Below are positions 1-64,000 of a stretch of DNA of 64,000 nucleotides, in pieces; position 1 is the stretch's first letter; each line of letters starts with the position of its first letter. A program made the position numbers and the translations under genes. This DNA comes from Parvivirga hydrogeniphila (GTDB lineage: Bacteria; Actinomycetota; Coriobacteriia; Anaerosomatales; Anaerosomataceae): NCBI RefSeq assembly GCF_023371205.1, contig NZ_JAMCCO010000001.1:244662-308661 (forward strand). The letters run 5' to 3'. A model generated the notes under the pieces. It worked only from the letters and a program-made list of their open reading frames with translations. It did no database searches and was not told where the DNA came from.

Positions 1-1119
1 GCGATCGGTGCCGGGAGCATCGTCATCAAGCGCGGGGCGACGCTCGAAGACGTGCTCAAGCTCGCAGACGTGATCGCGCAAGACCCTGCCCGCATCATCG
101 CTGAAGGCGGCGCAGCGGAACTGGCGCGGCGAAGCGGCGTCGAGGGCATCGAGATTCGTGCCGTCGCGGTACAGCGCGGTTCGACAGTCGCTGGAGGGCC
201 GAGCAGCGCCCGGGCCGTCTACACCGACGCGCTCGACCTCATCCGTGAGATCGACCGCATCCTGCGGAGCAACCAGGTCATCGACGCGGGGCACGTGCGC
301 AGCGTCGTCCGGAGCCTGGTCTCCTCTGTGCTGGAGAACCGGTTCGCGATGCTGGAGCTCGCGAGCCTCAAGCGGTTCGACGAGTACACCTTCTACCACT
401 CGGTGAACGTCGCCATCCTGTCCATCGCGCTCGGCTCAAGCATCACGAACGACGTGCGGTTCCTCTCGACGCTCGGCACAGGGGCGCTGCTGCACGACAT
501 CGGGAAGATGATGGTCCCGCTCGAGGTGCTGAACAAGACCGACCCGCTGACCACCGAGGAGTGGGCCCTCATCCGGCATCACCCGATCTACGGAGCCGAG
601 AACATCATGCTGACGCCGGGGTTGGACAAAGCGGCGGCGATCATGGTGCTCGAGCACCATGCGCGTTATGACCTCACCGGCTACCCGACGCTCCACGCGA
701 CCGCTCAACACGTCTCGAGCCGCATCGTGGCCGTGGCAGACGCATACGACGCAATGACCTCGCGGCGTTCGTACAGCGCAGCGAGGCGGCGGGACGAGGC
801 CATCGGCATCCTCGTGCGCAACGCGGGCTCCGCTCTCGACCCGGGCCTCGTGCGCCTGTTCATCAGGATGATGGGTGTCTATCCTCCTGGGTGCGTCGTG
901 CGGCTGAGCACGGGCGAGCTCGCGGCCGTCGTGGCGCCGTCTGTCGGCGACGCGCGGTCGCCGCGCGTGCGCATCGTGGCGGACGAGGCGGGCGTGCTCG
1001 TCGACGGTCCCGAGATCGATTTGAGCGACCCGAGCGAGGCGGGCGGCCGCGAAGTCGTGCACTGCGTCGACCTCGACGACGCGGGCGTCGTCGCCCGCCG
1101 CCTGCTTCAGGAAGGGTGA
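1..1119 (+). CDS. HD-GYP domain cyclic-di-GMP phosphodiesterase-like protein (5' end outside window)
   Basis: The reading frame is open from base 1, so the true start lies upstream; 372 residues are present. An HD-GYP domain is clear: a YHSVNVA histidine segment, the metal-binding LLHDIGK at about codon 164, HHPIYGAE, EHHARYDLTGYP (the family's HHE..DGxGYP region, with Leu for the first Gly) and ADAYDAMTSRR. Family members hydrolyse cyclic di-GMP, usually as the output of a sensory protein; metal ligands look intact, so activity is plausible. The C-terminal ~90 residues resemble the beta-rich tail found after many HD-GYP domains. It ends a few bases before the next gene, suggesting one transcript. 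A diguanylate cyclase at 46913 could be the opposing enzyme. Confidence 0.9.
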   Translation, partial: AIGAGSIVIKRGATLEDVLKLADVIAQDPARIIAEGGAAELARRSGVEGIEIRAVAVQRGSTVAGGPSSARAVYTDALDLIREIDRILRSNQVIDAGHVRSVVRSLVSSVLENRFAMLELASLKRFDEYTFYHSVNVAILSIALGSSITNDVRFLSTLGTGALLHDIGKMMVPLEVLNKTDPLTTEEWALIRHHPIYGAENIMLTPGLDKAAAIMVLEHHARYDLTGYPTLHATAQHVSSRIVAVADAYDAMTSRRSYSAARRRDEAIGILVRNAGSALDPGLVRLFIRMMGVYPPGCVVRLSTGELAAVVAPSVGDARSPRVRIVADEAGVLVDGPEIDLSDPSEAGGREVVHCVDLDDAGVVARRLLQEG

Positions 1120-1124
1120 TTCCT

Positions 1125-3842
1125 GTGGAGCGCAGCACCAGCAGCGCGACCGCGAAGCGGGCCGCCTGGCTCTTCGCGGTCCTCCTGCTCGTCTTCGGCT
1201 TCAGTGGAGCCGTGGCGCGGTTCTACACGGACGTGCTGTGGTTCCACGAGCTCGGACACGAGGCCGTGTTCTGGACACGTCTCGTTTCGAAGTGGGCCGT
1301 CTTTGGCGTCGCGCTCGTCGTCGCATTCGTCACCACGTACCTCAACGTCCGTATCGCCTGGAAGCTTCGGCCCCGAGCAGTGCTGCGGGCCACCGACGAG
1401 GCGTCGTACCGTCTCGAGATGGCGCTCGAGGACTTCAAGCGTCGCGTCGAGCGGTTCGCTGGAGCGGCAGCGCTTGCTGCGTGCGCGGTCGTCGCGCTGA
1501 TGCTTGCCGACGGCGCCTCACGGCAGTGGGCGACCGTGCGGCTCGCGCTGTCGGCGGTGCCGTTCGGGAAGGTCGACCCGCAGTTCGGGCGCGACCTCTC
1601 GTTCTTCTTCTTCACCGCCCCTGCTCTGCGGGCCGTCGCGGACTGGGTGATGGGCGTCCTGTTCGTGACGCTCCTGTTGACGGCCGCAGCGCACCTGTTC
1701 TCCGGAGCCTTGCGGCCCTGGGCGCGCCTGAAGGGTTTCGACCCGCACGTGAAGGCGCACCTGTCGGTGCTCGGTGGCCTCATGATCGTCGTGCAGGCGT
1801 TCAAGTACTGGCTCGACATCTTCGAACTCGACTTCTCGCCGCGAGGCCAGGTCATCGGCGCCTCGTACACCGACGTCCACGCGCAGATCCCGGCGTACCA
1901 GATCCTCATCGTGGTCGCCATCGCGTGCGGCCTCGCCCTCATCGTCAACATCCGCTTCCGAGGATGGCGCCTGCCGGCCATGGCGCTGGGCGTGTGGGTT
2001 GCCGCGTCCGTGCTCGTCGGCGGCGTCTACCCCTCGCTCGTCCAGCAGTTCCGCGTCGCGCCGAACGAGATCGCGGCCGAGGAGCCGTTCATCAAACGGA
2101 ACATCGCGATGACGCGCACGGCGTTCGGGCTCGACGCGGTGCATGTGCGCGCGTTCCCGGCCGAGGAGAGCCTGACGGCCACCGACATCGCAGCGAGCGC
2201 GGAGACGATCAGCAACGTCCGGCTGTGGGACCCGGGCATCGCGCGAGAGTCGTACCAGCAGCTGCAGGGCATCCGCCCGTACTACGACTTCGCAGACGTG
2301 GACGTCGACCGGTACGTCATCGACGGCACGCTCCGCCAGGTGCTCGTCGCCGCACGCGAGCTCGACACGAGCCGTCTCGCGGAGCAGGCGAAGACGTGGG
2401 TGAACGAGCACCTCGTGTACACGCACGGATACGGCGTCGTGGTGAGCCCCGTGAACGAGGTGAGCGGCCAGGGCCTCCCGCAGTTCATCGTCAGAGACAT
2501 CCCGCCCGCCACCAAGACCGACCTCAAGGTCATGCAGCCCGCGGTGTACTTCGGCGAGCTCACCGACGCGTACGCGGTCGTCGACACCGACATCGAAGAG
2601 TTCGACTACCCCGTGGGCGATCAGAACGCCGGGACGCGGTACGCAGGCTCTGGCGGCGTCGAGGTGGGTGGCCCGCTGCGACGTCTCGCGTTCGCGCTAC
2701 GGTTCTCCTCGCCGCAGTTCCTGCTGTCCGACTACATCCGGTCCGACAGCAAGGTGCTTTTCAGACGATCGCTGAAGGAGCGTGTGCGCGAGCTGGCGCC
2801 GTGGCTCGCCGTGGATGACGACCCGTACCCGGCCGTCATCGATGGCCGCATCGTGTGGATCCTGGACGGCTACACGGTGTCTGACCGCTATCCCTACTCT
2901 GAGCGCATCAGCGGGGTGAACTACATCCGCAACTCCGTGAAGATCACGATCGATGCGTACGACGGCACGACGACCTTCTACGCGATTGACGAAGCCGACC
3001 CGCTCCTGGCGACGTGGCGGAGGATTTTCCCGGGCCTCGTGAAAGACGCGAGCGACATGCCCCAGGGCGTTCGCGCGCACCTCAGGTACCCTGAGGGGCT
3101 CTTCCGCATTCAGGCAGAGGCGTACAAGACCTACCACATGCAAGACCCGCGCGTCTTTTACAACAAGGAGGACCAGTGGGCGCTGCCCGGCGAGAACGGC
3201 GGCACGGCGATGGAGCCGTTCTACGTGCTCATGCGCTTGCCGCAGGAGCCCAAGACCGACTTCATGATGATGCTGCCGTTCACCCCGCGGAACAAGGACA
3301 ACATGATCGGGTGGATGGCGGCGTCGTCTGATGCCGATTCCTACGGGCGGCGGATCGTCTATACGTTCCCGAAGCAGAAGCTGGTGCTCGGCCCGAACCA
3401 GGTGAGCGCACGCATCAACCAAGACCCCACCATCTCGCAGCAGCTGACGCTGTGGAGCCAGCGCGGAAGCAACGTGCTGTTCGGGAACATGCTGGTCATC
3501 CCGATCAAGGACTCGATCGTCTACATCCAGCCTCTCTACCTCCAGGCCGAGCAGACCGCGATGCCCCAGCTCACGCGCGTCATCGTCGCGTACGGCGACA
3601 AGGTTGCCATGCAACCGGACCTTCCTGCGGCGCTCGCGGGGGTGTTCGGGGCGTCCGCGCCCAGCGAAGGCGGGGGCGAGACGCCGAGCGCGACCATCGC
3701 CCGTGCGGCGGAGCTGTACCAAGCCGCGATGGAGGCCCAGCGAGCAGGCGATTGGGCGGCCTACGGGAAACACATCGGAGAGCTCGGGAGGGTGCTCGAA
3801 TCGCTGTCCGGCGCATCGGGAGGGGCGACTCAGACCCCCTGA
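1125..3842 (+). CDS. UPF0182 (COG1615) family large membrane protein
   Basis: A 905-residue protein of the UPF0182 family, common in Actinomycetota and of unknown function. The N-terminal ~320 residues hold about seven hydrophobic segments, including the ARFYTDVLWFHELGHE region after the first one; the rest is a large, probably extracellular domain with family-like blocks (SGVNYIRNSVKITIDAYDG; PFTPRNKDNMIGWMAA). GTG at 1125 is chosen because AGGAAGG ends nine bases before it; a GTG at 1116 overlapping the previous stop is the alternative but leaves no ribosome-binding spacing. The C-terminal ~50 residues are acidic and helical (a LYQAAMEAQRAGDW segment), as in other family members. Family assignment is firm; the role is unknown. 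Confidence 0.9.
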   Translation: MERSTSSATAKRAAWLFAVLLLVFGFSGAVARFYTDVLWFHELGHEAVFWTRLVSKWAVFGVALVVAFVTTYLNVRIAWKLRPRAVLRATDEASYRLEMALEDFKRRVERFAGAAALAACAVVALMLADGASRQWATVRLALSAVPFGKVDPQFGRDLSFFFFTAPALRAVADWVMGVLFVTLLLTAAAHLFSGALRPWARLKGFDPHVKAHLSVLGGLMIVVQAFKYWLDIFELDFSPRGQVIGASYTDVHAQIPAYQILIVVAIACGLALIVNIRFRGWRLPAMALGVWVAASVLVGGVYPSLVQQFRVAPNEIAAEEPFIKRNIAMTRTAFGLDAVHVRAFPAEESLTATDIAASAETISNVRLWDPGIARESYQQLQGIRPYYDFADVDVDRYVIDGTLRQVLVAARELDTSRLAEQAKTWVNEHLVYTHGYGVVVSPVNEVSGQGLPQFIVRDIPPATKTDLKVMQPAVYFGELTDAYAVVDTDIEEFDYPVGDQNAGTRYAGSGGVEVGGPLRRLAFALRFSSPQFLLSDYIRSDSKVLFRRSLKERVRELAPWLAVDDDPYPAVIDGRIVWILDGYTVSDRYPYSERISGVNYIRNSVKITIDAYDGTTTFYAIDEADPLLATWRRIFPGLVKDASDMPQGVRAHLRYPEGLFRIQAEAYKTYHMQDPRVFYNKEDQWALPGENGGTAMEPFYVLMRLPQEPKTDFMMMLPFTPRNKDNMIGWMAASSDADSYGRRIVYTFPKQKLVLGPNQVSARINQDPTISQQLTLWSQRGSNVLFGNMLVIPIKDSIVYIQPLYLQAEQTAMPQLTRVIVAYGDKVAMQPDLPAALAGVFGASAPSEGGGETPSATIARAAELYQAAMEAQRAGDWAAYGKHIGELGRVLESLSGASGGATQTP

Positions 3843-3878
3843 GGGCGCCAGCCGCACGATCTCTCAAGCACGGCCAGA

Positions 3879-3908
3879 TTGGACAGGACGCCGCTTTCCA
3901 GGTAGAAT
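3879..3908 (+). promoter_or_regulatory. Putative housekeeping promoter for the RlpA-like gene
   Basis: TTGGAC (3879-3884) and TAGAAT (3903-3908) are separated by 18 bases, close to the sigma-70/sigma-A consensus, in a stretch without a gene. It would start transcription near 3915 and give the RlpA-like gene a leader of about 305 nt. Read from sequence only. Confidence 0.55.
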
Positions 3909-3914
3909 GCGCCC

Positions 3915-4221
3915 CTGTTGCTAGGCAAGGACGCGCCTGGCGTGGGAACGGCCTCCGGCCGGACCCGCGGACCAGCGCCAGGCCGTCGAGACGCGAAATC
4001 GGGCACGATGCTGCGCATCGCACTGAGGTGCAGCGGTGCCCAGCGGATCAGGTCCACACCGAACAGCATAGCTGATGCTTGTGTGGCCAAGGCGGCGAGC
4101 GCGCCGATCCAGCGGCCGGGTACGAGGCAGCTATTCCCCCTTCTTCCCCTCGTCTTCCACCTCCGTGGAACATCCATGCCCGGTGAGCCGCCTGTCCTGT
4201 AGCCGGACCGGGAGGTTCTGC
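3915..4221 (+). promoter_or_regulatory. Long, apparently structured 5' leader of unknown class
   Basis: About 300 nt lie between the predicted start site and the RlpA-like start codon, with no convincing ORF. Strong hairpins are visible: GCCTGGCG (near 3936) can pair with CGCCAGGC (near 3975), and CCACAC/GTGTGG encloses AGCAT/ATGCT around 4052-4086. A cyclic-di-AMP (ydaO) riboswitch often precedes actinobacterial cell-wall hydrolase genes, but I cannot find its conserved 3' motif. It may be a regulatory leader of another class or just a long structured UTR. Confidence 0.35.
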
Positions 4222-4821
4222 GTGAAGGTACGAAGTATGTCTGTCCCTGTGACGGGCGGCGTCGGAGCGGTCGCTCTGGCTGTCGCGCTCGTCATCGGCA
4301 GCGGCCTTGCGCCGGCTGCCGGCCTGTCCGCCATCGAGGAACGCCCGACGCTCTCGCAAGCGCCGGCCACTGCCGCCACGGTCCTCGAGGCGAAGTCCGA
4401 TTCCGTCGAGGCGGCAGGCGCCCCCACCACACCCGCTCTTGCCGCCGTGGCGCTCAAGACGGCGACCCCCATCGCGAAGCCGAAGGCCAAGCCTGCAGTG
4501 AAGCGCCGTCCAGCGCAGCGAAAGCAAGCGTCAGAGCCGAGCGGCTGGCGCACCGCCCGCGCGTCGTGGTACGGTCCCGGATTCTACGGCCACACCATGG
4601 CCGGCGGCGGCACGCTCACCCCCACGAGCATGGTGGTTGCGCACCGGACGCTCCCATTCGGGACGAAGGTCGAGATCGAGTACAAGGGACGCCGTGTGAT
4701 CGCCGTGGTGAAAGACCGTGGGCCGTACGTCCGTGGGCGCACGTTCGACCTTGGCCCCGGAACGGCCAAGGCCCTCGGCTTCTCCGGCGTCGGGACTATC
4801 CGCTGGAGGATCGTGCGCTGA
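4222..4821 (+). CDS. Secreted RlpA-like double-psi beta-barrel (3D domain) protein
   Basis: 199 residues. A short charged start and a hydrophobic stretch (GAVALAVALVIGSGLAPAAG) form an N-terminal signal or anchor. A low-complexity Ala/Lys/Pro linker follows. The C-terminal ~90 residues are an RlpA-like barrel: ASWYGPGFYGHTMAGG, then the LPFGTKVEI segment and a VVKDRGPYVRGRTFDL block carrying the conserved Asp. Family members are peptidoglycan-acting, often lytic transglycosylase-like, and act outside the membrane. GTG at 4222 was chosen because GGAGGT (4211-4216) is correctly spaced; an internal ATG at 4237 is an alternative. The 4833 inverted repeat follows directly. Family is certain; enzymatic activity is not shown. 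Confidence 0.82.
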   Translation: MKVRSMSVPVTGGVGAVALAVALVIGSGLAPAAGLSAIEERPTLSQAPATAATVLEAKSDSVEAAGAPTTPALAAVALKTATPIAKPKAKPAVKRRPAQRKQASEPSGWRTARASWYGPGFYGHTMAGGGTLTPTSMVVAHRTLPFGTKVEIEYKGRRVIAVVKDRGPYVRGRTFDLGPGTAKALGFSGVGTIRWRIVR

Positions 4822-4832
4822 TCCGTGCGAAT

Positions 4833-4882
4833 GCGCGCCTCCGTTCGGGTATGTACCTAGCGGTTCCCGAACGGAGGCGCGC
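4833..4882 (+). repeat. Perfect 17-bp inverted repeat covering the next gene's ribosome-binding site
   Basis: Bases 4833-4849 (GCGCGCCTCCGTTCGGG) are the exact reverse complement of 4866-4882, with a 16-base loop. The right arm contains GGAGG (4873-4877), the Shine-Dalgarno sequence of the gene starting at 4883, and ends one base before its ATG. If formed in RNA the hairpin would hide the ribosome-binding site. There is no T-tract after it, so a simple terminator is less likely. Confidence 0.8.
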
Positions 4883-5245
4883 ATGTCCGACACTGCACGA
4901 GACGACACCCCGGCCGAACCTCGCGCCGGCGAGGAGGCGCACGCGTCGATCATCGACGCCGTCGCCGACCTGTTGCAAGTCGTCGTCGACTGGCTCCGCC
5001 AGGAGGCGGAGGCGACAGTGCGCGAGAAGGTCGTGGTGCCGCTGCAGCGTCTCGGCCTGACTCTGGCGTCTGCGCTCGCCGCTGCGCTGCTGGCGGCCTT
5101 CGGCCTGATCCTCCTCGGAATCGCCGCGTTCATCGCGCTCGGCGAACGCATCACCTACCCTGGCGCGCTCGCGCTTGTGGGCGGCGTCTATCTTCTGGGT
5201 GCGAGCGCATTCCTTGTCGTGAAAGCGAGGACGATGCAGCGATGA
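4883..5245 (+). CDS. Small membrane protein, phage-holin/DUF1469-like (putative actinobacterial holin-X family)
   Basis: 120 residues. An acidic N-terminus and an amphipathic helix (IIDAVADLLQVVVDWLRQEAEA) are followed by two membrane segments (about 57-82 and 90-112) with a short loop (GERITYPGA) between, ending in a basic tail. This layout resembles the phage_holin_3_6/DUF1469 group, found in many Actinomycetota without a known role. Start is ATG 4883, with GGAGG six bases before it inside the inverted repeat at 4833-4882. The next gene overlaps its stop (ATGA), so the two are translationally coupled. Family assignment is tentative. Confidence 0.65.
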   Translation: MSDTARDDTPAEPRAGEEAHASIIDAVADLLQVVVDWLRQEAEATVREKVVVPLQRLGLTLASALAAALLAAFGLILLGIAAFIALGERITYPGALALVGGVYLLGASAFLVVKARTMQR

Positions 5246-5436
5246 GCGAGGTCGAGCGTACGATCACCGTTGAGGACCTGCGCAAGAAGGCGCGAAGGAT
5301 CGAGGATATGGCGAAGGCCGAAGCGCGAAGGATCGCCGCACAGGAGACGACGCGAATCGCGGTGGGGGCGCTCGTGGTCGTCGTCGTCGCACTGGGCGCG
5401 GCGTACTACCTGGGAACACGGCGCCGTTGCGCGTGA
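5242..5436 (+). CDS. Small single-pass membrane protein of unknown function
   Basis: 64 residues: a highly charged N-terminal helix (VEDLRKKARRIEDMAKAEARR), one hydrophobic segment (residues ~40-57, rich in Val and Ala) and a basic C-terminus. Its ATG overlaps the previous stop by four bases (ATGA), so it is probably translated together with the holin-like protein and may work with it in the membrane. I do not recognise a family; its existence rests on the overlap and on protein-like composition. Confidence 0.6.
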   Translation: MSEVERTITVEDLRKKARRIEDMAKAEARRIAAQETTRIAVGALVVVVVALGAAYYLGTRRRCA

Positions 5437-5457
5437 GCGGGTCTTGAAGGGGGAGCG

Positions 5458-5922
5458 ATGAAAGTCCACGCAGTCACCGTGTGTCCTGATCGCGTCGACG
5501 TCGTCGTCGGCGTCGACGAGACAGGCACGATGCGCACCTCGAGCGTGCCTGGGCTGGCCGATCGCGCGCTTCGGGTGCTGCCGTCGCTCGAGATGCACTG
5601 GTGCGACAACCCGAGCGGCCGTCCGTTCGCGGAAGAGATCGCGGACACGGAAGTGCCGCACCTGTTCGAGCACGTCATCATGGAGATCATGGCGCTGTCC
5701 GGCTCGCCGCGGACGCTCAAGGGGAAGACGCGGTGGGACTTCAAGCGGGACGGCAAAGGAGTCTTCCGGGTCTCGGTGGAGTACGACGACGACCTGGTGT
5801 GCCTGGGCTCGATCAAGCTTGCGAACCAAGTGATGCAGCACCTCTTGGGCGCAGGCGATGCGCCCGACGTGGTCGCCGAGACCGCTCGGCTCCGCTCGCT
5901 TCGCGCACGGCAGGCGTCGTGA
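5458..5922 (+). CDS. Stand-alone domain resembling the cyanophycin synthetase N-terminal domain
   Basis: 154 residues, ATG after GGGGGAGCG. The central block HLFEHVIMEIMALSG, then a KTRWDF segment and VFRVSVEYDDD, resembles the N-terminal domain of cyanophycin synthetase CphA (consensus around HVVEHVALELQTLAG and FEYEEE). No ATP-grasp or Mur-ligase part is attached and neither occurs next door. In CphA this domain helps bind the growing polymer; what a free copy would do is unknown. It is followed by the T-box-controlled operon, which has its own promoter. The resemblance is from memory of family patterns and needs a profile search. Confidence 0.55.
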   Translation: MKVHAVTVCPDRVDVVVGVDETGTMRTSSVPGLADRALRVLPSLEMHWCDNPSGRPFAEEIADTEVPHLFEHVIMEIMALSGSPRTLKGKTRWDFKRDGKGVFRVSVEYDDDLVCLGSIKLANQVMQHLLGAGDAPDVVAETARLRSLRARQAS

Positions 5923-5928
5923 GCGTGG

Positions 5929-5957
5929 TTGACCGCCGTGCGTGCGCGCGGTAAGGT
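5929..5957 (+). promoter_or_regulatory. Promoter of the T-box/aminotransferase/ddl operon
   Basis: TTGACC (5929-5934), a 17-base spacer and TAAGGT (5952-5957) form a good sigma-A-type promoter. Its predicted start (about 5963) coincides with the first base-paired nucleotides of the T-box Stem I, which supports both calls. Confidence 0.65.
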
Positions 5958-5961
5958 TACG

Positions 5962-6194
5962 CGCACGATAGGGGCGCACACGCCCGAATATGCGTGGATG
6001 TGAGGGAAGAGGGCGCCATCAGCCCAGCCACCCCTCCGCATGTCCCCCGCCAGGACGGCTCCCGGGAGCAGTCGGAAGCGGGCGGTCCGGGCCGATATCC
6101 CCGGATGCCGAGGTCCGGCGGAACGCGAGCGCCGGACGAAGACAGGTGGTACCGCGACGACCCTCGCCCTGTCCGAGGGTCGTCGTTGTCGTTT
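5962..6194 (+). promoter_or_regulatory. T-box riboswitch leader (tRNA-sensing), probable tyrosine specifier
   Basis: The T-box signature GGTGGTACCGCG lies at 6145-6156. The flanking GACAGG (6141-6146) and CCTGTC (6168-6173) form the base of the antiterminator. The alternative terminator stem is 6155-6166 with 6174-6185. At the 5' end, CGCA (5962-5965) pairs with TGCG (5991-5994); inside it GATA and GAA flank a short hairpin (GGGCG/CGCCC). In that geometry the codon after GAA, at 5989-5991, is TAT (Tyr). TGGT in the bulge would pair with a tRNA ending ACCA, as expected for tRNA-Tyr. The T-box call is strong; the very short Stem I and Tyr reading are inference. Confidence 0.85.
6155..6194 (+). 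terminator. T-box intrinsic terminator
   Basis: A 12-bp stem (6155-6166 with 6174-6185, CGACGACCCTCG) and a 7-base loop are followed by TTGTCGTTT. The loop contains CCTGTC, which pairs with GACAGG in the antiterminator, so the two structures exclude each other as in other transcriptional T-boxes. Confidence 0.8.
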
Positions 6195-6227
6195 CAGGGC
6201 GGATGCGCCAGGGTCAGGGAGCGCACG

Positions 6228-7478
6228 ATGGGAACCGCACGAGTGGTGTTCGACAGGTGGGACGGGACCTACGCCGAACGCATGGCCTCGGTCCGGTCCT
6301 CAGCCGTGCGCGACCTGTTCGGCGCGGCAACTCGCCCTGACGTGATCTCCTTCGCGGGAGGGATGCCCGACGTCTCGAAGGTCCCGGGCGACGCGGTCGC
6401 GCGCGCCGCACGGGAGGCGGTGCGCGACCACGCCGCCACCGCACTGCAATACGGCTCCTCTGAGGGCAGGCCGGGGCTCAGGCGCATCTTCGTGGAGCTC
6501 ATGGCGGAATCCGGCATCCGCTCGAAGCCCGACGACGTGATCGTCACGGCGGGCGCCCAGCAGGCGCTCGACTTGGTCGCGAAGGTCTTCTTGGATCCTG
6601 GCGACGTCGTCATCACCGAAGGGCCGACCTACCTCGGTGCACTGCAGGCCTTCTCGGCGTACCAACCGCGCATCGTGTGTGTGCCGATGGACGCCGCGGG
6701 CATGCGCGTCGATGCGCTGGAAGAGGAGCTCGAGCGGCTGGGGCCGCGCGGCGCGAAGTTCATCTACACGATTCCCAACTTCCAGAACCCCGCGGGTGTC
6801 ACGCTCTCGCCGGAGCGGCGGCGACGCCTTGTGGAGCTTTCCAGGCGCTACGAGGTCCCGGTGGTGGAGGACGACCCGTACGGGCGACTGCGGTTCGAGG
6901 GCGGCCACTGCAAGCCCCTCAAGGCGCTGGACGAAGATGTCATCTACCTCGGAACGCTCTCGAAGATCTTCGCGCCCGGGCTGCGCTTGGGCTGGGTGTG
7001 CGCGCCCAGGCCGATCCTCCAGAAGCTTCTGCTCGCCAAGCAGGCGGCCGACCTGTGCGGCAGCGAGTTCTCGCAGGCAGTCGCCGAGCGATACTTCGCA
7101 GGTTCGCGGTGGCGCCGGGTGCTCGCGTCGCTTACGGAGGCGTACGCCCAGCGACGCGACACCATGCTGTCGGCGCTCGCTGAGCACCTGCCGCCGGAAG
7201 TCGCGTACACGCGCCCGCAGGGCGGATTCTTCGTCTGGGTCGAGCTGCCATCGTTCATCGACACGAAACCGCTCCTTGCTGAGGCGGTTGAGCGCGGCGT
7301 CGCCTATGTCCCCGGTGACGCGTTCTATCCGGACGGCCGGGGCAGGAACTGCATGCGGCTCGCCTTCTGCTACGCCGAGCCCGAGGACATCCGCGAGGGC
7401 GTGCGCCGTCTCGCGGAGGTCTTCGAGGACCGCCTGGAGCTGTATCGGGCCTTCCAAGAAGCCGGTTGCCAGGTGTGA
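6228..7478 (+). CDS. PLP-dependent fold-type I aminotransferase (class I/II, LysN/aromatic-type)
   Basis: 416 residues from ATG 6228 (AGGGAGCGCACG upstream). Class I/II aminotransferase features: an FAGGMPD opening block, YGSSEGRPGLR, TAGAQQALDL, YTIPNFQNPAGV (substrate/PLP region), VVEDDPYGRLRF (PLP-binding Asp and Tyr), the Schiff-base lysine in GTLSKIFAPGLRLGW and the carboxylate-binding Arg in NCMRLAF. This layout matches the 2-aminoadipate/aromatic/branched-chain aminotransferases related to LysN and MocR C-termini. The upstream T-box, if it reads tyrosine, suggests an aromatic amino acid as substrate. It is followed after 13 bases by ddl, probably co-transcribed. Exact substrate is unproven. 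Confidence 0.88.
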   Translation: MGTARVVFDRWDGTYAERMASVRSSAVRDLFGAATRPDVISFAGGMPDVSKVPGDAVARAAREAVRDHAATALQYGSSEGRPGLRRIFVELMAESGIRSKPDDVIVTAGAQQALDLVAKVFLDPGDVVITEGPTYLGALQAFSAYQPRIVCVPMDAAGMRVDALEEELERLGPRGAKFIYTIPNFQNPAGVTLSPERRRRLVELSRRYEVPVVEDDPYGRLRFEGGHCKPLKALDEDVIYLGTLSKIFAPGLRLGWVCAPRPILQKLLLAKQAADLCGSEFSQAVAERYFAGSRWRRVLASLTEAYAQRRDTMLSALAEHLPPEVAYTRPQGGFFVWVELPSFIDTKPLLAEAVERGVAYVPGDAFYPDGRGRNCMRLAFCYAEPEDIREGVRRLAEVFEDRLELYRAFQEAGCQV

Positions 7479-7491
7479 GAGGACGGATGCG

Positions 7492-8442
7492 GTGAAAGAG
7501 AAGATCGCGGTGCTCATGGGCGGGCGTTCGCTCGAGCGCGAGGTGTCGCTCAGGAGCGGTCGGCGCGTGACCGAGGCCCTCGCCGAGGCCGGGTATCGGG
7601 TCGTGCCGCTGGACGTGACGCCGGACCTCGTCGCCACGCTCAGGAGCGAGAAGCCGGACGCGGTGTACGTGGCGCTGCACGGCAAGGATGGCGAGGACGG
7701 CACGATCCAGGAGCTGCTCGAGTTCCTCGGCATCCGCTACACCGGCCCAGGCGTCGTCGCTTCTGCGCTTGCGTGGGACAAGGCGCTGTCTAAACGGCTC
7801 TTCGGGCGAGACGGGATACCGACGCCACCATGGGTCGCGTTCACCGCAGCGTCGTTCAAGCACATGGGAGCCGCGACGGCGCTCGACCTCGTGTCCGACG
7901 CCGTGGGCGGGTTCCCGCTCGTGGTGAAGCCGGCGAGCCAGGGCTCGGCTCTGGGCCTCACCAAGGTCACGAGCGAGGACGGACTGCCTTCGGCGCTGCT
8001 GGACGCGCTCTCGTACGGCGACACGGTGCTCGTGGAGCGCTGGATCGACGGGACCGAGATCGCCGTTTCCGTCATAGACGGCGACGGCGGGCCAGAGGTC
8101 CTGCCGCCGGTTGAGATGGTGCCGCGCAGCGGGGTGTTCGACTTCTCGGCGATGTACACGCCTGGCGAGACCGACTACTACGTGCCGGCGCGTCTTCCTG
8201 AAGAGACGCTTGCGAGCGTCCGGTCGCTCGCACGGCGCGTCCACGAGCTCCTCGGCTGCCGTCACGTGAGCCGCGTGGACATGGTCGTCGACGAGGACGG
8301 CGCCCCCTTCGTGCTGGAGTGCAACACCTCGCCAGGCATGACGGAAACGTCGCTTCTGCCGATGGCGGCGCAGGCAGCGGGGCTTGGATTCCAGGACTTG
8401 GTCGAACGGCTCGTTCGGATGGCGCTCGATGCGGTAGAGTGA
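7492..8442 (+). CDS. ddl: D-alanine--D-alanine ligase
   Basis: 316 residues, the usual size. It joins two D-Ala with ATP to make the D-Ala-D-Ala end of the peptidoglycan stem peptide. Visible family motifs: LMGGRSLEREVSLRSG, LHGKDGEDGTIQ, YTGPGVVASALAWDK, the ATP-grasp PLVVKPASQGSALG loop, and the Mg2+-binding end VLECNTSPGMTETSLLP. GTG at 7492 is preceded by GAGAGGA with suitable spacing. Lying in the T-box operon, its expression would follow that tRNA signal, which is unusual for ddl unless an internal promoter exists. Confidence 0.93.
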   Translation: MKEKIAVLMGGRSLEREVSLRSGRRVTEALAEAGYRVVPLDVTPDLVATLRSEKPDAVYVALHGKDGEDGTIQELLEFLGIRYTGPGVVASALAWDKALSKRLFGRDGIPTPPWVAFTAASFKHMGAATALDLVSDAVGGFPLVVKPASQGSALGLTKVTSEDGLPSALLDALSYGDTVLVERWIDGTEIAVSVIDGDGGPEVLPPVEMVPRSGVFDFSAMYTPGETDYYVPARLPEETLASVRSLARRVHELLGCRHVSRVDMVVDEDGAPFVLECNTSPGMTETSLLPMAAQAAGLGFQDLVERLVRMALDAVE

Positions 8443-8498
8443 TGGGTATAGTCCTTGTACGGTTCTGCCCGTGAGTCCTAGTCTCGGAGGTGGCCACC

Positions 8499-8993
8499 AT
8501 GTACGACTATCGCAGAGGAGAAAGCGTCCTCGGCGCCTTCCTGCTCGGCGGCATCGTCGGAGCGGCGCTCGGGTTGCTCTTCGCTCCGAAGTCCGGCAAG
8601 GAGAACAGGGAGTTCATCGCGGCGAAGGCCAAGGAGTACTGGGGTGAGGGCCTGGAGCTCTACGAGGCCGGCAAGGAGAAGGCCACAGAGGTGTACACCT
8701 CGAGCAAGGAGAAGGCCACAGAGACGACCGAAGAGCTGAGGGAGCGTCTCGAAGCGGCGCGGTCGAGGTTGCGCGAGCAGGTCGAGACGGTGTCCAAGGA
8801 AGCCAAGGAGAAGGTCGTCGAGGTCGCCCCGACGGCGAAGGAGACCGTCCACAAGGTCGGAGAGGCCGTGAAGTCCAGCGTGGCGACGGCCGAGTCGAAG
8901 GCCGAGGAGCTGCTCGACCTCGTCGTGGAGAAGGCAACGGAGGCGCCGGAGCAGTCCGAGGCTCCGGGAGCGGACGCGCCTGCGCTGAGCTGA
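8499..8993 (+). CDS. YtxH-domain protein
   Basis: 164 residues, ATG 8499 after GGAGG (8486-8490). The N-terminus has the YtxH signature: a short hydrophobic Gly-rich segment (LGAFLLGGIVGAALGLLFAPKSG), then a long charged, helical region with repeats such as GKEKATEVYTSSKEKATETT. This is typical of a membrane-tethered coiled, stress-associated protein; family members lack a defined biochemical role. The acidic tail is rich in Ala, Pro and Glu. A GC-rich hairpin (GGCCGG/CCGGCC, 9021-9044) follows it. Confidence 0.82.
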   Translation: MYDYRRGESVLGAFLLGGIVGAALGLLFAPKSGKENREFIAAKAKEYWGEGLELYEAGKEKATEVYTSSKEKATETTEELRERLEAARSRLREQVETVSKEAKEKVVEVAPTAKETVHKVGEAVKSSVATAESKAEELLDLVVEKATEAPEQSEAPGADAPALS

Positions 8994-9066
8994 CGTTTCG
9001 AGGTCTTCGAGATCTTCCGGGGCCGGTCGCGCTTGCGGCCGGCCCTGCTACGAGGAGGTGCGCGAC

Positions 9067-9762
9067 GTGCGGCTGAGCGAGATCGCGGAGCGGACCGTGC
9101 TGTCCACCGAAGGCCGTGAGCTGGGGACGGTGGGCGAGGTGCTGTTCCACCCGCAGGCGGCCCAGGTGGTCGGGCTGTCGGTGCGGCCGCCGCGTGCAGG
9201 GGGGCTCGTACCGCGCGCCGAGAGGTTCGTGCCGATCGCGCAGTGCCGTGTCGAGCGGGGCGCTATCGTCTTCGAGGGCAAGAAGCTGCCGAGCATCGAG
9301 AAGAGCGAGCGGCAGATTGGTTTGGTCTGGGACGAGACGGTGCAGTGGCGGGGCATGCCGGTGGCGACGGCTTCGGGCGAGGCGGTCGGCAGCGTGGCGG
9401 ACGCCGTCTTCGACTGGACCACGGGCGCTGTCGAGACGCTGGAGATCAGCTCCGGGGTGCTGGCCGACGTCTCGATCGGCAAGCTTTCGGCCCCCGCGAG
9501 CGCGATCAGCGGGTTCCGGGACGGTGCAGTGCGGCTCGCTTGCGAGTACACGGACCTGCGCGCCTCTGGCGGCGTCGCGAAAGTCGCCGCTGCCGGCGCG
9601 GCCGTTGCAAAGGACGCGGGCTCCAAGGCCGCGAAGCGAGCGTATGATGCTGGCATGTCCGCGGCCATCTCCGTCGGCCGTTCGTTCAAGAGCGGAACAG
9701 GCCGGCGGATGATAGACGCGGTGAAGAAGGCCGTCTCGGACGCGACGCGTGAGGACGGATAG
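9067..9762 (+). CDS. PRC-barrel domain protein
   Basis: 231 residues, GTG 9067 with AGGAGG eight bases upstream (GTG 9058 overlaps that site). Two PRC-barrel units are recognisable: residues ~1-75 (LSEIAERTVLSTEGRELGTV) and ~95-155 (RGMPVATASGEAVGSVADAV). A C-terminal Ala/Lys-rich helix follows. PRC barrels occur in RNA-processing and membrane-associated proteins; the function here is unknown. It follows YtxH by about 70 bp and precedes the GNAT gene by 7 bp, so the three may be co-expressed. Another PRC barrel opens the MgtE-like protein at 13961. Confidence 0.78.
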   Translation: MRLSEIAERTVLSTEGRELGTVGEVLFHPQAAQVVGLSVRPPRAGGLVPRAERFVPIAQCRVERGAIVFEGKKLPSIEKSERQIGLVWDETVQWRGMPVATASGEAVGSVADAVFDWTTGAVETLEISSGVLADVSIGKLSAPASAISGFRDGAVRLACEYTDLRASGGVAKVAAAGAAVAKDAGSKAAKRAYDAGMSAAISVGRSFKSGTGRRMIDAVKKAVSDATREDG

Positions 9763-9769
9763 GCAGGCG

Positions 9770-10432
9770 ATGGCACGGAGGTTCCGCCCGCTCGATTCGA
9801 GCGCAAGCGCGCTGCTCCCGGGGCACTGTGCTGGGTGCGCGTTCTGGGAAAGCCCGGAGCGGTTGCCGCTCGAGTGCGGCGCTGTGTGCGACGCCGAGCG
9901 CGTGAGCGCGTGGATGCGCGGCATCGAGGAGAGCTGGGGGAGCTGCGGACGGATCGTCGTCGACGACGGTGCACCGCTCGGCTTCGTGAAGTACGCTCCT
10001 GCGAGTGCTGTGCCGCAGGCGCAGAACATGCCGTCCGGTCCGCCGGACCCATCTGCAGCGCTCGTCTGCTGCATGCACATCGTTCCAGAGGCGCGGCAGC
10101 GCGGCCTCGGGAAGGTGCTGATGCACGCCGCGCTCCGCGACCTGTACCAGCGCGGCGAGCGCATCGTGCAAGCGTACGGCGCCGCTGGCAGGGTGGACTA
10201 CGCGATATCCCCGCTCGTGGGCGTGGAGTTCCTGCTTCGGATGGGCTTCACGGCCGTGCGGCCGCATCCCGAAGTGCCGCTGATGCAGCTCGAGCTGAGG
10301 TCGCTTGCCGCGTGGGCAGATAACCTAGAAGCAGCGCTCGAGGCGCTGCGCATCCCGCTGAAGATGCCTGAGCGCCGTCCGGTTCCGACGCTGCGCTCGG
10401 TATGCCGAGGAGAGGAGAGGGTCGTTCTGTGA
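9770..10432 (+). CDS. GNAT-family N-acetyltransferase
   Basis: 220 residues. The acetyl-CoA-binding motif A is visible: CCMHIVPEARQRGLGKVLM (the R-x-x-G-x-G/A pyrophosphate loop) with a preceding hydrophobic strand. The N-terminal region has two closely spaced cysteines (CAGCAFWESPE) that may bind metal. The C-terminal third is not typical GNAT and ends in a basic segment. Substrate unknown. ATG 9770 is preferred; GTG 9749 in frame is possible. The next gene's GTG overlaps its stop. Confidence 0.75.
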   Translation: MARRFRPLDSSASALLPGHCAGCAFWESPERLPLECGAVCDAERVSAWMRGIEESWGSCGRIVVDDGAPLGFVKYAPASAVPQAQNMPSGPPDPSAALVCCMHIVPEARQRGLGKVLMHAALRDLYQRGERIVQAYGAAGRVDYAISPLVGVEFLLRMGFTAVRPHPEVPLMQLELRSLAAWADNLEAALEALRIPLKMPERRPVPTLRSVCRGEERVVL

Positions 10433-10932
10433 GAGAGCGTGGTGCAACGAGCGGTACGCGCAAGACGAGGTCGGCCGAACGTGTGCGCGCATTCCTGGAG
10501 TCGCACGGTCTGGCGGACGGCCTCGTCGTATTCGAGCAGTCGACCAAGACCGCGCAGATGGCCGCGGACGCGATGGGCTGCGAGCTCGGGCAGATCGTCA
10601 AGTCGCTCGTGTTCGTCGCAGACGGCGAGCGTCCGGTGCTCGCGCTCGTCGCGGGAGACCGCCGCGGCGATGCGGAGGCGATCGCGCGGGAGATGGGCGC
10701 GGCGCAGGCGGCGCTGGCGGATGCCGACACGGTTCGGGCGGCCACCGGGTACGCGATCGGAGGGGTCTGCCCGTTCGACCTGCCGAGCGGCCTGCCCGTG
10801 CTCGTCGACGAGTCGCTCACGCGCTTCGAGACGGTCTACCCCGCTGGCGGCACGCCCGATTCGATGGTGAAGATGACGCTTGAGCGACTGATCGCACTCA
10901 CGGGTGGACGCGTCTGCGCGATAGCGTCATAG
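10429..10932 (+). CDS. YbaK/EbsC-type aminoacyl-tRNA deacylase
   Basis: 167 residues. YbaK/ProX-type domains remove wrongly attached amino acids from tRNA. Family features: TKTAQMAADAMGCELGQIVKS with the conserved lysine, an ALVAGDRR strand, and ATGYAIGGVCPF followed by PVLVDESLTRFETVYPAGG. The GTG start overlaps the previous stop (GTGA) with a strong AGGAGAGG site inside that gene's end, so the pair is translationally coupled. The usual specificity of this subgroup is Cys-tRNA(Pro) or similar; not determinable here. Confidence 0.87.
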   Translation: MRERGATSGTRKTRSAERVRAFLESHGLADGLVVFEQSTKTAQMAADAMGCELGQIVKSLVFVADGERPVLALVAGDRRGDAEAIAREMGAAQAALADADTVRAATGYAIGGVCPFDLPSGLPVLVDESLTRFETVYPAGGTPDSMVKMTLERLIALTGGRVCAIAS

Positions 10933-10941
10933 TGTGCCCCC

Positions 10942-12066
10942 GTGAGACCCCGTAGCCCTTTCCTGCACGCGACGTCGCGCGTCGCCGCCGCGATTGCCGC
11001 GACCGTGGTCGTTCTCGCTGCGCACGGCGCCTTCGCGTCAGTGCCCGTTCGCGTAAACGGCGTGCTGGTGCGCGTCCACCCAGGCGCGACCGTAGCCGAG
11101 CTCGCCGGCCCGCGCGTCGAGGCGGCGCGCGGCGACCTGCGTGCGGCCGTGGACGGGCGCGTGCTCGTGCGAGGCGGCGGCGGCGGTGCGCGGGTGCTCC
11201 TGAACGAGCGGCCGACGACCGGCGACGAGGTCGTGCAGCCGCGAGATGAGGTCCGTGTCGTGCGCGGTCCGGACGCCATCGAGGCCACGGCGGAGCGCTT
11301 CGAGGCGATTGCGATCCCGACGCGCATCGTGGGCAAAGGCGCGCTGCTCACCCTTGCCGCGCCTGGAGCCGCGGGCGTGCGCCGTATCGTCGTCGGGACC
11401 GTTTCCGGGGACGCCGTCGAGAGCGAGACGGTTCGCCCCGCCGAACCCATGGTGCTCCGACGCGTCATCGACGAGCGCAAGAAGAAAGTCGCGCTCACCT
11501 TCGACGACGGCCCCTGGCCGCGCCAGACCGACGCTGTCTTGAAGATCCTCGATGCCGAGGGCGTCCCTGCTACGTTCTTCGTGATTGGCAAGCAGGTCAA
11601 AGCGCATCCTGAGATCGTCCGCAGGACGCTGCGCGCCGGGCACGCGGTCGGGAACCACACCTACCACCACGCGGACCTCATGACACAGGATCCGGAACAT
11701 CTCGCGAGCGAGATCGCCGGCACCAGCCGGGCGATCGCCGCGGCGACCGGGACGGCGCCGCGGTGGCTGCGTCCACCCGGAGGTGCCGTTGACGCCGCCG
11801 TGTATCGGGAAGCCGTGAAGCAGAACCTGCGCGTGGTGTTGTGGACCGTCGATCCGCAGGACTGGCAAAAAGGCAAGACCGCCGCTCAGATAGAGGCGGA
11901 GGTCGTGAACGCGGTCAGCCCGGGCGCCGTGATCCTCCTTCATGATGGAGGCGGCGACCGCCGTCAGACCATCACCGCGCTGCCCGGCATCGTACGGCGA
12001 CTCCGTGCGAAGGGGTACGAGTTCGTTCCGCTTTCGCAGGTGGGGGCCATCAAGACGAAGTGGTGA
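10942..12066 (+). CDS. Secreted polysaccharide deacetylase (NodB-type, CE4)
   Basis: 374 residues. A signal peptide (residues 1-32) precedes a ~140-residue region with a VRVNGVLVRVHPGATVAEL segment reminiscent of DUF348/SLBB-like folds. The NodB domain starts near 180: KKVALTFDDGPWP (catalytic and metal Asp), HAVGNHTYHHADL (metal His pair), RPPGG, DPQDW and ILLHDGGG (catalytic His). All CE4 motifs are intact. It probably deacetylates peptidoglycan or another envelope glycan. It ends convergently with the next gene, overlapping it by 17 bp. Confidence 0.9.
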   Translation: MRPRSPFLHATSRVAAAIAATVVVLAAHGAFASVPVRVNGVLVRVHPGATVAELAGPRVEAARGDLRAAVDGRVLVRGGGGGARVLLNERPTTGDEVVQPRDEVRVVRGPDAIEATAERFEAIAIPTRIVGKGALLTLAAPGAAGVRRIVVGTVSGDAVESETVRPAEPMVLRRVIDERKKKVALTFDDGPWPRQTDAVLKILDAEGVPATFFVIGKQVKAHPEIVRRTLRAGHAVGNHTYHHADLMTQDPEHLASEIAGTSRAIAAATGTAPRWLRPPGGAVDAAVYREAVKQNLRVVLWTVDPQDWQKGKTAAQIEAEVVNAVSPGAVILLHDGGGDRRQTITALPGIVRRLRAKGYEFVPLSQVGAIKTKW

Positions 12067-12667
12067 GTCCTCGGCCCGGATGCCTGAACACGCCGCGCGG
12101 CGTCACGAGGACGTCGACCGGGCGGTCGTTCGGCGTGCAGGGGATCGAGATGAAGATCTGCTCGTCGTAGGCCACGCCGACGATGCGCGCGTCGGGGCGC
12201 GCCTTCGCGAGCAGCCGGTCGTAGTAGCCGGCGCCCATCCCGAGCCGGTTGCACGCGAGGTCGAACGCCACGCCGGGGACCACGAACGCGTCGACGTCCT
12301 CCACGGCGACGGCAGGCGCGTCGGGGCATGGTTCCTTCAGGCCGTACGGCCCCCGGCAGAGCTCGTCGCCACGGCGGTATCGGTGCAGCGAGACGTCGGT
12401 GGGAGACACGACGCGCGGAAGGGCGACGCACACGCCGATGCCCCAGAGCGCTTCGATGAGCGGCTGGACGTCGAGCTCTTCGGGCATCGCCCCGTACGCG
12501 GCCACCGTGCGGGCGTTCGTTATCTCAGGCAGCGCGAGCACCATCGCCGCGACTCTCTCTGCTGCCGCTGCCCGCTGTTCGGGCGTGATGGCGCGGCGTG
12601 CTGCGCGTCCCCTGAGCCGCAGCACGGACTTCGCTCGCGCCAAGTCTTCATCGCCCACGGAAAACAC
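12050..12667 (-). CDS. 5-formyltetrahydrofolate cyclo-ligase
   Basis: 205 residues, usual size. Converts 5-formyl-THF to 5,10-methenyl-THF using ATP. Motifs: an N-terminal RAKSVLRLRGRAARR nucleotide-binding segment, an AAYGAMPEELDVQPLIEAL block, then VVPGVAFDLACNRLGMGAGY with YDRLL, and the PVDVLVTP end. Its 3' end overlaps the convergent deacetylase gene. It lies downstream of the Mg2+ transport genes on the same strand, about 40 bp after the NRAMP stop. Confidence 0.93.
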   Translation of the reverse strand: MFSVGDEDLARAKSVLRLRGRAARRAITPEQRAAAAERVAAMVLALPEITNARTVAAYGAMPEELDVQPLIEALWGIGVCVALPRVVSPTDVSLHRYRRGDELCRGPYGLKEPCPDAPAVAVEDVDAFVVPGVAFDLACNRLGMGAGYYDRLLAKARPDARIVGVAYDEQIFISIPCTPNDRPVDVLVTPRGVFRHPGRGLTTSS

Positions 12668-12709
12668 CCCCTCGGCAGCGCATGATACACCGAAGGTGCG
12701 ACATGAAGC

Positions 12710-13957
12710 CTAGCCGATGCCGAGCGTGGTCATTGCGAGCAGCGCTACCGTCAGCGTGATGACGACGACGATGGTCGTCCAGCCGAAGACGTTGTTGAGG
12801 CGGCTATTCACGTAGCGGCCCATGACTCGGCGGTCGTTGATGATCACCATCATGAAGATGAGCAGGAACGGCAGCATCACGCCGTTGACGACCTGAGACA
12901 CCAGCATGATCGCGATGAGGTCGAGGCGCGGAACGAGGATGACGGCGGCGGCCGCGAAAATGACGAACGTGTACAGGCCGTTGAACGCAGGAGCGTCGCT
13001 CCAGCTGCGATCAAGCCCGGCCTCCCAGCCGAACGCTTCGCAGATCGCGTACGAGGCCGTGAGCGGCAGGACCGCGGCCGACAGGACCGACGCTGAAAGC
13101 AGGCCCACCGAGAAGAGCAGCTCGGCGTAGGGTCCTGCCAGCGGCGCAAGCGCGCGGGCCGCCTCGCCCGCGTCTTGGATGGTGATGCCGGCAGGGTGGA
13201 GCACCGTGCCGGTGGTGATGATGATGAAGCACGCGACGAGGTTCGCTGAAAGCGCGCCGACGATCACGTCCCAGCGAGCATACCCCCACTCCTTGATGGT
13301 GGTGCCCTTGTCGACGATGTTGCTCTGGACGAGGAACTGCATCCACGGCGCGATGGTGGTGCCGGTGAGCCCGATGGCGAGCGCGATGAACGCCTGGGTC
13401 GGGACGATGTGAGGCGTGACGAAGCTGCGTGCCACCTCGCCCCAGTCCGGACGCGCGAGGAACGCCGCCAGGACGTAGGAGATGAACACCGACGAGAGCG
13501 CTAACAGCGCCTTTTCGACGTTGCGGTACGAGCCGCGGGTGACGAGCATCCATACCGCGAGCGCCGCGATCGGCACCGACACCAGACGCGAGACGCCGAA
13601 CAGCTCCATCGCGGCCGCGATGCCGGCGAACTCCGCCACCGTGGTCGCGGCGTTGCTCGTGAGGAGCAACAGCATCGCGAGGAACGTCGGCCGCAGGCCG
13701 AAGCGCTCGCGGATGAGCGCCGCGAAGCCCTTGCCCGTGACCGCGCCCATGCGCCCGGCCATCTCCTGGACGAGGGCGAATGACGGCGTCATCGCGAGCA
13801 TCATCCAGAGCATGGTGTAGCCATACCGTGCGCCGGCCACCGAATACGTCGAGATGCCGCCGGAGTCGTTGCCGGCCGAAGCGGCGATGATGCCCGGACC
13901 GATCACGCCCAGAACAGCGAGGATCCCTGCCTTCTTCTTGACGTCCGTGCCCGGCAC
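12710..13957 (-). CDS. Divergent NRAMP-family transporter, probable Mg2+ type (NRMT-like)
   Basis: 415 residues, about 11 membrane segments. It aligns with NRAMP (GPGIIAASAGNDSGGISTYS in TM1; GTTIAPWMQFLVQSNIVDKG in TM6), but the metal motifs differ. DPGN of TM1 reads DSGG, keeping only the Asp and the Gly after Pro, and MPH of TM6 reads APW, losing the soft-ligand Met. Loss of that Met is a hallmark of the NRAMP-related magnesium transporters described from Eggerthella lenta. The M-box upstream and the MgtE-like partner, only 3 bp away, support Mg2+. Transport itself is inference. Confidence 0.83.
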   Translation of the reverse strand: MPGTDVKKKAGILAVLGVIGPGIIAASAGNDSGGISTYSVAGARYGYTMLWMMLAMTPSFALVQEMAGRMGAVTGKGFAALIRERFGLRPTFLAMLLLLTSNAATTVAEFAGIAAAMELFGVSRLVSVPIAALAVWMLVTRGSYRNVEKALLALSSVFISYVLAAFLARPDWGEVARSFVTPHIVPTQAFIALAIGLTGTTIAPWMQFLVQSNIVDKGTTIKEWGYARWDVIVGALSANLVACFIIITTGTVLHPAGITIQDAGEAARALAPLAGPYAELLFSVGLLSASVLSAAVLPLTASYAICEAFGWEAGLDRSWSDAPAFNGLYTFVIFAAAAVILVPRLDLIAIMLVSQVVNGVMLPFLLIFMMVIINDRRVMGRYVNSRLNNVFGWTTIVVVITLTVALLAMTTLGIG

Positions 13958-13960
13958 GCG

Positions 13961-15799
13961 CTACCCCAGCTCGATCCAGGCGCCGAGGGCGTAGGCGAGC
14001 CCTAGGTACGCGGTGCTTCCGGCGACCATGGCGGCGAAGGCGAGAAGCGAGCCCGGAGGGGTCTTGCCCGCATCGCTCGCCTTGAGGGCCGCCTCTCCGA
14101 GCGCGCTTCCGAAGAAGACGGTGAAAAGAACGGCGAGAGCAGTGACGAGCGCGAAGAGCGCGGCCGACGCGTCGGTTCCCGAGCCCCCGATCTCCACCCA
14201 CAGGAACGCCACCGCTGCAGCGGTCACGGCGACAGCAGCGCCGATGCCGCTTTCGCGGAAGAGCCTTCGGGCGAACGACGGCCGCTGTCCGCCCGGGGTG
14301 GTGTCGATGAGCTCGGTGATCGTGCGCGATGAGACCTCGTCAGCCGCGCGAAGGACGATCGGCAAGAGGATTGCAGCGGCGAGCATGAGGTTGCACGCAG
14401 CAGGCAACCGCGAGCAGAGCTCGGCGTCACTGCGGAACGACGCCGCAGCGAGCAGGGCGACGGCCCACAAAGCCACCCAGGCGTTCCGCCGCACGATGAG
14501 CCACCACGCGGTCGCGAGCGGGCCGTGCTCACGTGAAGCGCCCGTCGCGAGCTCGAGGTCTTCTGCGGACTCCTCTTCCAAGACCTCGAGCGCGTCGTCC
14601 ACCGTGACGATGCCGAGCAGCTTCCCGGTCTCATCGACGACAGGCAGTGCGAGCAGGTCGTACTTGGACATCGTCTCAGCGACCGTCTCCTGGTCGTCGT
14701 CGACCTGCGCGGTGATGACGTCGCGTGAGACGATGTCGGCGATCTTGGTGCTGGGATCCGACAGGACGAGGTCGCGGAGCGACACGACGCCTTCCAGCCT
14801 TCCGTCCGCGTCGACCACGTAGATGTAGTACAGGCTCTCGTTCTCCGACGCCTCGTTGCGGATGTGCTCGATGACCTCGCCGACGGTCATGTTCTCGGTG
14901 ACGCGCGTGACTTCTGGCGTCATGATGCCGCCTGCGGTCTTCTCGCGGTAGCCGAGCAGCGAGCGGATCGCGCGGGCCTCGTTCACGCCCATGAGGCGCA
15001 GCAGCGCCTCGGCCTTGTCGTACGGGAGGTCGCCGATGATGTCGGCGGCATCGTCCGGGTCCATGATCTCCAGGATGTCGGACGCGCGTTGCGTGCCGAG
15101 GTCGCCGATGACTTCCGCCTGGAAGGCGTCTTCCAGTTCGGAGATCGTCTCGGCCGCCTGGGAGTTGTCGAGGTGCTCGAAGACTTTCGCGCGCTGCGCG
15201 GGGGAGAGCTGTTCGAGCACGTCGGCGATGTCGGCCGGGTGCAGCTCGTGCAGGCGCTTGTGCGTCACAGACAGCTTCACCTGCGACAGGTCGCGTTCAA
15301 GCAGATCCATGTAGTTCCACGCGATGATGTTCTCGGGAAGATCCTTGCCGAACACCTTTGCGATGCGCTCGGCGAAGGACTCGAGGGCAGGATGGAGCCC
15401 GCGAAGGATGCCGCGGATGCCGACCTCGGCGCCGAGCAGGCGGAGCTGGTTGCGGGACTCGGAGAGCTTGAGGTCGTTCACGCGCACGACCTTCATGCCC
15501 TGCGTGTCGACGATCTGCTTGTTGAGCAGGTCGCGCGCAAGAAGGATCTCGTCGGGCTGCAGGTAGCTGAAGCGGAGCGCGTCTTTGGTGGCGTTGAGCA
15601 CGACCTTCTCGTCGTCGATGGAATCCACGTACTTGCGCCACGACAGCATGAACGGCGTCTTGCCCGGCCCGAGGAACGCGAGGGCCGTCACGCGAGGGAA
15701 CACCTCGCCTGTGGCCACGGCGATGTCGCTGATGCGTCCGATGGTCTCGCCGGCAGCGTCGACCACCGGCTTGCCCAGCATGCGGGTCAAGTAGAACAC
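13961..15799 (-). CDS. PRC-barrel / MgtE N-domain / CBS-pair membrane protein with divergent MgtE-like transmembrane part
   Basis: 612 residues. Order: PRC barrel (1-75, LGKPVVDAAGETIGRISDIA), a second barrel-like stretch to ~150, MgtE N-domain (~185-285, with HPADIADVLEQLSPAQ and MDPDDAADIIGDLP), CBS pair (~290-410, TAGGIMTPEV and VDETGKLLGIVTVDDAL) and about five membrane segments (430-612). In MgtE the N and CBS domains sense cytosolic Mg2+ and gate the channel. Here the membrane part lacks recognisable MgtE pore motifs, so it may be a sensor or regulatory subunit for the adjacent NRAMP. ATG 15799 follows an M-box leader of about 400 nt. Confidence 0.85.
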   Translation of the reverse strand: MFYLTRMLGKPVVDAAGETIGRISDIAVATGEVFPRVTALAFLGPGKTPFMLSWRKYVDSIDDEKVVLNATKDALRFSYLQPDEILLARDLLNKQIVDTQGMKVVRVNDLKLSESRNQLRLLGAEVGIRGILRGLHPALESFAERIAKVFGKDLPENIIAWNYMDLLERDLSQVKLSVTHKRLHELHPADIADVLEQLSPAQRAKVFEHLDNSQAAETISELEDAFQAEVIGDLGTQRASDILEIMDPDDAADIIGDLPYDKAEALLRLMGVNEARAIRSLLGYREKTAGGIMTPEVTRVTENMTVGEVIEHIRNEASENESLYYIYVVDADGRLEGVVSLRDLVLSDPSTKIADIVSRDVITAQVDDDQETVAETMSKYDLLALPVVDETGKLLGIVTVDDALEVLEEESAEDLELATGASREHGPLATAWWLIVRRNAWVALWAVALLAAASFRSDAELCSRLPAACNLMLAAAILLPIVLRAADEVSSRTITELIDTTPGGQRPSFARRLFRESGIGAAVAVTAAAVAFLWVEIGGSGTDASAALFALVTALAVLFTVFFGSALGEAALKASDAGKTPPGSLLAFAAMVAGSTAYLGLAYALGAWIELG

Positions 15800-15935
15800 G
15801 GTCGCTCCCTTCCCCCGGGCTCGCGCCTGGAGGCCTGCTCGCGGGTCCCGCGCCCCCGGCAGGCGGGAGCGGGGACCTACTGACTGAACGGTCTCACAGA
15901 GGTCCTCTTCGTCCGGCTACAGGTCCTGACAGCAG

Positions 15936-15969
15936 AAAGGCCCTCCGTCGACGCGAGCGACGAGGGCCT
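15936..15969 (-). terminator. Rho-independent terminator of the M-box expression platform
   Basis: On the minus strand AGGCCCTC (15969-15962) pairs with GAGGGCCT (15946-15939), the GTCG/CGAC extension lengthens the stem, and TTTCTGCTGTC follows. It lies between the M-box aptamer and the MgtE-like start, as expected of a Mg2+-induced terminator. Confidence 0.8.
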
Positions 15970-16004
15970 GGGCGCGCAATCAGCAGCGGATGCGCTGCGC
16001 CGTC

Positions 16005-16196
16005 CATTCCCTCGTCTGTGGTTTGAGCACTGTCCGACGTAGGGAGCGCTCGAGCGCTCGGGGCATCAAGCCCCGCACCCCAGCCACGTTAGCCGTCCCC
16101 TTAAGCCGGAGAGGGCTGTTCTACCCATTGGCGTCTCTCGACATTTCCGGGCAGTGGCCTGTGTTCGGACAGGAGCCGCACCGAACGGAACGGATC
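16005..16196 (-). promoter_or_regulatory. M-box (ykoK) Mg2+ riboswitch aptamer
   Basis: Read on the minus strand from 16196: GTTCGGTGCGGCTCCTGT matches the M-box opening (GUUAGGUGAGGCUCCU). CACTGCCCGGAAATGTCGAG and then AGACGCCAATGGGTA (to 16122) match the core GCUGCCCAGAAACGUCGAGAGACGCCAAUGGGU almost base for base. GGACAGTGCTCAAACC near 16035-16020 matches the conserved 3' element. The terminator at 15936-15969 follows. M-boxes bind Mg2+ and usually stop transcription of Mg2+ transporters when Mg2+ is high. The gene behind it is the MgtE-like protein with the NRAMP. Very high similarity over the core. Confidence 0.95.
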
Positions 16197-16232
16197 CTTT
16201 CATGCTGTCAATGCCTCGCATGAGGCACGCCG

Positions 16233-16262
16233 ATTGTAGACCGCATCACGCGCTGAGCGCAA
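16233..16262 (-). promoter_or_regulatory. Possible promoter of the M-box leader
   Basis: On the minus strand TTGCGC (16262-16257), an 18-base spacer and TACAAT (16238-16233) would start transcription near 16226, about 30 bases before the aptamer. A consensus TTGACA also lies closer (16221-16216) but lacks a good -10 partner. Confidence 0.4.
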
Positions 16263-16281
16263 CGCATGCGCTGGGAAAACG

Positions 16282-17166
16282 TCAGCCTGTGCGTCGCGAA
16301 CGGGCAGCGAGCCACGCCTCGGCAAGCTCCGCCCACCCTTCGCCGCGCTCGTGTTCCGTGACCGCGACGTTCGGGCGGCTGCGAGCGGCCGTGAGTGCGG
16401 CCTCGTCAGCGAGCGCGTTGGCGACCAGCACGAGCAACGCGGTCGCGTCCGCCATCTCCACGTCTGTCGCCGAATCGCCGACCGAGATTGCCTGCTCGCG
16501 CTCGAGGCCTAGGCGCTCGAGCACGAAGGAGATCGCGTGCGTCTTGCTCGTCCCGCGGGGGACGAGGTGGTAGGCGTGCACCTCCTCCACGGCGACCAGG
16601 GTGTGGCGAGGCGGTCGGATGATGCCGTTGTCGATGATGTCGATGGGCAGAGGGAGGGCGTCGAGGACGGCCTGCGCAGCGGCGAGATCGACGTTCCCGC
16701 GCAGCACGTGCGTCGCGATGCGATCGACGTGCCAGGGATCGTGGTTCTCGATACGCCCAGGGAACGCCTCTGCGAGCGCATCGAGCGCGCCGACGCGTAC
16801 GATCGCCTCCCAGGGAGTCTCGTCTTCACGCAGCGCGTCGTCGGGCCACTCGCCTGTAAGGTATGACGGCTCTCCGTACCGGTCGAACTGGACGACGCAG
16901 CCGAGTTCGGCGATGAAGACCTGCCACCCGAGCAGGCGGGCGATCTCGGTGCACTGCATGCGGTTGCGTCCGGTGGTGATGACGACAGGGAGGCCTGCGC
17001 GGTTTAGCTCGACGACTGCTGCAGCGGTCCGCACGGAAGGGCGACCCGAGGCGTCGGCCAGCAGCACTCCTCCAGGAGCGACGAGCGTCCCGTCCACATC
17101 GGTGAACAGGATCTTGGCGTTGGCAAGCGTCCGTTCGTGCTGTTCGCACAGCGTCTTCGGCGTCAT
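16282..17166 (-). CDS. HAD-superfamily hydrolase (Cof-like, class IIB)
   Basis: 294 residues. HAD motif I is ILFTDVDGTLVAPGG (nucleophile and acid Asp), motif II VVITTGRN, motif III lysine in the GTSKTHAISFVLERLGL segment, and motif IV SVGDSATDVEMADA. The cap between motifs II and III fits the Cof/mannosyl-3-phosphoglycerate phosphatase type; the LGCVVQFD segment resembles MPGP-like enzymes. Substrate is probably a sugar phosphate or phosphorylated metabolite but is unknown. It is divergently arranged with the GNAT gene at 17274, sharing a ~100-bp intergenic region. Confidence 0.85.
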   Translation of the reverse strand: MTPKTLCEQHERTLANAKILFTDVDGTLVAPGGVLLADASGRPSVRTAAAVVELNRAGLPVVITTGRNRMQCTEIARLLGWQVFIAELGCVVQFDRYGEPSYLTGEWPDDALREDETPWEAIVRVGALDALAEAFPGRIENHDPWHVDRIATHVLRGNVDLAAAQAVLDALPLPIDIIDNGIIRPPRHTLVAVEEVHAYHLVPRGTSKTHAISFVLERLGLEREQAISVGDSATDVEMADATALLVLVANALADEAALTAARSRPNVAVTEHERGEGWAELAEAWLAARSRRTG

Positions 17167-17232
17167 GTCGCCCCTTCTTCCGACGACCGCGCCTTACACT
17201 ACCCGAACACGTCTCGCGGTGGTAGCGGTGTC

Positions 17233-17238
17233 TATAAT
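17233..17238 (+). promoter_or_regulatory. -10 element for the GNAT gene
   Basis: A perfect TATAAT sits 35 bases before the ATG. No good -35 is seen at 16-18 bases upstream, so activation or an extended contact may be needed. Confidence 0.4.
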
Positions 17239-17273
17239 GGGGGCTGACAGCATGAGGACGTGAAGGAGGACCG

Positions 17274-17891
17274 ATGGCCCCCGCAGACGAGGACGGCCCT
17301 GTCGAGCTGCCGTATCCGCAGTATCGCTGTGCGATCTGCGGCGAGGACCTGCCGCTCGGCGACGCGCACATGTCCGTCACCTGCGCGACGCACCGGGCGG
17401 TGGGAGCCGAGGTCGCGTTCGAGGTCCGGTCTGCGCTGCCTTCGGACCGCCACGACATCGAGGCGATCTGCGACCAGGCATGGGGCGAGACGGAGGTCGA
17501 CGCGTTCGGCCGTACGTTCGACGTGCTGGAGTGCGACAACGTGGTCGCGATCGCAGATGACGGCTTCGCGGGGCTTATCTCGCTTGCTATCGACCGTGGC
17601 GAGCTTGCCATCGTGCTGCTCACGGTGTACCCGCGCTACCAGGGCTCTGGAGTCGGCGCCGCGCTGATAGAGGCGGCGGTGAACGAGGCTCGCGCTCGCA
17701 GGCTCCCGTTCGTGAAGGTCGCCACCACCAACGACGACATCCCGGCGCTGTACTTCTACCAGCGGCGAGGGTTCGTGCTCTACGAGCTCGTTGCGGGAGA
17801 GATGGTGGATCATCACGGCGAGGTCGTCCCGGGCTTCGCTCGGATCCCTGTACGCGATGAGATTCGCCTTCGCAGGCCCGTGTGCCAGTGA
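17274..17891 (+). CDS. GNAT N-acetyltransferase with N-terminal Cys/His knuckle
   Basis: 205 residues, ATG after AAGGAGG (17261-17267). Residues ~15-40 carry YRCAICGEDLPLGDAH and CATHR, a C-x2-C ... C-x2-H pattern that may bind zinc. The GNAT domain follows, with the acetyl-CoA loop TVYPRYQGSGVGAALI and the C-terminal ALYFYQRRGFVLYEL strand. Substrate is unknown; the metal knuckle suggests binding to a protein or nucleic acid. The ABC importer starts 32 bp later and may be co-transcribed. Confidence 0.82.
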   Translation: MAPADEDGPVELPYPQYRCAICGEDLPLGDAHMSVTCATHRAVGAEVAFEVRSALPSDRHDIEAICDQAWGETEVDAFGRTFDVLECDNVVAIADDGFAGLISLAIDRGELAIVLLTVYPRYQGSGVGAALIEAAVNEARARRLPFVKVATTNDDIPALYFYQRRGFVLYELVAGEMVDHHGEVVPGFARIPVRDEIRLRRPVCQ

Positions 17892-17923
17892 CCGTGCCGA
17901 TACGACCTCTTGAAGGAGGATCC

Positions 17924-18916
17924 GTGGACAGACGATGGATCGCAGGAGCGCTTGCAGCGGCCATGGCGGCGAGCGTCCTCGTGGGGCTCGCAGGATGCGT
18001 GCAGAAGCAGCAGACCGCAAACGGCGGAAGCAACGAGGTGGCTCCCGCGCCCATCCGGATCGGCGTGCTGCCCACAGAAGATGCGCTGCCGCTTTGGGTG
18101 GCGGAGCAGCGGGGGCTCTTCAAGAAGGCCGGCATCGACGTGCAGATCGTCACGTTCCAGGCCGCCCAGGAGCGTGACGCGGCGTTCGCCTCCGGGTCGA
18201 TCGACGCGTACATGGGCGATATCATCGCGTCGGCCATGCTCGAAGCGGGCGGATCCCCCGTGTCGCTCGCAACGGTGATGCTGGGAGCCACGCCTAAGCA
18301 GGGACGGTTCGGCATCGTCGCGAAGCCGGGGTCGAAGGCGACCACGCTTGCCGACCTCGCCGGGGCGCCGATCGGCATGTCGAGCGCATCGATCCAGGAG
18401 TACGTCGTCGACAAGCTCATGGCCAGCGCAGGCGTTCCTGCCGAAAAGGTGAAGAAGGAGATCGTCCCCAAGGTGCCGGTGAGGCTCGAACTCCTGATGA
18501 GCGGGAAGCTCGAAGCAGCAGCGCTTCCGGAGCCGCTGCTCTCGCTTGCCGAGAAGCAAGGAGCGGTGCTCATCGCGGACGATACCGAAGGTGAGAACCT
18601 GACGCAGACCGTGCTCGGTGTCTCCGACAAGTACCTTGCCATGCCGGGCGGGATGGTGACCGTCGGGCGGCTGCTGGATGCCTGGGACGAGGCTGTGGAC
18701 GTCGTGAACTCGGACCCGAATGCCTGGCGCGCGCTCCTCGTCGAGAAGGCGCGGCTCCCTGAGCCCATCAAGGAAACCTACGCCGTCAACGAATACCCGA
18801 AGGCGCAGCAGCCGACCGAGCAGATGGTGACGCCGGTTATCGAATGGATGCGAGCGAAGGGCCTGCTGAAAAGCGACCTCGGGTACGGCGACCTCGTGCA
18901 GCAGATCCCTCGGTAG
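17924..18916 (+). CDS. ABC importer substrate-binding lipoprotein (NMT1/SsuA-TauA type)
   Basis: 330 residues from GTG 17924 (GAAGGAGGATCC upstream). A lipoprotein signal ends in VLVGLAGC, so the mature protein would be anchored through Cys. The mature part matches the NMT1/SsuA-like group: IRIGVLPTEDALPLWVAEQ, GLFKKAGIDVQIVTF, and AAFASGSIDAYMGD. Ligands in this group are sulfonates, nitrate, pyrimidine precursors or other small molecules; none is singled out here. It forms an operon with ATPase and permease genes. Confidence 0.88.
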   Translation: MDRRWIAGALAAAMAASVLVGLAGCVQKQQTANGGSNEVAPAPIRIGVLPTEDALPLWVAEQRGLFKKAGIDVQIVTFQAAQERDAAFASGSIDAYMGDIIASAMLEAGGSPVSLATVMLGATPKQGRFGIVAKPGSKATTLADLAGAPIGMSSASIQEYVVDKLMASAGVPAEKVKKEIVPKVPVRLELLMSGKLEAAALPEPLLSLAEKQGAVLIADDTEGENLTQTVLGVSDKYLAMPGGMVTVGRLLDAWDEAVDVVNSDPNAWRALLVEKARLPEPIKETYAVNEYPKAQQPTEQMVTPVIEWMRAKGLLKSDLGYGDLVQQIPR

Positions 18917-18926
18917 GCGCTGCCCC

Positions 18927-19718
18927 ATGGCGCGGATCGAGGTCGACGGGCTCACGGTGCGCTACCCGGGCGCCGCGCCCGTGGTCGCGCTCGACCGCCT
19001 CGACCTGCGCGTGAGCGAGGGCGAGCCGATCGCAGTGATCGGGCCGTCGGGATGCGGCAAGTCGACGCTCCTACTGGCGCTCGCCGGGCTCGTCATGCCG
19101 ACGTCCGGGAGCGTGCGCGTCAACGGCGAGGCGCTTTCCGGTCCGCGCAAGCGCACCGCGCTCATGCTGCAGGACTTCGGTCTGCTGCCCTGGAAGACCG
19201 TCGAGCACAACGCCGGCCTCGGGCTTGAGGTCCGCGGTGTCGACGCGATGACGCGAAGGGCCACCGTGGCAGGCGTCTTGGAGCGGCTCGGCCTGTCCGG
19301 CTTCGGACACGCATACCCTGCCGAGCTCTCCGGCGGCATGCGCCAGCGCGTCGCGCTCGCCCGCGCGCTTGCCCTGGAGGCCGACGTGCTGTTGATGGAC
19401 GAGCCTCTGTCTGCGCTCGACGCGCTCACGCGCGAGGACCTGCAGCAGCTCCTGCTCGAGCTCTGGCTGCAACGCGGACACACCCAGGTGCTTGTCACGC
19501 ACTCCATCGAAGAGGCGGTGTTCCTGGGCAGGAGGATCGTGGTGATGACGCCCAGGCCGGGACGCGTCGCCTCCGTCCTCGACAACCCCGAGATGGGGCA
19601 GGCCGGGTATCGCGCGACCGAGACGTTCCTGCACCGATGCGTCACGCTGAGGCGGATGCTGGAGTCGGAAGGAGCGTTCGAGGCGGCAAACGTCGAGGCG
19701 GGGAGGGCAGAAGCGTGA
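18927..19718 (+). CDS. ABC importer ATPase (NitT/TauT family)
   Basis: 263 residues. Walker A GPSGCGKST, Q-loop LMLQDFGLLPWKT, signature LSGGMRQR, Walker B VLLMDEPLSALDA and switch His in LVTHSIEEAVFL are all intact. The PGR segment after the H-loop is typical of SsuB/TauB. It starts 10 bp after the binding-protein gene and overlaps the permease gene by four bases (GTGA). Confidence 0.92.
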   Translation: MARIEVDGLTVRYPGAAPVVALDRLDLRVSEGEPIAVIGPSGCGKSTLLLALAGLVMPTSGSVRVNGEALSGPRKRTALMLQDFGLLPWKTVEHNAGLGLEVRGVDAMTRRATVAGVLERLGLSGFGHAYPAELSGGMRQRVALARALALEADVLLMDEPLSALDALTREDLQQLLLELWLQRGHTQVLVTHSIEEAVFLGRRIVVMTPRPGRVASVLDNPEMGQAGYRATETFLHRCVTLRRMLESEGAFEAANVEAGRAEA

Positions 19719-20476
19719 AGCGGCCCGCCTCCCGCATCGCCGGATATGCTGCCGCGACGGCCTTCGCGCTCGTCGTGTGGCAGGCCGTCGCCGCCGCGCT
19801 CGGCACGCGTGCCTTGCCGTCGCCCGCCGAGACCGCACGCGTGCTTGCGGAGCGCTTCACGCCAGACATCCTCCCAAACCTGGGGATCAGCGTGTGGCGC
19901 GTCGTGTTCGCAACCGCCATCGGGCTTGCGCTGGGAGCGCCAGCGGGACTGGCGATGGGGCGATCGAAGCGGCTGGATGCGGTCGCAGGCCCGCTCGTGT
20001 TCCTGGGCTATCCGGTCCCGAAGGTGGTGTTCCTGCCGATACTGCTCGTGCTCTTCGGCATCGGAGACGCGCCGAAAGTCGCGCTCATCGCGCTTATCGT
20101 CTTCTTCCAGATCCTCGTGACGGCCCGGGACGCTGCGCGAGGGGTCCAGCCCTCGGCGATCCTATCGGTGCGGTCGCTCGGGGCGACGCGGTGGCAGGTG
20201 TTCCGGCACGTCGTGGTGCCGGCAGCCCTGCCGGACATCTTCACGGCCCTGCGGATCAGCACGGGCACCGCCATCGCCGTGCTCTTCTTCTCCGAGACCG
20301 TCGCGGGCACAGACGGGCTTGGCTGGTACATCATGGACGCGTGGACGCGCATCGCGTATCCGGAGATGTTCGCGGGCATCGTTGTGATGGCGCTCATGGG
20401 CGTGACGATCTACGAGCTTCTCGAGGCGCTCGAATCCCGGATCTGCCGCTGGACGCGAGCCGGCGTCGAGCGCTGA
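19715..20476 (+). CDS. ABC importer permease (SsuC/TauC-like)
   Basis: 253 residues, about six membrane segments. The cytoplasmic coupling loop of binding-protein-dependent permeases is seen (AILSVRSLGATRWQVFRHVV, the EAA loop), followed by VVPAALPDIFTALRI. GTG 19715 overlaps the ATPase stop, with GGGAGGG just upstream. It probably acts as a homodimer with the ATPase dimer. The gene ends 4 bp before the convergent cytochrome gene. Confidence 0.9.
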   Translation: MKRPASRIAGYAAATAFALVVWQAVAAALGTRALPSPAETARVLAERFTPDILPNLGISVWRVVFATAIGLALGAPAGLAMGRSKRLDAVAGPLVFLGYPVPKVVFLPILLVLFGIGDAPKVALIALIVFFQILVTARDAARGVQPSAILSVRSLGATRWQVFRHVVVPAALPDIFTALRISTGTAIAVLFFSETVAGTDGLGWYIMDAWTRIAYPEMFAGIVVMALMGVTIYELLEALESRICRWTRAGVER

Positions 20477-20480
20477 GCTG

Positions 20481-21629
20481 CTACGGCAGCTGCGCTGCCG
20501 GATGGCAGTTCATGCAGAGGTCGTCGGAGTACGCGGTCGTGGTCGCCTCGACGAGCATCCTGTACCCGAGCGTTTCGTGGGGGAAGTTCTGGAAGCGCGG
20601 GTTGTCGGACGCCGTGCGACCGTCGGGCGCAGTCACGGTCGCCGTCGAAGGGGTCGCCTGCGTACCGTCGGCCGTAAGCTCGCCGACGTAACGGGTGTCC
20701 TCGTGGCACTGCTGGCAGATCGGGTAGCGGCCCTGCTGCGCGCCCGTTCTCGGGAACGGCCACAGGTAGCCCCGGTTGTACCCGCTGACTTTGGTGTTGA
20801 TGCCCATCGGGCCGATCGTCGTCACAGCGGTGGGATACGGCCCTGGTCCGACGATGGCTGCCAGACGGTAGTTTGCGGGGCTGGACGTTGTGAGGAGCGA
20901 TTCCACGGGATGGTTATGGACCGTCGAGAGCCCGGAGGCGCGCCCCGCGTGACACGCGAGACACCAGTCCGATCCGTACTCGGCGACTGCCGTCGCGACG
21001 CCGCCTGGCCGCTGCTTGAGCAAGCGGCTCTGCACCTGCACGGTGAGCAGGCCGTGGTAGTCGCGCTGGAACCAGTACGAGCGCTGGCGCTCGCCCGGGA
21101 ACGCGGTGACGATCTCGGAGCCGTGCGGCGAGTGGCAGTCCGAGCAGGTGAGGGTCTGACCGGGACCCGAGAACGCCATAGAGGCGCTGCCGCCATCTGA
21201 AGCGCTGCCGCCGGGAACGACGCTCGTGGTCTCGATACGGTGCTGAGCGCCCACCACCGCGCCCCGTGCCTCGATGGCTCCGTACACGCCCTGACCTTGG
21301 GTGGTGGTGCCGTCGTGGCAGGTGAAGCACGTCGACTTGATGGTCTCGCCGGGAAGGAGCTTGTTGGCGGTCGGCGCGTCGTGAACGGTGTGGCAACACT
21401 CGCAGGCGCTGGTGGTGGCGCTGTACCCCGAGTGGGGGCCGACACGAGTGCCCGTGCCCGTGGTGCCGTTGGGGTTATGGCAGTCTGAGCAGCCCACACC
21501 CGGCGTGTACGTGGAAGTGGTCTCATCGAACGCGAACGCCGTTGAGGCCCAAAGACCGCATGCGACGGCGCAGGCAAGAGCGACCACGATACGCACAGCG
21601 GGCAGTTCTCGAAGAGCGCGACCCCTCAT
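20481..21629 (-). CDS. Seven-haem c-type cytochrome, secreted (paralogue of 34818-35909)
   Basis: 382 residues from ATG 21629 (GAGGGGG upstream). A signal peptide ends near ASTAFA. Seven CxxCH haem sites occur: CSDCH, CECCH, CFTCH, CSDCH, CLACH, CQQCH and CMNCH. Tryptophan- and proline-containing spacers such as SPHGSEIVTAFPG, RYPICQQCHEDTRYVGEL and NPRFQNFPHET are shared with the second copy. No membrane anchor is seen after the signal, so it is probably periplasmic or external and carries electrons; the partner is not evident. The doublecyt CxxCH pair pattern resembles doubled-CxxCH proteins. Its promoter and an FNR/CRP-like site are described separately. Confidence 0.9.
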   Translation of the reverse strand: MRGRALRELPAVRIVVALACAVACGLWASTAFAFDETTSTYTPGVGCSDCHNPNGTTGTGTRVGPHSGYSATTSACECCHTVHDAPTANKLLPGETIKSTCFTCHDGTTTQGQGVYGAIEARGAVVGAQHRIETTSVVPGGSASDGGSASMAFSGPGQTLTCSDCHSPHGSEIVTAFPGERQRSYWFQRDYHGLLTVQVQSRLLKQRPGGVATAVAEYGSDWCLACHAGRASGLSTVHNHPVESLLTTSSPANYRLAAIVGPGPYPTAVTTIGPMGINTKVSGYNRGYLWPFPRTGAQQGRYPICQQCHEDTRYVGELTADGTQATPSTATVTAPDGRTASDNPRFQNFPHETLGYRMLVEATTTAYSDDLCMNCHPAAQLP

Positions 21630-21671
21630 CGAGCCCCCTCGTCTCGAGATCCGCGAGAAACGCACCGCCCA

Positions 21672-21700
21672 ACTCTAGTTGATGCACGTCACACGCGCAA
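21672..21700 (-). promoter_or_regulatory. Cytochrome promoter with an embedded CRP/FNR-like half-site pair
   Basis: On the minus strand TTGCGC (21700-21695), a 17-base spacer and TAGAGT (21677-21672). The spacer holds TGTGACGTGCATCA (21693-21680), close to the TGTGA-N6-TCACA consensus of CRP/FNR regulators but with one weak arm. A regulator there would lie between -35 and -10. Confidence 0.45.
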
Positions 21701-21732
21701 CCCCCGAGCGCCGCATCGGCGCGACAGCCTGC

Positions 21733-22110
21733 CTACCGCCCCGCTTCCATGACGCGGCCGACGGTCTCCCGGAGAGCGCGCGGCTCGAACGGTTTCACGA
21801 CGTACTCTTCGCACCCGAGCTCGATCGCTCGCTGGAGGTCGGCCTTCTGGGCCGCAGTCGTCAGCATCACGACTTTGAGGCCCGCCGTCTGTGGATGCTT
21901 GCGCAAGAACGAAAGCACCTCGAAGCCGTCGAGCTTGGGCATCGTGACGTCGAGCAGCACGAGGTCTGGGGGTTCGGCGAAGGCGCGCTCCAGCGCCTCC
22001 TCTCCGTCCACGGCTTCGGAGATCTCGCAGTCCAGCGGCCGCAGGGCGGCCTTCACGAGCATGCGGATCTGCAGGTTGTCGTCGGCAACCAGTATTCGTT
22101 TCGGTGTCAC
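21733..22110 (-). CDS. Single-domain response regulator (CheY-like)
   Basis: 125 residues, only a receiver domain: ILVADDNLQIR (acidic pair), phospho-acceptor Asp in LVLLDVTMPK, Thr in VVMLTTAAQ and Lys in YVVKPFEP. No output domain, so it would act by protein binding or in a phosphorelay. GTG start after AGAGGGGCGCCC. Last gene of a four-gene signalling cluster with the hybrid kinase. Confidence 0.88.
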   Translation of the reverse strand: MTPKRILVADDNLQIRMLVKAALRPLDCEISEAVDGEEALERAFAEPPDLVLLDVTMPKLDGFEVLSFLRKHPQTAGLKVVMLTTAAQKADLQRAIELGCEEYVVKPFEPRALRETVGRVMEAGR

Positions 22111-22143
22111 GGGCGCCCCTCTCTCGTGACGTGCAGCGCCGGG

Positions 22144-22593
22144 TCACTCCCGGTCGCGGTGCATGATGTTGACGATCGTGTGGAGCTTCGCTTCCCGCTT
22201 CGCACGCTCGCGCTCGAATTCGGCACGACGGACCGGGTCGAGCATCGCCTCGATGTGGTCGGCCACCTCCGCAGGCTTGAACGGCTTGGGGATGTAGTCG
22301 ACGTTGTCGTCCTTCATCTGCTCGACCTGCTCCTCGAAGGTGCCTGCTGCGGAGAGGAAGAGGATCGGGACCTGGTTGCCACGGCGCCGTATCTCGTCAC
22401 GCACCTGGTGGCCGTCCATCTTCGGCATCATGACGTCGAGCACGACGAGGTCCGGTTTCTCGGTCTCCACCATCGCGAGCGCTTCGACGCCGTTCGAGGC
22501 GACCACGACCTCGTGCCCGCGGTTCGTCAACGCCACGGTGAGCAGCTTCTGGATGTTCGGCTCGTCGTCGACGACGAGGATCTTGCCCTTCAT
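22144..22593 (-). CDS. Response regulator receiver protein with charged C-terminal helix
   Basis: 149 residues. Receiver: ILVVDDEPNIQK, Asp in LVVLDVMMPKMDG, Ser in LFLSAAGTFEEQ, Lys in YIPKPFKP. The final ~25 residues (a FERERAKREAKLHTIVN segment) are a highly charged helix, perhaps for dimerisation, with no DNA-binding domain. Placed between two other receivers in the same orientation. Confidence 0.87.
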   Translation of the reverse strand: MKGKILVVDDEPNIQKLLTVALTNRGHEVVVASNGVEALAMVETEKPDLVVLDVMMPKMDGHQVRDEIRRRGNQVPILFLSAAGTFEEQVEQMKDDNVDYIPKPFKPAEVADHIEAMLDPVRRAEFERERAKREAKLHTIVNIMHRDRE

Positions 22594-22608
22594 GGCCAGC
22601 CCCTTCCC

Positions 22609-22977
22609 TCACGTCCGGTGGAGGATCTCATCCACTTTCTCGAGGAGCGCGCGTGGCGTGAACGGCTTGCACACGTACTCCTCCGCGCCGCAGTCGAGGC
22701 CCTGGCGGACCTCGTACTGCTGCGACTTCGCCGAGAGCATCACGACCGGTATGTCTTTCGTGGCGGGGTTGCTCTTGATCGCTTGCGCTGCCTCGTACCC
22801 GTTCATCTCCGGCATCATCACGTCGAGCAGGATCAGGTCCGGCCGTTCGCGTTCGGCCGCTTCGACCGCGCTCTTTCCGTCCGCGACCGTGAGCACCTCG
22901 TGCCCGTGGTTGCTGAGCGTGAAGCTCACCAACTTGAGGATGTGCGGCTCGTCGTCTGCGACGAGGATGCGGCTCAT
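22609..22977 (-). CDS. Single-domain response regulator
   Basis: 122 residues, receiver only: ILVADDEPHIL, Asp in LILLDVMMPEMNGYE, Ser in VVMLSAKSQQ, Lys in YVCKPFTP. The ATG overlaps the stop of the hybrid kinase gene (ATGA), so the two are translationally coupled and likely phospho-partners. Confidence 0.88.
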   Translation of the reverse strand: MSRILVADDEPHILKLVSFTLSNHGHEVLTVADGKSAVEAAERERPDLILLDVMMPEMNGYEAAQAIKSNPATKDIPVVMLSAKSQQYEVRQGLDCGAEEYVCKPFTPRALLEKVDEILHRT

Positions 22978-25142
22978 CGCGCGGCCTCCTCAGCGGCAAG
23001 CAGCGCCTCGATCCGTCGCACGATCTCCTCGGCGGAGAACGGCTTGTCGACCTTCTGCTCCGCCATGCCGAGGATGTCGATGCGGGAGCGGTCGATCTGG
23101 TAGGCGGTCATGATGACGATGGGGATGTCCTTGAGCTCTGGGTCGGTCTTGACGGCCTCGATCACCTCGTACCCGTCCATCACCGGCATCTGCAGGTCGA
23201 GCAGCACGAGATCCGGCTTCCGCTTGCGTATCGCCGCCATCGCCTCCGCTCCGTCGTACGCCGCGACGATGGAGTACCCGCGCGTCTTGAGCGTGTCCCG
23301 CAGCACGTTCACGATGCTGCGGTCGTCGTCGACGACGAGCACGACCGGGGCGGCGACGGATCCGACGAGCGCGTTCACGATGCCGACGAGCCGCTGTTTG
23401 TCGATCGGTTTCTCGAGATACTCCGCGGCGCCGAGGCGGCACGACCGGCCCTCGTCGCACACGATCGACAAGACGAGCACGGGTATCTCGGCAGTGCGCG
23501 GGTCGTCCTTGAGCGCCTGCAGCAGATCGAACCCGTCGGCGTCATCGAGCATGACGTCGAGCGTGATGACGCGCGGCGCTTCTTGCTGGGCCTTCTCGAG
23601 GGCCTCCTTCGCCGTGTGCGCTTTCACGACCTCGTAGCCTTGCTTGGACAGGTATGTCTCCACGAGGTTGGCGATCTCCGGGTCGCGGTCGACCACGAGG
23701 ACCTTGCCGCCGAGGGCGGACGCCTCGAGCCCCGGAGTCCTGACCAGGTCTTTGGGCGCCACCGGCAGGGTGAAGTAGAACGTGGAGCCTTTGCCAGGCC
23801 TGCTGCGGACGCCTACCTGGCCGCCGAGCAGCTCGATGATGCTCTTGCAGATGGAAAGCCCGAGCCCGGTTCCGCCGATCTCACGAGTCAGCGACGAGTC
23901 GACCCGATAGAACTTGGTGAAGAGCCTCTTCTGGTCTTCCTTCTCGATGCCGATGCCCTGGTCGGTGATGCTCACCTGCACCATGTCGCCGTCTTGCTTC
24001 GCGCGGATGGTGATCGTGCCGCCTTGGGGCGAATACTTGATGGCGTTGCTCACGAAGTTCGTGAGCACCTGGCCCACGCGGTCGCGGTCGCCGGCGACGC
24101 GCGGAAGGCCCTCAGGGACCTTGACGACGATCTTGTGGCCCGAGCGGTCCGCGACGGCCGCGAAGGTGCCGGCGACGTCCAGCGCGAGGTCGAGGACGTC
24201 GATCGGCTGGATCTTGAGGTGTATCCGCCCACTCTCGATCCGCGAGATGTCCAGCATGTCGTTGATGAGGTCGACGAGCCGGTCGGCGTTCTCTTTGACG
24301 ATGGAGAGGAATTCGCGCTGGATCTCGTTGATCTCGCCGGCCTCGCCGTCGAGGATGAGGTCGACGTAGCCTTTGATCGAGGTGAGCGGCGTGCGGAGCT
24401 CGTGCGAGACGGTCGATACGAACTCGTTCTTCATCTGGCTGACTTCACGCTCGGCGGTGACGTCATGCAACGTCGCGACGTAGCCGAGGTAGATGCCGCT
24501 TTCGTCGAGCACAGGGTCGGTGCGGACGTCGAGGATTCGGTGCTGCGGCTTCTCGAGCCGGACCTCCCGGATCTGCGAGCCGTCGACCGCGGGGTCGTAG
24601 CCGTCCTCGGCGAGCATCCCGAGCAGGTCGGCGAGATCCGTGCGTTTCCCGAGCACCTGTCTCGGCTTCAGTCCGAGGAACGAGCACGCCGTGGGGTTCA
24701 CGTAGGTGACGACGTCGTCCGGGTCGAAGACGATCAGCCCGTCGCCCGTGCTCGCGAGGATGGCCTCGGCCTTCTTGCGCGCTTGCTCGAGCGGGGTCTC
24801 GTCGCGGATGGTGATGACGGCAGCGCGCCGCTCGCCGCAGAGGTAGGGGGCGACGGTCGCGTGCAGCAGCTGGCCGTCCCGCACGATCCGCACCACGTGC
24901 GGCTGCCGCTTCGAGCGGGGCGTGAGGAGCGTCCCGACGGCGCGCTCGACGCCAGGAAGCCCGAGCGCGCTGTAGTGTTTGCCGACCATCTCGCTGCGCG
25001 TGCGGCCCAGAAGCTTCTCCGCGGTCTCATTGAAGATGCGGATCTCGCCGTCGGGCCCGATGGCGACGAGCGCATCGCTGGTGTTCGCCATGAGCGCACG
25101 GACGTGCAGGTGGGTGCGGCGATCGTCTGTGCTGTGCGCCAT
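22974..25142 (-). CDS. Hybrid sensor histidine kinase: PAS-PAS-HisKA-HATPase-REC-REC
   Basis: 722 residues from ATG 25142 (AAGGGG upstream). No membrane segment, so a cytosolic sensor. Domains: PAS (~12-118), PAS (~122-235), HisKA with the phospho-His at about 247 in FVSTVSHELRTPLTSIKG, HATPase (~350-475; NAIKYSP and GTGLGLSICK visible), REC1 (~490-605; the Asp in ITLDVMLDDADG) and REC2 (~612-715; LVLLDLQMPVMDG). It would autophosphorylate and relay to its own receivers and to the three receiver-only proteins downstream. The signal is unknown; PAS domains suggest a cytosolic small molecule or redox cue. Confidence 0.93.
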   Translation of the reverse strand: MAHSTDDRRTHLHVRALMANTSDALVAIGPDGEIRIFNETAEKLLGRTRSEMVGKHYSALGLPGVERAVGTLLTPRSKRQPHVVRIVRDGQLLHATVAPYLCGERRAAVITIRDETPLEQARKKAEAILASTGDGLIVFDPDDVVTYVNPTACSFLGLKPRQVLGKRTDLADLLGMLAEDGYDPAVDGSQIREVRLEKPQHRILDVRTDPVLDESGIYLGYVATLHDVTAEREVSQMKNEFVSTVSHELRTPLTSIKGYVDLILDGEAGEINEIQREFLSIVKENADRLVDLINDMLDISRIESGRIHLKIQPIDVLDLALDVAGTFAAVADRSGHKIVVKVPEGLPRVAGDRDRVGQVLTNFVSNAIKYSPQGGTITIRAKQDGDMVQVSITDQGIGIEKEDQKRLFTKFYRVDSSLTREIGGTGLGLSICKSIIELLGGQVGVRSRPGKGSTFYFTLPVAPKDLVRTPGLEASALGGKVLVVDRDPEIANLVETYLSKQGYEVVKAHTAKEALEKAQQEAPRVITLDVMLDDADGFDLLQALKDDPRTAEIPVLVLSIVCDEGRSCRLGAAEYLEKPIDKQRLVGIVNALVGSVAAPVVLVVDDDRSIVNVLRDTLKTRGYSIVAAYDGAEAMAAIRKRKPDLVLLDLQMPVMDGYEVIEAVKTDPELKDIPIVIMTAYQIDRSRIDILGMAEQKVDKPFSAEEIVRRIEALLAAEEAAR

Positions 25143-25254
25143 AAGAACCCCTTCGGAGCAATCTCGTCCAGAGTTCAGTATTCGGCGCAGCCGCAGCGTT
25201 CCCTGCACGAAGCGGCGTGCGAGCGCCGCGAGCGACCAGGTGCGAGGTGCTGCA

Positions 25255-25288
25255 GAAGATGCGAGAAGCCGGCGGGAACCGCCGGCTT
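25255..25288 (-). terminator. Terminator after tRNA-Arg(CCT)
   Basis: On the minus strand a 10-bp perfect stem (AAGCCGGCGG, 25288-25279, with CCGCCGGCTT, 25275-25266) has a 3-base loop and is followed by CTCGCATCTTCT, just after the tRNA 3' end. Confidence 0.65.
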
Positions 25289-25299
25289 GCACGGGCGTC

Positions 25300-25375
25300 T
25301 GGTGCCCCCGGCAGGATTCGAACCTGCGACACCAGGTTTAGGAAACCTGTGCTCTATCCCCTGAGCTACGAGGGC
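25300..25375 (-). tRNA. tRNA-Arg (anticodon CCT)
   Basis: Minus strand, 76 nt with encoded CCA. Acceptor GCCCTCG pairs with CGGGGGC; D arm GCTCAGGGGATAGAGC; anticodon stem AGG/CCT-flanked loop TTCCTAA, giving anticodon CCT (codon AGG); T arm GCAGGTTCGAATCCTGC; discriminator A. Confidence 0.97.
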
Positions 25376-25474
25376 ACGGCGGACAGTATAGCGTGTCCGT
25401 CGCCCGTCCGCTGCCTCGAGCCTCCCGCTTAGCCCGGCTCGAAAGCGGGCATCATCGGCCTGTGGAGGGAAGCC

Positions 25475-26113
25475 ATGTTCCGCGACCGGCATCACGCTGG
25501 GAAGCTGCTCGCTCACGCGCTGCGCGACCGCATCGCCGAAGACGGCTGGATCGTGCTCGGCCTGCCGCGCGGCGGCGTCGTCGTGGCCGCCGAGGTGGCG
25601 CGGTCCCTCGGGCTTCCGCTCGACGTGATCGTCACGCGCAAGATCGGCGCTCCTGGCAACCCAGAGTACGCCATCGGCGCCGTGGACGCGGACGGAGTGG
25701 TGACGCTCGGCGCGTACGCGGTGGCCGATCGCGGGTACCTGGAGCGGGCGGCCGAGGCCGAGAAAGCCGAGATCGCGCGGCGCCTGGCGGCGTACCGGGC
25801 CGGCCGCCCGGCGCTCGACGTGCGCGGCGCAAGCGTCGTGGTGGTCGATGACGGCCTCGCGACGGGGCTCACCATGATCTCGGCGGTGGAGTACCTCAAG
25901 CGGCACGGCGTGGCGCGCATCGTGGTAGCGGTCCCGGTCTCGCCGCCGGACACCGCGCGGCTCTTGCGCGTGCGCGCGGACGAGGTGGTGACGCTGGCCG
26001 AACCGGCGGACTTCTTCGCCGTCGGTGCGTTTTACGACGATTTCTCCCAGACGAGCGACAGGGAGGTCATCACGCTCCTTCGGGAGGCCTCGCGCGCAGA
26101 GGAGAACGGCTGA
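25475..26113 (+). CDS. Phosphoribosyltransferase-family protein
   Basis: 212 residues, ATG after GGAGGGAAGCC. Type I PRTase features: VLGLPRGGVVVAAEVARSLG at the start and the PRPP-binding loop VVVVDDGLATGLTM. A small lid segment (AVADRGYLERAAEAEKAE) replaces the usual hood. This subgroup (DUF-like PRTases often near or fused to dienelactone hydrolase or erythromycin esterase) has no firm substrate. Convergent with the PASTA kinase gene, 7 bp apart. Confidence 0.83.
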   Translation: MFRDRHHAGKLLAHALRDRIAEDGWIVLGLPRGGVVVAAEVARSLGLPLDVIVTRKIGAPGNPEYAIGAVDADGVVTLGAYAVADRGYLERAAEAEKAEIARRLAAYRAGRPALDVRGASVVVVDDGLATGLTMISAVEYLKRHGVARIVVAVPVSPPDTARLLRVRADEVVTLAEPADFFAVGAFYDDFSQTSDREVITLLREASRAEENG

Positions 26114-26120
26114 GCCTCTC

Positions 26121-27962
26121 CTACGGAGCGTGTCCGACCGTGAGCCGAACGGTCGAGCCTTTGTTGACCTTCGTGCCGGGCAGCGGGTCTTGGTTGAGCA
26201 CGATGCCGACGTCCGGGCTCACGACGTACTCGGCGTCCACGATGAGCCCCAGCCCTTCGAGGGTCGAGATCGCGTCCTCCTCGGTCATGTCGGTCACGTC
26301 GGGCACGGTCACCTGCTCCGGCCCCTTCGAGACCGTGATCGTCACGGTGCCGCCGGCGTCGAGGGACACGCCTGGGCTCGGGTCTTGCGAAATCACCATC
26401 CCTTTGGCCACCGCGTCGCTGAACGCCTCGACGGCCTTCACTTTGAACCCGGCCTGCTCGAGGATGCGCTGCGCGTCGGCTTTCGTCTTGCCGGTGACGT
26501 CGGGGACCTTCACGAGCTGCGTGCCCTTCGAGACCACGATCGCGACCTTCGAGCCCTTCGGCACCTGCGCGCCGCCGGTCGGCTCGGACGAGATCACGAC
26601 TCCTTCGGGCACCTCCTTGCTGTACTCCCGGCCGATCGGCAGCGCCACTTCGAGCTGCGCGCCCTCGATGGCCGCGATGGCGTCCGCCTCGGTCATCCCG
26701 ACCACGTTCGGGACCTCCACCATCGCGACACCGGCGCTCACGACGATGTTGATCGCGGTGCCCTTCTTCACGCGCGTGCCCGCCGGCGGATCCTGGCGCA
26801 TGATCAGCCCGAGCTCGTACTCGTCGCTGTTCTCGGTGGTGACGGTGCCGATGGAAAGCCCGGCGGCCGCGACGGTCGCGGACGCCTCCTCCTCGCTCAT
26901 CCCGACGACGCTCGGCACAGCGACGGTGCCTCCGCCGAACGCGCCGAGCGCCCATGCGCCGCCGAGGCCGAGCACGAGCACGAGCGCGGCCACCGCCGCC
27001 CACGCCCACGGATTCGTGCGGCGATCGGGCACGGGGCGGATCTGCGGCCGGCCGCCGGGAAGCGGTTGCTCGCCCCCAGCGCCGACGCTCGGCAGCACCG
27101 AGGTCTCGGCGATCGCGGGCGCACCGGTCCCCGCAGCCGCCGGCTCCTCGCCGCGCGCGACGCGCAGCAGGTCGTCGCGCATCGCCGCGGCCGACTCGTA
27201 GCGCTCGGCGGGGTTCTTCCGCATGGCCTTCATGATCACGGCCTCGAGCGCTGGGGGCACTGCCGGCCGGACTCGGCGCGGCGGCACGGGTTCCTCGTTG
27301 ACGTGCTTGAGAGCGATCGCCACCGGCGTGTCCCCGTCGAACGGGAGGCGGCCGGTGACCGCCTCGTACAGCGTCACGCCGAGGGAGTACAGGTCGGTCG
27401 CGGGCGTGAGCGTTCGGCCTTGGGCCTGTTCGGGGCTCACGTACTGCGCCGTTCCGAGCACCGAGCCGGTCTGCGTCATCGTCGTGTTGCCTGCCCGCGC
27501 GATGCCGAAGTCCATGACCTTCACGGTGCCGTCAGGCGTGATGACGATGTTGTGGGGCTTGATGTCGCGGTGGATGATGCCGTAGCCGTGGGCCACCGAC
27601 AGCGCGGCGCACACCTGGGCGCCGTACTGCGCAGCCGTGCGCGGATCGAGCGGGCCTTCCTGCTCGACCAGGGTCTTGAGGTCGGTGCCGCGCACGTACT
27701 CCATGACGATGTAGTAGGTGTCGTCGTCGCGCCCCCAGTCGTAGATGTTGACGATGCTGGGGTGGGACAGGTTGGCGGCCGCTTGCGCTTCCTGGCGGAA
27801 CCGTGCGACGAAGTTCGGCTCCTGCGCGTACTGCGGGTGGAGCACCTTCACCGCGACGGTGCGGCCGAGCACCTCGTCGACCGCCTTGAACACCTCGGCC
27901 ATCCCCCCAGAGCCGATGCGCTCGATGACGCGGTACCTGCGTCCGAAGACCCTGTCGTCCAC
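26121..27962 (-). CDS. PASTA-domain Ser/Thr protein kinase (PknB type)
   Basis: 613 residues. Kinase domain 1-275: Gly loop IGSGGMAEVFKA, Lys in TVAVKVLHP, catalytic HRDIKPHN, DFG in VKVMDFGIA and activation-loop GTAQYVSPEQ. A proline-rich linker, one membrane helix (~318-340) and four PASTA repeats follow (each starting VPxVxGM or similar, e.g. VPSVVGMSEEEA and VPNVVGMTEADA). PASTA repeats sense muropeptides or lipid II outside the cell, and the kinase regulates wall growth and division. It is the last gene of the wall-signalling operon, 55 bp after the SEDS-PBP gene. Confidence 0.96.
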   Translation of the reverse strand: MDDRVFGRRYRVIERIGSGGMAEVFKAVDEVLGRTVAVKVLHPQYAQEPNFVARFRQEAQAAANLSHPSIVNIYDWGRDDDTYYIVMEYVRGTDLKTLVEQEGPLDPRTAAQYGAQVCAALSVAHGYGIIHRDIKPHNIVITPDGTVKVMDFGIARAGNTTMTQTGSVLGTAQYVSPEQAQGRTLTPATDLYSLGVTLYEAVTGRLPFDGDTPVAIALKHVNEEPVPPRRVRPAVPPALEAVIMKAMRKNPAERYESAAAMRDDLLRVARGEEPAAAGTGAPAIAETSVLPSVGAGGEQPLPGGRPQIRPVPDRRTNPWAWAAVAALVLVLGLGGAWALGAFGGGTVAVPSVVGMSEEEASATVAAAGLSIGTVTTENSDEYELGLIMRQDPPAGTRVKKGTAINIVVSAGVAMVEVPNVVGMTEADAIAAIEGAQLEVALPIGREYSKEVPEGVVISSEPTGGAQVPKGSKVAIVVSKGTQLVKVPDVTGKTKADAQRILEQAGFKVKAVEAFSDAVAKGMVISQDPSPGVSLDAGGTVTITVSKGPEQVTVPDVTDMTEEDAISTLEGLGLIVDAEYVVSPDVGIVLNQDPLPGTKVNKGSTVRLTVGHAP

Positions 27963-28017
27963 TGCTGTTCCTGCCTCTCAGGCCCGCGTCGACGCGGGCG
28001 TTCCCTCAGCCGTCATT

Positions 28018-30756
28018 CTATCGCACCTGCTTGAGCGCCGTCTCCAGCACCGGCTTGGCGGCCGGCGCCGCCACCTGGCCGCCGACACCGGCGTTCTCCA
28101 GCACGATCGCCATCGCCACGCGCGGGTCCTCCGCGGGCGCGAACGCGATGAACCACGCGTGCGTCGGGACGCCCTTGCCGGCCTCGGCAGTGCCCGTCTT
28201 GCCGGCGACCGTGACGCCCGGGACGGCCGCGCGCCGTCCGGAGCCGGAGCGCACGACGGCCACCATCATGTCGCGCACCGTGCTCGCCGTTTTCGCGTCG
28301 CACGCCGTCTTCCACGGCTTCGGGTGTGCCACGGAAAGAGCGCGGCCTGCCGGGTCGGCGATCGACTCGACGAGGTACGGCCGCATCACCACGCCGTCGT
28401 TCGCGATGCCTGCGGCCACGAGCGCCATCTGAAGCGCGGTCGCCTGCGGGCCGGGCGGGCTGTCGTGCTCGCCCACGGGCTGGCCGACGCCGGCCCACGC
28501 CGTCTCCCACCGCGTCATCTCGTCAGGGTCAGGCATGACAGACGCGGTGACGGCGAGCTCCAATGGCGGCTTGTCGTCGAAGCCGAAGCCCTCGGCGGTC
28601 CGGACGAGTCGCTCCGCTCCCAGCTTGTCTGCGATTTGCGCGAACACGGTGTTGATGCTTGCTGCAGTCGCGCGCTCCACGGTGACGGTGCCGTACGAGT
28701 CACCGCCGTAGTTCGTCACGGGCGCGCCGCCGATCTCGATGCGCGCCGGCGCAGGCAACGTGGTCGACGGCGTCACGACGCCGGCGCCGATCGCGCCGGT
28801 GAGCGTGACGACCTTGAAGGTCGAGCCCGGGGGGTAGAGGCTCTGCGTGGCGCGATCGAGCAGCGGAGCCGCCGGATCCGACGACAGCCGCTTCCAGTCC
28901 TTCTCGACGGTCGCGGGGTCGAAGCCAGGGCTGGACGCGAGCGCGAGCACGCGCCCATCGCGCGGATCGAGCACGACGCAGGCTCCGCGCCTGCCCTCGA
29001 GCGCAAGGAGCGCGGCCTGCTGGACGCGGCTGTCGAGGGTGAGCCGGACGTCGTTGCCGGCCACCGGCGTCCCGGCCATCGCGTCGATGAGGTCGCGCAG
29101 GCTTGCGAAGATCCGCTTGCCGGCGAGCACGTCGTTCATCGCCGCCTCGATGCCGGCCCTCCCGTAGGTCGGGCTGCTGTACCCGACGACGTGCGGAGCG
29201 AGCGCTCCGGCCGGATAGCGCCGCGCGTACGCGCGTCCTGCGGGCACGGACTGCGCGAGCACCACGCCGTCGTGCGTCACGATGGCGCCCCGCTCCTGCC
29301 GGATCTCGTCGGCGATGCGGCGGGTGTTCGCGGGATGGTTCGCGAGCGCAGGCGCCGCGATCACCTGCAGGTAGGTGAGGTTCACGACGACTGCCACGAA
29401 CGCGAATGCGAGCACGCGCGCGACGGTGGCGAGCCGACGTGCGACCGCGATGCGCCCGAGCGCGCCCGTCGCGCCGGTGGTGGCGATCGCGTGCTCCCGG
29501 CCGGTGCCTTCGTCGCCCGCGCGCATCAGCAGCCCGAGCAGCACGAAGTTCGCGACGACGCTCGACCCGCCTCGGCTCACGAACGGCAGCGTGATGCCCG
29601 TGAGCGGGACGAGCCGGGTGACGCCGCCGATGATCACGAACGCCTGCAGCGCAACGACGACGGTGGCGCCGGTGGCCACGAAGGCCGCGACGTCCGAGCG
29701 CGCTCGCGCTGCGGTCGCCAGGCCGCGCGTCGCGAACACGAGGTACGCGATGACGAGGCCCGCTGCGCCGATGAGCCCGAGCTCTTCGCCTACGGCGGCG
29801 AAGATGAAGTCGGTGTCCACGAACGGGATGCGCGTAGGAAGCCCGCGCCCCGGACCCGTTCCCGTCATGCCGCCTGCCGCGAACGCGAACAGCGACTGCA
29901 CGAGCTGGTAGCCGCGCCCCGCGGCATCGGTAAACGGGTCGAGCCAGATGGCGACGCGCGCGGCGACGTGGCCGAACAGCAGGTACGCGCCCACGGCACC
30001 GGCGGCGAACAGCGCAAGCCCCACGAGGACGTAGCCCGGCCGGCCTGTCGCGACGAACAGCATCGCGAGGAACAGGCCGAACAGAAGCAGGCTCGAACCC
30101 AAGTCGCGCTCGGCCACGAGCACGACGAGCGAGAGCGACCACGTGAGCAGGAGCGGCCCGAGGTGCTTGAGCGGGGGAAGCCACACTCCGAAGGCCCGCG
30201 TGGTGGAGACGGACAGCACCTCGCGCTTCTCGGCGAGGTAGGCGGCCAAGAACAGCACGATGAGCACCTTGGCGGCCTCGACCGGCTGGAACGAAACGCC
30301 GCCGACGCGCAGCCACAGCTTGGCGCCGTTCACCTCCACCCCCGCGACGGCCGGCAGCAGGAGCAGCGCGATGCCTGCAAGCGCGATGGTGTACTTGTAC
30401 CGGGCGAGCCGCTCGATCGAGCGGACCGTAGCGAGCGTGGCCACCAGCACGGCCACGCCTGCGAAGACCCAGCGCGTCTGCGCCGCGGCCGCATCGGGGG
30501 CCAGCCGCGTGACGAACGCGAGCCCGATGCCGGTCAGCAGGAACGTCACCGGCAGCAGCACCGGATCGGCGCCGGGCGCCCAGCGCCGGGCTGCGAGGTG
30601 CGCGGCAGCGAAGGCCGCAAGGAGCCCCGCTGGAACGGCGAGGTCGCGCACGGCGAGCGAACCGCCGGACGCGCCTTTGACGAGCGCGAAGAGGAGCAGC
30701 ACCGGGGGCGCCGCCGCGAGGAGGAGCAGGAGCTCTGTGTCACGCCGAGAGCGCAT
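28018..30756 (-). CDS. SEDS (RodA/FtsW) - class B penicillin-binding protein natural fusion
   Basis: 912 residues in one open frame. Residues ~1-410 are a RodA/FtsW-type SEDS glycosyltransferase with about ten membrane segments and the conserved loop IWLDPFTDAAGRGYQLVQS. After a short linker a single membrane helix (LAFAFVAVVVNLTYLQVIA) begins a PbpA-like transpeptidase with SxxK in PGSTFK (Ser ~645), SIN (Ser ~700) and KTG (Lys ~853), all intact. SEDS and class B PBP normally act as separate partners that polymerise and cross-link peptidoglycan; here they are one chain. ATG 30756 is preceded by AAAGG. It lies 13 bp behind the PP2C gene. Confidence 0.94.
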   Translation of the reverse strand: MRSRRDTELLLLLAAAPPVLLLFALVKGASGGSLAVRDLAVPAGLLAAFAAAHLAARRWAPGADPVLLPVTFLLTGIGLAFVTRLAPDAAAAQTRWVFAGVAVLVATLATVRSIERLARYKYTIALAGIALLLLPAVAGVEVNGAKLWLRVGGVSFQPVEAAKVLIVLFLAAYLAEKREVLSVSTTRAFGVWLPPLKHLGPLLLTWSLSLVVLVAERDLGSSLLLFGLFLAMLFVATGRPGYVLVGLALFAAGAVGAYLLFGHVAARVAIWLDPFTDAAGRGYQLVQSLFAFAAGGMTGTGPGRGLPTRIPFVDTDFIFAAVGEELGLIGAAGLVIAYLVFATRGLATAARARSDVAAFVATGATVVVALQAFVIIGGVTRLVPLTGITLPFVSRGGSSVVANFVLLGLLMRAGDEGTGREHAIATTGATGALGRIAVARRLATVARVLAFAFVAVVVNLTYLQVIAAPALANHPANTRRIADEIRQERGAIVTHDGVVLAQSVPAGRAYARRYPAGALAPHVVGYSSPTYGRAGIEAAMNDVLAGKRIFASLRDLIDAMAGTPVAGNDVRLTLDSRVQQAALLALEGRRGACVVLDPRDGRVLALASSPGFDPATVEKDWKRLSSDPAAPLLDRATQSLYPPGSTFKVVTLTGAIGAGVVTPSTTLPAPARIEIGGAPVTNYGGDSYGTVTVERATAASINTVFAQIADKLGAERLVRTAEGFGFDDKPPLELAVTASVMPDPDEMTRWETAWAGVGQPVGEHDSPPGPQATALQMALVAAGIANDGVVMRPYLVESIADPAGRALSVAHPKPWKTACDAKTASTVRDMMVAVVRSGSGRRAAVPGVTVAGKTGTAEAGKGVPTHAWFIAFAPAEDPRVAMAIVLENAGVGGQVAAPAAKPVLETALKQVR

Positions 30757-30769
30757 GGACGCCTTTCGT

Positions 30770-31894
30770 TCAGTCTGAGGGCGCTGGCTCCGCTGGCTGG
30801 GAGGTCCCCACAGAAGCCCGTGCGCGGTAGACGCTGACGAGCTCGAACGCGGATGCAAGGTCCTCGACGCGCACGCCTCGCTTCAGCCGGGCCGCCGTGA
30901 CGGGATCGAGGGCGGCGACCGGCACGTCCGTCACCTGCTCGAGCCAGCGCAGGCGGACGCCGGCGAACTCGCCGGGCACGCCGCGGTAGACGGCCACTCG
31001 GCCGCCCTCGTCGACGAGGTACGCCTGCGAGCGCGCGTACGCACGCGCACCGAGCACGCTCGCGACGACGACGGCCACCAGCGCGAGTGCCCACGCCAGC
31101 CGTGCTGCCCGAACGCGCCGCAATCCCACAGCCGCTCCCGGACTCCCGCCGGCGGGCTCGTGCTCGCGCTGCGCATCTGCTGGGATGTCGACGACCACCA
31201 CCGTGATGTTGTCGTGGCCGCCTGCCTCGTTCGCAGCGGCGATCAGGCGCGTCACCGCCGCGCTCGGCGACGGTGCGGTCCTGAGGATATCGGCTATCGC
31301 GGTGTCCTCGACCATGCCGGTAAGCCCGTCGGTGCACAGCAGCAGCCGGTCGCCGGCCGCGGCTTGCACCTCGAAGGCGTCCGCGACCATGTTGGGGTCG
31401 GAGCCGAGCGCGCGAGTGATGACGCTGCGGTTCGGATGTCGGCGCGCCGCTTCGGGCGAAAGCGTGCCCGAGCGAACCATGTCGGCCACGAGGGAGTGAT
31501 CTTGCGTCAGTTGCGTAAGCGCGCCTCGCGACAGCAGGTATGCGCGGCTGTCACCCACGTGCGCCACCGCGATGCGGGTGCCCTCGACCATCGCGGCGGT
31601 GAGCGTCGTCCCCATACCTTCGCGGCCACGACCCTGCTCGGCTGCGTCGATGACGGCCGCGTTGGCGGCGCGGACGGCGCGCGCGAGCCCCTTCGCGTCG
31701 GCCCGCTTCGGCGCGTGCGCAAGCAGCGTCTCCATCGCCACGGTGCTCGCGACCTCGCCCGCCTGGTGGCCGCCAAGGCCGTCCGCGACGGCGAACAGCG
31801 GCGGCTCCATCAGGTACGCGTCCTCGTTGTCTGCGCGCACGAGCCCGATGTCGCTCGCCCCCGCGTACCACTCGTGTCGGCGCGCCGCGTTCAC
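30770..31894 (-). CDS. PP2C-family Ser/Thr protein phosphatase (PstP/PrpC)
   Basis: 374 residues. Metal-binding and catalytic motifs: GLVRADNEDAYLM, LFAVADGLGGHQAGE, GMGTTLTAA, VGDSRAYLL, LLLCTDGLTGMV and GGHDNITVV. A membrane helix (~255-275) and an extracellular tail of ~90 residues follow, as in actinobacterial PstP. It would dephosphorylate targets of the two kinases of this cluster. Its start overlaps FhaB (4 bp). Confidence 0.95.
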   Translation of the reverse strand: MNAARRHEWYAGASDIGLVRADNEDAYLMEPPLFAVADGLGGHQAGEVASTVAMETLLAHAPKRADAKGLARAVRAANAAVIDAAEQGRGREGMGTTLTAAMVEGTRIAVAHVGDSRAYLLSRGALTQLTQDHSLVADMVRSGTLSPEAARRHPNRSVITRALGSDPNMVADAFEVQAAAGDRLLLCTDGLTGMVEDTAIADILRTAPSPSAAVTRLIAAANEAGGHDNITVVVVDIPADAQREHEPAGGSPGAAVGLRRVRAARLAWALALVAVVVASVLGARAYARSQAYLVDEGGRVAVYRGVPGEFAGVRLRWLEQVTDVPVAALDPVTAARLKRGVRVEDLASAFELVSVYRARASVGTSQPAEPAPSD

Positions 31895-32310
31895 GATGCC
31901 ACCACCGCGATTTCGTTCTGGCCGAGCGTGATGCGCGAGCCCGCGCGCGCGCGAAGCGGACGCGTCACCGGCTGGCCGTCGAGGAGCGTGCCGTTGGTGG
32001 ACCCTAAGTCCTCGACGAGCGCTTCCGAACCGTCCGGGGTCACGCGGGCGTGCAGCGCTGAGACGAAGCCGTCGGCGATCACGAGGTCGGCGTCAGGCGA
32101 ACGGCCGATGATCACCGGTCCGTCGAGCGGGACGCGCACGCCTGCAAGCTCCTTCGGCCCACGGACGACCTCAAGGGCGAGCCCGCCGCGCGCGGCCGCG
32201 GTGCGTGCGGGTGCGACCAGCCCCACCCCCGTCCGCACCGCCGCGAGGAGGAACAGGTAGAGCAGCGCCAAGAAGAGCAGCCGCCCGAACAGCAGCACGA
32301 CGTCTGCCAC
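31891..32310 (-). CDS. FHA-domain membrane protein (FhaB/FipA type)
   Basis: 139 residues from GTG 32310. An N-terminal membrane helix (LLFGRLLFLALLYLFLLAAV) precedes an FHA domain (~60-135) with the phosphothreonine-binding pattern VIIGRSPDADLVI, SALHARV and DLGSTNGTLLDG. FHA domains bind pThr peptides, here probably products of the linked kinases, and place it in wall/division signalling. Confidence 0.92.
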   Translation of the reverse strand: MADVVLLFGRLLFLALLYLFLLAAVRTGVGLVAPARTAAARGGLALEVVRGPKELAGVRVPLDGPVIIGRSPDADLVIADGFVSALHARVTPDGSEALVEDLGSTNGTLLDGQPVTRPLRARAGSRITLGQNEIAVVAS

Positions 32311-32313
32311 CGC

Positions 32314-33009
32314 TCACTCCTTTGGCTCGTGGTACACGAGGCGCGAGAGGCCCACCTCGATGACGTCCCCGTCGTGCAGCCGAGCACGGCTGACCGACCG
32401 GCCGTTCACGCGCGTGCCGTTCGTCGAATCGAGATCCTCGATGGCCCACCCGTCCGGCAGGCGGATGAACGCAGCGTGCCGGCGAGAGACATTCGCGTCG
32501 TCGAGCTGGATCTGGCACTCCTTGAGGCGACCGACGAGCACCTGTTCGCCGTCGAGCACGATGTCGTGGTCGAAGTCGTCCACGGTCACGGTCGCCAGAC
32601 CAGGCGCGCACCGCGGCTTCTCGTGAGCGGGAGCCTCCTCATGCGGAGCGAGCGATGCAGCCACGCGGAACCTGCCCAGCCGGAGGTCCTCGTGCGTGAC
32701 GAACCGCACCGCTGGCCTGCCCTGCAGCCGATATCCCTGCTCTCGCGCGTGGTCAGCGAGGTAGGTGGAGAGCTCTCCAGCGAGGGTCGCCGTGAACTCG
32801 CCGAATTCGTCGGCGTCCTCCTCCGAGAGCGCCACGGTGAACGACGTCGGCGCGTACACGGCGCCTGCTCCCACGACGCGGCCGTCGTCCATCGCGCGCG
32901 CCAGGGCCTTTGCGATCTCCACTGGCTGCACGGGGGCTTTGAACGCGCCCGCGAACAGCCCCTCGATGCTTCGCGCTATGCGGTCTTCGAAGTCTGCTAG
33001 GACGCCCAT
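32314..33009 (-). CDS. DUF3662/FHA-domain protein (FhaA type)
   Basis: 231 residues from ATG 33009 (GGAGG eight bases upstream). N-terminal DUF3662 (~1-120: VLADFEDRIARSIEGLF, FKAPVQPVEIAKALARAM) and C-terminal FHA (~145-225: VLVGRLKECQIQL, SRRHAAFIRL, DLDSTNGTRVNG). In mycobacteria FhaA binds the phosphorylated pseudokinase MviN and regulates peptidoglycan synthesis. Three bp upstream of FhaB. Confidence 0.94.
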   Translation of the reverse strand: MGVLADFEDRIARSIEGLFAGAFKAPVQPVEIAKALARAMDDGRVVGAGAVYAPTSFTVALSEEDADEFGEFTATLAGELSTYLADHAREQGYRLQGRPAVRFVTHEDLRLGRFRVAASLAPHEEAPAHEKPRCAPGLATVTVDDFDHDIVLDGEQVLVGRLKECQIQLDDANVSRRHAAFIRLPDGWAIEDLDSTNGTRVNGRSVSRARLHDGDVIEVGLSRLVYHEPKE

Positions 33010-33096
33010 CGCCGCATCCTCCGATGCACTGGCAGCACAAGCATGATAGCAGGGAGCATCCACACCTCGCGCGTCCGTCGCCTGGCTGTCACGCCG

Positions 33097-34761
33097 TCAG
33101 GCGCGAGGAGGCGCGAAAAGCCGCGCTGCGAGCACCACGGCAGCGCCGGCGACGGCGAGGTCGATGGCGCAGGCGGCGAGGACCTGAGGCGAGAGCGCGA
33201 AGAGCGAAGCGCCCATGAGCACGAGCCCGGCAAGGCCGCCCGCGAGCGCGCCGCCGCGTGTGTTGCGCCGTGCGCCGAGCGAGGCAGCCAGGGCGGCGAT
33301 CCCCCAGGAGGCCGTGAGCGCGGCCAGCAACCGCAGGTCGAGGCCCGCGATCCTCCCGGGATCCAGCGTACGCCACGGGTCCGCGAAGAAGCCGAGCGGG
33401 ACCGATGCCGCAGACGGCGGGTTCGCGGACAGCGCGGACGCCAGCGCTGTGACGGCTCCAGCGGCCGCACCACCGAGGGCGGCGGGCGCGGGCTCCGCGA
33501 GCAGGCCGAGCACCAGAGGAGCGGCGGCTCCGGCTCGAACGGCGGCGAGCGCTGGCGACACCGCAGGCGCGAAGCCGGCTTCCGGCCAGATGCGGGCGAC
33601 GCCGAACCACCACGCAGCCGCAAGGGCCCCCGCGATTGCGCCTGCTGCGAGGCCGAACGCGGCGCCCGCGCCGACGGCGAGGGCGAGAAGCGCGATCGCG
33701 AGCCCGAGCGGCGGGGAGATGGCAGCCGCGACTGCGCACAGCCCCGCCGCGGCGGCTGCGCCAGCGGTGCCGCCGACAGGCGCCGCTCCGACCCACCCGG
33801 CCCACGCGCAGGCCGCGGCGGCCGCACTGCGCGCGAGCCAGGCCGCACGGACGCCGAGCAGGCCCCACGCGCCGGACCGAGCCGTCGCGAGATCCTCGTC
33901 CGCAACGATGTCCTCAACGATCTCCGCGAGCGACTCCCGGCCTGCGCGCGGGTCGCCGAGGTGGTCGAGCAGCGCGGTGGCGAACGCCGCGACGCCGGGA
34001 TAGCGGTCGGCCGGATCAGGTGCGAGGGCGCGCGCGAGGACGAGATCGACGCCTGAGGGCAGCCCGCGAGCGATCCTGCTCGGCGGCTCGACGCGGCCGC
34101 TTTCGATACGCACGAGCGAGCGCTCCGGGGTCTCCGCGTCGAACGGCGCGATGCCGGTCACGAGCTCGTAGGCGAGCGCTGCGAGCGCCCATTCATCGGT
34201 ACGCTCGTCCACCGGCTCGTCGCGGATCTGCTCGGGCGCCATGTAGCCCGGCGTGCCGCCGCGGGCGCGGCCTGCGCGGTCCGCGCCCGTGAGCGCCGCG
34301 ATGCCGAAGTCCGCCACCTTCACCAGACCACGCCGGTCGACCAGCACGTTCTCAGGCTTGAGGTCGAGGTGCAGGACGCCGTTGGCGTGCGCGAAGGCGA
34401 CTGCGTCCGCGACCGCCTGCACCACCGCGGCCGCCTCGTCGAGGTCGAGCGGGCCGTCGAGCTCGTCGAGCACCTCCGCGAGCGACGCCCCGTCCACGTG
34501 CTCCATGACGATGACCGCACCGTCTTGGGTGGGTTCCCACTCGTGCACGGTCACGATGGCCGGATGATTGAGCATCGCTGCGGTCCGCGCTTCTGCAAGG
34601 CCGAGGGCGCCACGTCGTCCGCCTCCGCCAGAAAGCGAGAAGCGCTTCACCGCGACCCGCCGCGCCATCTTCGTGTCGAATGCGAGAACGACAGATGCGT
34701 GGCCGCCTTCTCCAAGAGAGGCGAGCGGTCGGTAGCGATCGAGGATGAGGGGTTCGTCCAT
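33097..34761 (-). CDS. Second Ser/Thr protein kinase with polytopic C-terminal membrane domain
   Basis: 554 residues. Kinase domain ~1-260: LGEGGHASVVLAFD, Lys in RRVAVKRFSL, catalytic loop HLDLKPEN (Arg of HRD replaced by Leu), VADFGIA and TPGYMAPEQ. The catalytic Asp, Lys and DFG remain, so it may be active, in the RD-independent (non-RD) manner. Residues ~300-550 are Ala-rich with perhaps eight membrane segments and no known domain, differing from PknB. It heads the wall-signalling operon. Confidence 0.88.
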   Translation of the reverse strand: MDEPLILDRYRPLASLGEGGHASVVLAFDTKMARRVAVKRFSLSGGGGRRGALGLAEARTAAMLNHPAIVTVHEWEPTQDGAVIVMEHVDGASLAEVLDELDGPLDLDEAAAVVQAVADAVAFAHANGVLHLDLKPENVLVDRRGLVKVADFGIAALTGADRAGRARGGTPGYMAPEQIRDEPVDERTDEWALAALAYELVTGIAPFDAETPERSLVRIESGRVEPPSRIARGLPSGVDLVLARALAPDPADRYPGVAAFATALLDHLGDPRAGRESLAEIVEDIVADEDLATARSGAWGLLGVRAAWLARSAAAAACAWAGWVGAAPVGGTAGAAAAAGLCAVAAAISPPLGLAIALLALAVGAGAAFGLAAGAIAGALAAAWWFGVARIWPEAGFAPAVSPALAAVRAGAAAPLVLGLLAEPAPAALGGAAAGAVTALASALSANPPSAASVPLGFFADPWRTLDPGRIAGLDLRLLAALTASWGIAALAASLGARRNTRGGALAGGLAGLVLMGASLFALSPQVLAACAIDLAVAGAAVVLAARLFAPPRA

Positions 34762-34817
34762 CAGCGGCCTCCCGCGCTAGTGTAGCGCGAGCGCAGCAGG
34801 CGCCGGCGGACGCGGGG

Positions 34818-35909
34818 CTACGGCAGCTGCTCGAGCGGATGGCAGTTGAGGCACAGGTCGTCGGTGTAGGCGGTCGTGGTCGCCTCGACGAGCAAGCGGT
34901 AACCGGTCGTCTCGTGTGGGAAGTTCTGGAATCGCGGGTTGTCCGTCGACACGGTCCCATCGGCCTGGCTGACCGTCCAGGTGGCGGCGTCTCCTTGCGT
35001 GCCGTTGGAGACGAGCTCGCCCACGTAGCGAGTATCTTCGTGGCACTGCTGGCAGATCGGGTAGCGGCCCTGCATCAGGGAGGGGCGCGGATACGGCATA
35101 AGGTAGCCGCGGTTCGTCTGACCCACGGCGCCGATCACGACAGCTGAGGTCGGCGCGTCCGTGGCCAGGATCGCCGCACTCCTGTACACGTACGGGTTGC
35201 TCGTGGTCGCAGCCGACTCGGCCGGGTGGTTGTGGGTGGTGGAAAGCGCAGAGCTCCTTCCCCGGTGGCACGCGAGACACCAGTCCGAGCCGTACTCCGC
35301 AACGGCTTGCGTGGCCTCGCCAGGCCGCTGGCGAAGCATGCGCGTGAGAGTCAGCGGAGGGTACCCTTCTTCCGAGACCCTCCGTCGATCGCCCGGGAAC
35401 GCGGTGACGATCTCGGAGCCGTGTGGCGAGTGGCAGTCAGTGCACGTCATGGTCCCGCCCTGGCCTCGGAAGGACTCCACGGCGCTGCCGCCGGTCGAAG
35501 GATCGCCGCCAGGGACCGTGCTCGTGGTCTCGGTGCGATGCGTGCCTCCGACGGAAAGCCCCCGGGCCGCTATCGCGCCGTACACGCCCTTGCCGCCGGT
35601 TCCATCGTGGCAGGTGAAGCAGGTCCCCTGGACGGTAGATGCTGGGAGCAGGAGCACGCCGTCGGCGGGCGCGAAGTGCACCGTGTGGCACATGCGGCAC
35701 TTGCTCGTGGTGGTGGTGTAACTGCCGTGTACGCCCGTGCCGACCGTGAAGTACGGCTGATGGCATCCGCCGCAGTTCTCCTCGCTTCGTTGCGGGGGGA
35801 TCGTCGAAGTGGTCTCGTCATAGGCGAGCGCAGGAGAGGCAGACGCAAAGAGCGCGCCGATGAGGCACGCCGCTGCGAACAATGCTCTCGGGAGATGCGA
35901 CCTGCTCAC
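34818..35909 (-). CDS. Seven-haem c-type cytochrome, secreted (paralogue of 20481-21629)
   Basis: 363 residues from GTG 35909 (GAGGGG upstream). Signal peptide to about ASPALA. Seven CxxCH sites: CGGCH, CRMCH, CFTCH, CTDCH, CLACH, CQQCH and CLNCH, in the same order and spacing as the first copy. Shared blocks include VAEYGSDWCLACH, RYPICQQCHEDTRYVGEL and NPRFQNFPHET. The copies differ in the N-terminal third and in loop lengths, so the duplication is old. Electron partner unknown; no biogenesis genes are adjacent. Confidence 0.9.
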   Translation of the reverse strand: MSRSHLPRALFAAACLIGALFASASPALAYDETTSTIPPQRSEENCGGCHQPYFTVGTGVHGSYTTTTSKCRMCHTVHFAPADGVLLLPASTVQGTCFTCHDGTGGKGVYGAIAARGLSVGGTHRTETTSTVPGGDPSTGGSAVESFRGQGGTMTCTDCHSPHGSEIVTAFPGDRRRVSEEGYPPLTLTRMLRQRPGEATQAVAEYGSDWCLACHRGRSSALSTTHNHPAESAATTSNPYVYRSAAILATDAPTSAVVIGAVGQTNRGYLMPYPRPSLMQGRYPICQQCHEDTRYVGELVSNGTQGDAATWTVSQADGTVSTDNPRFQNFPHETTGYRLLVEATTTAYTDDLCLNCHPLEQLP

Positions 35910-35944
35910 GTGTCCCCTCGCTGCAAATAGCGTTCCACGACGCC

Positions 35945-35973
35945 ATGCTACGACCTTGTGCGCACTCTCGCAA
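35945..35973 (-). promoter_or_regulatory. Promoter of the second cytochrome gene
   Basis: On the minus strand TTGCGA (35973-35968), a 17-base spacer and TAGCAT (35950-35945), about 30 bp before the GTG. The spacer contains the palindrome GTGCGCAC. The -35 resembles that of the first copy (TTGCGC), but the FNR-like site is not repeated. Confidence 0.45.
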
Positions 35974-36029
35974 GCACGCGTTCTGTGTAAGAGGCGCGTT
36001 CGAGGCGCAGAAGCGCTACGTGAAACCTG

Positions 36030-36058
36030 TTCACCAGCCCCGATCAGTGTGCTACTAT
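36030..36058 (+). promoter_or_regulatory. Promoter of tRNA-Leu(CAG)
   Basis: TTCACC (36030-36035), a 17-base spacer and TACTAT (36053-36058), ending 17 bases before the mature tRNA 5' end. Confidence 0.6.
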
Positions 36059-36075
36059 GCTCCGGCACTCACGAT

Positions 36076-36161
36076 GCGGGTGTGGCGGAATGGCAGACGC
36101 GCATGGTTCAGGTCCATGTGGGGGCAACCCCGTGGAGGTTCAACTCCTCTCACCCGCACCA
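36076..36161 (+). tRNA. tRNA-Leu (anticodon CAG)
   Basis: 86 nt with encoded CCA. Acceptor GCGGGTG pairs with CACCCGC; anticodon loop TTCAGGT between CATGG and CCATG gives anticodon CAG (codon CTG); long variable arm (GTGGGGGCAACCCCGT) typical of class II; T arm GAGGTTCAACTCCTC; discriminator A. Confidence 0.97.
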
Positions 36162-36169
36162 AAGAAACG

Positions 36170-36200
36170 AAGGGCGGCCTGGCGGCCGCCCTTTCTCTGT
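36170..36200. terminator. Bidirectional terminator between tRNA-Leu and the LPFTG gene
   Basis: A 10-bp stem (AAGGGCGGCC, 36170-36179, with 36184-36193) and a 4-base loop are followed by TTCTCTGT on the plus strand and CGTTTCTTT on the minus strand, serving both converging units. Confidence 0.75.
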
Positions 36201-36216
36201 ACGTGCGACGATCTCG

Positions 36217-37059
36217 CTAGCGACCGGACTTCTGGCGCCTGCGGAGCCCGGCTCCGCTGAGCGCTGCGGCTCCAGCCGCAGCCAGCAGCAGCGCGATCTC
36301 GCCGCCGGTGAAGGGCAGGAAGTCCTCGTTCTCGTTCCCGGGCTGCTGTTCGGTGAACGGGAGGAAGTCTTCCTCGCCGGTGTCGCCGTCGCCCGGATCG
36401 CCCGGCTCCTCGCCGTCACCCGGGTCGCCCGGCTCCTCGCCGGTGTCGCCGTCGCCCGGATCGCCCGGCTCCTCGCCGTCGCCCGGATCGCCCGGCTCCT
36501 CGCCGGTGTCGCCGTCGCCCGGATCGCCCGGCTCCTCGCCGGTGTCGCCGTCGCCCGGATCGCCCGGCTCCTCGCCGTCGCCCGGGTCGCCCGGCTCCTC
36601 GCCGGTGTCGCCGTCGCCCGGATCGCCCGGCTCCTCGCTACGGTCGTACCACACGTGGCTGAGCACGAGGTTGTTCACCTGCGTGGTCGCCGCTACGGCA
36701 AAACCGCTCACGAGCACGTCGTGGCCAGGAGTGCCCACGTAGAAGTGCTGTGTCTGACCGTCATTCCTCGCGGTGACCGTCTTGGTTCCAGCGCTCTGGA
36801 ATGTGACGGTGAGCTGCGCTTCAGGAGTCGAGCGATCCATGCCGTTCAGCACGAAATGCCACACGACCTGATCGCTCAGGCCGCCATTGCCGGAGCCCCA
36901 GGCGAACGTCTCGCTTGACGCGCCGACGTGAGCTGAATGCAGCAGCACGGTGAGCAGTGCCCACGATGGCACTGCGAACGCCGATACGACCAGGAATGCG
37001 AGGACGGCGGCCAACACACGTCCGGGAAGCTTCCCGAAGAGCCTGTTGTTCCGCGCCAT
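36217..37059 (-). CDS. Sortase-anchored (LPFTG) secreted repeat protein
   Basis: 280 residues from ATG 37059 (GGAGG eight bases upstream). Signal peptide (~10-35), a ~100-residue beta-like domain (around TVTFQSAGTKTVTARNDGQT), an 87-residue acidic Pro-Gly tract of EEPGDPGDG units, then a sorting signal: FLPFTGGEIA, a hydrophobic stretch and RRRQK. A near-copy of the motif (FLPFTEQQ) lies 15 residues earlier and lacks the Gly, so it is probably not cleaved. Sortases join such proteins to peptidoglycan through the Thr; no sortase gene is in this window. Function of the globular part is unknown. Confidence 0.87.
   Translation of the reverse strand: MARNNRLFGKLPGRVLAAVLAFLVVSAFAVPSWALLTVLLHSAHVGASSETFAWGSGNGGLSDQVVWHFVLNGMDRSTPEAQLTVTFQSAGTKTVTARNDGQTQHFYVGTPGHDVLVSGFAVAATTQVNNLVLSHVWYDRSEEPGDPGDGDTGEEPGDPGDGEEPGDPGDGDTGEEPGDPGDGDTGEEPGDPGDGEEPGDPGDGDTGEEPGDPGDGEEPGDPGDGDTGEEDFLPFTEQQPGNENEDFLPFTGGEIALLLAAAGAAALSGAGLRRRQKSGR
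36376..36636 (-). repeat. In-frame tandem repeat encoding EEPGDPGDG(DTG) units
   Basis: Nine- and twelve-residue units alternate in the order 12-9-12-12-9-12-9-12 (87 residues, 261 bp). DNA copies are almost identical, differing only at a few third positions, so the tract can probably expand or contract by recombination or slippage in whole codons. It forms an acidic, flexible stalk between the secreted domain and the wall-sorting signal. Confidence 0.9.
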
Positions 37060-37207
37060 CGTTATCGCCTCCAATGTTCTAAATGTCTACAGATTTAGTA
37101 CCCAATAATCAGCGATCCAGACGCCTCGGTCGATTCTTGAGAGAGGCATTCCCTGAACAACCCTGTCGGGTAGATAGAAAGAGTCCTTCGTCTGAGAGGA
37201 GATCGAG

Positions 37208-37615
37208 ATGTCCTTCTGGAAGCTTGCCGTCGTCTACGTGGTTTCGCTGCTCGCCTTGCTCGGCATCGATCTCGTGTGGTTGACCACGATGGGGAACCGT
37301 TTCTATCGAAGGCAGCTCGGCCCTCTCATGTCTGACTCACCGAATCTCGGCGTCGCGCTGCTCTTCTATCTCATCTACGTCGTCGGTGCGCTCGTGCTCG
37401 TCGTCATGCCAGCGGCGGACGCGGGGTCTCTTGGCAAGGCAGTGCTGGGAGGTGCGCTGCTCGGTTTCGTCGCCTACGGAACCTACGACATCACGAACCT
37501 TGCGACGATTCCCGGGTGGCCTGCTGTGATCGCGGTGGTCGACCTGGCGTGGGGCACGACGCTCACTGCCGCGGTCTCAGCGGTCGGATACCTCGTCGCC
37601 AGGTGGCTCGCCTGA
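37208..37615 (+). CDS. DUF2177 family membrane protein
   Basis: 135 residues, ATG after GAGAGGAGATCGAG. Four membrane segments. The family pattern is visible: FLIDLVWLTT-like LLGIDLVWLTTMGNRFYRRQ, LLFYLIYVVGALVLV, GFVAYGTYDITNLATI and the VVDLAWGTTLTAAVS block. Function of DUF2177 is unknown. The band-7 remnant starts directly behind it. Confidence 0.9.
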   Translation: MSFWKLAVVYVVSLLALLGIDLVWLTTMGNRFYRRQLGPLMSDSPNLGVALLFYLIYVVGALVLVVMPAADAGSLGKAVLGGALLGFVAYGTYDITNLATIPGWPAVIAVVDLAWGTTLTAAVSAVGYLVARWLA

Positions 37616-37627
37616 CGCCTTCTGTTC

Positions 37628-38630
37628 AGATGTCAGCGGCGTGCGCTAGGCTGATGAGCGATGCCAATGTTGCGTTCTGGAAGACCAAGACGCTCATCGA
37701 GCTCATCCAGCAGCGCTCCGAGATCCAGCGCACGAGCTCCGTGGAGATGAAGGAGAAGTTCGCGCACTACAACCTGGAGCTCGAAGAGGTTCTCATCGGA
37801 ACGCCGCACTCGCAGCCAGGTGACGACAAGATCGAGGCTATCCTCGTGCAGCTGCGAGACCGGCAGATCGCCTTCGAGAAGCTCGAGACCTTCGAGAAGC
37901 AGCGTGCTGCGGCAGAGAAGGAGCGCGAGCTGAGAGAAGCGCAAGCGGTCGCCGAGCAGCCGAGCAGCAGACGGTGCTCACCCAGTCGCAGATCAACATC
38001 CAGGTGCAGGAGAACCGGGCCCGCGCGGATCTGCAGCGTGCCGTGCAGGACGCCGAACGGGTGCGCACGCTCGCGAAGGCGGACGCCGACCGGGTCAAGG
38101 CGCTTGCTGCTGGCGACTCGGAGAAGGTGAAGCTGCTAGCGGAAGCCGACGCCAAGAAGGTCCAGGTGATGGCCGAAGCGGAGGCGACGCGCGTCAAGAA
38201 GCTCGGCGAAGCGGACGCGCTCAGGGTGAAGATGCTTGCAGAAGCGGACGCGGAGAAGGAAGCGAAAGTCGGTGTGGGAAAGGCCATCGCTATCGACGAG
38301 CAGGTGCGCGCATACGGCGGTCCGCAGCTCCAGCTCATCCAGGACGTCATGTCGAAGCTCGCTCAGGCGATCGAGGCGTCCAAGGTCCCGATCGTCCCGT
38401 CGACGGTCGTGAACATGGCAGGTGGCGAGGAAGGCGAAGGCGGTGTGGCGAGCCTGAACGCGTTCGGGCTGCTGATGTCGCTCATGGCCACCGAAAAGCT
38501 GGGCGAGTTCACGTCGGCTGCTCGCGAGCAGGATCCGGCACAGGCCGAGATGGTCGCGACCATCAAGCAGCAGCTGAAGGACCGTCTCGCTGCAGAGCAA
38601 CCACCGGCTGAAGAGGCGCCTTCAGAGTAG
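37628..38630 (+). pseudogene. Band-7/flotillin-like protein remnant: 5'-truncated and frameshifted by an 8-bp duplication
   Basis: The first part (frame of 37627) reads a band-7 segment (ANVAFWKTKTLIELIQQRSE, then KFAHYNLELEEVLIG). At 37952-37967 the 8-mer CCGAGCAG occurs twice in tandem. Removing one copy joins the frame to that ending at 38630 (TVLTQSQINIQVQENRARAD, a coiled, charged AEA/EAD-rich region, then VPSTVVNM). So one reading frame was broken by the duplication. The usual N-terminal membrane anchor and first half of the band-7 domain are absent, DUF2177 sitting there instead. Both halves are otherwise free of stops, so decay is recent, or the site is a slippage switch. Confidence 0.82.
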
Positions 38631-38775
38631 CGTAGACCATGAGCATCAGCAGCGGGGCGGCATGGTGTACCATGTCGCCCCGTGTCTCGTCGTGCAGGGA
38701 AGGTGCCTGTAGCGGCGAAAGCACCCGAAGAGACGTCTGCCACCGACACGTGGCTGGATCTGGGGGCTGGTCATC

Positions 38776-40110
38776 GTGTTATCTGAACGCGTTCTCACGT
38801 CTGTGATGCGGATCTTGAGCCCGGCGTACCTGCGCACCGAGCCGGTCGAGCTGTCGAGGCTGCCGCTGCCTGAGCCGGGGCATCGGTACACCCTGTACGC
38901 GCACGTGCCGTTCTGCGAACGCCTGTGCCCGTACTGCTCGTTCAATCGCTTCTTGTTCGCTGAGGAGCGCGCGCGCAGCTACTTTCGGCACCTGCGCGCG
39001 GAGATGCGGATGGCTGCGGACCTCGGGTACGACTTCTGCTCGCTATACGTCGGCGGCGGGACGCCCACCATACTGGTGGACGAACTGTGCGAGACCATAG
39101 ATCTTGCACGCACACTTTTCCCCGGCATCCGTGAGGTTTCTGCGGAGACGAGCCCTAACCACATCACAGACGAGAACATCGAGGCGCTGCGGTCGCGTGT
39201 GCAACGGCTGTCGGTGGGCGTGCAGTCGTTCGACGACGCGCTGCTGCACCAGATGGCGCGCTACGACAAGTACGGGTGCGGCGAGGTCGTCTTCGAACAC
39301 GTGAAGCGCGCTGCAGGGAAGTTCCACTCGCTCAATGTGGACATGATCTTCAACTTCCCGTCTCAGACGCGCGAGATCCTCGAGCGCGACATCGAGATGG
39401 TCAAGGCGACAGGGGCGAACCAGACCACGTTCTACCCGCTCATGGTCTCGCCGAAGATGCGCCACGAACTCGAGCGTACCATCGGCAGGGTCGATCTGGT
39501 CCGTGAGGTGGACTACTACAGGATCGTGTGCGAAGGGCTGGCTCCGGAGTTCCAACCGTCGTCCGCCTGGACGTTCTCCAAGGACGTCGACAGCATGATC
39601 GACGAGTACATCGTCGATACGGAGGAGTATCTCGGCATCGGGTCGGGCGCGATGTCCTTTCTCGGCGGGCGTGTGTACCACAACACCTTCTCGCTCAGAG
39701 ACTATGAGCGCAGGATCCGTGAGGGCAGGATGTCGGTGGCGAAGGCGGGCCGGCCGTTCGGGCGGTTCGCCCGCATGCGCTACCGGTTCATGGGCGAGCT
39801 GTTCGGGCTCTCGCTCGACAAGCAGGCGTTCAGGCGGGACTTCGGTGTGCCCGTGTCGCTCGGGCTGGCGGGGGAGGTCGCTTTCTTCAAGGCCGTTGGC
39901 GCAATTGCCCACGAGGACGCTGAGACGATGGTGCTGAGCCCGAAAGGGCGCTATCTTCTCCTCGTGATGATGCGTGAGTCGCTCGCCGCGAACAACGACA
40001 TCCGCGACGTCGAGCGCTCGTTGCTGCCTGCTGACGAGAAGGCGCTTCTCATCGACGATGGGCCGCATCCGTGCATGGCGGTCCGCGACGAGATGTTGGT
40101 CACGGCGTGA
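38776..40110 (+). CDS. HemN/HemW-like radical SAM protein (coproporphyrinogen III oxidase family)
   Basis: 444 residues. The radical-SAM cluster motif CERLCPYC (residues ~50-57, CxxxCxxC) is followed by a HemN-like SAM core: LYVGGGTPT, SAETSPNHIT, RLSVGVQSFDD and DMIFNFPSQT. HemN proper makes protoporphyrinogen from coproporphyrinogen without oxygen; HemW and ChuW/HutW handle haem. The HemN N-terminal trip-wire and family-defining residues cannot be settled by eye. GTG 38776 is weakly supported; an ATG eleven codons in (38806) is possible. It stands directly before a haem-O-synthase-like gene, consistent with tetrapyrrole metabolism. Confidence 0.82.
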   Translation: MLSERVLTSVMRILSPAYLRTEPVELSRLPLPEPGHRYTLYAHVPFCERLCPYCSFNRFLFAEERARSYFRHLRAEMRMAADLGYDFCSLYVGGGTPTILVDELCETIDLARTLFPGIREVSAETSPNHITDENIEALRSRVQRLSVGVQSFDDALLHQMARYDKYGCGEVVFEHVKRAAGKFHSLNVDMIFNFPSQTREILERDIEMVKATGANQTTFYPLMVSPKMRHELERTIGRVDLVREVDYYRIVCEGLAPEFQPSSAWTFSKDVDSMIDEYIVDTEEYLGIGSGAMSFLGGRVYHNTFSLRDYERRIREGRMSVAKAGRPFGRFARMRYRFMGELFGLSLDKQAFRRDFGVPVSLGLAGEVAFFKAVGAIAHEDAETMVLSPKGRYLLLVMMRESLAANNDIRDVERSLLPADEKALLIDDGPHPCMAVRDEMLVTA

Positions 40111-40130
40111 CGCAGGGTGAGGGAAGCGGG

Positions 40131-41042
40131 ATGGGAGAGACCGAGCAAGCTGTCGTGAAGGCCTCGCAATCAGCGGCGGGCTCGCGCTTTGTGCTGGCGC
40201 TGCTCTCGCTCACGAAACCGAAGCAGACTGGTCTTCTGCTCGTCACCGCGGTGGGTGCGTACGTGCTGACGGCCGCGCCGACGCTGGACGCGCCGAGGCT
40301 GGTAACCGGGATTTCCGCCCTCGCGCTCGCTATCAGCGGTTGCACGGTCCTCAACATGGTGCTCGATCGCGACATCGACGCGAAGATGGACCGCACAGCG
40401 TCCAGGCCGCTGCCTCGTGGGGAGGTCTCGGCGTCCCAGGCCGTTGTTCTCGGGGCCTCCATGTCTACGGCAGGGCTCGTGCTCGCGGGCATGATCTCTG
40501 CAACATTCCTCGCGGTGGTCGGTGCGGGCCTCTTCTTCGACCTCGTGGTCTACACCGCGTGGCTGAAGCGGCGCAGCCCGCTTTCGATTCTCGTCGGAGG
40601 CGTGTCGGGTGGCATGCCGGCGCTCGCCGGGCGCGTGCTCGCGCTCGGGCGCGTCGACGCTGTGGGTGTCATGCTCGCGCTCGGAGTGGTGCTGTGGATC
40701 CCGGCCCACATCCTGACCCTTGCCACCCGGCATGCGAAGGAGTACGAGCAGGCTGGGGTCCCGGTGTGGCCGAGCGTGTACGGCGAGCGTTCCGCGCGCC
40801 GCGCCATCGCCGTCGGCTCCGTGCTGGGCACCGTGGTGCTGACAGCGGCCGGCCTCAAGGAGGATATCGCCAGAGGCGCGCTCATCGCGCTTGCAGCGCT
40901 TGGGCTGGTGCTTGATGTCCTTGCACTGCTGGTAATGTTCTCGCCCACCGACGAACACAACTGGGCGTTGTTCAAGGCCGCATCGGCGTACATGCTCGGC
41001 GCGTTCCTCTGCTTGACATTCGGCGCCGTGCTCGCCAGGTGA
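40131..41042 (+). CDS. UbiA-family prenyltransferase, haem O synthase (CtaB)-like
   Basis: 303 residues, about eight or nine membrane segments. The prenyl-diphosphate-binding Asp motif is NMVLDRDIDAKMDRTASRPL, matching CtaB (N-x3-D-x3-D ... R-x-R-P-L), and SILVGGVSGGMPALAG also fits. CtaB adds farnesyl to haem B to make haem O. No terminal oxidase genes are in the window, so another hydroxyfarnesyl-type acceptor is possible. 20 bp behind the radical SAM gene, likely co-transcribed. Confidence 0.84.
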   Translation: MGETEQAVVKASQSAAGSRFVLALLSLTKPKQTGLLLVTAVGAYVLTAAPTLDAPRLVTGISALALAISGCTVLNMVLDRDIDAKMDRTASRPLPRGEVSASQAVVLGASMSTAGLVLAGMISATFLAVVGAGLFFDLVVYTAWLKRRSPLSILVGGVSGGMPALAGRVLALGRVDAVGVMLALGVVLWIPAHILTLATRHAKEYEQAGVPVWPSVYGERSARRAIAVGSVLGTVVLTAAGLKEDIARGALIALAALGLVLDVLALLVMFSPTDEHNWALFKAASAYMLGAFLCLTFGAVLAR

Positions 41043-41110
41043 AGTCCGTCGCTCTTTACCCGTCAGCCGTCCGTGCTACCCTGATGGCGCCGAGACATGC
41101 AGGGGGAGCG

Positions 41111-41323
41111 ATGGACGCATACTCGCCGATCAAAGGGAAGTGCCAGTTCTGGCGTGAGCAGCCGGACGAGGACGACGCGTACACGTTGTCGGTGAAGCCC
41201 GAGGACAAGCGGATCCGGTGCACGTGCTGGGTAGATGGCGACCTGTGGGTGTTCAGGGCTGCCGAGGTGCCCTCGGACTGCCCGAAGCGGATGCAGTGCC
41301 GCTACTACATCAAGACGGGATGA
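41111..41323 (+). CDS. Small Cys-rich conserved-looking protein of unknown function
   Basis: 70 residues, ATG after AGGGGGAGCG. Cysteines fall in CQFW, RCTCWVDGDLWVF and DCPKRMQCRYY; the C-x-C, C-x5-C spacing could bind a metal or Fe-S centre. No family recognised. Good ribosome-binding site and separation from the CtaB-like gene (68 bp) support a real gene. Confidence 0.6.
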   Translation: MDAYSPIKGKCQFWREQPDEDDAYTLSVKPEDKRIRCTCWVDGDLWVFRAAEVPSDCPKRMQCRYYIKTG

Positions 41324-41356
41324 GGCAAGCTCGCTTCGAGCAGGGACGGCCACCCG

Positions 41357-41500
41357 CTAGCGAGGGTCGTGCACGATCCGCACCTTGTAGCCCGCGCCGC
41401 CGCACTCGGGGCACCGGCGGTGGTCGCGCTTGCCGTCAGCGCGTGTCACGCTGACGTACTTGTTGCCCTTGCACGCGGGGCATATGGTGCGTGTGACCAT
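41357..41500 (-). CDS. Zinc-ribbon microprotein (DnaJ-type CxxC repeats)
   Basis: 47 residues on the minus strand: CPACKGNKYV and, after a basic spacer, CPECGGAGYKVR, two CxxCxGxG-type knuckles as in the DnaJ zinc-binding region. GGAGG stands eight bases before the ATG, and a promoter with an adjacent palindrome precedes it (41521-41563). It is too short for most gene callers. Metal binding is expected; role unknown. Confidence 0.72.
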   Translation of the reverse strand: MVTRTICPACKGNKYVSVTRADGKRDHRRCPECGGAGYKVRIVHDPR

Positions 41501-41520
41501 GCAGACCGCCTCCGCGCCGA

Positions 41521-41563
41521 ACTTTAGCAAAGATTACGCCACGTTGTAAAGTGCGTTAACGCA
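41521..41563 (-). promoter_or_regulatory. Promoter and palindromic operator of the zinc-ribbon gene
   Basis: On the minus strand TTTACA (41550-41545), an 18-base spacer and TAAAGT (41526-41521). Just upstream of the -35 lies the perfect palindrome TGCGTTAACGCA (41563-41552), and the half TAACGC recurs nearby (CAATAACGC). This AT-richer patch in a GC-rich setting looks like a repressor or activator site. Confidence 0.5.
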
Positions 41564-41735
41564 ATAACGCGTGAGGCACAACGCCTTGGGCAACAGAGCA
41601 GCCGTCCGCTGGCAGGCTGGGCGGCTGGTCGACGTGCGACAATCCACAGCGCGCCGAGCGGCACGCGAGTCCGTCGGGTGCGGCCGAACGCGTCGAGCGG
41701 CGAACGCTTTCGCGGACGTCCTGAACGCGACGGCG

Positions 41736-43004
41736 CTACATCGATTCCTTTGCGGTCTCCTCGAGCGCCTTGTCGATCTGTCGCTTGAGCGCCGGAGGGA
41801 GTCCCGGGATGTCGAGGTCGAGGAATCCGCGCGTGATCATCGAGACGGCCTCGTCCTTCGGAACACCACGGCTCATCAGGTAGTAGATCTCTTCCGCGGC
41901 GATCGGCGAGATGGCCGCCTCGTGGCTGAGCTCCGCGCCCGGTGCACCTTCGCTCGCCAGATCGGGGATGGCCCACTGCGTGGACTCCTCCGACTGCACC
42001 ATGCCGCGGCAGTCGAGGTGCGCCTTGCAGTCGTTGGTCCGCGCAACCAGGCGGCCCCGGCTGTAGACGATCGAGCGGTCTCTCGTTACCGTGCGAGCGA
42101 CCGCCTCTGAGCGCGAGCCGGGCGCTTCGAGCACCGATTCGGATCCGATGTCGATGTGGCTGTCTGCCAGGCCGTAGACGATGGAGTTGAACACCGCCCG
42201 CGACCGTGCTCCCACGAGGCGAGCGACCGGGAAGCTCTGGATCGACTTCACCGGCTTGAGCAGGACGTAATTGTTGATGTAGGTGCCGTCCTCCTCGACG
42301 ACGATGCCAGTACGCGGCCGTACGTCGAAGTCCTCTGCCCAGTTGTGGATCATCGTGAAGGTGAGCTTTGCGCCTTTCCCAACGTAGAATTCTGAGATGC
42401 CGGCGTGCAGCCCCTCGCGGACCTTCGGGTGGATGGTGCAGCCCGTGATGACGGTCGCCTCGGAGCCTTCCTCCATGATGATGACGTTGTGGACGTTCTG
42501 GCTGATGTTGTTTTCGCTGACGAAGAGGCACGCCTGTATCGGTTTCTCGATCTTCTGGCCTGGCAGGACCCGGATGAAGTAGCCTTCGGTGGGTTGCAGC
42601 GCCACTTGCGCCGTGTACTTGTCTTTGTCCGGCGCGACCGCTCGCCAGTAGTACTTCTCGTACATGAGTTCGGGGTACAGCTCGAGCGCCTGGGCCGTGC
42701 TCATGATCTCCAGCTTGCCGCCGTACATCTCGGTGACGCGCTCGTAGATGGGCGAGCGGTCGACTTGGAAGTAGGTCCCTGAGCGGTTCTCCTCTTTCGT
42801 GTCGATGCCCACGCCGAGGGCGACTTCTTTCACCTGCTTCTCGAGGGACTCCAGCGACTCGACGCTCGCGGCGTCGGCGGCGGGATTGAAGCGCGAAAGG
42901 TCCAGGTCAGGCCCGTACGCTGCCTTCTTTTCACGTGCGGACTCGGCCAAAGCGCGGATCTCCGCGATCCGGGCCTGCACGTCGAAGCTTCTCATCGCTG
43001 ACAT
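41736..43004 (-). CDS. sufB: SufB/SufD-family Fe-S cluster scaffold protein
   Basis: 422 residues. The SufB/D beta-helix core is visible: IHPKVREGLHAGISEFYVGK, MIHNWAEDFDVRPRTG, and SRGRLVARTNDCKAHLDCRG then LSHEAAISPIAAEEIYYLMS with the conserved His/Glu and the cluster-related Cys. Works with SufC to build Fe-S clusters. ATG 43004 overlaps the sufC end (GGAG correctly spaced); ATG 42995 (ATGA) is the alternative. Only this pair is present, no sufS/U, matching the minimal SufBC (SmsCB) system described in ancient and anaerobic lineages. Confidence 0.9.
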   Translation of the reverse strand: MSAMRSFDVQARIAEIRALAESAREKKAAYGPDLDLSRFNPAADAASVESLESLEKQVKEVALGVGIDTKEENRSGTYFQVDRSPIYERVTEMYGGKLEIMSTAQALELYPELMYEKYYWRAVAPDKDKYTAQVALQPTEGYFIRVLPGQKIEKPIQACLFVSENNISQNVHNVIIMEEGSEATVITGCTIHPKVREGLHAGISEFYVGKGAKLTFTMIHNWAEDFDVRPRTGIVVEEDGTYINNYVLLKPVKSIQSFPVARLVGARSRAVFNSIVYGLADSHIDIGSESVLEAPGSRSEAVARTVTRDRSIVYSRGRLVARTNDCKAHLDCRGMVQSEESTQWAIPDLASEGAPGAELSHEAAISPIAAEEIYYLMSRGVPKDEAVSMITRGFLDLDIPGLPPALKRQIDKALEETAKESM

Positions 43005-43750
43005 ATCGCACACTCCACACACTTGTCGTAGCCGTGCCGGCCGATCTCACCGATGAGGTCGCGCGGGTTGCCTCGGCACGCGAGCCGTCCGCCGTACAGC
43101 ACATGGCCGATATCCGCGTTCACGTACTCGAGGATGTGTCCTGTGTGGGTGACGATCAGTCCCGCGCGCTTGCTCATGCCGGCCCGCTCGGCTTTGAGCA
43201 GACGCGTCATGGCTGTGCCGACGACGGCGATGTTGTCGAGGTCGACGCCGGACTCGGGCTCGTCGAACAACGTGAGGTCGGGCGCCTGCGCGAGCAGCTG
43301 CGCCATCTCCGAACGCTTCATCTCTCCGCCCGAGAAGCCCATGTTGACGTCGCGGTCGATCATGTTCTCCAGCGCCAGCTCGCCCACGAGATCGGCGAGC
43401 ATCGCTTCGTCGAACCTGCCGTCAGCAGCGACCTCGATGAGCTGGCGGAGCTTGATGCCGCGAACGGCCGGCGGCCGCTGGAACGCCACGCCGATGCCCA
43501 TTCGCGCGCGCTCGTCGATGTCGAGCCCAGCCAGGTCGACGCCTTTGAAGAGGATGCGGCCCTGCGTGACCTGGTAGCCGGGCAGGCCGACGATGGTGTT
43601 GAGCAGGGTCGTCTTGCCGCCCCCGTTGGGACCCAGAAGGACGTGCGTCTCGCCTTCGTCGATCACGAGATCGACGCCGCGGAGGATCTCGCGGTCGCCG
43701 ACGTGCACGTGCAGGTCCTCGACGACGAGCAGCGGAGCTGGTTCGGTCAT
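42992..43750 (-). CDS. sufC: SufC Fe-S cluster assembly ATPase
   Basis: 252 residues from ATG 43750 (GAGGTGG upstream). Walker A GPNGGGKTTL, signature MGFSGGEMKRSEMAQ, Walker B LTLFDEPESGVDLD and His in LIVTHTGHI, all in SufC form (FSGGE and SGVDL are diagnostic). A C-terminal Cys cluster (CVECAIC) is unusual and may hold a metal centre. Overlaps sufB by 13 bp. Confidence 0.94.
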   Translation of the reverse strand: MTEPAPLLVVEDLHVHVGDREILRGVDLVIDEGETHVLLGPNGGGKTTLLNTIVGLPGYQVTQGRILFKGVDLAGLDIDERARMGIGVAFQRPPAVRGIKLRQLIEVAADGRFDEAMLADLVGELALENMIDRDVNMGFSGGEMKRSEMAQLLAQAPDLTLFDEPESGVDLDNIAVVGTAMTRLLKAERAGMSKRAGLIVTHTGHILEYVNADIGHVLYGGRLACRGNPRDLIGEIGRHGYDKCVECAICQR

Positions 43751-43846
43751 GTGCCACCTCGCTTGAGCGATCGGAGCAGTGCGACAAAGACTGTACCCGG
43801 AATCTCGCATGCGCATGGGGCAGCAACCGCCATGCCGGGCTGCTGG

Positions 43847-43852
43847 TATAGT
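43847..43852 (+). promoter_or_regulatory. -10 element indicating a leaderless MutY-like transcript
   Basis: TATAGT ends nine bases before the ATG and no Shine-Dalgarno sequence intervenes (TAGCCGCTCG). A start at or next to the ATG would give a leaderless mRNA, common in Actinomycetota. Confidence 0.5.
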
Positions 43853-43861
43853 AGCCGCTCG

Positions 43862-44698
43862 ATGAGCATGCTGCAGCATGAGGCCGGAGCCGAGCGCCTC
43901 GCGGAGTTCCGCGCGGCGGTGCTGGAACACTATCGCGTCTCGGGGCGCGACCTTCCCTGGCGCCGTACGCGCGACCCGTATGCCATCCTCGTGTCCGAGG
44001 TGATGCTCCAGCAGACCCAGGTCGCCCGGGTGGCTGCCAAGTACGAGGAGTTCTTGCGCGCGTTCCCGAGCGTGGAGGCGCTCGCGGGAGCGCCGCTCGC
44101 GGACGTGCTTCGCGCGTGGAGCGGGCTTGGGTACAACCGCCGCGCGAAGGCGCTGCACGAGGCCGCGAAGGGTATCGCTGAGCGGCACGGGGGCCGCGTT
44201 CCATCGACGTACGAGGAGCTCCGGGCCTTGCCAGGGGTGGGGCACGCCACTGCTGCGCAGGTGCTCGCGTTCGCGTTCGGCGTGGCGGTGCCGTATCTCG
44301 AGACGAACATCCGCGCGGCGCTCATCCACTGGTTCTTCCCGGACGAGCACGGAGTGCCCGATCGCGCGCTCATGCCGCTCGTGGAGGCCACGCTCGACCG
44401 CGAGGATCCGCGCACCTGGTACTACGCTCTCATGGACTACGGCGCCGCGCTCAAGCGGTCGACGCCGAACCCGTCTCGGCGAAGCGCCCATCACGGCAAG
44501 CAAGCGCCGTTCGCGGGCTCTGCGCGCGAGGCCCGCGGCGCGGCGCTCCGGGCGCTGGCCGAGGTGGAGGCAGCAAGCGTGGAGGAGGTCGCTTCTCGAA
44601 GCGGCATCGCCCGAGAGCGCATCGCGCGGGCGCTTGAGGCGCTGGAGCGCGAGGGGCTCGCCGTGCGCGTCGACGGACGGTGGCGGCTCCCCCGGTGA
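43862..44698 (+). CDS. MutY-like A/G-specific DNA glycosylase lacking the Fe-S cluster
   Basis: 278 residues. HhH-GPD fold: LPWRRTRDPYAILVSEVMLQ (conserved Glu), QTQVARV, WSGLGYNRRAK and the hairpin LPGVGHATAAQVLAFAFG. The segment holding MutY's catalytic Asp (VDGN) reads YLETNIRAAL, with Glu. No cysteine is present, so no 4Fe-4S cluster; the C-terminal NUDIX domain is replaced by a short winged-helix-like tail (VEEVASRSGIARERIARALE). Related glycosylases with ETN are known in Coriobacteria-like genomes. It would remove adenine opposite 8-oxo-G, if still active. Confidence 0.8.
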   Translation: MSMLQHEAGAERLAEFRAAVLEHYRVSGRDLPWRRTRDPYAILVSEVMLQQTQVARVAAKYEEFLRAFPSVEALAGAPLADVLRAWSGLGYNRRAKALHEAAKGIAERHGGRVPSTYEELRALPGVGHATAAQVLAFAFGVAVPYLETNIRAALIHWFFPDEHGVPDRALMPLVEATLDREDPRTWYYALMDYGAALKRSTPNPSRRSAHHGKQAPFAGSAREARGAALRALAEVEAASVEEVASRSGIARERIARALEALEREGLAVRVDGRWRLPR

Positions 44699-44846
44699 AC
44701 CTCTTGGCCGGAAGGTCGCAGGAAGGTCTCAACTTCCGCGGCGAGCGTGCCGATATCTGGAACAGATTCGGTTGGCGCTCCAGAAGCGGGCGCTAGCGCC
44801 GAGACGCCGCTGCCGCGGGCGCTGGAAAGAATCTGATGGCAGCGGA

Positions 44847-44890
44847 AGGGCCCGCTGGCCGCCCCTCCGGCGGGCCCTACCTTTTCTGTT
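44847..44890 (+). terminator. Terminator after the MutY-like gene, overlapping the larC stop
   Basis: A 9-bp stem AGGGCCCGC (44847-44855) with GCGGGCCCT (44870-44878) and a 14-base loop is followed by ACCTTTTCTG. The right arm and T-tract overlap the stop codon of the convergent larC. Confidence 0.65.
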
Positions 44891-46067
44891 CCCGAGCGAG
44901 CGCGTCGCGCGCCTCGGATTCCAGCCGCGGGATGACGTCGCCAAGCGGTGCGTCCGTTTCGCGAGCGATGCGCGCAGCGTCGTCGTGCTCCACCCGGATC
45001 CCTTCGCGCTCGCCGGAGCGCCACACCTTGAAGCGCGCGCTCCCGAGGGAGGTATGGAGCTCCACGGTCGACCGCCAGGCAGCGAAGCGCTCGGTGGGAC
45101 AGACGCGTACGCCGAGCGTGCCAGTCTCCCGGACGATGGCGGCGGCGAGCTCGGCGGCGGCCTCAGGAGAGGCGAGCGCGCTCAACAGGTACGCAGCGCG
45201 CCCTTTCTTCATCACGATCGGCGTCTGCCACACGTCAAGCGCGCCGGCCTCAAGGATTCGCTCGCAGGCGAACGCGAGCGCTTCTGGCGAGAGGTGGTCG
45301 ACGTTCGTCTCGAGCAGCACCACCGGCTCCGTGCCGGGAGGCAGCTCCTTCGGTGCGAGCGGCTCGCCGACGAGGAGCTGCACGAGGTTAGGTACGCCTA
45401 GGTCGCGCGACCCCGCGCCCCGGCCGACCGCCGCGAGGCGCATCGGCGGTACGGCGCCGAAGGAGGCGGCCAGCGTGCGGACGATGGCGGCACCCGTCGG
45501 CGTGGTGAGCTCGCCTGCCGCCGCGCCTGCGACCACGGGCGCGCCGGCCAGCAGCAGCGCGGTCGCAGGAGCCGGGACTGGAAGCTCCCCGTGGGCCGCA
45601 CGCACGGTGCCGGATCCGACGGCGATCGGGCTGCACACGAGCGCGTCGATGCCGAGGGCGTGCATGCCCAGCGCAGCGCCGAGGGCGTCGACGATGGTGT
45701 CGCACGCGCCGACTTCGTGGAAATGCACCTCTTCGAGGGCAACGCCGTGCACGCGCGCCTCAGCGTGCGCAATCGCGGCCACGATGTCCGTGGCCCGCGC
45801 GAGCACCTCTGAGGGGGCGCCGGCTGCCTGCACGAGGTCGCGCACCTCCGGCCACGTGCGGAGCGGAGGCGCATCGTCGCACGCCACCTCGATGCCGAGC
45901 GCGACGACACCGCCGGTCTTCCGCTCCACGACTGTGACGGCGTCCGCGAGGCCGATTGGTGCCAGCGCGCGCCGCAGTTCGCGCTCGTCGAAGCCTGCCG
46001 ACAACAGTGCGCCGACGAACTTGTCGCCGGACACGCCCGTCGCGGCGCAGTCGAGGTACGCGATCAC
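44877..46067 (-). CDS. larC: LarC nickel-insertion protein (NPN cofactor chelatase)
   Basis: 396 residues in one frame, unlike the two-frame larC of lactobacilli. LarC inserts nickel into the pyridinium-3,5-bisthiocarboxylate mononucleotide cofactor of lactate racemase. The GTG start overlaps the larB stop (GTGA). Visible: [20 protein letters not shown] at the start, [31 protein letters not shown], and [19 protein letters not shown] with the C-terminal metal-acting half. No larA or larE is in the window. Confidence 0.93.
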
Positions 46068-46837
46068 GTCAGGTCCCCGACCGCGCCTGCTGCAGCGTGG
46101 TTGATGCGGGAAGCGAGCGCCGCCGCGCCGAAACCGTTGTCGATGTTGACGACGCCGATGCCGGCCGCGCACGAGTTCAGCATGGTGAGGAGGGGCGCGA
46201 GCCCGCCGAAGTGCGAACCGTAGCCGACGGAGGTCGGCACCGCGATGACCGGACATGACACCAGCCCCGCGATAAGCGATGGCAGCGCGCCTTCCATGCC
46301 GGCCACGACGACGATGACGTACGCGCCGCGCAGGAGATCGACGTGTGCGAGCAGCCGGTGGACGCCGGCGACGCCCACGTCTGTCAGGCGCGTGACGCGG
46401 TTGCCCATCACTTCGGCGACGATCGCTGCCTCCTCGGCCACCGGCGTGTCCGCGGTTCCCGCTGACGCTACGACGATATTGCCGACAGCGGGCCGCTCGT
46501 GTCTTCGGTCCACCACGATCAGGCGCGCGTCCTCGAAGTAGCGAGCGTCGAGCGCGACTTGGCCTACCGCCTGGTAGTGCGCGGGGGTCGCTCGCGTGCC
46601 GACGAAGACCTGGCCCGCTTCCAGCATTTCGCGGGCGATCGCGCGGACCTGCGCAGGCGACTTGCCTTGGCAGAAGACGACCTCGGGGAAGCCGCACCGC
46701 AGTGCGCGATGGTGGTCGATCTTCGCTTCGCCGATGTCGGCGAACGGCAGGCGCGCGAGCTCCTCAGCGGCGGCCTGCACGTCGAGCTCGCCCGACGCGA
46801 CCTTCTCAAGAAGGGCCCGAAGCGATGCTGCGTCCAC
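46064..46837 (-). CDS. larB: LarB nicotinate adenine dinucleotide carboxylase/hydrolase
   Basis: 257 residues. LarB carboxylates and hydrolyses nicotinic acid adenine dinucleotide in the first step of NPN cofactor synthesis. PurE-related core: the [18 protein letters not shown] segment, [45 protein letters not shown] and [16 protein letters not shown]. Divergent from the diguanylate cyclase gene, 75 bp apart. LarB and LarC alone here point to an NPN cofactor made with a larE located elsewhere. Confidence 0.95.
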
Positions 46838-46879
46838 TCGTCCTCCTCGTGTGCAGGTTCGGCAGGTACCGCTAGAGGA

Positions 46880-46885
46880 TATACT
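46880..46885 (+). promoter_or_regulatory. -10 element for the diguanylate cyclase gene
   Basis: TATACT 27 bp before the ATG, in the short larB/DGC divergent region. No strong -35 is evident. Confidence 0.35.
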
Positions 46886-46912
46886 GTTTGCGAAGCGGCC
46901 GCTGCGGAAGCG

Positions 46913-48502
46913 ATGCGACAGGTGGAGTCCGAAGAGCGAACGTTCGACCTGGCCGATGCGACGTATCTCGTCGCGCGGATCGGCGTCGCCTCGCTCATGG
47001 TCTTCATGCAGTGGTGGTGGGTGAACCAGCTTCCCTCGGCCACCGAGCGGGACCTACACTTCGTAGGCACCGCGTTGTGGGTGCTCGGCACGGTCGTGAC
47101 CGTGGCGGCCGTGCTGGTTTGGCCGCGGATGGACATGTCGAAAGCGCTCGTCCTGACGCTCCCGACCGACCTCATCGCCCTCGCCGTGCTGACGGCAGCG
47201 GTAGGCGGGTACGAAGACCCCTACTACGCGCTCTTCTTCGCAGGGGCGGTCATCCACGCCGTGCGATCCGGTCTGCCGCAGCGATGGATGGGGGCGAGCC
47301 TGCTCGCGCTGTCGTACGTGCTTGGGCACGTGATGGCGGGGCACGTTCTCGTGGAGCCGGCGACGTACCCCTTCCTGCTCGCGAAGGTCGCGATCCTCGT
47401 GGCGTTCGCGTGGGTGCTCGGGAGGATCATCAGCGAGCAGACCGAGCGCGCCTTCTCTGTCGAGATGGAAAGCGAGCAGGTCGAGGCGTTGAACACGCAG
47501 CTCGAGCAGCGGGTCATGGAGATGGAGGCGGTCGCGCAAGTGAGCGACATGCTCCACTCGACGCTGGACGTCGATTCCGTGGGGGGCGATGTTCTGGACG
47601 TCGTCTTGCGCCTGCTGGGGTGGGACGCGATGAGCGCGTTCGTCGTCGACACCTCCTCCAACGAGACGGTGTTCTCTGCAACGCGAGGGACGCCATCGCA
47701 GCGGCCAGCGCTGGCGTACGTGTCCGGCGAGGCGCTGTTGGAGTCCGAAGCATCCGAAGGGTCCTTCGGATGCTTCGACGTGCTGGAGTACCACAACCTG
47801 CGCGTGGTGATCTGCGCTGAGCAACGGCTCATCGAGAGCCTCGACGAGAACGACCGCCGCGTGCTCCAAGCGGTGTCGGCGGAGCTCGCGGTGGCTGTGG
47901 AGAACGCGCAGCTCTATCAGCTCACGCGGCGGCTCGCGAACACCGACGAGCTCACCGGGCTGTACAACTACCGCTACCTGCAGCAGCGCCTTGATGAGGA
48001 GATCTCGCGCGCTCGGCGGTACGGCAAGACCCTTTCGTTCCTCATGATCGACGTCGACGACTTCAAGCGCGTCAACGATACGCACGGACATCTCGTGGGC
48101 GACTCGGTGCTTCGGGAGCTTGGCGCGATCATGAAGTCCACCGTGCGCGAGGTCGACGTCGTGGTGCGTTACGGCGGCGAGGAGTTCTCCGTCATCCTGC
48201 CCGAGACCGACGCGGCGGGAGCTTTCATCGTCGCTGAGAAGATCCGCGAGAACGTCGCGATGCACCGGTTCAAAGACGAAGACGGCGAGCCCTCGATCCG
48301 AATCACGATCAGCGTGGGTGTAGCGAACATGCCCGTGCATGCGGACGACAAGGAGTCTTTGCTGCGCGCGGCCGACGACGCCGTGTACTATGCCAAGGAA
48401 AGCGGCAAGGACCGCGTGCGGGCGCCGCGGATCCGGCTGACGAGATTCGGCAGGCCGGTTGCGGCGCCGTCATCGACCGGCGGGAACGGGGAGGACGCGT
48501 GA
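46913..48502 (+). CDS. Membrane-bound diguanylate cyclase (5TM-GAF-GGDEF)
   Basis: 529 residues. About five or six membrane segments (10-185), a GAF-like domain (~225-355, e.g. VLRLLGWDAMSAFVV), a coiled connector and a GGDEF domain (~365-515). The active site is GGEEF in RYGGEEFSVILPE, the usual active variant, and an inhibitory I-site RxxD (REVD) lies five residues upstream. It would make cyclic di-GMP from two GTP, with product feedback. The HD-GYP protein at the left edge could degrade it. pheA overlaps its stop by four bases. Confidence 0.94.
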   Translation: MRQVESEERTFDLADATYLVARIGVASLMVFMQWWWVNQLPSATERDLHFVGTALWVLGTVVTVAAVLVWPRMDMSKALVLTLPTDLIALAVLTAAVGGYEDPYYALFFAGAVIHAVRSGLPQRWMGASLLALSYVLGHVMAGHVLVEPATYPFLLAKVAILVAFAWVLGRIISEQTERAFSVEMESEQVEALNTQLEQRVMEMEAVAQVSDMLHSTLDVDSVGGDVLDVVLRLLGWDAMSAFVVDTSSNETVFSATRGTPSQRPALAYVSGEALLESEASEGSFGCFDVLEYHNLRVVICAEQRLIESLDENDRRVLQAVSAELAVAVENAQLYQLTRRLANTDELTGLYNYRYLQQRLDEEISRARRYGKTLSFLMIDVDDFKRVNDTHGHLVGDSVLRELGAIMKSTVREVDVVVRYGGEEFSVILPETDAAGAFIVAEKIRENVAMHRFKDEDGEPSIRITISVGVANMPVHADDKESLLRAADDAVYYAKESGKDRVRAPRIRLTRFGRPVAAPSSTGGNGEDA

Positions 48503-49326
48503 AGCGCTACGCGTTTCTAGGACCAGCGGGCACCTTCAGCGAGGAAGCGGTGCTTGCGCTTGGCGAGGAAGGCATCGAGCGCGTTCCGTACGGCACGATC
48601 GAGGAGGTCTTCGACGCCGTCGAGCGCGGGCTTGCAGACGCCGGCGTGGTGCCGATAGAGAACTCGGTCGAGGGCAGCGTTCCTGCGACGCTGGACGCGC
48701 TCGCGTTCGACACGCAGCTGGAGATCCAGGCCGAGGTGGTGCTCGACATCCACCACGCGCTCATCACGGCGCCGGGCGTCGACCTCGCGAGGGTGACGAC
48801 GGTGACCAGCCACCCGCAAGCATCCGGGCAGTGCCGGAAGTGGCTGGCGCGCAACCTACCGGGCCGGGCGATCGTGGCGGCGAACTCGACGGCCGAGGCG
48901 GTGCAGCGTGCGGTCGCCGACCCGACGGTCGCGGCGATCGGGACGCGGCTGGCTGCGGAGCTGTATGGCGGCGAGGTGCGCGAGCCGGCGATCGAGGACT
49001 ACGCGGGCAACCAGACGCGCTTCGTGGTGATCGGCCGCGGCATCCGCGAGCGCACCGGCCACGACAAGACCTCGCTCGCGCTGTTCTTGAAGCGCGATAA
49101 GCCTGGTGCGCTGCTCACCATCTTGGCCGAGTTCGCATACGGCGACATCAACCTCACGAAGCTCCAGTCGCGTCCAACCAAGCGCTCGCTCGGTGAATAC
49201 ATGTTCTACGTGGACCTCGAGGGCCACGTAGAAGACCCGAACGTGCGGCTTGCGCTGGACTGTCTGCGCTTGAAGCTGCGCGAGGTCAAGGTCTTGGGGA
49301 GCTACCCCCGCGCGAGCCGACGCTGA
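48499..49326 (+). CDS. pheA: Prephenate dehydratase
   Basis: 275 residues. Converts prephenate to phenylpyruvate in phenylalanine synthesis. PDT domain (FLGPAGTFSEEAVLAL, VVPIENSVEGSV, NQTRFVVIG with the Thr-Arg-Phe active site) and C-terminal ACT domain (DKTSLALFLKRDKPGALLTI, then LTKLQSRPTKRSLGEYMFYV, the ESRP-like binding patch reading QSRP). GTG overlaps the preceding stop. Its 3' end is overlapped by vsr on the other strand. Confidence 0.95.
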   Translation: MKRYAFLGPAGTFSEEAVLALGEEGIERVPYGTIEEVFDAVERGLADAGVVPIENSVEGSVPATLDALAFDTQLEIQAEVVLDIHHALITAPGVDLARVTTVTSHPQASGQCRKWLARNLPGRAIVAANSTAEAVQRAVADPTVAAIGTRLAAELYGGEVREPAIEDYAGNQTRFVVIGRGIRERTGHDKTSLALFLKRDKPGALLTILAEFAYGDINLTKLQSRPTKRSLGEYMFYVDLEGHVEDPNVRLALDCLRLKLREVKVLGSYPRASRR

Positions 49327-49756
49327 GGGCGGCCAGGAGCGGGGAGAGGGCTGCCTCGGCGTCGCTCTTGAGCTGACATTCCCATATCACGAAAACCGTC
49401 CACCCCGATTGCTCCAGCTCGCGGATCTTCCTCGCATCGCGTTCGCGGTTGAGGTCGAACTTCTTGACCCAGTACTCCTGATGGCTCTTCGGCAGCGGAG
49501 GGTTGCAGTACGGGCAGCGATGCCAGAAGCAGCCGTGGACGAACACGGCGATCCTGCGGCCAGGGTAGGCTATGTCGGGGCGCCCCGGTGCCTTCTTCCA
49601 ATGGAGGCGGTAGCCCGGAAAGCCGGCCTCACGAAGCAGACGCCGCAACGAGAGCTCCGGGTTCGTGTTCGTCCCCCGGTTGCCCTTCATCGATTTCGAG
49701 ACCGCTCCGGAGGTCGGCGGCGGTATGGGGGGCATCGTGCGTGACACGCGGGTCAT
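49286..49756 (-). CDS. vsr: Very short patch repair endonuclease (Vsr)
   Basis: 156 residues from ATG 49756 (a TTG at 49768 is also in frame). Vsr nicks at T:G mismatches made by deamination of 5-methylcytosine. Features: NTNPELSLRRLLREAGFPGY, catalytic Asp in GRPDIAYPGRR and HGCFWHRCPYCN (catalytic His and zinc Cys/His), then KFDLNRERDARKIREL and VFVIWECQL. Its last 13 codons overlap the 3' end of pheA, and its first ~43 codons overlap the methyltransferase gene in another frame. Confidence 0.93.
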   Translation of the reverse strand: MTRVSRTMPPIPPPTSGAVSKSMKGNRGTNTNPELSLRRLLREAGFPGYRLHWKKAPGRPDIAYPGRRIAVFVHGCFWHRCPYCNPPLPKSHQEYWVKKFDLNRERDARKIRELEQSGWTVFVIWECQLKSDAEAALSPLLAALSVGSRGGSSPRP

Positions 49757-51005
49757 GCTCCTCTGCAAGAACCGACAGGAACTCCTCGGCTATAGCCTTC
49801 CCTAGTCGCTCAACTACACCAACGACGAGAGCATTCCCCATCATGAAGGCTCGCCTGGTGTCTGACATCCCCGTATCGGTCCACCCGCGCGGGAACCCGT
49901 TCAATTCCTCGAGCTCTTCAGGCGTGAGACGGCGCAGCCGGCCGGTTCCCGGGTCGGTTATCACGTGCTTGAAGCGGGACGGGGAGGACCCGCCTTCACC
50001 GGTCAGGATTGTGCGGGCTGGGCGGTCAAGAGGGTCCGGGAAGGCCATCCCGCCCTCGGAATACAGGTATACGTGCCCGGTCTTCTTGTCGGTCCGCGGC
50101 TCAGCTTTCGGTCCCTTGAGGTACGCCCAGCGGTCCACGGCATCGTCGGATATGAAGAAGCGCTCCGGTACGTGAGGGGTGTTTCGGACGACGTCGCCCA
50201 AGGTCGTGAAGGGACCCGCGTACACCGGGGTCGGCTTGGCGGTCCACACCCTGCCGCGAATCATCACGCCGGCATTCTGGAACGGGCTGGTCCGCAATCC
50301 CTCGCCGAACCGCTCGGAAACGGCATAAGGGTCCTGGTCCAACTCTACGGACGGCTCGTCTTCTTTGATGGCCGGGTCGAAGACCGCCGGGAACGCCCGA
50401 GCGAAGACGCCTATTTGCAGGAGGCGGTCGCCCGGCAGCCAACGGGTGCTTGTCAAATCGCGTCTGGCAGCGAACAGGAAGACCCTTCGCCTGCGCTGCG
50501 GGAATCCGTAATCGGCGGCATTGATCACGCGCCACTCTGCGTCGTAGCCAAGCTGATTCAGGCATGACAGGATGATCGCGAAATCCCTGCCTCTTCTTGA
50601 AGCAGGGGACTTCAGGAGACGATCGACATTCTCCAGGAGGATCAGGGGCGGCCGTTTCATATCGACCATCTTGTGGATCGACCACCACAGCACGCCCTTC
50701 TTGCCCTGGATGCCATGCGCTTGCGGAAGAGGCTTCGCTACGGAGTAGTCTTGGCAGGGGAAGCCCCCGACAAGCAGCTCATGGTCGGGGATGTCCTCGG
50801 GGCGGGAGCCTCGAAGGACGGCCTCGATGTCCTCGCACACGTGCCCGCCCTGCCCGAACTGAGCCACGTAGCATTCGGAGGCGTGCTGGACGCGTGTGGA
50901 AGGCTCCCACTGGTTGCTCCAGACGACCTCCCAGCCCGCGCGTTCGAGCCCGAGCCTGAACCCCCCGACCCCAGCGAACATCTCAGCGACACGTGCGCGC
51001 ATCAT
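49629..51005 (-). CDS. C5-cytosine DNA methyltransferase
   Basis: 458 residues. Motif I AEMFAGVGGFRLGLERAGW (SAM), motif IV GGFPCQDYSVA (catalytic Cys), motif VI LLENVDRLL, motif VIII INAADYGFPQRRRRVFL, motif X MMGNALVVGVVERLGKAIAE. With the Sau3AI-like nuclease next to it the expected target is GATC with C5 methylation. A ~45-residue tail after motif X overlaps the vsr gene in a different frame and does not resemble normal family ends. Confidence 0.92.
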   Translation of the reverse strand: MMRARVAEMFAGVGGFRLGLERAGWEVVWSNQWEPSTRVQHASECYVAQFGQGGHVCEDIEAVLRGSRPEDIPDHELLVGGFPCQDYSVAKPLPQAHGIQGKKGVLWWSIHKMVDMKRPPLILLENVDRLLKSPASRRGRDFAIILSCLNQLGYDAEWRVINAADYGFPQRRRRVFLFAARRDLTSTRWLPGDRLLQIGVFARAFPAVFDPAIKEDEPSVELDQDPYAVSERFGEGLRTSPFQNAGVMIRGRVWTAKPTPVYAGPFTTLGDVVRNTPHVPERFFISDDAVDRWAYLKGPKAEPRTDKKTGHVYLYSEGGMAFPDPLDRPARTILTGEGGSSPSRFKHVITDPGTGRLRRLTPEELEELNGFPRGWTDTGMSDTRRAFMMGNALVVGVVERLGKAIAEEFLSVLAEEHDPRVTHDAPHTAADLRSGLEIDEGQPGDEHEPGALVAASAS

Positions 51006-51086
51006 CCGTCACAGCCTCTCATGGCGTCTCTTGAGAATCATACGGCGAGACGATGACAAGATCAAGCGCGCGGCATAAGGGCGCGC

Positions 51087-52439
51087 TCACAGTCCAAGTT
51101 GGTCCTTGATGTACGACCCGTTGAGCCAGAAGGACTTCTTGCAGAGCTTCTTGCCGGACGGGGTCTCGATGACATCGCGCGAGTCGCGCGCGTGGGGGCG
51201 GACATGGACTGCAGGGTTGTCGCTCTTGCGAGGCAGATACTCGGCTCGATCCTCTCTTATTCGCAAGACGGTTTCCTCGAAGCAGGCCCTTGCATGGGTC
51301 TCGACGTCATTCAGCGGCATGCTCCAGAAGCGCGTCGCAGCAAGGACGGGCGCCCCTGATGCATTGAGTCGGTAAATGACGAAGAAGAAGCGTTTGCTGA
51401 GCTCTTCTCTGAGGTCGCTCTCCTCCCACGTCTGTTCGACGAGCTTTCGATAATCGAACGCCCGGAACGAGATGTCTTCCTTGGGGCGTCCAGAGGGCAG
51501 TATCCGCATGGTGCGAACCACGAGACCCGCTTTCTCGAACTCCGCAGCCCGCTCGCCTGGCGAAAGGCCGAGTATGGCATCTGTTATCGAAGCGAAGTAG
51601 CCCTTGGATGACCTGCTGGCCTTGACCCCGAGCAATCCTGCGATCTCGTCTGCCGTCTTGCCGATGTAGGGTGCGAACCGCTCAGCGATGGCGCTCTCGA
51701 AGTCGGTTTTCGAGAGCTCTTGCGCGTCGACAAGCGGACGGAGGCCTGCTTTTTCGCGCCGCTCAAGGCTGTCTCGGATGATCGAGTTCATGTAGGAAGC
51801 CTTGAGCGCCAAGGCTCGTGGCTTTGCAGGGACGCTGGAGTATGGCTGCTTGGTCCTCTTGGACGAATCGGCTGACTTCGTGCAAGCCGCAAGGTAGAGC
51901 GTGTCTCCCTCGGAGAGCTCGTGAGCGCGACCTTCGCGGATCTTCGCGACGATCTTGTGCCAGTCTTGACGGATTATCTCGAGGTCTTCCGGAGGGAATT
52001 CCCACAGGCGGACTATCTTGATGACGAAATCTGCCGGGTCCTTACCCGGTTCATGCAAGTAGAAGACCAACAACAGGTGGGCGTTCTTGCGAAGGAAGGA
52101 GCTGTTCTCCCACTGCTCGCCCACGATTGCGCAGTAATCGATCATGCCTAGCACCAGACGCTCTTTCGCGACCAGCTTGGAGCGCACCCTCTTCAGCGGC
52201 GTGGACTTGAGCTCGATCCCGGCCTCCTCGAAGTCGGGCTCGCTCTTGTTCCCCGGATTGATGCGGAAGTAATGCCGCTCAAGTGCGCTTCCGAAGCCGC
52301 CCTTGTCGGACGTGAAGTCGATCTGCACGTCAAGGTCGCGCGCCATCTCGCGCAACGTGCGCCCTATCAGGCGCTGTGCATGCGCCAGAATAGAGTCTCG
52401 ATCCGTCGGGTCGTAGGGCAACTCTGTACCGTTCGGCAT
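51087..52439 (-). CDS. Sau3AI/MutH-type restriction endonuclease
   Basis: 450 residues, ATG after GGAGGATTCT. The N-terminal half has the MutH/Sau3AI fold: DKGGFGSALERHYFRIN, then EPDFEEAGIELKSTPLKR, giving the catalytic Asp ... Glu-x-Lys. Sau3AI has a second, inactive MutH-like half, and here residues ~230-440 (KTDFESAIAERFAPYIGKTA; DISFRAFDYRKLVEQTWEES) fit that. It should cut unmethylated GATC. Forms a type II unit with the methyltransferase (81 bp downstream) and vsr. Confidence 0.9.
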   Translation of the reverse strand: MPNGTELPYDPTDRDSILAHAQRLIGRTLREMARDLDVQIDFTSDKGGFGSALERHYFRINPGNKSEPDFEEAGIELKSTPLKRVRSKLVAKERLVLGMIDYCAIVGEQWENSSFLRKNAHLLLVFYLHEPGKDPADFVIKIVRLWEFPPEDLEIIRQDWHKIVAKIREGRAHELSEGDTLYLAACTKSADSSKRTKQPYSSVPAKPRALALKASYMNSIIRDSLERREKAGLRPLVDAQELSKTDFESAIAERFAPYIGKTADEIAGLLGVKASRSSKGYFASITDAILGLSPGERAAEFEKAGLVVRTMRILPSGRPKEDISFRAFDYRKLVEQTWEESDLREELSKRFFFVIYRLNASGAPVLAATRFWSMPLNDVETHARACFEETVLRIREDRAEYLPRKSDNPAVHVRPHARDSRDVIETPSGKKLCKKSFWLNGSYIKDQLGL

Positions 52440-52573
52440 AGAATCCTCCGTCGTGACGCCCGGCTCCGTGAAGATACCACGTGAGCCGGGCGTGGGGCTT
52501 CGATGTGCGGACAGCGGCCGGCGATCAATGGCTATACTTCGCTGTGTATCGGCCCTGGCTTCCGGGAGGTCCC

Positions 52574-53857
52574 ATGCTTGACGCCAAGTTCGTCCGCGAC
52601 AACATCGATCTCGTGCGCCAGGCGCTCGCGAACCGGGGCGCGTCGTGGGACATCGACCGGTTCTTGGAGCTCGACGCCGAGCGACGGCGGCTCATCGCAA
52701 AGACCGAAAGCCGCCAGGCGGCGCGCAACGCCGCGTCCAAGGAGATCGGCGCGCTCATGAAGGCAGGCGACGCGGCCGCAGCTGAAGCGCTCAAGGAGCA
52801 GGTCCGCGGCCTGAACGACGAGATCGCCGGCCTCGAGGAGGCGCTCGCGGCCGTCGACGCGGCCACCCGCGACCTCCTGCTGACGATCCCGAACATCCCG
52901 CACGAGAGCGTGCCTGTCGGCCCGGACGAGTCGGCGAACGTGGAGGTGCGCCGCTGGGGGACGCCGCCGGCGTTCGACTTCGAGCCCAAGGCGCACTGGG
53001 ACCTCGGACCCGAGCTCGGCATCATCGACTTCGAGCGGGGCGTGAAGCTCGCGAAGAGCAGGTTCGTGGTGCTCGGCCGCGACGGGGCCCGCCTGAACCG
53101 TGCGCTCATCAACTTCATGCTGGAGGAGCACGCTAAGCGCGGCTACACCGAGTGGTCGCTTCCGGCGCTCGCGAACGCCGAGACGCTTCTCGGCACGGGC
53201 CAGCTGCCGAAGTTCGAAGAGGACCTGTTCAAGACCTCAGAAGGGCTCTACCTCATCCCCACGGCGGAAGTGCAGCTGACCAACCTGCACCGCGACGAGG
53301 TGCTGGACGCCTCTGCGCTGCCGCTCAAGTACTGCGCGTACACGCCGTGCTTCCGCGAGGAGGCAGGAGCGGCCGGGCGCGACACGCGAGGCATGATCCG
53401 CGTGCACCAGTTCGACAAGGTGGAGCTCGTGAAGCTCACGACGCCGGAGTCGTCTCTCGACGAGCTCGAAGGTATGGTGGCTGATGCGGAGCACATCTTG
53501 CAGGCGCTCGGCCTGGCGTACCGCGTGGTGGTGCTCTGCACGGGGGACATGGGCTTCTCGTCCGCGAAAACCTACGACATCGAGGTGTGGCTGCCGTCGT
53601 ACGGCGGCTACAAGGAGATCTCCAGCTGCAGCGACTGCTGGGACTTCCAGGCCCGACGCGCGTCGATCAAGTACCGCGACCCGGCGGCATTCAAGGGCAG
53701 CCGCTTCGTGCACACGCTGAACGGCAGCGGGCTTGCGGTGGGTCGCACGCTGGTGGCGGTCCTCGAGAACTACCAGCAGCCTGACGGCTCCGTCGTCGTT
53801 CCCGAGGCGCTGCGCCCGTACATGGGCGGCCAGGAGGTCATCCGGCCCGCGGGGTAG
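52574..53857 (+). CDS. serS: Seryl-tRNA synthetase
   Basis: 427 residues. Coiled-coil N-terminal arm (residues ~30-100, KFVRDNIDLVRQALANRG start), then the class II core: motif 2 FREEAGAAGRDTRGMIRVHQF and motif 3 GSGLAVGRTLVAVLENYQ. ATG 52574 is preceded by GGGAGG. TATACT (52533-52538) lies ~36 bp upstream; no T-box fits in that space. Charges Ser, whose tRNAs appear at 63560 and 63769. Confidence 0.97.
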   Translation: MLDAKFVRDNIDLVRQALANRGASWDIDRFLELDAERRRLIAKTESRQAARNAASKEIGALMKAGDAAAAEALKEQVRGLNDEIAGLEEALAAVDAATRDLLLTIPNIPHESVPVGPDESANVEVRRWGTPPAFDFEPKAHWDLGPELGIIDFERGVKLAKSRFVVLGRDGARLNRALINFMLEEHAKRGYTEWSLPALANAETLLGTGQLPKFEEDLFKTSEGLYLIPTAEVQLTNLHRDEVLDASALPLKYCAYTPCFREEAGAAGRDTRGMIRVHQFDKVELVKLTTPESSLDELEGMVADAEHILQALGLAYRVVVLCTGDMGFSSAKTYDIEVWLPSYGGYKEISSCSDCWDFQARRASIKYRDPAAFKGSRFVHTLNGSGLAVGRTLVAVLENYQQPDGSVVVPEALRPYMGGQEVIRPAG

Positions 53858-53962
53858 GCCGCAGGCGTGCGGAACGCGGGCGCGGTGCGGGGGCTGGGTC
53901 GGCCATTACCGCGATGTTCGAAGCGGTCCGAAGGGCGTATCATGTCGCCGAGGAGCCGCATC

Positions 53963-54700
53963 ATGCCGCGCGTGACGATCGACCTGCATAACCACACGCC
54001 ACTCATCCCCACCGACTACCGGGGGGATACGGCGACGACGCCGCACGAGATCGTCGAACGTGCGCTGGAGTGCGGCATCGACGTCTTCGGCGCCACCGAC
54101 CACTTCAGCGTCCTGTGGGTCCCGCTGCTGCTTGCGGCCGCGGAGGAGGTCGCTGCAACGACGGGCCGGCGGCTGTGCGTCATCCCCGGCAGCGAGATCA
54201 AGGTGCGTCACGCAGGCGAGGAGACGCACCTCGTGGCGCTGTTCTCGCCGGCGACGTACCTGCGCGATTTCGCCGCCCTCATGGACGGTCTCGGGCTGCG
54301 GCGTATGCCTGCGCCGATCGACGGGCTGCCGGCGCTGTGCGTGCACCGCGACCCGCTCGAGGTCGCGGCGCTCATCGACGCGATCGGCGGCATCTGCGTC
54401 GTCGGGCACGTCGACCGCACCTTCGGCGACTACCGCTTCATCGATTCGGACCTCGTGCACGAGCTCGTCGAGAGCCACGCCGCGCACGCGATCGAGCTCA
54501 TCGACTGCTCGTCGCGCTCGCGCTTCCGTGACGGGCTCGCCATCGCGCACATCTCCTCGTCGGACTCGCACTCGCTCGACGAGATGGGCAGGCGCACGAG
54601 CGAGATCGAGCTTCCCGAGGTGAGCTTCGAGGGGCTCCGCCAGGCGTTCATCGCGATGCGCTCGCCGGGCGTCGCGGAAGCCCGCTCAGCAGCCGTCTGA
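53963..54700 (+). CDS. PHP-domain phosphoesterase-like protein
   Basis: 245 residues, ATG 53963 with GAGGAG eight bases upstream. PHP metal motifs: DLHNHT, GATDHF, GSEIK and ETHLVALF, CVVGHVDR and SSDSHSLDEMGR, enough for a trinuclear site. Such proteins include polyphosphate/nucleoside phosphatases and PHP exonucleases. Substrate not known. Convergent with apgM; GGGCGC/GCGCCC (54701-54719) could form a weak terminator between them. Confidence 0.87.
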   Translation: MPRVTIDLHNHTPLIPTDYRGDTATTPHEIVERALECGIDVFGATDHFSVLWVPLLLAAAEEVAATTGRRLCVIPGSEIKVRHAGEETHLVALFSPATYLRDFAALMDGLGLRRMPAPIDGLPALCVHRDPLEVAALIDAIGGICVVGHVDRTFGDYRFIDSDLVHELVESHAAHAIELIDCSSRSRFRDGLAIAHISSSDSHSLDEMGRRTSEIELPEVSFEGLRQAFIAMRSPGVAEARSAAV

Positions 54701-54728
54701 GGGCGCGCGGGTTGCGCCCGAGCCCTCG

Positions 54729-56042
54729 CTAGCCCTCGTCGGCCGGCTCGAGCGGCACGAGGTCTTCCGCGCGCGGCCTTCCGAGCGCGAGATGGGGCGT
54801 CACGCGGTCAGCGAGGAATGCCGAGCGGTCGGCGGCGTCCAGCGCGATCGGCATCACGTCGGTGCCGACGACCCAGCCGAGCGAGCCGTGGGCGCACGGC
54901 TCCTCGCCGAAGGCCGCGACCTCGTCAGCGCCGATCACGCCGCCGGCGATCACGAGCGGCACCGCGCCGCCGCCGTGGTAGAGCGGGCCTGCGGACGGCG
55001 TCTGATGGTCGGCGCAGACCACGACGACGGCCTCAAAACGCTCGGCCACGTGCACCAGAGGGGCGAGCGCGCGGTCGCAGGCTGCGATCACCTCCGCCTT
55101 GTGGCGCGGGTCTTTGGTGTGTCCGGCGTGGTCGGGGTGTTTGGTGTGCAGGTGCACGAAGTCGTACCCCTCGGCCAGGAGCCCGAGCGTCGCCTCGACG
55201 CGCTCGGCCACGTCCTCGTGCGGATCGGCGCGCATCGGGATCTCCACGTGGTCGAGCCCGACCGCGGCAGCGAGCCCCGCGTACAGCACGCCGGCCCCGA
55301 GCGAGACGCCTTTCAGGCCGAAGCGGCGCGAAAACGGCGTGATGGACGGCTGCGAGCCGGCCCACTTGACGAGCATGAAGTCGAGGTCCCGCCCAGCGAG
55401 GATCCGCCGTGCGAAGCGCATCCACGCGTTGAGGACGGCGGCAGTGCGGGCGGCAGCGTCCGGGTCGGGCGCCTCTTCGAGCGGCATGACCTTGAGGACC
55501 GGGACGTTCGCGCGCAGCGGGTCCGCGTCGCTCACGAAGTGCGAGATCGGGCGGCCGTCGAGCGGACGGAGGTAGAGCAGGCCCTGCAGCCCGCCGGTGT
55601 AGACGAACCGCACGGCCACGCCGTCGATCCGAGCATCCAGCGAAACGCCGTCGAGGTCGGCCGCACCGTGGCGCGGGTCGGGCCGCTCGTCGATCCACAG
55701 CACGCCGTTCCGCTCGCTCACGCGCGCGAGGTTCGCGCGCAGCACGACCTCGCCGGCGTCCGGCGGGAGCCCTTCGCCGATGGCTTCCAGAAGCCCTCGT
55801 CCCGGGAAGTCCTCGGGCGCGTACCCGAACAGCGCGAAGTGGGCCTGATGGGAGCTGGGAGCGAGACCCGGCCGCAGCGGATGGAGCGACCCGCACCGCC
55901 CGAGCCTGGCGAGCGCATCGAGGTTCGGAGTGTTGGCGGCCTCTGCGGGCGTGCGGCCGTCGAGCTCGGCGTGCGGCCTGTCGCCGAGGCCGTCGAGCAC
56001 CACAAGGACGATCGGAAGCGAGGAGTCGCCCGCCCGCGTCAT
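54729..56042 (-). CDS. Archaeal-type 2,3-bisphosphoglycerate-independent phosphoglycerate mutase
   Basis: 437 residues. Alkaline-phosphatase-superfamily fold: metal-binding VLVVLDGLGDRP, the segment SSHQAHFALFGYAPEDFPGR (place of the phospho-Ser in ApgM), ERNGVLWIDER, HLHTKHPDHAGHTKDP and VVVCADHQTPSAG and HGSLGW metal ligands. ApgM interconverts 3- and 2-phosphoglycerate in glycolysis. The Ser position is not the canonical TAH/S form (SSHQAH), so this copy may be divergent. Confidence 0.86.
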   Translation of the reverse strand: MTRAGDSSLPIVLVVLDGLGDRPHAELDGRTPAEAANTPNLDALARLGRCGSLHPLRPGLAPSSHQAHFALFGYAPEDFPGRGLLEAIGEGLPPDAGEVVLRANLARVSERNGVLWIDERPDPRHGAADLDGVSLDARIDGVAVRFVYTGGLQGLLYLRPLDGRPISHFVSDADPLRANVPVLKVMPLEEAPDPDAAARTAAVLNAWMRFARRILAGRDLDFMLVKWAGSQPSITPFSRRFGLKGVSLGAGVLYAGLAAAVGLDHVEIPMRADPHEDVAERVEATLGLLAEGYDFVHLHTKHPDHAGHTKDPRHKAEVIAACDRALAPLVHVAERFEAVVVVCADHQTPSAGPLYHGGGAVPLVIAGGVIGADEVAAFGEEPCAHGSLGWVVGTDVMPIALDAADRSAFLADRVTPHLALGRPRAEDLVPLEPADEG

Positions 56043-56067
56043 CGCGCCCTCGCCGAGAACGCCTCGC

Positions 56068-56808
56068 TCACCGCTCGAGCACCGTCCGTACGACCGCCGC
56101 GAAGTCGCTCGCCTCGCCGCCCTCGCGCTCGGCGCGGAAGGCGTCGACGACGGCGCGGCCGACCGGCTCGAAGAACTCGGCGAGGTAGCGCGCGTAGCCG
56201 GCCTCGTCGTACGACACGCTCCCGTCGAGCCTGAGGTAGTTGCCCGAGAGCTGGCAGCCCATCTGCCGCTCGCCCTGGCGCCAGTCGGTGCCGGTGAGGG
56301 CCTCGATCTGCTCTCCGCTCATCGAGCGCAGCGGCGAGAGCAGCGGGACGCCCGCGTACGAGAGGACCCGGGTCGCGGCGTCGATGCTCGCCGCCGTCTG
56401 GGAGAGCTTGATCCTGCCGTCGTGCGTGTCGCGCTCGCCGGATATGACAGGCGCGTTGCCGTGCGACCACGCGAGCGGCACCCGCAAGAGGTGGAGGTAC
56501 AGGTGGCATGCCAGGCACGGGGAGCAGACGCCGTAGCGCGCGAGCACCTCGGCCATGGGGAGCGCGTTCATCGCCGACCACAGCGCAGGATCGGCGAGCG
56601 GCACGGGGTCGAGCACGCGCACGTGCGGCGGAAGAGCGCTGCGCAGCCGCTCCACTGCGCGGTACGGCGCCTCCTTGTCGCCGACCTCGGTGCCCGTGTA
56701 GCCGATGGTCGGCAGCACGGTCTCGAAGCCGTGCTCGCGGACGGCGGCGACTGCAGCGGCGACGCTGTCGCGGCCGGCGATCTCTGCGATGGCGATCGAG
56801 CGCTCCAT
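56068..56808 (-). CDS. Unrecognised protein with CxxCxxCH motif, possibly PP-loop-like
   Basis: 246 residues. I do not recognise a family with certainty. Features: the start SIAIAEIAGRDSVAAAVAAV resembles the SGGxDS/GRDS segment of PP-loop ATP pyrophosphatases; later comes VCSPCLACHLYLHLL, then ISGERDTHDGRIKLSQTAAS and an isolated Cys in RQMGCQLSGNYL. The C-x2-C-x2-C plus distant Cys could hold an Fe-S cluster or zinc. The ATG is probably leaderless: TACACT lies six bases upstream (minus strand) and there is no ribosome-binding site. Divergent from the Zwf-Gnd gene. Confidence 0.7.
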   Translation of the reverse strand: MERSIAIAEIAGRDSVAAAVAAVREHGFETVLPTIGYTGTEVGDKEAPYRAVERLRSALPPHVRVLDPVPLADPALWSAMNALPMAEVLARYGVCSPCLACHLYLHLLRVPLAWSHGNAPVISGERDTHDGRIKLSQTAASIDAATRVLSYAGVPLLSPLRSMSGEQIEALTGTDWRQGERQMGCQLSGNYLRLDGSVSYDEAGYARYLAEFFEPVGRAVVDAFRAEREGGEASDFAAVVRTVLER

Positions 56809-56814
56809 GCAATC

Positions 56815-56844
56815 AGTGTACCCGCTTGCGGCCGCGGCGGTCAG
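56815..56844 (-). promoter_or_regulatory. Promoter giving a leaderless transcript for the CxxCxxCH protein
   Basis: On the minus strand CTGACC (56844-56839), an 18-base spacer and TACACT (56820-56815), six bases before the ATG. Transcription would start at the start codon. Confidence 0.5.
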
Positions 56845-56911
56845 CGTCGCCGTGATTGAACGAACGGACGCGCGGGTACCACACTCCGAGTGTTCGGACG
56901 GAAGGAGACCG

Positions 56912-59278
56912 ATGGACGCCACGCTCGACCCCACCACGCTGGTCGTATTCGGTGCGACCGGCGACCTCATGGCCCGCAAGATCGTGCCCTCCCTGGCGTA
57001 CCTCGCTGCACGAGGGCGGCTGCCAGAGCGCTTCCGCGTGATCGGCTTCTCGCGCCGCAGCTGGACGGACGAGGACTTCCGCGCTCACGTGCGCGCCATC
57101 ATCGACGCGTATCCCGGCGCGGCGCCTCGCGGCGCGGCCCTCGACGCCTTCGTGGAGCGCTTCTCGTACCAGCAAGGCACCTTCGACGACCCCCGGGCGT
57201 ACGACGCGCTTGCTGCGGACATCCAGGCGGTGGCGAGCACGTGGGAGGGCCGGTGCAACCGGCTGTTCTACCTTGCGGTGCCCCCGGAGCACTACCGCAC
57301 CATCTTCGAGCGCCTCGCAGGGAGCGGTCTGGTCACGGGGTGCGACGCCGACGGCGCTTGCACGCGCGTGCTCGTCGAGAAGCCGTTCGGCAAGGACGGT
57401 GCGAGCGCGCAAGAGCTCGACGAGGTGCTCGGCTCGCTGTTCGCGGAGGAGCAGATCTACCGCATCGACCACTACCTCGCCAAGGAGATGCTCCAAGGCA
57501 TCCTGAGCTTCCGCTTCTCGAACACCCTCATGGAGCCGTCGTGGAACGCGGAATCCATCCAGCGCATCGATGTCACGCTCCTCGAATCGATCGGCGTCGA
57601 GAAGCGTGGCGCGTTCTACGACGGCGTGGGAGCGCTTCGTGACGTCGGCCAGAACCACCTGCTGCAGATGCTCGCGCTCGTGGGCATGGAGCGCCCAGAC
57701 GACCTCTCGGCCCGCTCCATCCGCGACGCGCGAGCGCGGTTCTTGCGCACGCTCACGCCGCCGCCGGCAGACGAGATGGCCGCCCGTTCGTTCAGGGCGC
57801 AGCACCGCGGCTACCGCGCGATCCAAGGCGTCGCGCCGGATTCCGACACCGAGACGTACTTCGCGCTGAGGTTCCACCTGAGCGGGCCGCGGTGGGGCGG
57901 CGTGCCGGTCACGCTGGAGTCAGGCAAGCGGATGGGTGAGCCGCTCAAGCAGATCGCCGTCACCTTCCGCGCCCCGGACGCGTGCCTGTGCGACGCGTCG
58001 CGCCCGGGTCCGTACGAGAACCGCGTCATCTTCCAACTGGAGCCGCACGAGTCGATCCGCATCGAGTTCTGGGCGAAGAAGCCAGGCTTCGAGCACGAGC
58101 TGGAGAAGCGGGAGTTCACCTTCTTCCTGTACGAGAAGCAGGAGAAGGTCCAGTACGTCGAGGAGTACGCGACGCTGCTGCTCGATGCGATCGAGGGCGA
58201 TCAGACGCTGTTCGTGAGCACCGACGAGGTGCGCGAGATGTGGCGCTTCATCGATCCGTGGCTCCAGGTGTGGCGCACAGGGGCCGTGCCGCTGGAGCTC
58301 TACGAACCCGACACCTCCGAGGTGCGCGACCGGGCGTTCGCGCGGTTGGACGAGGCCGATGCGCGCCCGAAGCGGATCGGCGTGGTCGGCCTCGGCAAGA
58401 TGGGCGCCGCGCTCGCTCGCAACCTGCTGGACCACGGGTGGCAGGTCGTCGGCCACAACCGCACGTTCGCGGTCGCCGAGCGCATGGCGGGCGAGGGCCT
58501 GCTGCCCGCGCGGACGCTTTCGGACCTCGTCGCGTTCCTCCCGCCGCCGCGCGTCGTGTGGCTGATGCTGCCTGCTGGCGAGCCGACCGAGCAGGCGCTG
58601 TTCGGCGAGGGCGGCCTTGCGGAGCTCCTGCAGGAAGGCGACACGGTCATCGACGGCGGCAACTCGCACTTCGCCGACGCCGAGAGACGCGCGAAACGGC
58701 TCGCAGAACGCGGCGTCCGCTTCCTCGACGTCGGGACCTCCGGCGGACCGGGCGGAGCGCGCTTTGGCGCGTGTCTGATGATCGGTGGCGAGCGCTCGGA
58801 CTTCGAGCGCCTCGAGCACCTGTGGCGCGACGTGGCGGCGCGCGACGCCTACCGCTTCTTCGAGGGGCACGGCGGCGGGCACTTCGTGAAGATGGTCCAC
58901 AACGGCATCGAGTACGGCATGATGCAGGCGATCGCTGAGGGCTTCGCCGTCCTGGACGCGGCGCCGCTCGGGATCGACCTGCCGAAGGCGGCGGAGGTCT
59001 ACAACCGGCGGAGCGTCATCGAGTCCCGGCTGATCGGCTGGCTGCGGGAGGCGTTCGAGCTCTTCGGCCCTGATCTCGCCGGCGTGTCGAGCACCGTGGC
59101 GCACACGGGCGAGGGGCAGTGGACGGTGGAGACGGCGCGTGCGCTCGGCGTGCCGGTTCCGGTGATCGAAGAATCGCTGGAGTTCCGTAAGCGCTCGGCC
59201 GAACGGCCGTCGTACGCCGGCAAGGTGCTGTCCGCGCTCCGGAACCGGTTCGGCGGACACGAAGCGGCGGGTGGTTAG
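56912..59278 (+). CDS. Glucose-6-phosphate dehydrogenase / 6-phosphogluconate dehydrogenase fusion
   Basis: 788 residues from ATG 56912 (GAAGGAG upstream). Residues ~1-480 are G6PD: VVFGATGDLMARKIVPSLAY (NADP fold), LVEKPFGKDG and the active-site RIDHYLAKE. From ~487 starts a short-type 6PGDH: RIGVVGLGKMGAALARNL, VIDGGNSHFADAER, DVGTSGGPGGARFGACLMIG, and GGHFVKMVHNGIEYGMMQ with the catalytic Lys. The join is a short linker (LDEADARP) with no stop or restart signal. The two enzymes are the first and third steps of the oxidative pentose phosphate pathway; 6-phosphogluconolactonase is not included and the lactone may hydrolyse spontaneously. Confidence 0.95.
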   Translation: MDATLDPTTLVVFGATGDLMARKIVPSLAYLAARGRLPERFRVIGFSRRSWTDEDFRAHVRAIIDAYPGAAPRGAALDAFVERFSYQQGTFDDPRAYDALAADIQAVASTWEGRCNRLFYLAVPPEHYRTIFERLAGSGLVTGCDADGACTRVLVEKPFGKDGASAQELDEVLGSLFAEEQIYRIDHYLAKEMLQGILSFRFSNTLMEPSWNAESIQRIDVTLLESIGVEKRGAFYDGVGALRDVGQNHLLQMLALVGMERPDDLSARSIRDARARFLRTLTPPPADEMAARSFRAQHRGYRAIQGVAPDSDTETYFALRFHLSGPRWGGVPVTLESGKRMGEPLKQIAVTFRAPDACLCDASRPGPYENRVIFQLEPHESIRIEFWAKKPGFEHELEKREFTFFLYEKQEKVQYVEEYATLLLDAIEGDQTLFVSTDEVREMWRFIDPWLQVWRTGAVPLELYEPDTSEVRDRAFARLDEADARPKRIGVVGLGKMGAALARNLLDHGWQVVGHNRTFAVAERMAGEGLLPARTLSDLVAFLPPPRVVWLMLPAGEPTEQALFGEGGLAELLQEGDTVIDGGNSHFADAERRAKRLAERGVRFLDVGTSGGPGGARFGACLMIGGERSDFERLEHLWRDVAARDAYRFFEGHGGGHFVKMVHNGIEYGMMQAIAEGFAVLDAAPLGIDLPKAAEVYNRRSVIESRLIGWLREAFELFGPDLAGVSSTVAHTGEGQWTVETARALGVPVPVIEESLEFRKRSAERPSYAGKVLSALRNRFGGHEAAGG

Positions 59279-59478
59279 CTCGCCACGTGGCCTTCGGTGG
59301 GCAGCAGATTCTCGGGGACGAGCGACGTATCGCCGAAGGATCGTGCGATTTGATAGCGAGAGCACGAGGTGAAGTCTCGGCGGCAGTAGCGCGACCGGAC
59401 GATGCGCGCGAACTCAGGCGAGTAACCGGCCTGGTCAGAGGTCATGTAGCACATGCCGATATGAGGACACACGTTCAT
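59275..59478 (-). CDS. Small Cys-rich conserved domain protein
   Basis: 67 residues: CPHIGMC near the start, then SRYCRRDFTSCSRY and a RSFGDTSLVPENLLPTEG tail. The pattern (C-x5-C ... YC-x6-C ... xRY) recalls a short four-cysteine domain found free or fused to signalling proteins in many anaerobes, expected to bind a metal. Function unknown. No convincing Shine-Dalgarno sequence. It overlaps the Zwf-Gnd stop convergently by four bases. Confidence 0.6.
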   Translation of the reverse strand: MNVCPHIGMCYMTSDQAGYSPEFARIVRSRYCRRDFTSCSRYQIARSFGDTSLVPENLLPTEGHVAS

Positions 59479-59561
59479 AGGGAGTAAGCCGCTCGTCGAA
59501 ACTCCGTGATGGCGCTAACAATTTAGCACCGAACGAGTCGCCCGGCAAGACGCCGCACGGC

Positions 59562-61232
59562 TCAGCGCTTCTTAATCTCCGCGAAGTGAGCCTCGTATCG
59601 GCCGCCCCCGCCCTTCAGAAGCGTCTCGTACGGAGGCACTTCGTAGAGGCGCAAGCGGTTGTCGAGGAAGTCGCTCGACACCAGCAGCCGCCCGTCGGCG
59701 CTGATGTCGAGCGCGGTCGGCTGGTTCCCGCACACGACGGCGTCGAGCGGCCGGCCGGTGAGCGCGTCGAATACGAGGATCGAGCCCCACTCGGGCCCAG
59801 GGAGGTAGTAGGACTTCGGATTGTTCTCGCCACGGCAGCTCACGAACAGGACGCGCCCATCGGGAGACAGGACGATGGTGTTGGGTTTCTCGTCGGTGTC
59901 GACGAGCTTCTTGGTGGTCCCGGTGCGCATGTCGTGGACCCACACGCAGTCAGCTGCCATGTCCGAGATGTACAGCCGTCCCGTGCGCTCGTCGCCGACG
60001 AGGTGCCGCAGCGCCTTGCCGCCCGTGAAAGCGGCCGTCACCTTGCCGGTCGCAAGGTCGATGCGGTCGAGCTGGCCGCTGTCGAAGCCGCCGACGTAGA
60101 GGGTCGTGCCGTCGGCCGTCGCGTACATCCCGCGCGGCGTGTTCGACACGGGCACGCGCTTGACAAGCGCGCCGGTGGCGAGGTCGATGATGGAGACGTC
60201 GTCTCCCGACCAGTTGCTCGCGTACAGCGTCTTTTCGTCGGGCGAGAGCTCCACCCACTTCGTCCATGCGCTTTTCGTGTCGAAGGCGCGCAGGACGCGA
60301 CGCGTCTTGACGTCGATCTCGAAGCATCGGGCGGTCTCCATCTGCGAGGTGTACGCCAGGGTGCCCACGCGGTTGAAGATGACCTCCACGGCGCCGTGCT
60401 CGCCGAGGTCGATCTCGCCTGTGCGCTTGCCCGTGCGGACATCGAAGATCTCGATGGACGGCGGGCCGTTGAGGATGCTCGTCCACACTTCGCGGCCATC
60501 AGGGGTGATCGACACGCCTTTGGGCGCGCCGGAGGTGGCGATGGTGCCGAGCCCGTGCAGCAGCTGGCCCTCGGGGTCGAGGATGCACGAGATCGCAAGC
60601 GGCTCGTCGAGGAACACGCGGCGCTCGAACGGATTCCGCCCGGTCTTCGTGAGCCGGACGGTGGTCTGGCCCGCAGGCGCTCGCACGGTGCAGGGCGTGA
60701 GCGTCTCGACGGTGCTTCCGTCGGCGCATTCGATGGTGCAGGTCGCCCCCGACGGTTCGGTGCGCACGCTCACTTCGAGGGGCAACGGGGCGAGCGTGAG
60801 GCTCAGGCGCGCGGTGCGCATGCGTTTCGCGGTGATGGCGCGCTCGACGGGCGCGAAGCCTTTGCGCGTCACGCGGACGGTGTGAGCGCCAGGCGTCACT
60901 TCGCGGGCCTCGAGCGTCCCGGTGGCCGAGATCGAGCCGTCGAGGACGATGACCGCATCCGACGGCGTGGCGCGGACGGTTATCGCGGCGGGACGCGTGA
61001 GCAGGAACGCCGCGAGTCCCGCGAGGGCCGCGAGGACGAGCACGCCTGCGAGCAAACGACCGGTGCTGCGCTTGCGGCCGTACCGTCGACGAGGCGCTGC
61101 GTCCACGCGCGGCCGCCCGGTAGGCGCCGCCCGATACGCCCCGCCGACCTTCGGCACCGCGCGGTCGATGACGAGCGGCGAGGAGCGGCTCCGCGCACGT
61201 CTCGGCCTGCGTCGTGCGTGCCGGCCGGCCAT
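59562..61232 (-). CDS. Membrane-anchored PEGA-domain / beta-propeller (YVTN) protein
   Basis: 556 residues from ATG 61232 (GGAGGGG upstream). A basic N-terminus (~60 residues), one membrane helix (LLAGVLVLAALAGLAAFLL), two PEGA-like domains (~80-155 and ~155-225, e.g. ITVRATPSDAVIVLDG) and a seven-bladed YVTN-type propeller (repeat cores such as LSPDEKTLYASNWSGDDVSI and TADGTTLYVGGFDSGQL). Likely an envelope protein-binding module, extracellular side. The ATG overlaps the SDR stop by one base. Confidence 0.87.
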   Translation of the reverse strand: MAGRHARRRPRRARSRSSPLVIDRAVPKVGGAYRAAPTGRPRVDAAPRRRYGRKRSTGRLLAGVLVLAALAGLAAFLLTRPAAITVRATPSDAVIVLDGSISATGTLEAREVTPGAHTVRVTRKGFAPVERAITAKRMRTARLSLTLAPLPLEVSVRTEPSGATCTIECADGSTVETLTPCTVRAPAGQTTVRLTKTGRNPFERRVFLDEPLAISCILDPEGQLLHGLGTIATSGAPKGVSITPDGREVWTSILNGPPSIEIFDVRTGKRTGEIDLGEHGAVEVIFNRVGTLAYTSQMETARCFEIDVKTRRVLRAFDTKSAWTKWVELSPDEKTLYASNWSGDDVSIIDLATGALVKRVPVSNTPRGMYATADGTTLYVGGFDSGQLDRIDLATGKVTAAFTGGKALRHLVGDERTGRLYISDMAADCVWVHDMRTGTTKKLVDTDEKPNTIVLSPDGRVLFVSCRGENNPKSYYLPGPEWGSILVFDALTGRPLDAVVCGNQPTALDISADGRLLVSSDFLDNRLRLYEVPPYETLLKGGGGRYEAHFAEIKKR

Positions 61233-62050
61233 CACGGCCCCTCCGCGTGCCGTCGCCGTCGCCCGAACACCATGCGCGCGATGCCCGCGACGACGCGGGT
61301 GCGCGGAAGCAGCGTGAAGGTGCGCCCGGTGCCGCTCCACGCCGGGCCGTCCAGTATCGTGGCGGTCTTCGCAGCGACCTCGGCAAGCGACACGCCGAAA
61401 GCGTCCAGCGCTCGCGCGACGTCGTGTCTGCTGCTCTCGAGCCGCGGGCTCACGGCGATGTCCTCGTAAAAGGCGGTAGGCACCATGCCTGGGACGAGCA
61501 TGTGCACGTGGATCGCTGGCGCGTCGCGGTTCTCCGCGGCGACGCTTTTGGTCACGCTCGCCACCGCCGCTTTGGTGGCGGCGTAGGCGGCGGTGTGCGG
61601 GGTCGCATCTCCGCGGAAGCCGCGGCCACCGACGTTCAGGAGCACGCCGCCGTGCTCGCGGAAGTACGGCACGAGAAGCCGACACCCGAACATCGTCCCG
61701 AGCACGTTCGTGCGAACGATCGCCTCGAGCTCGTCCGGCGACACCTCGTCCAAGTAGCGGTAGCCGGCGGAGAGCCCCGCGTTGTTCACCCACACGTCCA
61801 CGCGCCCGTGGTAGTCGATGGCGTGCTCGAACAGCGCCTCGACGTCTTCGTGGCGCGACACGTCGCACGCGATCCCGGAGGCCCGCCAGCCGGAGGCCGC
61901 GAACTCGTGGACGGTGCGGCGAACGGCGTCGTCGCTCCGGGACGAAACGACGACGGTCGCGCCCCGCTCGGCGCAGCCGCTGGCGATGGAACGCCCGATG
62001 CCGCGGGTCGATCCGGTGATGACCACGACAGCGCCGGAGAGGCGGCTCAT
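61232..62050 (-). CDS. Short-chain dehydrogenase/reductase family protein
   Basis: 272 residues. Rossmann motif VVVITGSTRGIGRSIASG, NNAG and the YxxxK pair in HTAAYAATKAAV. The catalytic serine usually preceding the Tyr by ~13 residues is not seen: the strand reads LLNVGGRGFRGDATPH, with Gly there. It may be a modified or NAD(P)-binding non-catalytic member. Stands between the LOG-like and PEGA genes, all overlapping (ATGA/TGATG), so a single operon. Confidence 0.88.
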   Translation of the reverse strand: MSRLSGAVVVITGSTRGIGRSIASGCAERGATVVVSSRSDDAVRRTVHEFAASGWRASGIACDVSRHEDVEALFEHAIDYHGRVDVWVNNAGLSAGYRYLDEVSPDELEAIVRTNVLGTMFGCRLLVPYFREHGGVLLNVGGRGFRGDATPHTAAYAATKAAVASVTKSVAAENRDAPAIHVHMLVPGMVPTAFYEDIAVSPRLESSRHDVARALDAFGVSLAEVAAKTATILDGPAWSGTGRTFTLLPRTRVVAGIARMVFGRRRRHAEGP

Positions 62051-62523
62051 CGGCCGATCACCTCGCGGGCGAGCGCGATGGCTTCTTCGGGAGTCGAGGC
62101 GTCGAGGATGCGTCCGGCGGCTCTCAGTGCAGGCCCAGGGTCCCAGCCGACCACGATCACGGGCTTCCCGGCCTTGAGCGTGTGCGCCACTTCGGACAGC
62201 GTGCCCGCTCCGCCGGGAAGCGCGATGACGGCGTCGCTCGACAACACATTGATGACGTTGCGAGCGTCGCCCATGCCGGTGCGGATCGCGACGTCGAGGT
62301 GGCGGCTGGCCGAGGAAGCGTCCGCGTCAGGCAGCACGCCGACAACCAGCCCGCCCGCCTCTTTGGCGCCGGCAGAGCACGCGTCCATCACGCCGGAGGC
62401 CCGTCCGCCGGTGAGCAGGACGTAGCCGGCCTGCGCGATGAGGCGCCCCAGGGCCCGCGCCTGCGCCTCGCCCGCTGCATCCAGCGGGTGCCCCGAGCCC
62501 ATGACGCCGATGACCGTCCGCAT
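62047..62523 (-). CDS. LOG-family/TIGR00725-type nucleotide-binding protein
   Basis: 158 residues from ATG 62523. The family's PGGxGTxxE motif is present (ALPGGAGTLSEVAHTLK) with ERSDAVI-like SSDAVIAL before it, and the N-terminal GVMGSGHP and LLTGGRASGVMDA strands. LOG-type enzymes hydrolyse nucleotide monophosphates (cytokinin-activating); TIGR00725 members have also been called molybdenum-cofactor carrier-like. Function here unknown. Overlaps the SDR start. Confidence 0.84.
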   Translation of the reverse strand: MRTVIGVMGSGHPLDAAGEAQARALGRLIAQAGYVLLTGGRASGVMDACSAGAKEAGGLVVGVLPDADASSASRHLDVAIRTGMGDARNVINVLSSDAVIALPGGAGTLSEVAHTLKAGKPVIVVGWDPGPALRAAGRILDASTPEEAIALAREVIGR

Positions 62524-62595
62524 CGCACCACCCCCGGTGCGATGGTAGCGCAGGAGCGGCGTGCGGCGCCATCGCACGTGGGCGGCGCCGGAGCG

Positions 62596-63318
62596 CTACT
62601 TCAGCTCGAAGACCACGCTGATGCGTGCGGTCACGTCGAGCTGCCCCGGCTCGATCGGGACCGCCTCGGCTGCAGCGCGGTATCCGAGGTCGTAGTAGAT
62701 CGGCGGCGAGGCGACGTCAGCCTCGCTCATGCTGATGACCGCACCGACCTGCTTGCCCGCCGCCTTGGCCATCGCTGTCGCTCGCCGGCGCGCGTCCTCG
62801 ACCGCCTTCTCGATCGCGTCGCTCGCGGCCATGGCGTCTTCAGACAGCGTGAAGACCGGGCCGGAGATCTCGGTAGCACCGGCGTCGGTGGCGGCGGCGA
62901 TCACATCGCCGAGTTTGCCGATGTCCCGCACCTTCGCGCGGACGGAGATGGACGCCGCGTACCCGGTCACGCGCGGCGGCGTGCCCCTGTCGCCCCCGGT
63001 GTACTCGGGCGATACCGAGACGTTCTGCGTCTGGATGTCTTCCGCAGGTATGCCGGCCTTCTTGAGCGCATCGGCGATCGTGGTGGCGGCTTTCGACGCG
63101 ACCGACAGCGCCTCCTTGGCGTCGGTGCGCCGGGCGGTGAGCCCGAAGCTCATCTCGGCCTGGTCTGGAGATGCGTGCACGGTCCCGGTGCCGCGCGCCG
63201 TGACGGTGTCGACTCGCTGGGCCGCGCTGTCCGTGACCACCTTCGTCTGACAGCCCGCAGCTGCCAGAGCCAGCGCTGCCACGAGCGCCACAAGGGCCAT
63301 TCTCAGTGCGTTCTTCAT
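62596..63318 (-). CDS. SIMPL-domain lipoprotein
   Basis: 240 residues from ATG 63318 (GAGGGGCAACC upstream). Lipobox LAAAGC at the end of the signal. SIMPL (DUF541) domain over residues ~35-235: VTARGTGTVHASPDQAEMSF, IPAEDIQTQNVSVSPEY, VTGYAASISVRAKVRDIGK and a VEDARRRATAMAKAAG helix. SIMPL proteins are periplasmic or membrane-tethered, of stress-related but poorly known function. Confidence 0.92.
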   Translation of the reverse strand: MKNALRMALVALVAALALAAAGCQTKVVTDSAAQRVDTVTARGTGTVHASPDQAEMSFGLTARRTDAKEALSVASKAATTIADALKKAGIPAEDIQTQNVSVSPEYTGGDRGTPPRVTGYAASISVRAKVRDIGKLGDVIAAATDAGATEISGPVFTLSEDAMAASDAIEKAVEDARRRATAMAKAAGKQVGAVISMSEADVASPPIYYDLGYRAAAEAVPIEPGQLDVTARISVVFELK

Positions 63319-63361
63319 GGTTGCCCCTCTCTGACGGTATGAGCCTTCCATGCCGTCAGAC

Positions 63362-63398
63362 GAGAAAACGGCCCCGCCGGTTCTTCGGCGGAGCCGTT
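63362..63398 (-). terminator. Terminator after tRNA-Arg(ACG)
   Basis: On the minus strand AACGGC ... CCGCCG/CGGCGG ... GCCGTT forms a strong hairpin (63398-63367) followed by TTCTCG, just downstream of the tRNA 3' end and upstream of the SIMPL gene. Confidence 0.7.
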
Positions 63399-63407
63399 CG
63401 TCGCGAG

Positions 63408-63484
63408 TGGCGCGGCCTGAGGGATTCGAACCCCCGACCTTGTGATTCGTAGTCACACGCTCTATCCGACTGAGCTAAGGCCGC
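63408..63484 (-). tRNA. tRNA-Arg (anticodon ACG)
   Basis: Minus strand, 77 nt with CCA. Acceptor GCGGCCT pairs with AGGCCGC; D arm GCTCAGTCGGATAGAGC; anticodon loop CTACGAA gives ACG (read as ICG after TadA editing, fitting the tadA start at 63905); T arm GGGGGTTCGAATCCCTC; discriminator G. Confidence 0.97.
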
Positions 63485-63559
63485 GTGCCCGAAGGCTTAG
63501 GTATCCTGCCACCTGCGACGTCGCTTGTCAAACGCCCGGCGGCACGGGGTGATGTCAAC

Positions 63560-63653
63560 TGGCGGAGAGTGAGGGATTCGAACCCTCGAGAGAGCTTATA
63601 GCCCTCTACTCGCTTAGCAGGCGAGCGCCTTCGACCGACTCGGCCAACTCTCC
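63560..63653 (-). tRNA. tRNA-Ser (anticodon GCT)
   Basis: Minus strand, 94 nt with CCA. Acceptor GGAGAGT pairs with ACTCTCC; anticodon loop CTGCTAA gives GCT (codons AGC/AGT); long variable arm typical of Ser; T arm GAGGGTTCGAATCCCTC; discriminator G. Confidence 0.97.
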
Positions 63654-63768
63654 GCGAGCGCCCGAAGGCGCGCAAGCGATTATACACACAGGCGCGAGGG
63701 CGCGCACGCGGTCTGGCTCGGCGTGCCGGCGCGCTCATGGCGGGCCACCGGCGGCACTCAGGCGGACG

Positions 63769-63856
63769 TGGCGGAGGGGGTGGGATTCGAACCCACGGAC
63801 CCTTGCGGGTCAACGGTTTTCAAGACCGTCGCAATCAACCGCTCTGCCACCCCTCC
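63769..63856 (-). tRNA. tRNA-Ser (anticodon TGA)
   Basis: Minus strand, 88 nt with CCA. Acceptor GGAGGGG pairs with CCCCTCC; anticodon loop CTTGAAA gives TGA (codon TCA); variable arm GACCCGCAAGGGTC; T arm GTGGGTTCGAATCCCAC; discriminator G. Confidence 0.97.
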
Positions 63857-63904
63857 GCGTGCGGCGGCTGCCTTGAGCGCACGCAGTAGTGTAGCATCGG
63901 CAGC

Positions 63905-64000
63905 GTGGAAGCGGACGCAGCATACATGGCGCTTGCGCTCGAGGAGGCGAGAGCCGCAGCAGACGAGGGCGAGGTGCCGATCGGCGCCGTGGTCGTGTGC
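63905..64000 (+). CDS. tadA: tRNA adenosine deaminase TadA, N-terminus only (runs off the window)
   Basis: 32 codons from GTG 63905, in frame to the edge. YMALALEEARAAADEGEVP and IGAVVV match the start of TadA, which converts A34 to inosine in tRNA-Arg(ACG). The target tRNA gene lies 420 bp upstream on the other strand. The HAE and PCxxC zinc motifs would lie beyond the edge. Confidence 0.85.
   Translation, partial: MEADAAYMALALEEARAAADEGEVPIGAVVVC

What the first reader, a model, noticed from the sequence alone, without database searches (positions are those of the whole stretch)
56912..59278. Zwf-Gnd fusion: first and third enzymes of the oxidative pentose phosphate pathway on one chain
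One uninterrupted 788-codon frame holds a full G6PD (RIDHYLAKE active site) and, from about residue 487, a full short-type 6PGDH (VGLGKMGAALARNL; KMVHNGIEYGMMQ). I know of G6PD-lactonase fusions (Plasmodium) but not of this pairing as a common form; it skips the lactonase. It could channel NADPH production or balance two cofactors if the halves prefer different ones.
Basis: partly seen in the sequence, partly recalled or inferred. Interest (0 to 1): 0.75.

Follow-up and report, generated by a model that had tools for sequence, protein, structure and literature searches.

The report
Two sugar-oxidising enzymes fused in one
A bacterial gene makes the first and third enzymes of a standard sugar-oxidising, NADPH-making pathway as one protein; the fusion is real and has been kept across a whole order of little-studied bacteria that seem to lack the usual middle enzyme, but each half looks like a normal enzyme and a similar fusion was reported once before, in a diatom.

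Summary
Confirmed. Window 56912-59278 (+) is one open 788-codon frame: a complete G6PD (residues 7-467), a linker of about 20 residues, and a complete short-type 6PGDH (487-785). It is no assembly error. By my count the same single frame occurs in 50 of 69 genomes of the window's order (probably Anaerosomatales/OPB41, Coriobacteriia), and in a few Patescibacteria and other Actinomycetota MAGs. Both halves are under purifying selection and keep their catalytic residues. The fusion nests inside a Patescibacteria clade where zwf and gnd are adjacent in that order. The tree implies a fused ancestor, re-splitting in a few lineages, and transfer between these groups. No DevB-type 6-phosphogluconolactonase is found in the order. 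The adjacent propeller gene with a Pfam "Lactonase" hit has an N-terminal membrane helix and is a poor replacement. Most likely it is a bifunctional NADPH producer that relies on spontaneous or unrecognised lactone hydrolysis; channelling is unproven. A G6PD-6PGD fusion was reported in the diatom Phaeodactylum (PMC3148214), so the pairing has a precedent. An ancient, order-wide bacterial short-type fusion appears undescribed in the literature I could search.

The parts
56912..59278 (+). zwf-gnd fusion gene, 788 aa plus stop
   Evidence: conserved as one frame in 50 of 69 order-level genomes (my count)
56902..56907 (+). AAGGAG, probable ribosome-binding site
   Evidence: Read directly from sequence
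56930..58309 (+). G6PD half, residues 7-466; EKPFGKD 156, RIDHYLAKE 184, GQNHL 246
   Evidence: Pfam/NCBIfam, motifs, fold match to 1dpg TMt 0.88
57053..57058 (+). R48-R49 after the second Rossmann strand of the G6PD half (R48 aligns by eye with E. coli R50)
   Evidence: Invariant in 35 fused proteins; role of R50 from PMC4807051
58310..58369 (+). inter-enzyme linker, residues 467-486, predicted mostly as one helix (470-484)
   Evidence: Alignment, AlphaFold model with pLDDT about 95 for residues 461-480; dN/dS higher than in either half
58370..59266 (+). short-type 6PGDH half, residues 487-785; GTSGG 608, KMVHNGIEYG 660, C-terminal LRNRFGGH 776
   Evidence: NF007161, TIGR00872 above cut-off; motifs
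58457..58465 (+). Asn-Arg-Thr (516-518), NADP 2'-phosphate motif of 6PGDH
   Evidence: PMC8900737
59562..61232 (-). convergent neighbour: N-terminal membrane helix, PEGA domain, beta-propeller with Pfam 'Lactonase' similarity; neighbour, probably not part of the pathway
   Evidence: coordinates taken from the ATG of MAGRHARRR to the stop

Best explanation
The gene encodes a bifunctional enzyme. The N-terminal half oxidises glucose-6-phosphate to 6-phosphogluconolactone and the C-terminal half oxidatively decarboxylates 6-phosphogluconate to ribulose-5-phosphate, each probably making NADPH. The lactone step between them is probably spontaneous or done by an unrecognised enzyme. The main benefit is likely fixed 1:1 production and co-location of the two dehydrogenases in one oligomer. 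Fusion put the 6PGDH at the C-terminus, which leaves free the C-terminal tail that short 6PGDHs exchange between subunits. The fusion most likely arose in, or passed through, a lineage with adjacent zwf-gnd genes by joining of the two frames. Shown: architecture, conservation, selection, motifs, phylogenetic nesting, absence of DevB-type lactonase. Inferred: activities, cofactor use, oligomer, lack of need for a lactonase.
For: Both halves reach curated equivalog or subfamily cut-offs, and all 35 fused proteins match both families. Catalytic motifs are conserved across fused members. dN/dS against the nearest relative is 0.09 (zwf) and 0.11 (gnd). There is a single G6PD gene in the genome. NRT-type and R48 motifs are kept in the order-level members. 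Concatenated tree: fused proteins lie in a starred 23-row clade (96/94) inside Patescibacteria pairs in zwf-gnd order. A split pair inside that clade (L048) has an ATGA overlap and keeps the fused-type linker YKPDTKDIIEKSA. No DevB-type lactonase was found.
Against: No biochemical data. 6PGDH is not known to use the lactone directly, so without a lactonase flux may be limited. Pgl absence is by homology only. The G6PD half has Thr (T16) where the E. coli enzyme has Lys18, so exclusive NADP use is not assured. Several near-complete order members (e.g. G005, G016) have no match, so the gene is dispensable in some.
Confidence: 0.8

Rival explanations
1. The fusion channels 6-phosphogluconolactone or 6-phosphogluconate between sites, compensating for the missing lactonase (for example, hydrolysis in a confined space or a lactonase activity within the fusion).
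For: Lactonase missing from the order. Fused non-order genomes also mostly lack PF01182 (7 of 8), against 8 of 15 with it among unfused Patescibacteria. Linker predicted as a rigid helix.
Against: The fused/unfused contrast is small, phylogenetically uncorrected and made on incomplete MAGs (one-sided hypergeometric about 0.07 by hand). No extra domain is present. Several unfused genomes (L040, L044, L045, L046, L048, L051, L083) also lack PF01182.
Confidence: 0.12
2. The two halves use different cofactors (NADP and NAD), giving a redox-balancing enzyme.
For: The 6PGDH half also passes the cut-off of TIGR00872, titled NAD+-dependent. Some non-order fused members have other residues at the NRT position (L035 DEN, L038 NTP).
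Against: Window and all examined order members have N-R-(T/S/H) in 6PGDH and R48 in G6PD. Asp at the Asn position marks NAD enzymes (PMC8900737).
Confidence: 0.06
3. Sequencing or assembly artefact joining two genes.
For: None found.
Against: The same single frame occurs in 50 order-level genomes plus unrelated MAGs.
Confidence: 0.005
4. The neighbouring propeller protein is the missing 6-phosphogluconolactonase.
For: Pfam Lactonase PF10282 40.7 bits (cut-off 21.7); conserved convergent neighbour in many order genomes.
Against: N-terminal hydrophobic helix after a basic stretch, then PEGA domain, in the homologues read, suggesting it faces outward; generic propeller hits to THOC3, YNCE and WDR5 as well; opposite strand.
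Confidence: 0.04

Closest known systems
G6PD-6PGD fusion of Phaeodactylum tricornutum (Stover et al. 2011, PMC3148214)
   Same: Same two pathway enzymes on one chain
   Different: Eukaryote, single species, annotation doubted by the authors themselves; that genome also has separate 6PGD copies and a 6PGL; here the fusion is bacterial, order-wide, the only G6PD gene, with short-type 6PGDH and no Pgl found
G6PD::6PGL fusions (Plasmodium, Giardia, Trichomonas, animal H6PD)
   Same: Oxidative pentose phosphate enzymes fused to G6PD
   Different: Fuse the lactonase, not 6PGDH
Adjacent zwf-gnd genes of Patescibacteria and mycobacteria
   Same: Same gene order, short 6PGDH, often nearly overlapping (L040, L041, L048, L053)
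   Different: Separate proteins; mycobacterial pairs fall outside the clade of the fusion
Short-chain 6PGDH (Gnd2/YqeC type; PDB 6vpb, 8ihe, 4e21)
   Same: C-terminal half is a full member
   Different: Free-standing enzymes

Membership tests
Glucose-6-phosphate dehydrogenase (Zwf) | Full-length equivalog match | tested here: met
   TIGR00871 437.4 bits vs cut-off 400.6
Glucose-6-phosphate dehydrogenase (Zwf) | RIDHYL(x)KE and EKPxG motifs, conserved His in QNHL | tested here: met
   Residues 184, 156, 246
Glucose-6-phosphate dehydrogenase (Zwf) | Catalytic activity and NADP use | not testable with these tools
   R48 supports NADP binding; no assay
Short-type 6-phosphogluconate dehydrogenase | Full-length family match, undoubled helical domain | tested here: met
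   NF007161 326.9 bits vs 271, profile 2-298/302; Pfam 6PGD covers 1-116/290 only
Short-type 6-phosphogluconate dehydrogenase | SGG, KxxHNGIEY, C-terminal FGGH | tested here: met
Short-type 6-phosphogluconate dehydrogenase | Tetramer with tail exchange | not testable with these tools
   Literature only (PMC8900737)
6-phosphogluconolactonase present on chain or in genome | PF01182/TIGR01198 match above cut-off | tested here: not met
   None in G000; no lactonase domain on the chain

The most novel reading that the evidence does not exclude
An ancient bacterial Zwf-Gnd bifunctional enzyme, shared between Patescibacteria and Anaerosomatales by lateral transfer, runs the oxidative pentose phosphate pathway without any dedicated lactonase, with the fused oligomer itself handling or tolerating the lactone step.
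Probability: 0.2. Interest if true: 0.65.

Novelty: new variant of a known kind. Interest (0 to 1): 0.45.

Why it matters
It is a natural, evolutionarily stable fusion of the two NADPH-making steps of a central pathway, in organisms that appear to lack the intermediate enzyme. It gives a direct test of whether the lactonase is needed and whether fusing non-consecutive enzymes gives a kinetic benefit. The shared fusion also marks gene exchange between Patescibacteria and a deep actinobacterial order. It could serve as a one-gene NADPH module in biotechnology.

Tried and rejected
Assembly artefact: rejected by 50 order-level genomes. Different cofactors: disfavoured by motifs. Neighbour propeller as lactonase: disfavoured by its membrane helix and PEGA domain. 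SMP-30-type gluconolactonase: only weak hits in G000, best 26.8 bits, not pursued. Fused sequences as a clean single clade without reversals: rejected by the AU test, p 0.010. G148 as a fusion: it is two frames separated by TAG. L049, scored as unfused in the first tree, is really cut by the contig end and was dropped from the concatenated tree. Fold search added only that the G6PD half matches known G6PDs; no solved chain among the 60 listed covers both halves.

Full report
Observation. The frame at 56912-59278 (+) is exactly as described: ATG with AAGGAG just upstream, 788 codons, no internal stop. Pfam and NCBIfam place a complete G6PD at residues 7-467 and a complete short-type 6PGDH at 487-785, both above curated cut-offs. 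The window lies at 244662-308661 of contig 1 of a 1.84 Mb genome (99.99% complete), which has no other G6PD gene.

Not an artefact. Of the 69 genomes sampled at order level or closer (G000-G068), my count gives 50 with the full-length protein in one frame (58-89% identity to the window); nine more have pieces, several of them at contig ends. None of the 30 genomes from other orders of the class has a match to the G6PD half. The closest named relative is a Coriobacteriia MAG labelled 'Slackia sp. Tomsk' (L031, apparently the same genome as G002), and L033 is labelled Coriobacteriia. The paper describing that order's first isolates mentions only an 'incomplete pentose phosphate pathway' and no fusion (PMC9686372).

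Selection and active sites. dN/dS between window and nearest relative is 0.09 (G6PD half), 0.11 (6PGDH half) and 0.30 (linker). Fused members keep RIDHYLxKE, EKPxG, QNH, SGG, KM(V/I)HNGIEYG and FGxH with few exceptions; all 35 aligned fused proteins match both families.

Cofactors. The 6PGDH half has N516-R517-T518. In 6PGDH this triplet contacts the NADP 2'-phosphate, and Asp in place of Asn marks NAD enzymes (PMC8900737). All examined order members have N-R-(T/S/H). The G6PD half has R48, which I align by eye with E. coli R50, a determinant of NADP preference (PMC4807051); R48 and R49 are invariant in 35 fused proteins. It has Thr instead of Lys18, as many NADP-preferring and dual enzymes do, so strict NADP specificity is not shown. 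Some fused Patescibacteria differ (L035 DEN, L038 NTP).

Lactonase. No PF01182 match was found in G000; in the order there are only weak partial matches, in a few genomes. No TIGR01198 match reaches its cut-off in any order genome, while the search rings over the cut-off in 6 control genomes. The only PF10282 hits in G000 are in the convergent neighbour 59562-61232 (-). Its homologues have a basic N-terminus, one hydrophobic helix, a PEGA domain and then the propeller, which suggests it faces outside the cytoplasm. Spontaneous hydrolysis of the lactone is known, though the authors of PMC3148214 state that 6PGL is needed for efficient flux. A non-homologous lactonase cannot be excluded.

Origin. 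In genome contigs, full fusions also occur in Patescibacteria MAGs (L035, L037, L038, L039, L042), one unassigned MAG (L034) and Actinomycetota MAG L036. In a sample of 296 genomes of the phylum, L141 (the same sequence as L036 in the motifs read) and L142 were the only fusions outside the order. Most other phyla seen have gnd before zwf as separate genes. Patescibacteria have zwf before gnd, sometimes with a single in-frame stop between the frames (L040, L041). On separate and concatenated trees the fused proteins nest inside this Patescibacteria clade. In the concatenated tree a 23-row clade (96/94) holds all 20 fused rows and three split ones (L048, L083, L045). Three changes are needed, for example one gain and two losses, and the AU test rejects a fused-only clade (p 0.010). 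L045 is a long branch and its place is unsure. L048, a split pair inside the clade, has an ATGA stop/start overlap and keeps the linker motif YKPDTKDIIEKSA seen in the fusions (YxPD(T/S)xE(V/I)), whereas unfused relatives outside tend to end in the canonical YxPGS-type tail. This fits secondary splitting, or less likely the pre-fusion state. Lateral transfer between Patescibacteria and this order is implied; the nesting favours Patescibacteria as donor, but sampling is limited and MAG mis-binning can affect single records, though hardly the 50 order genomes.

Structure. The AlphaFold model (35 sequences) has mean pLDDT 86 and pTM 0.78; the linker is predicted mostly as a helix, residues 470-484, with pLDDT about 95 up to residue 480. 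The G6PD half matches 1dpg with TMt 0.88. No inter-site distance was computed. Short 6PGDHs exchange their C-terminal tails and are mostly tetramers (PMC8900737); having 6PGDH at the C-terminus is compatible with that (inference).

Novelty. The closest precedent is the G6PD-6PGD fusion of Phaeodactylum tricornutum, whose annotation its discoverers called doubtful; their 2011 search found no others (PMC3148214). Full-text searches for a bacterial zwf-gnd fusion found none, in an open-access library only. I call it a new variant of a known kind, of moderate interest: each enzyme is ordinary, but the fusion is old, conserved and coupled to an apparent lack of lactonase.

Noticed in passing
window 59562-61232 (-): Membrane-anchored PEGA plus beta-propeller protein, conserved as convergent neighbour of the fusion in many genomes of the order (54-93% identity); function unknown.
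   Followed up: partly
window 52481-53857 and 53867-56979: In other families of the order serS lies directly upstream of the fusion; in this genus the two are separated by a PHP-domain gene, a phosphoglycerate mutase gene and a gene with no Pfam match.
   Followed up: partly
window 56068-56979 (-): Protein of up to 303 aa with no Pfam match even at E 5, divergent from the fusion gene and conserved in the genus (75-80%), also found in L033 at 52%.
   Followed up: partly
window 51087-52439 (-): 450-aa protein with a MutH-like domain; from memory its size resembles Sau3AI-type restriction enzymes.
   Followed up: no
L040 7396-7398 and L041 2889-2891: Patescibacteria zwf and gnd frames separated by a single in-frame stop codon (TGA, TAA), as expected for precursors or remnants of the fusion.
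   Followed up: yes
G052 and G027: Two full-length copies of the fusion in one genome (G052: C33 and C42; G027: C38 and C4), duplication or MAG mixing.
   Followed up: no
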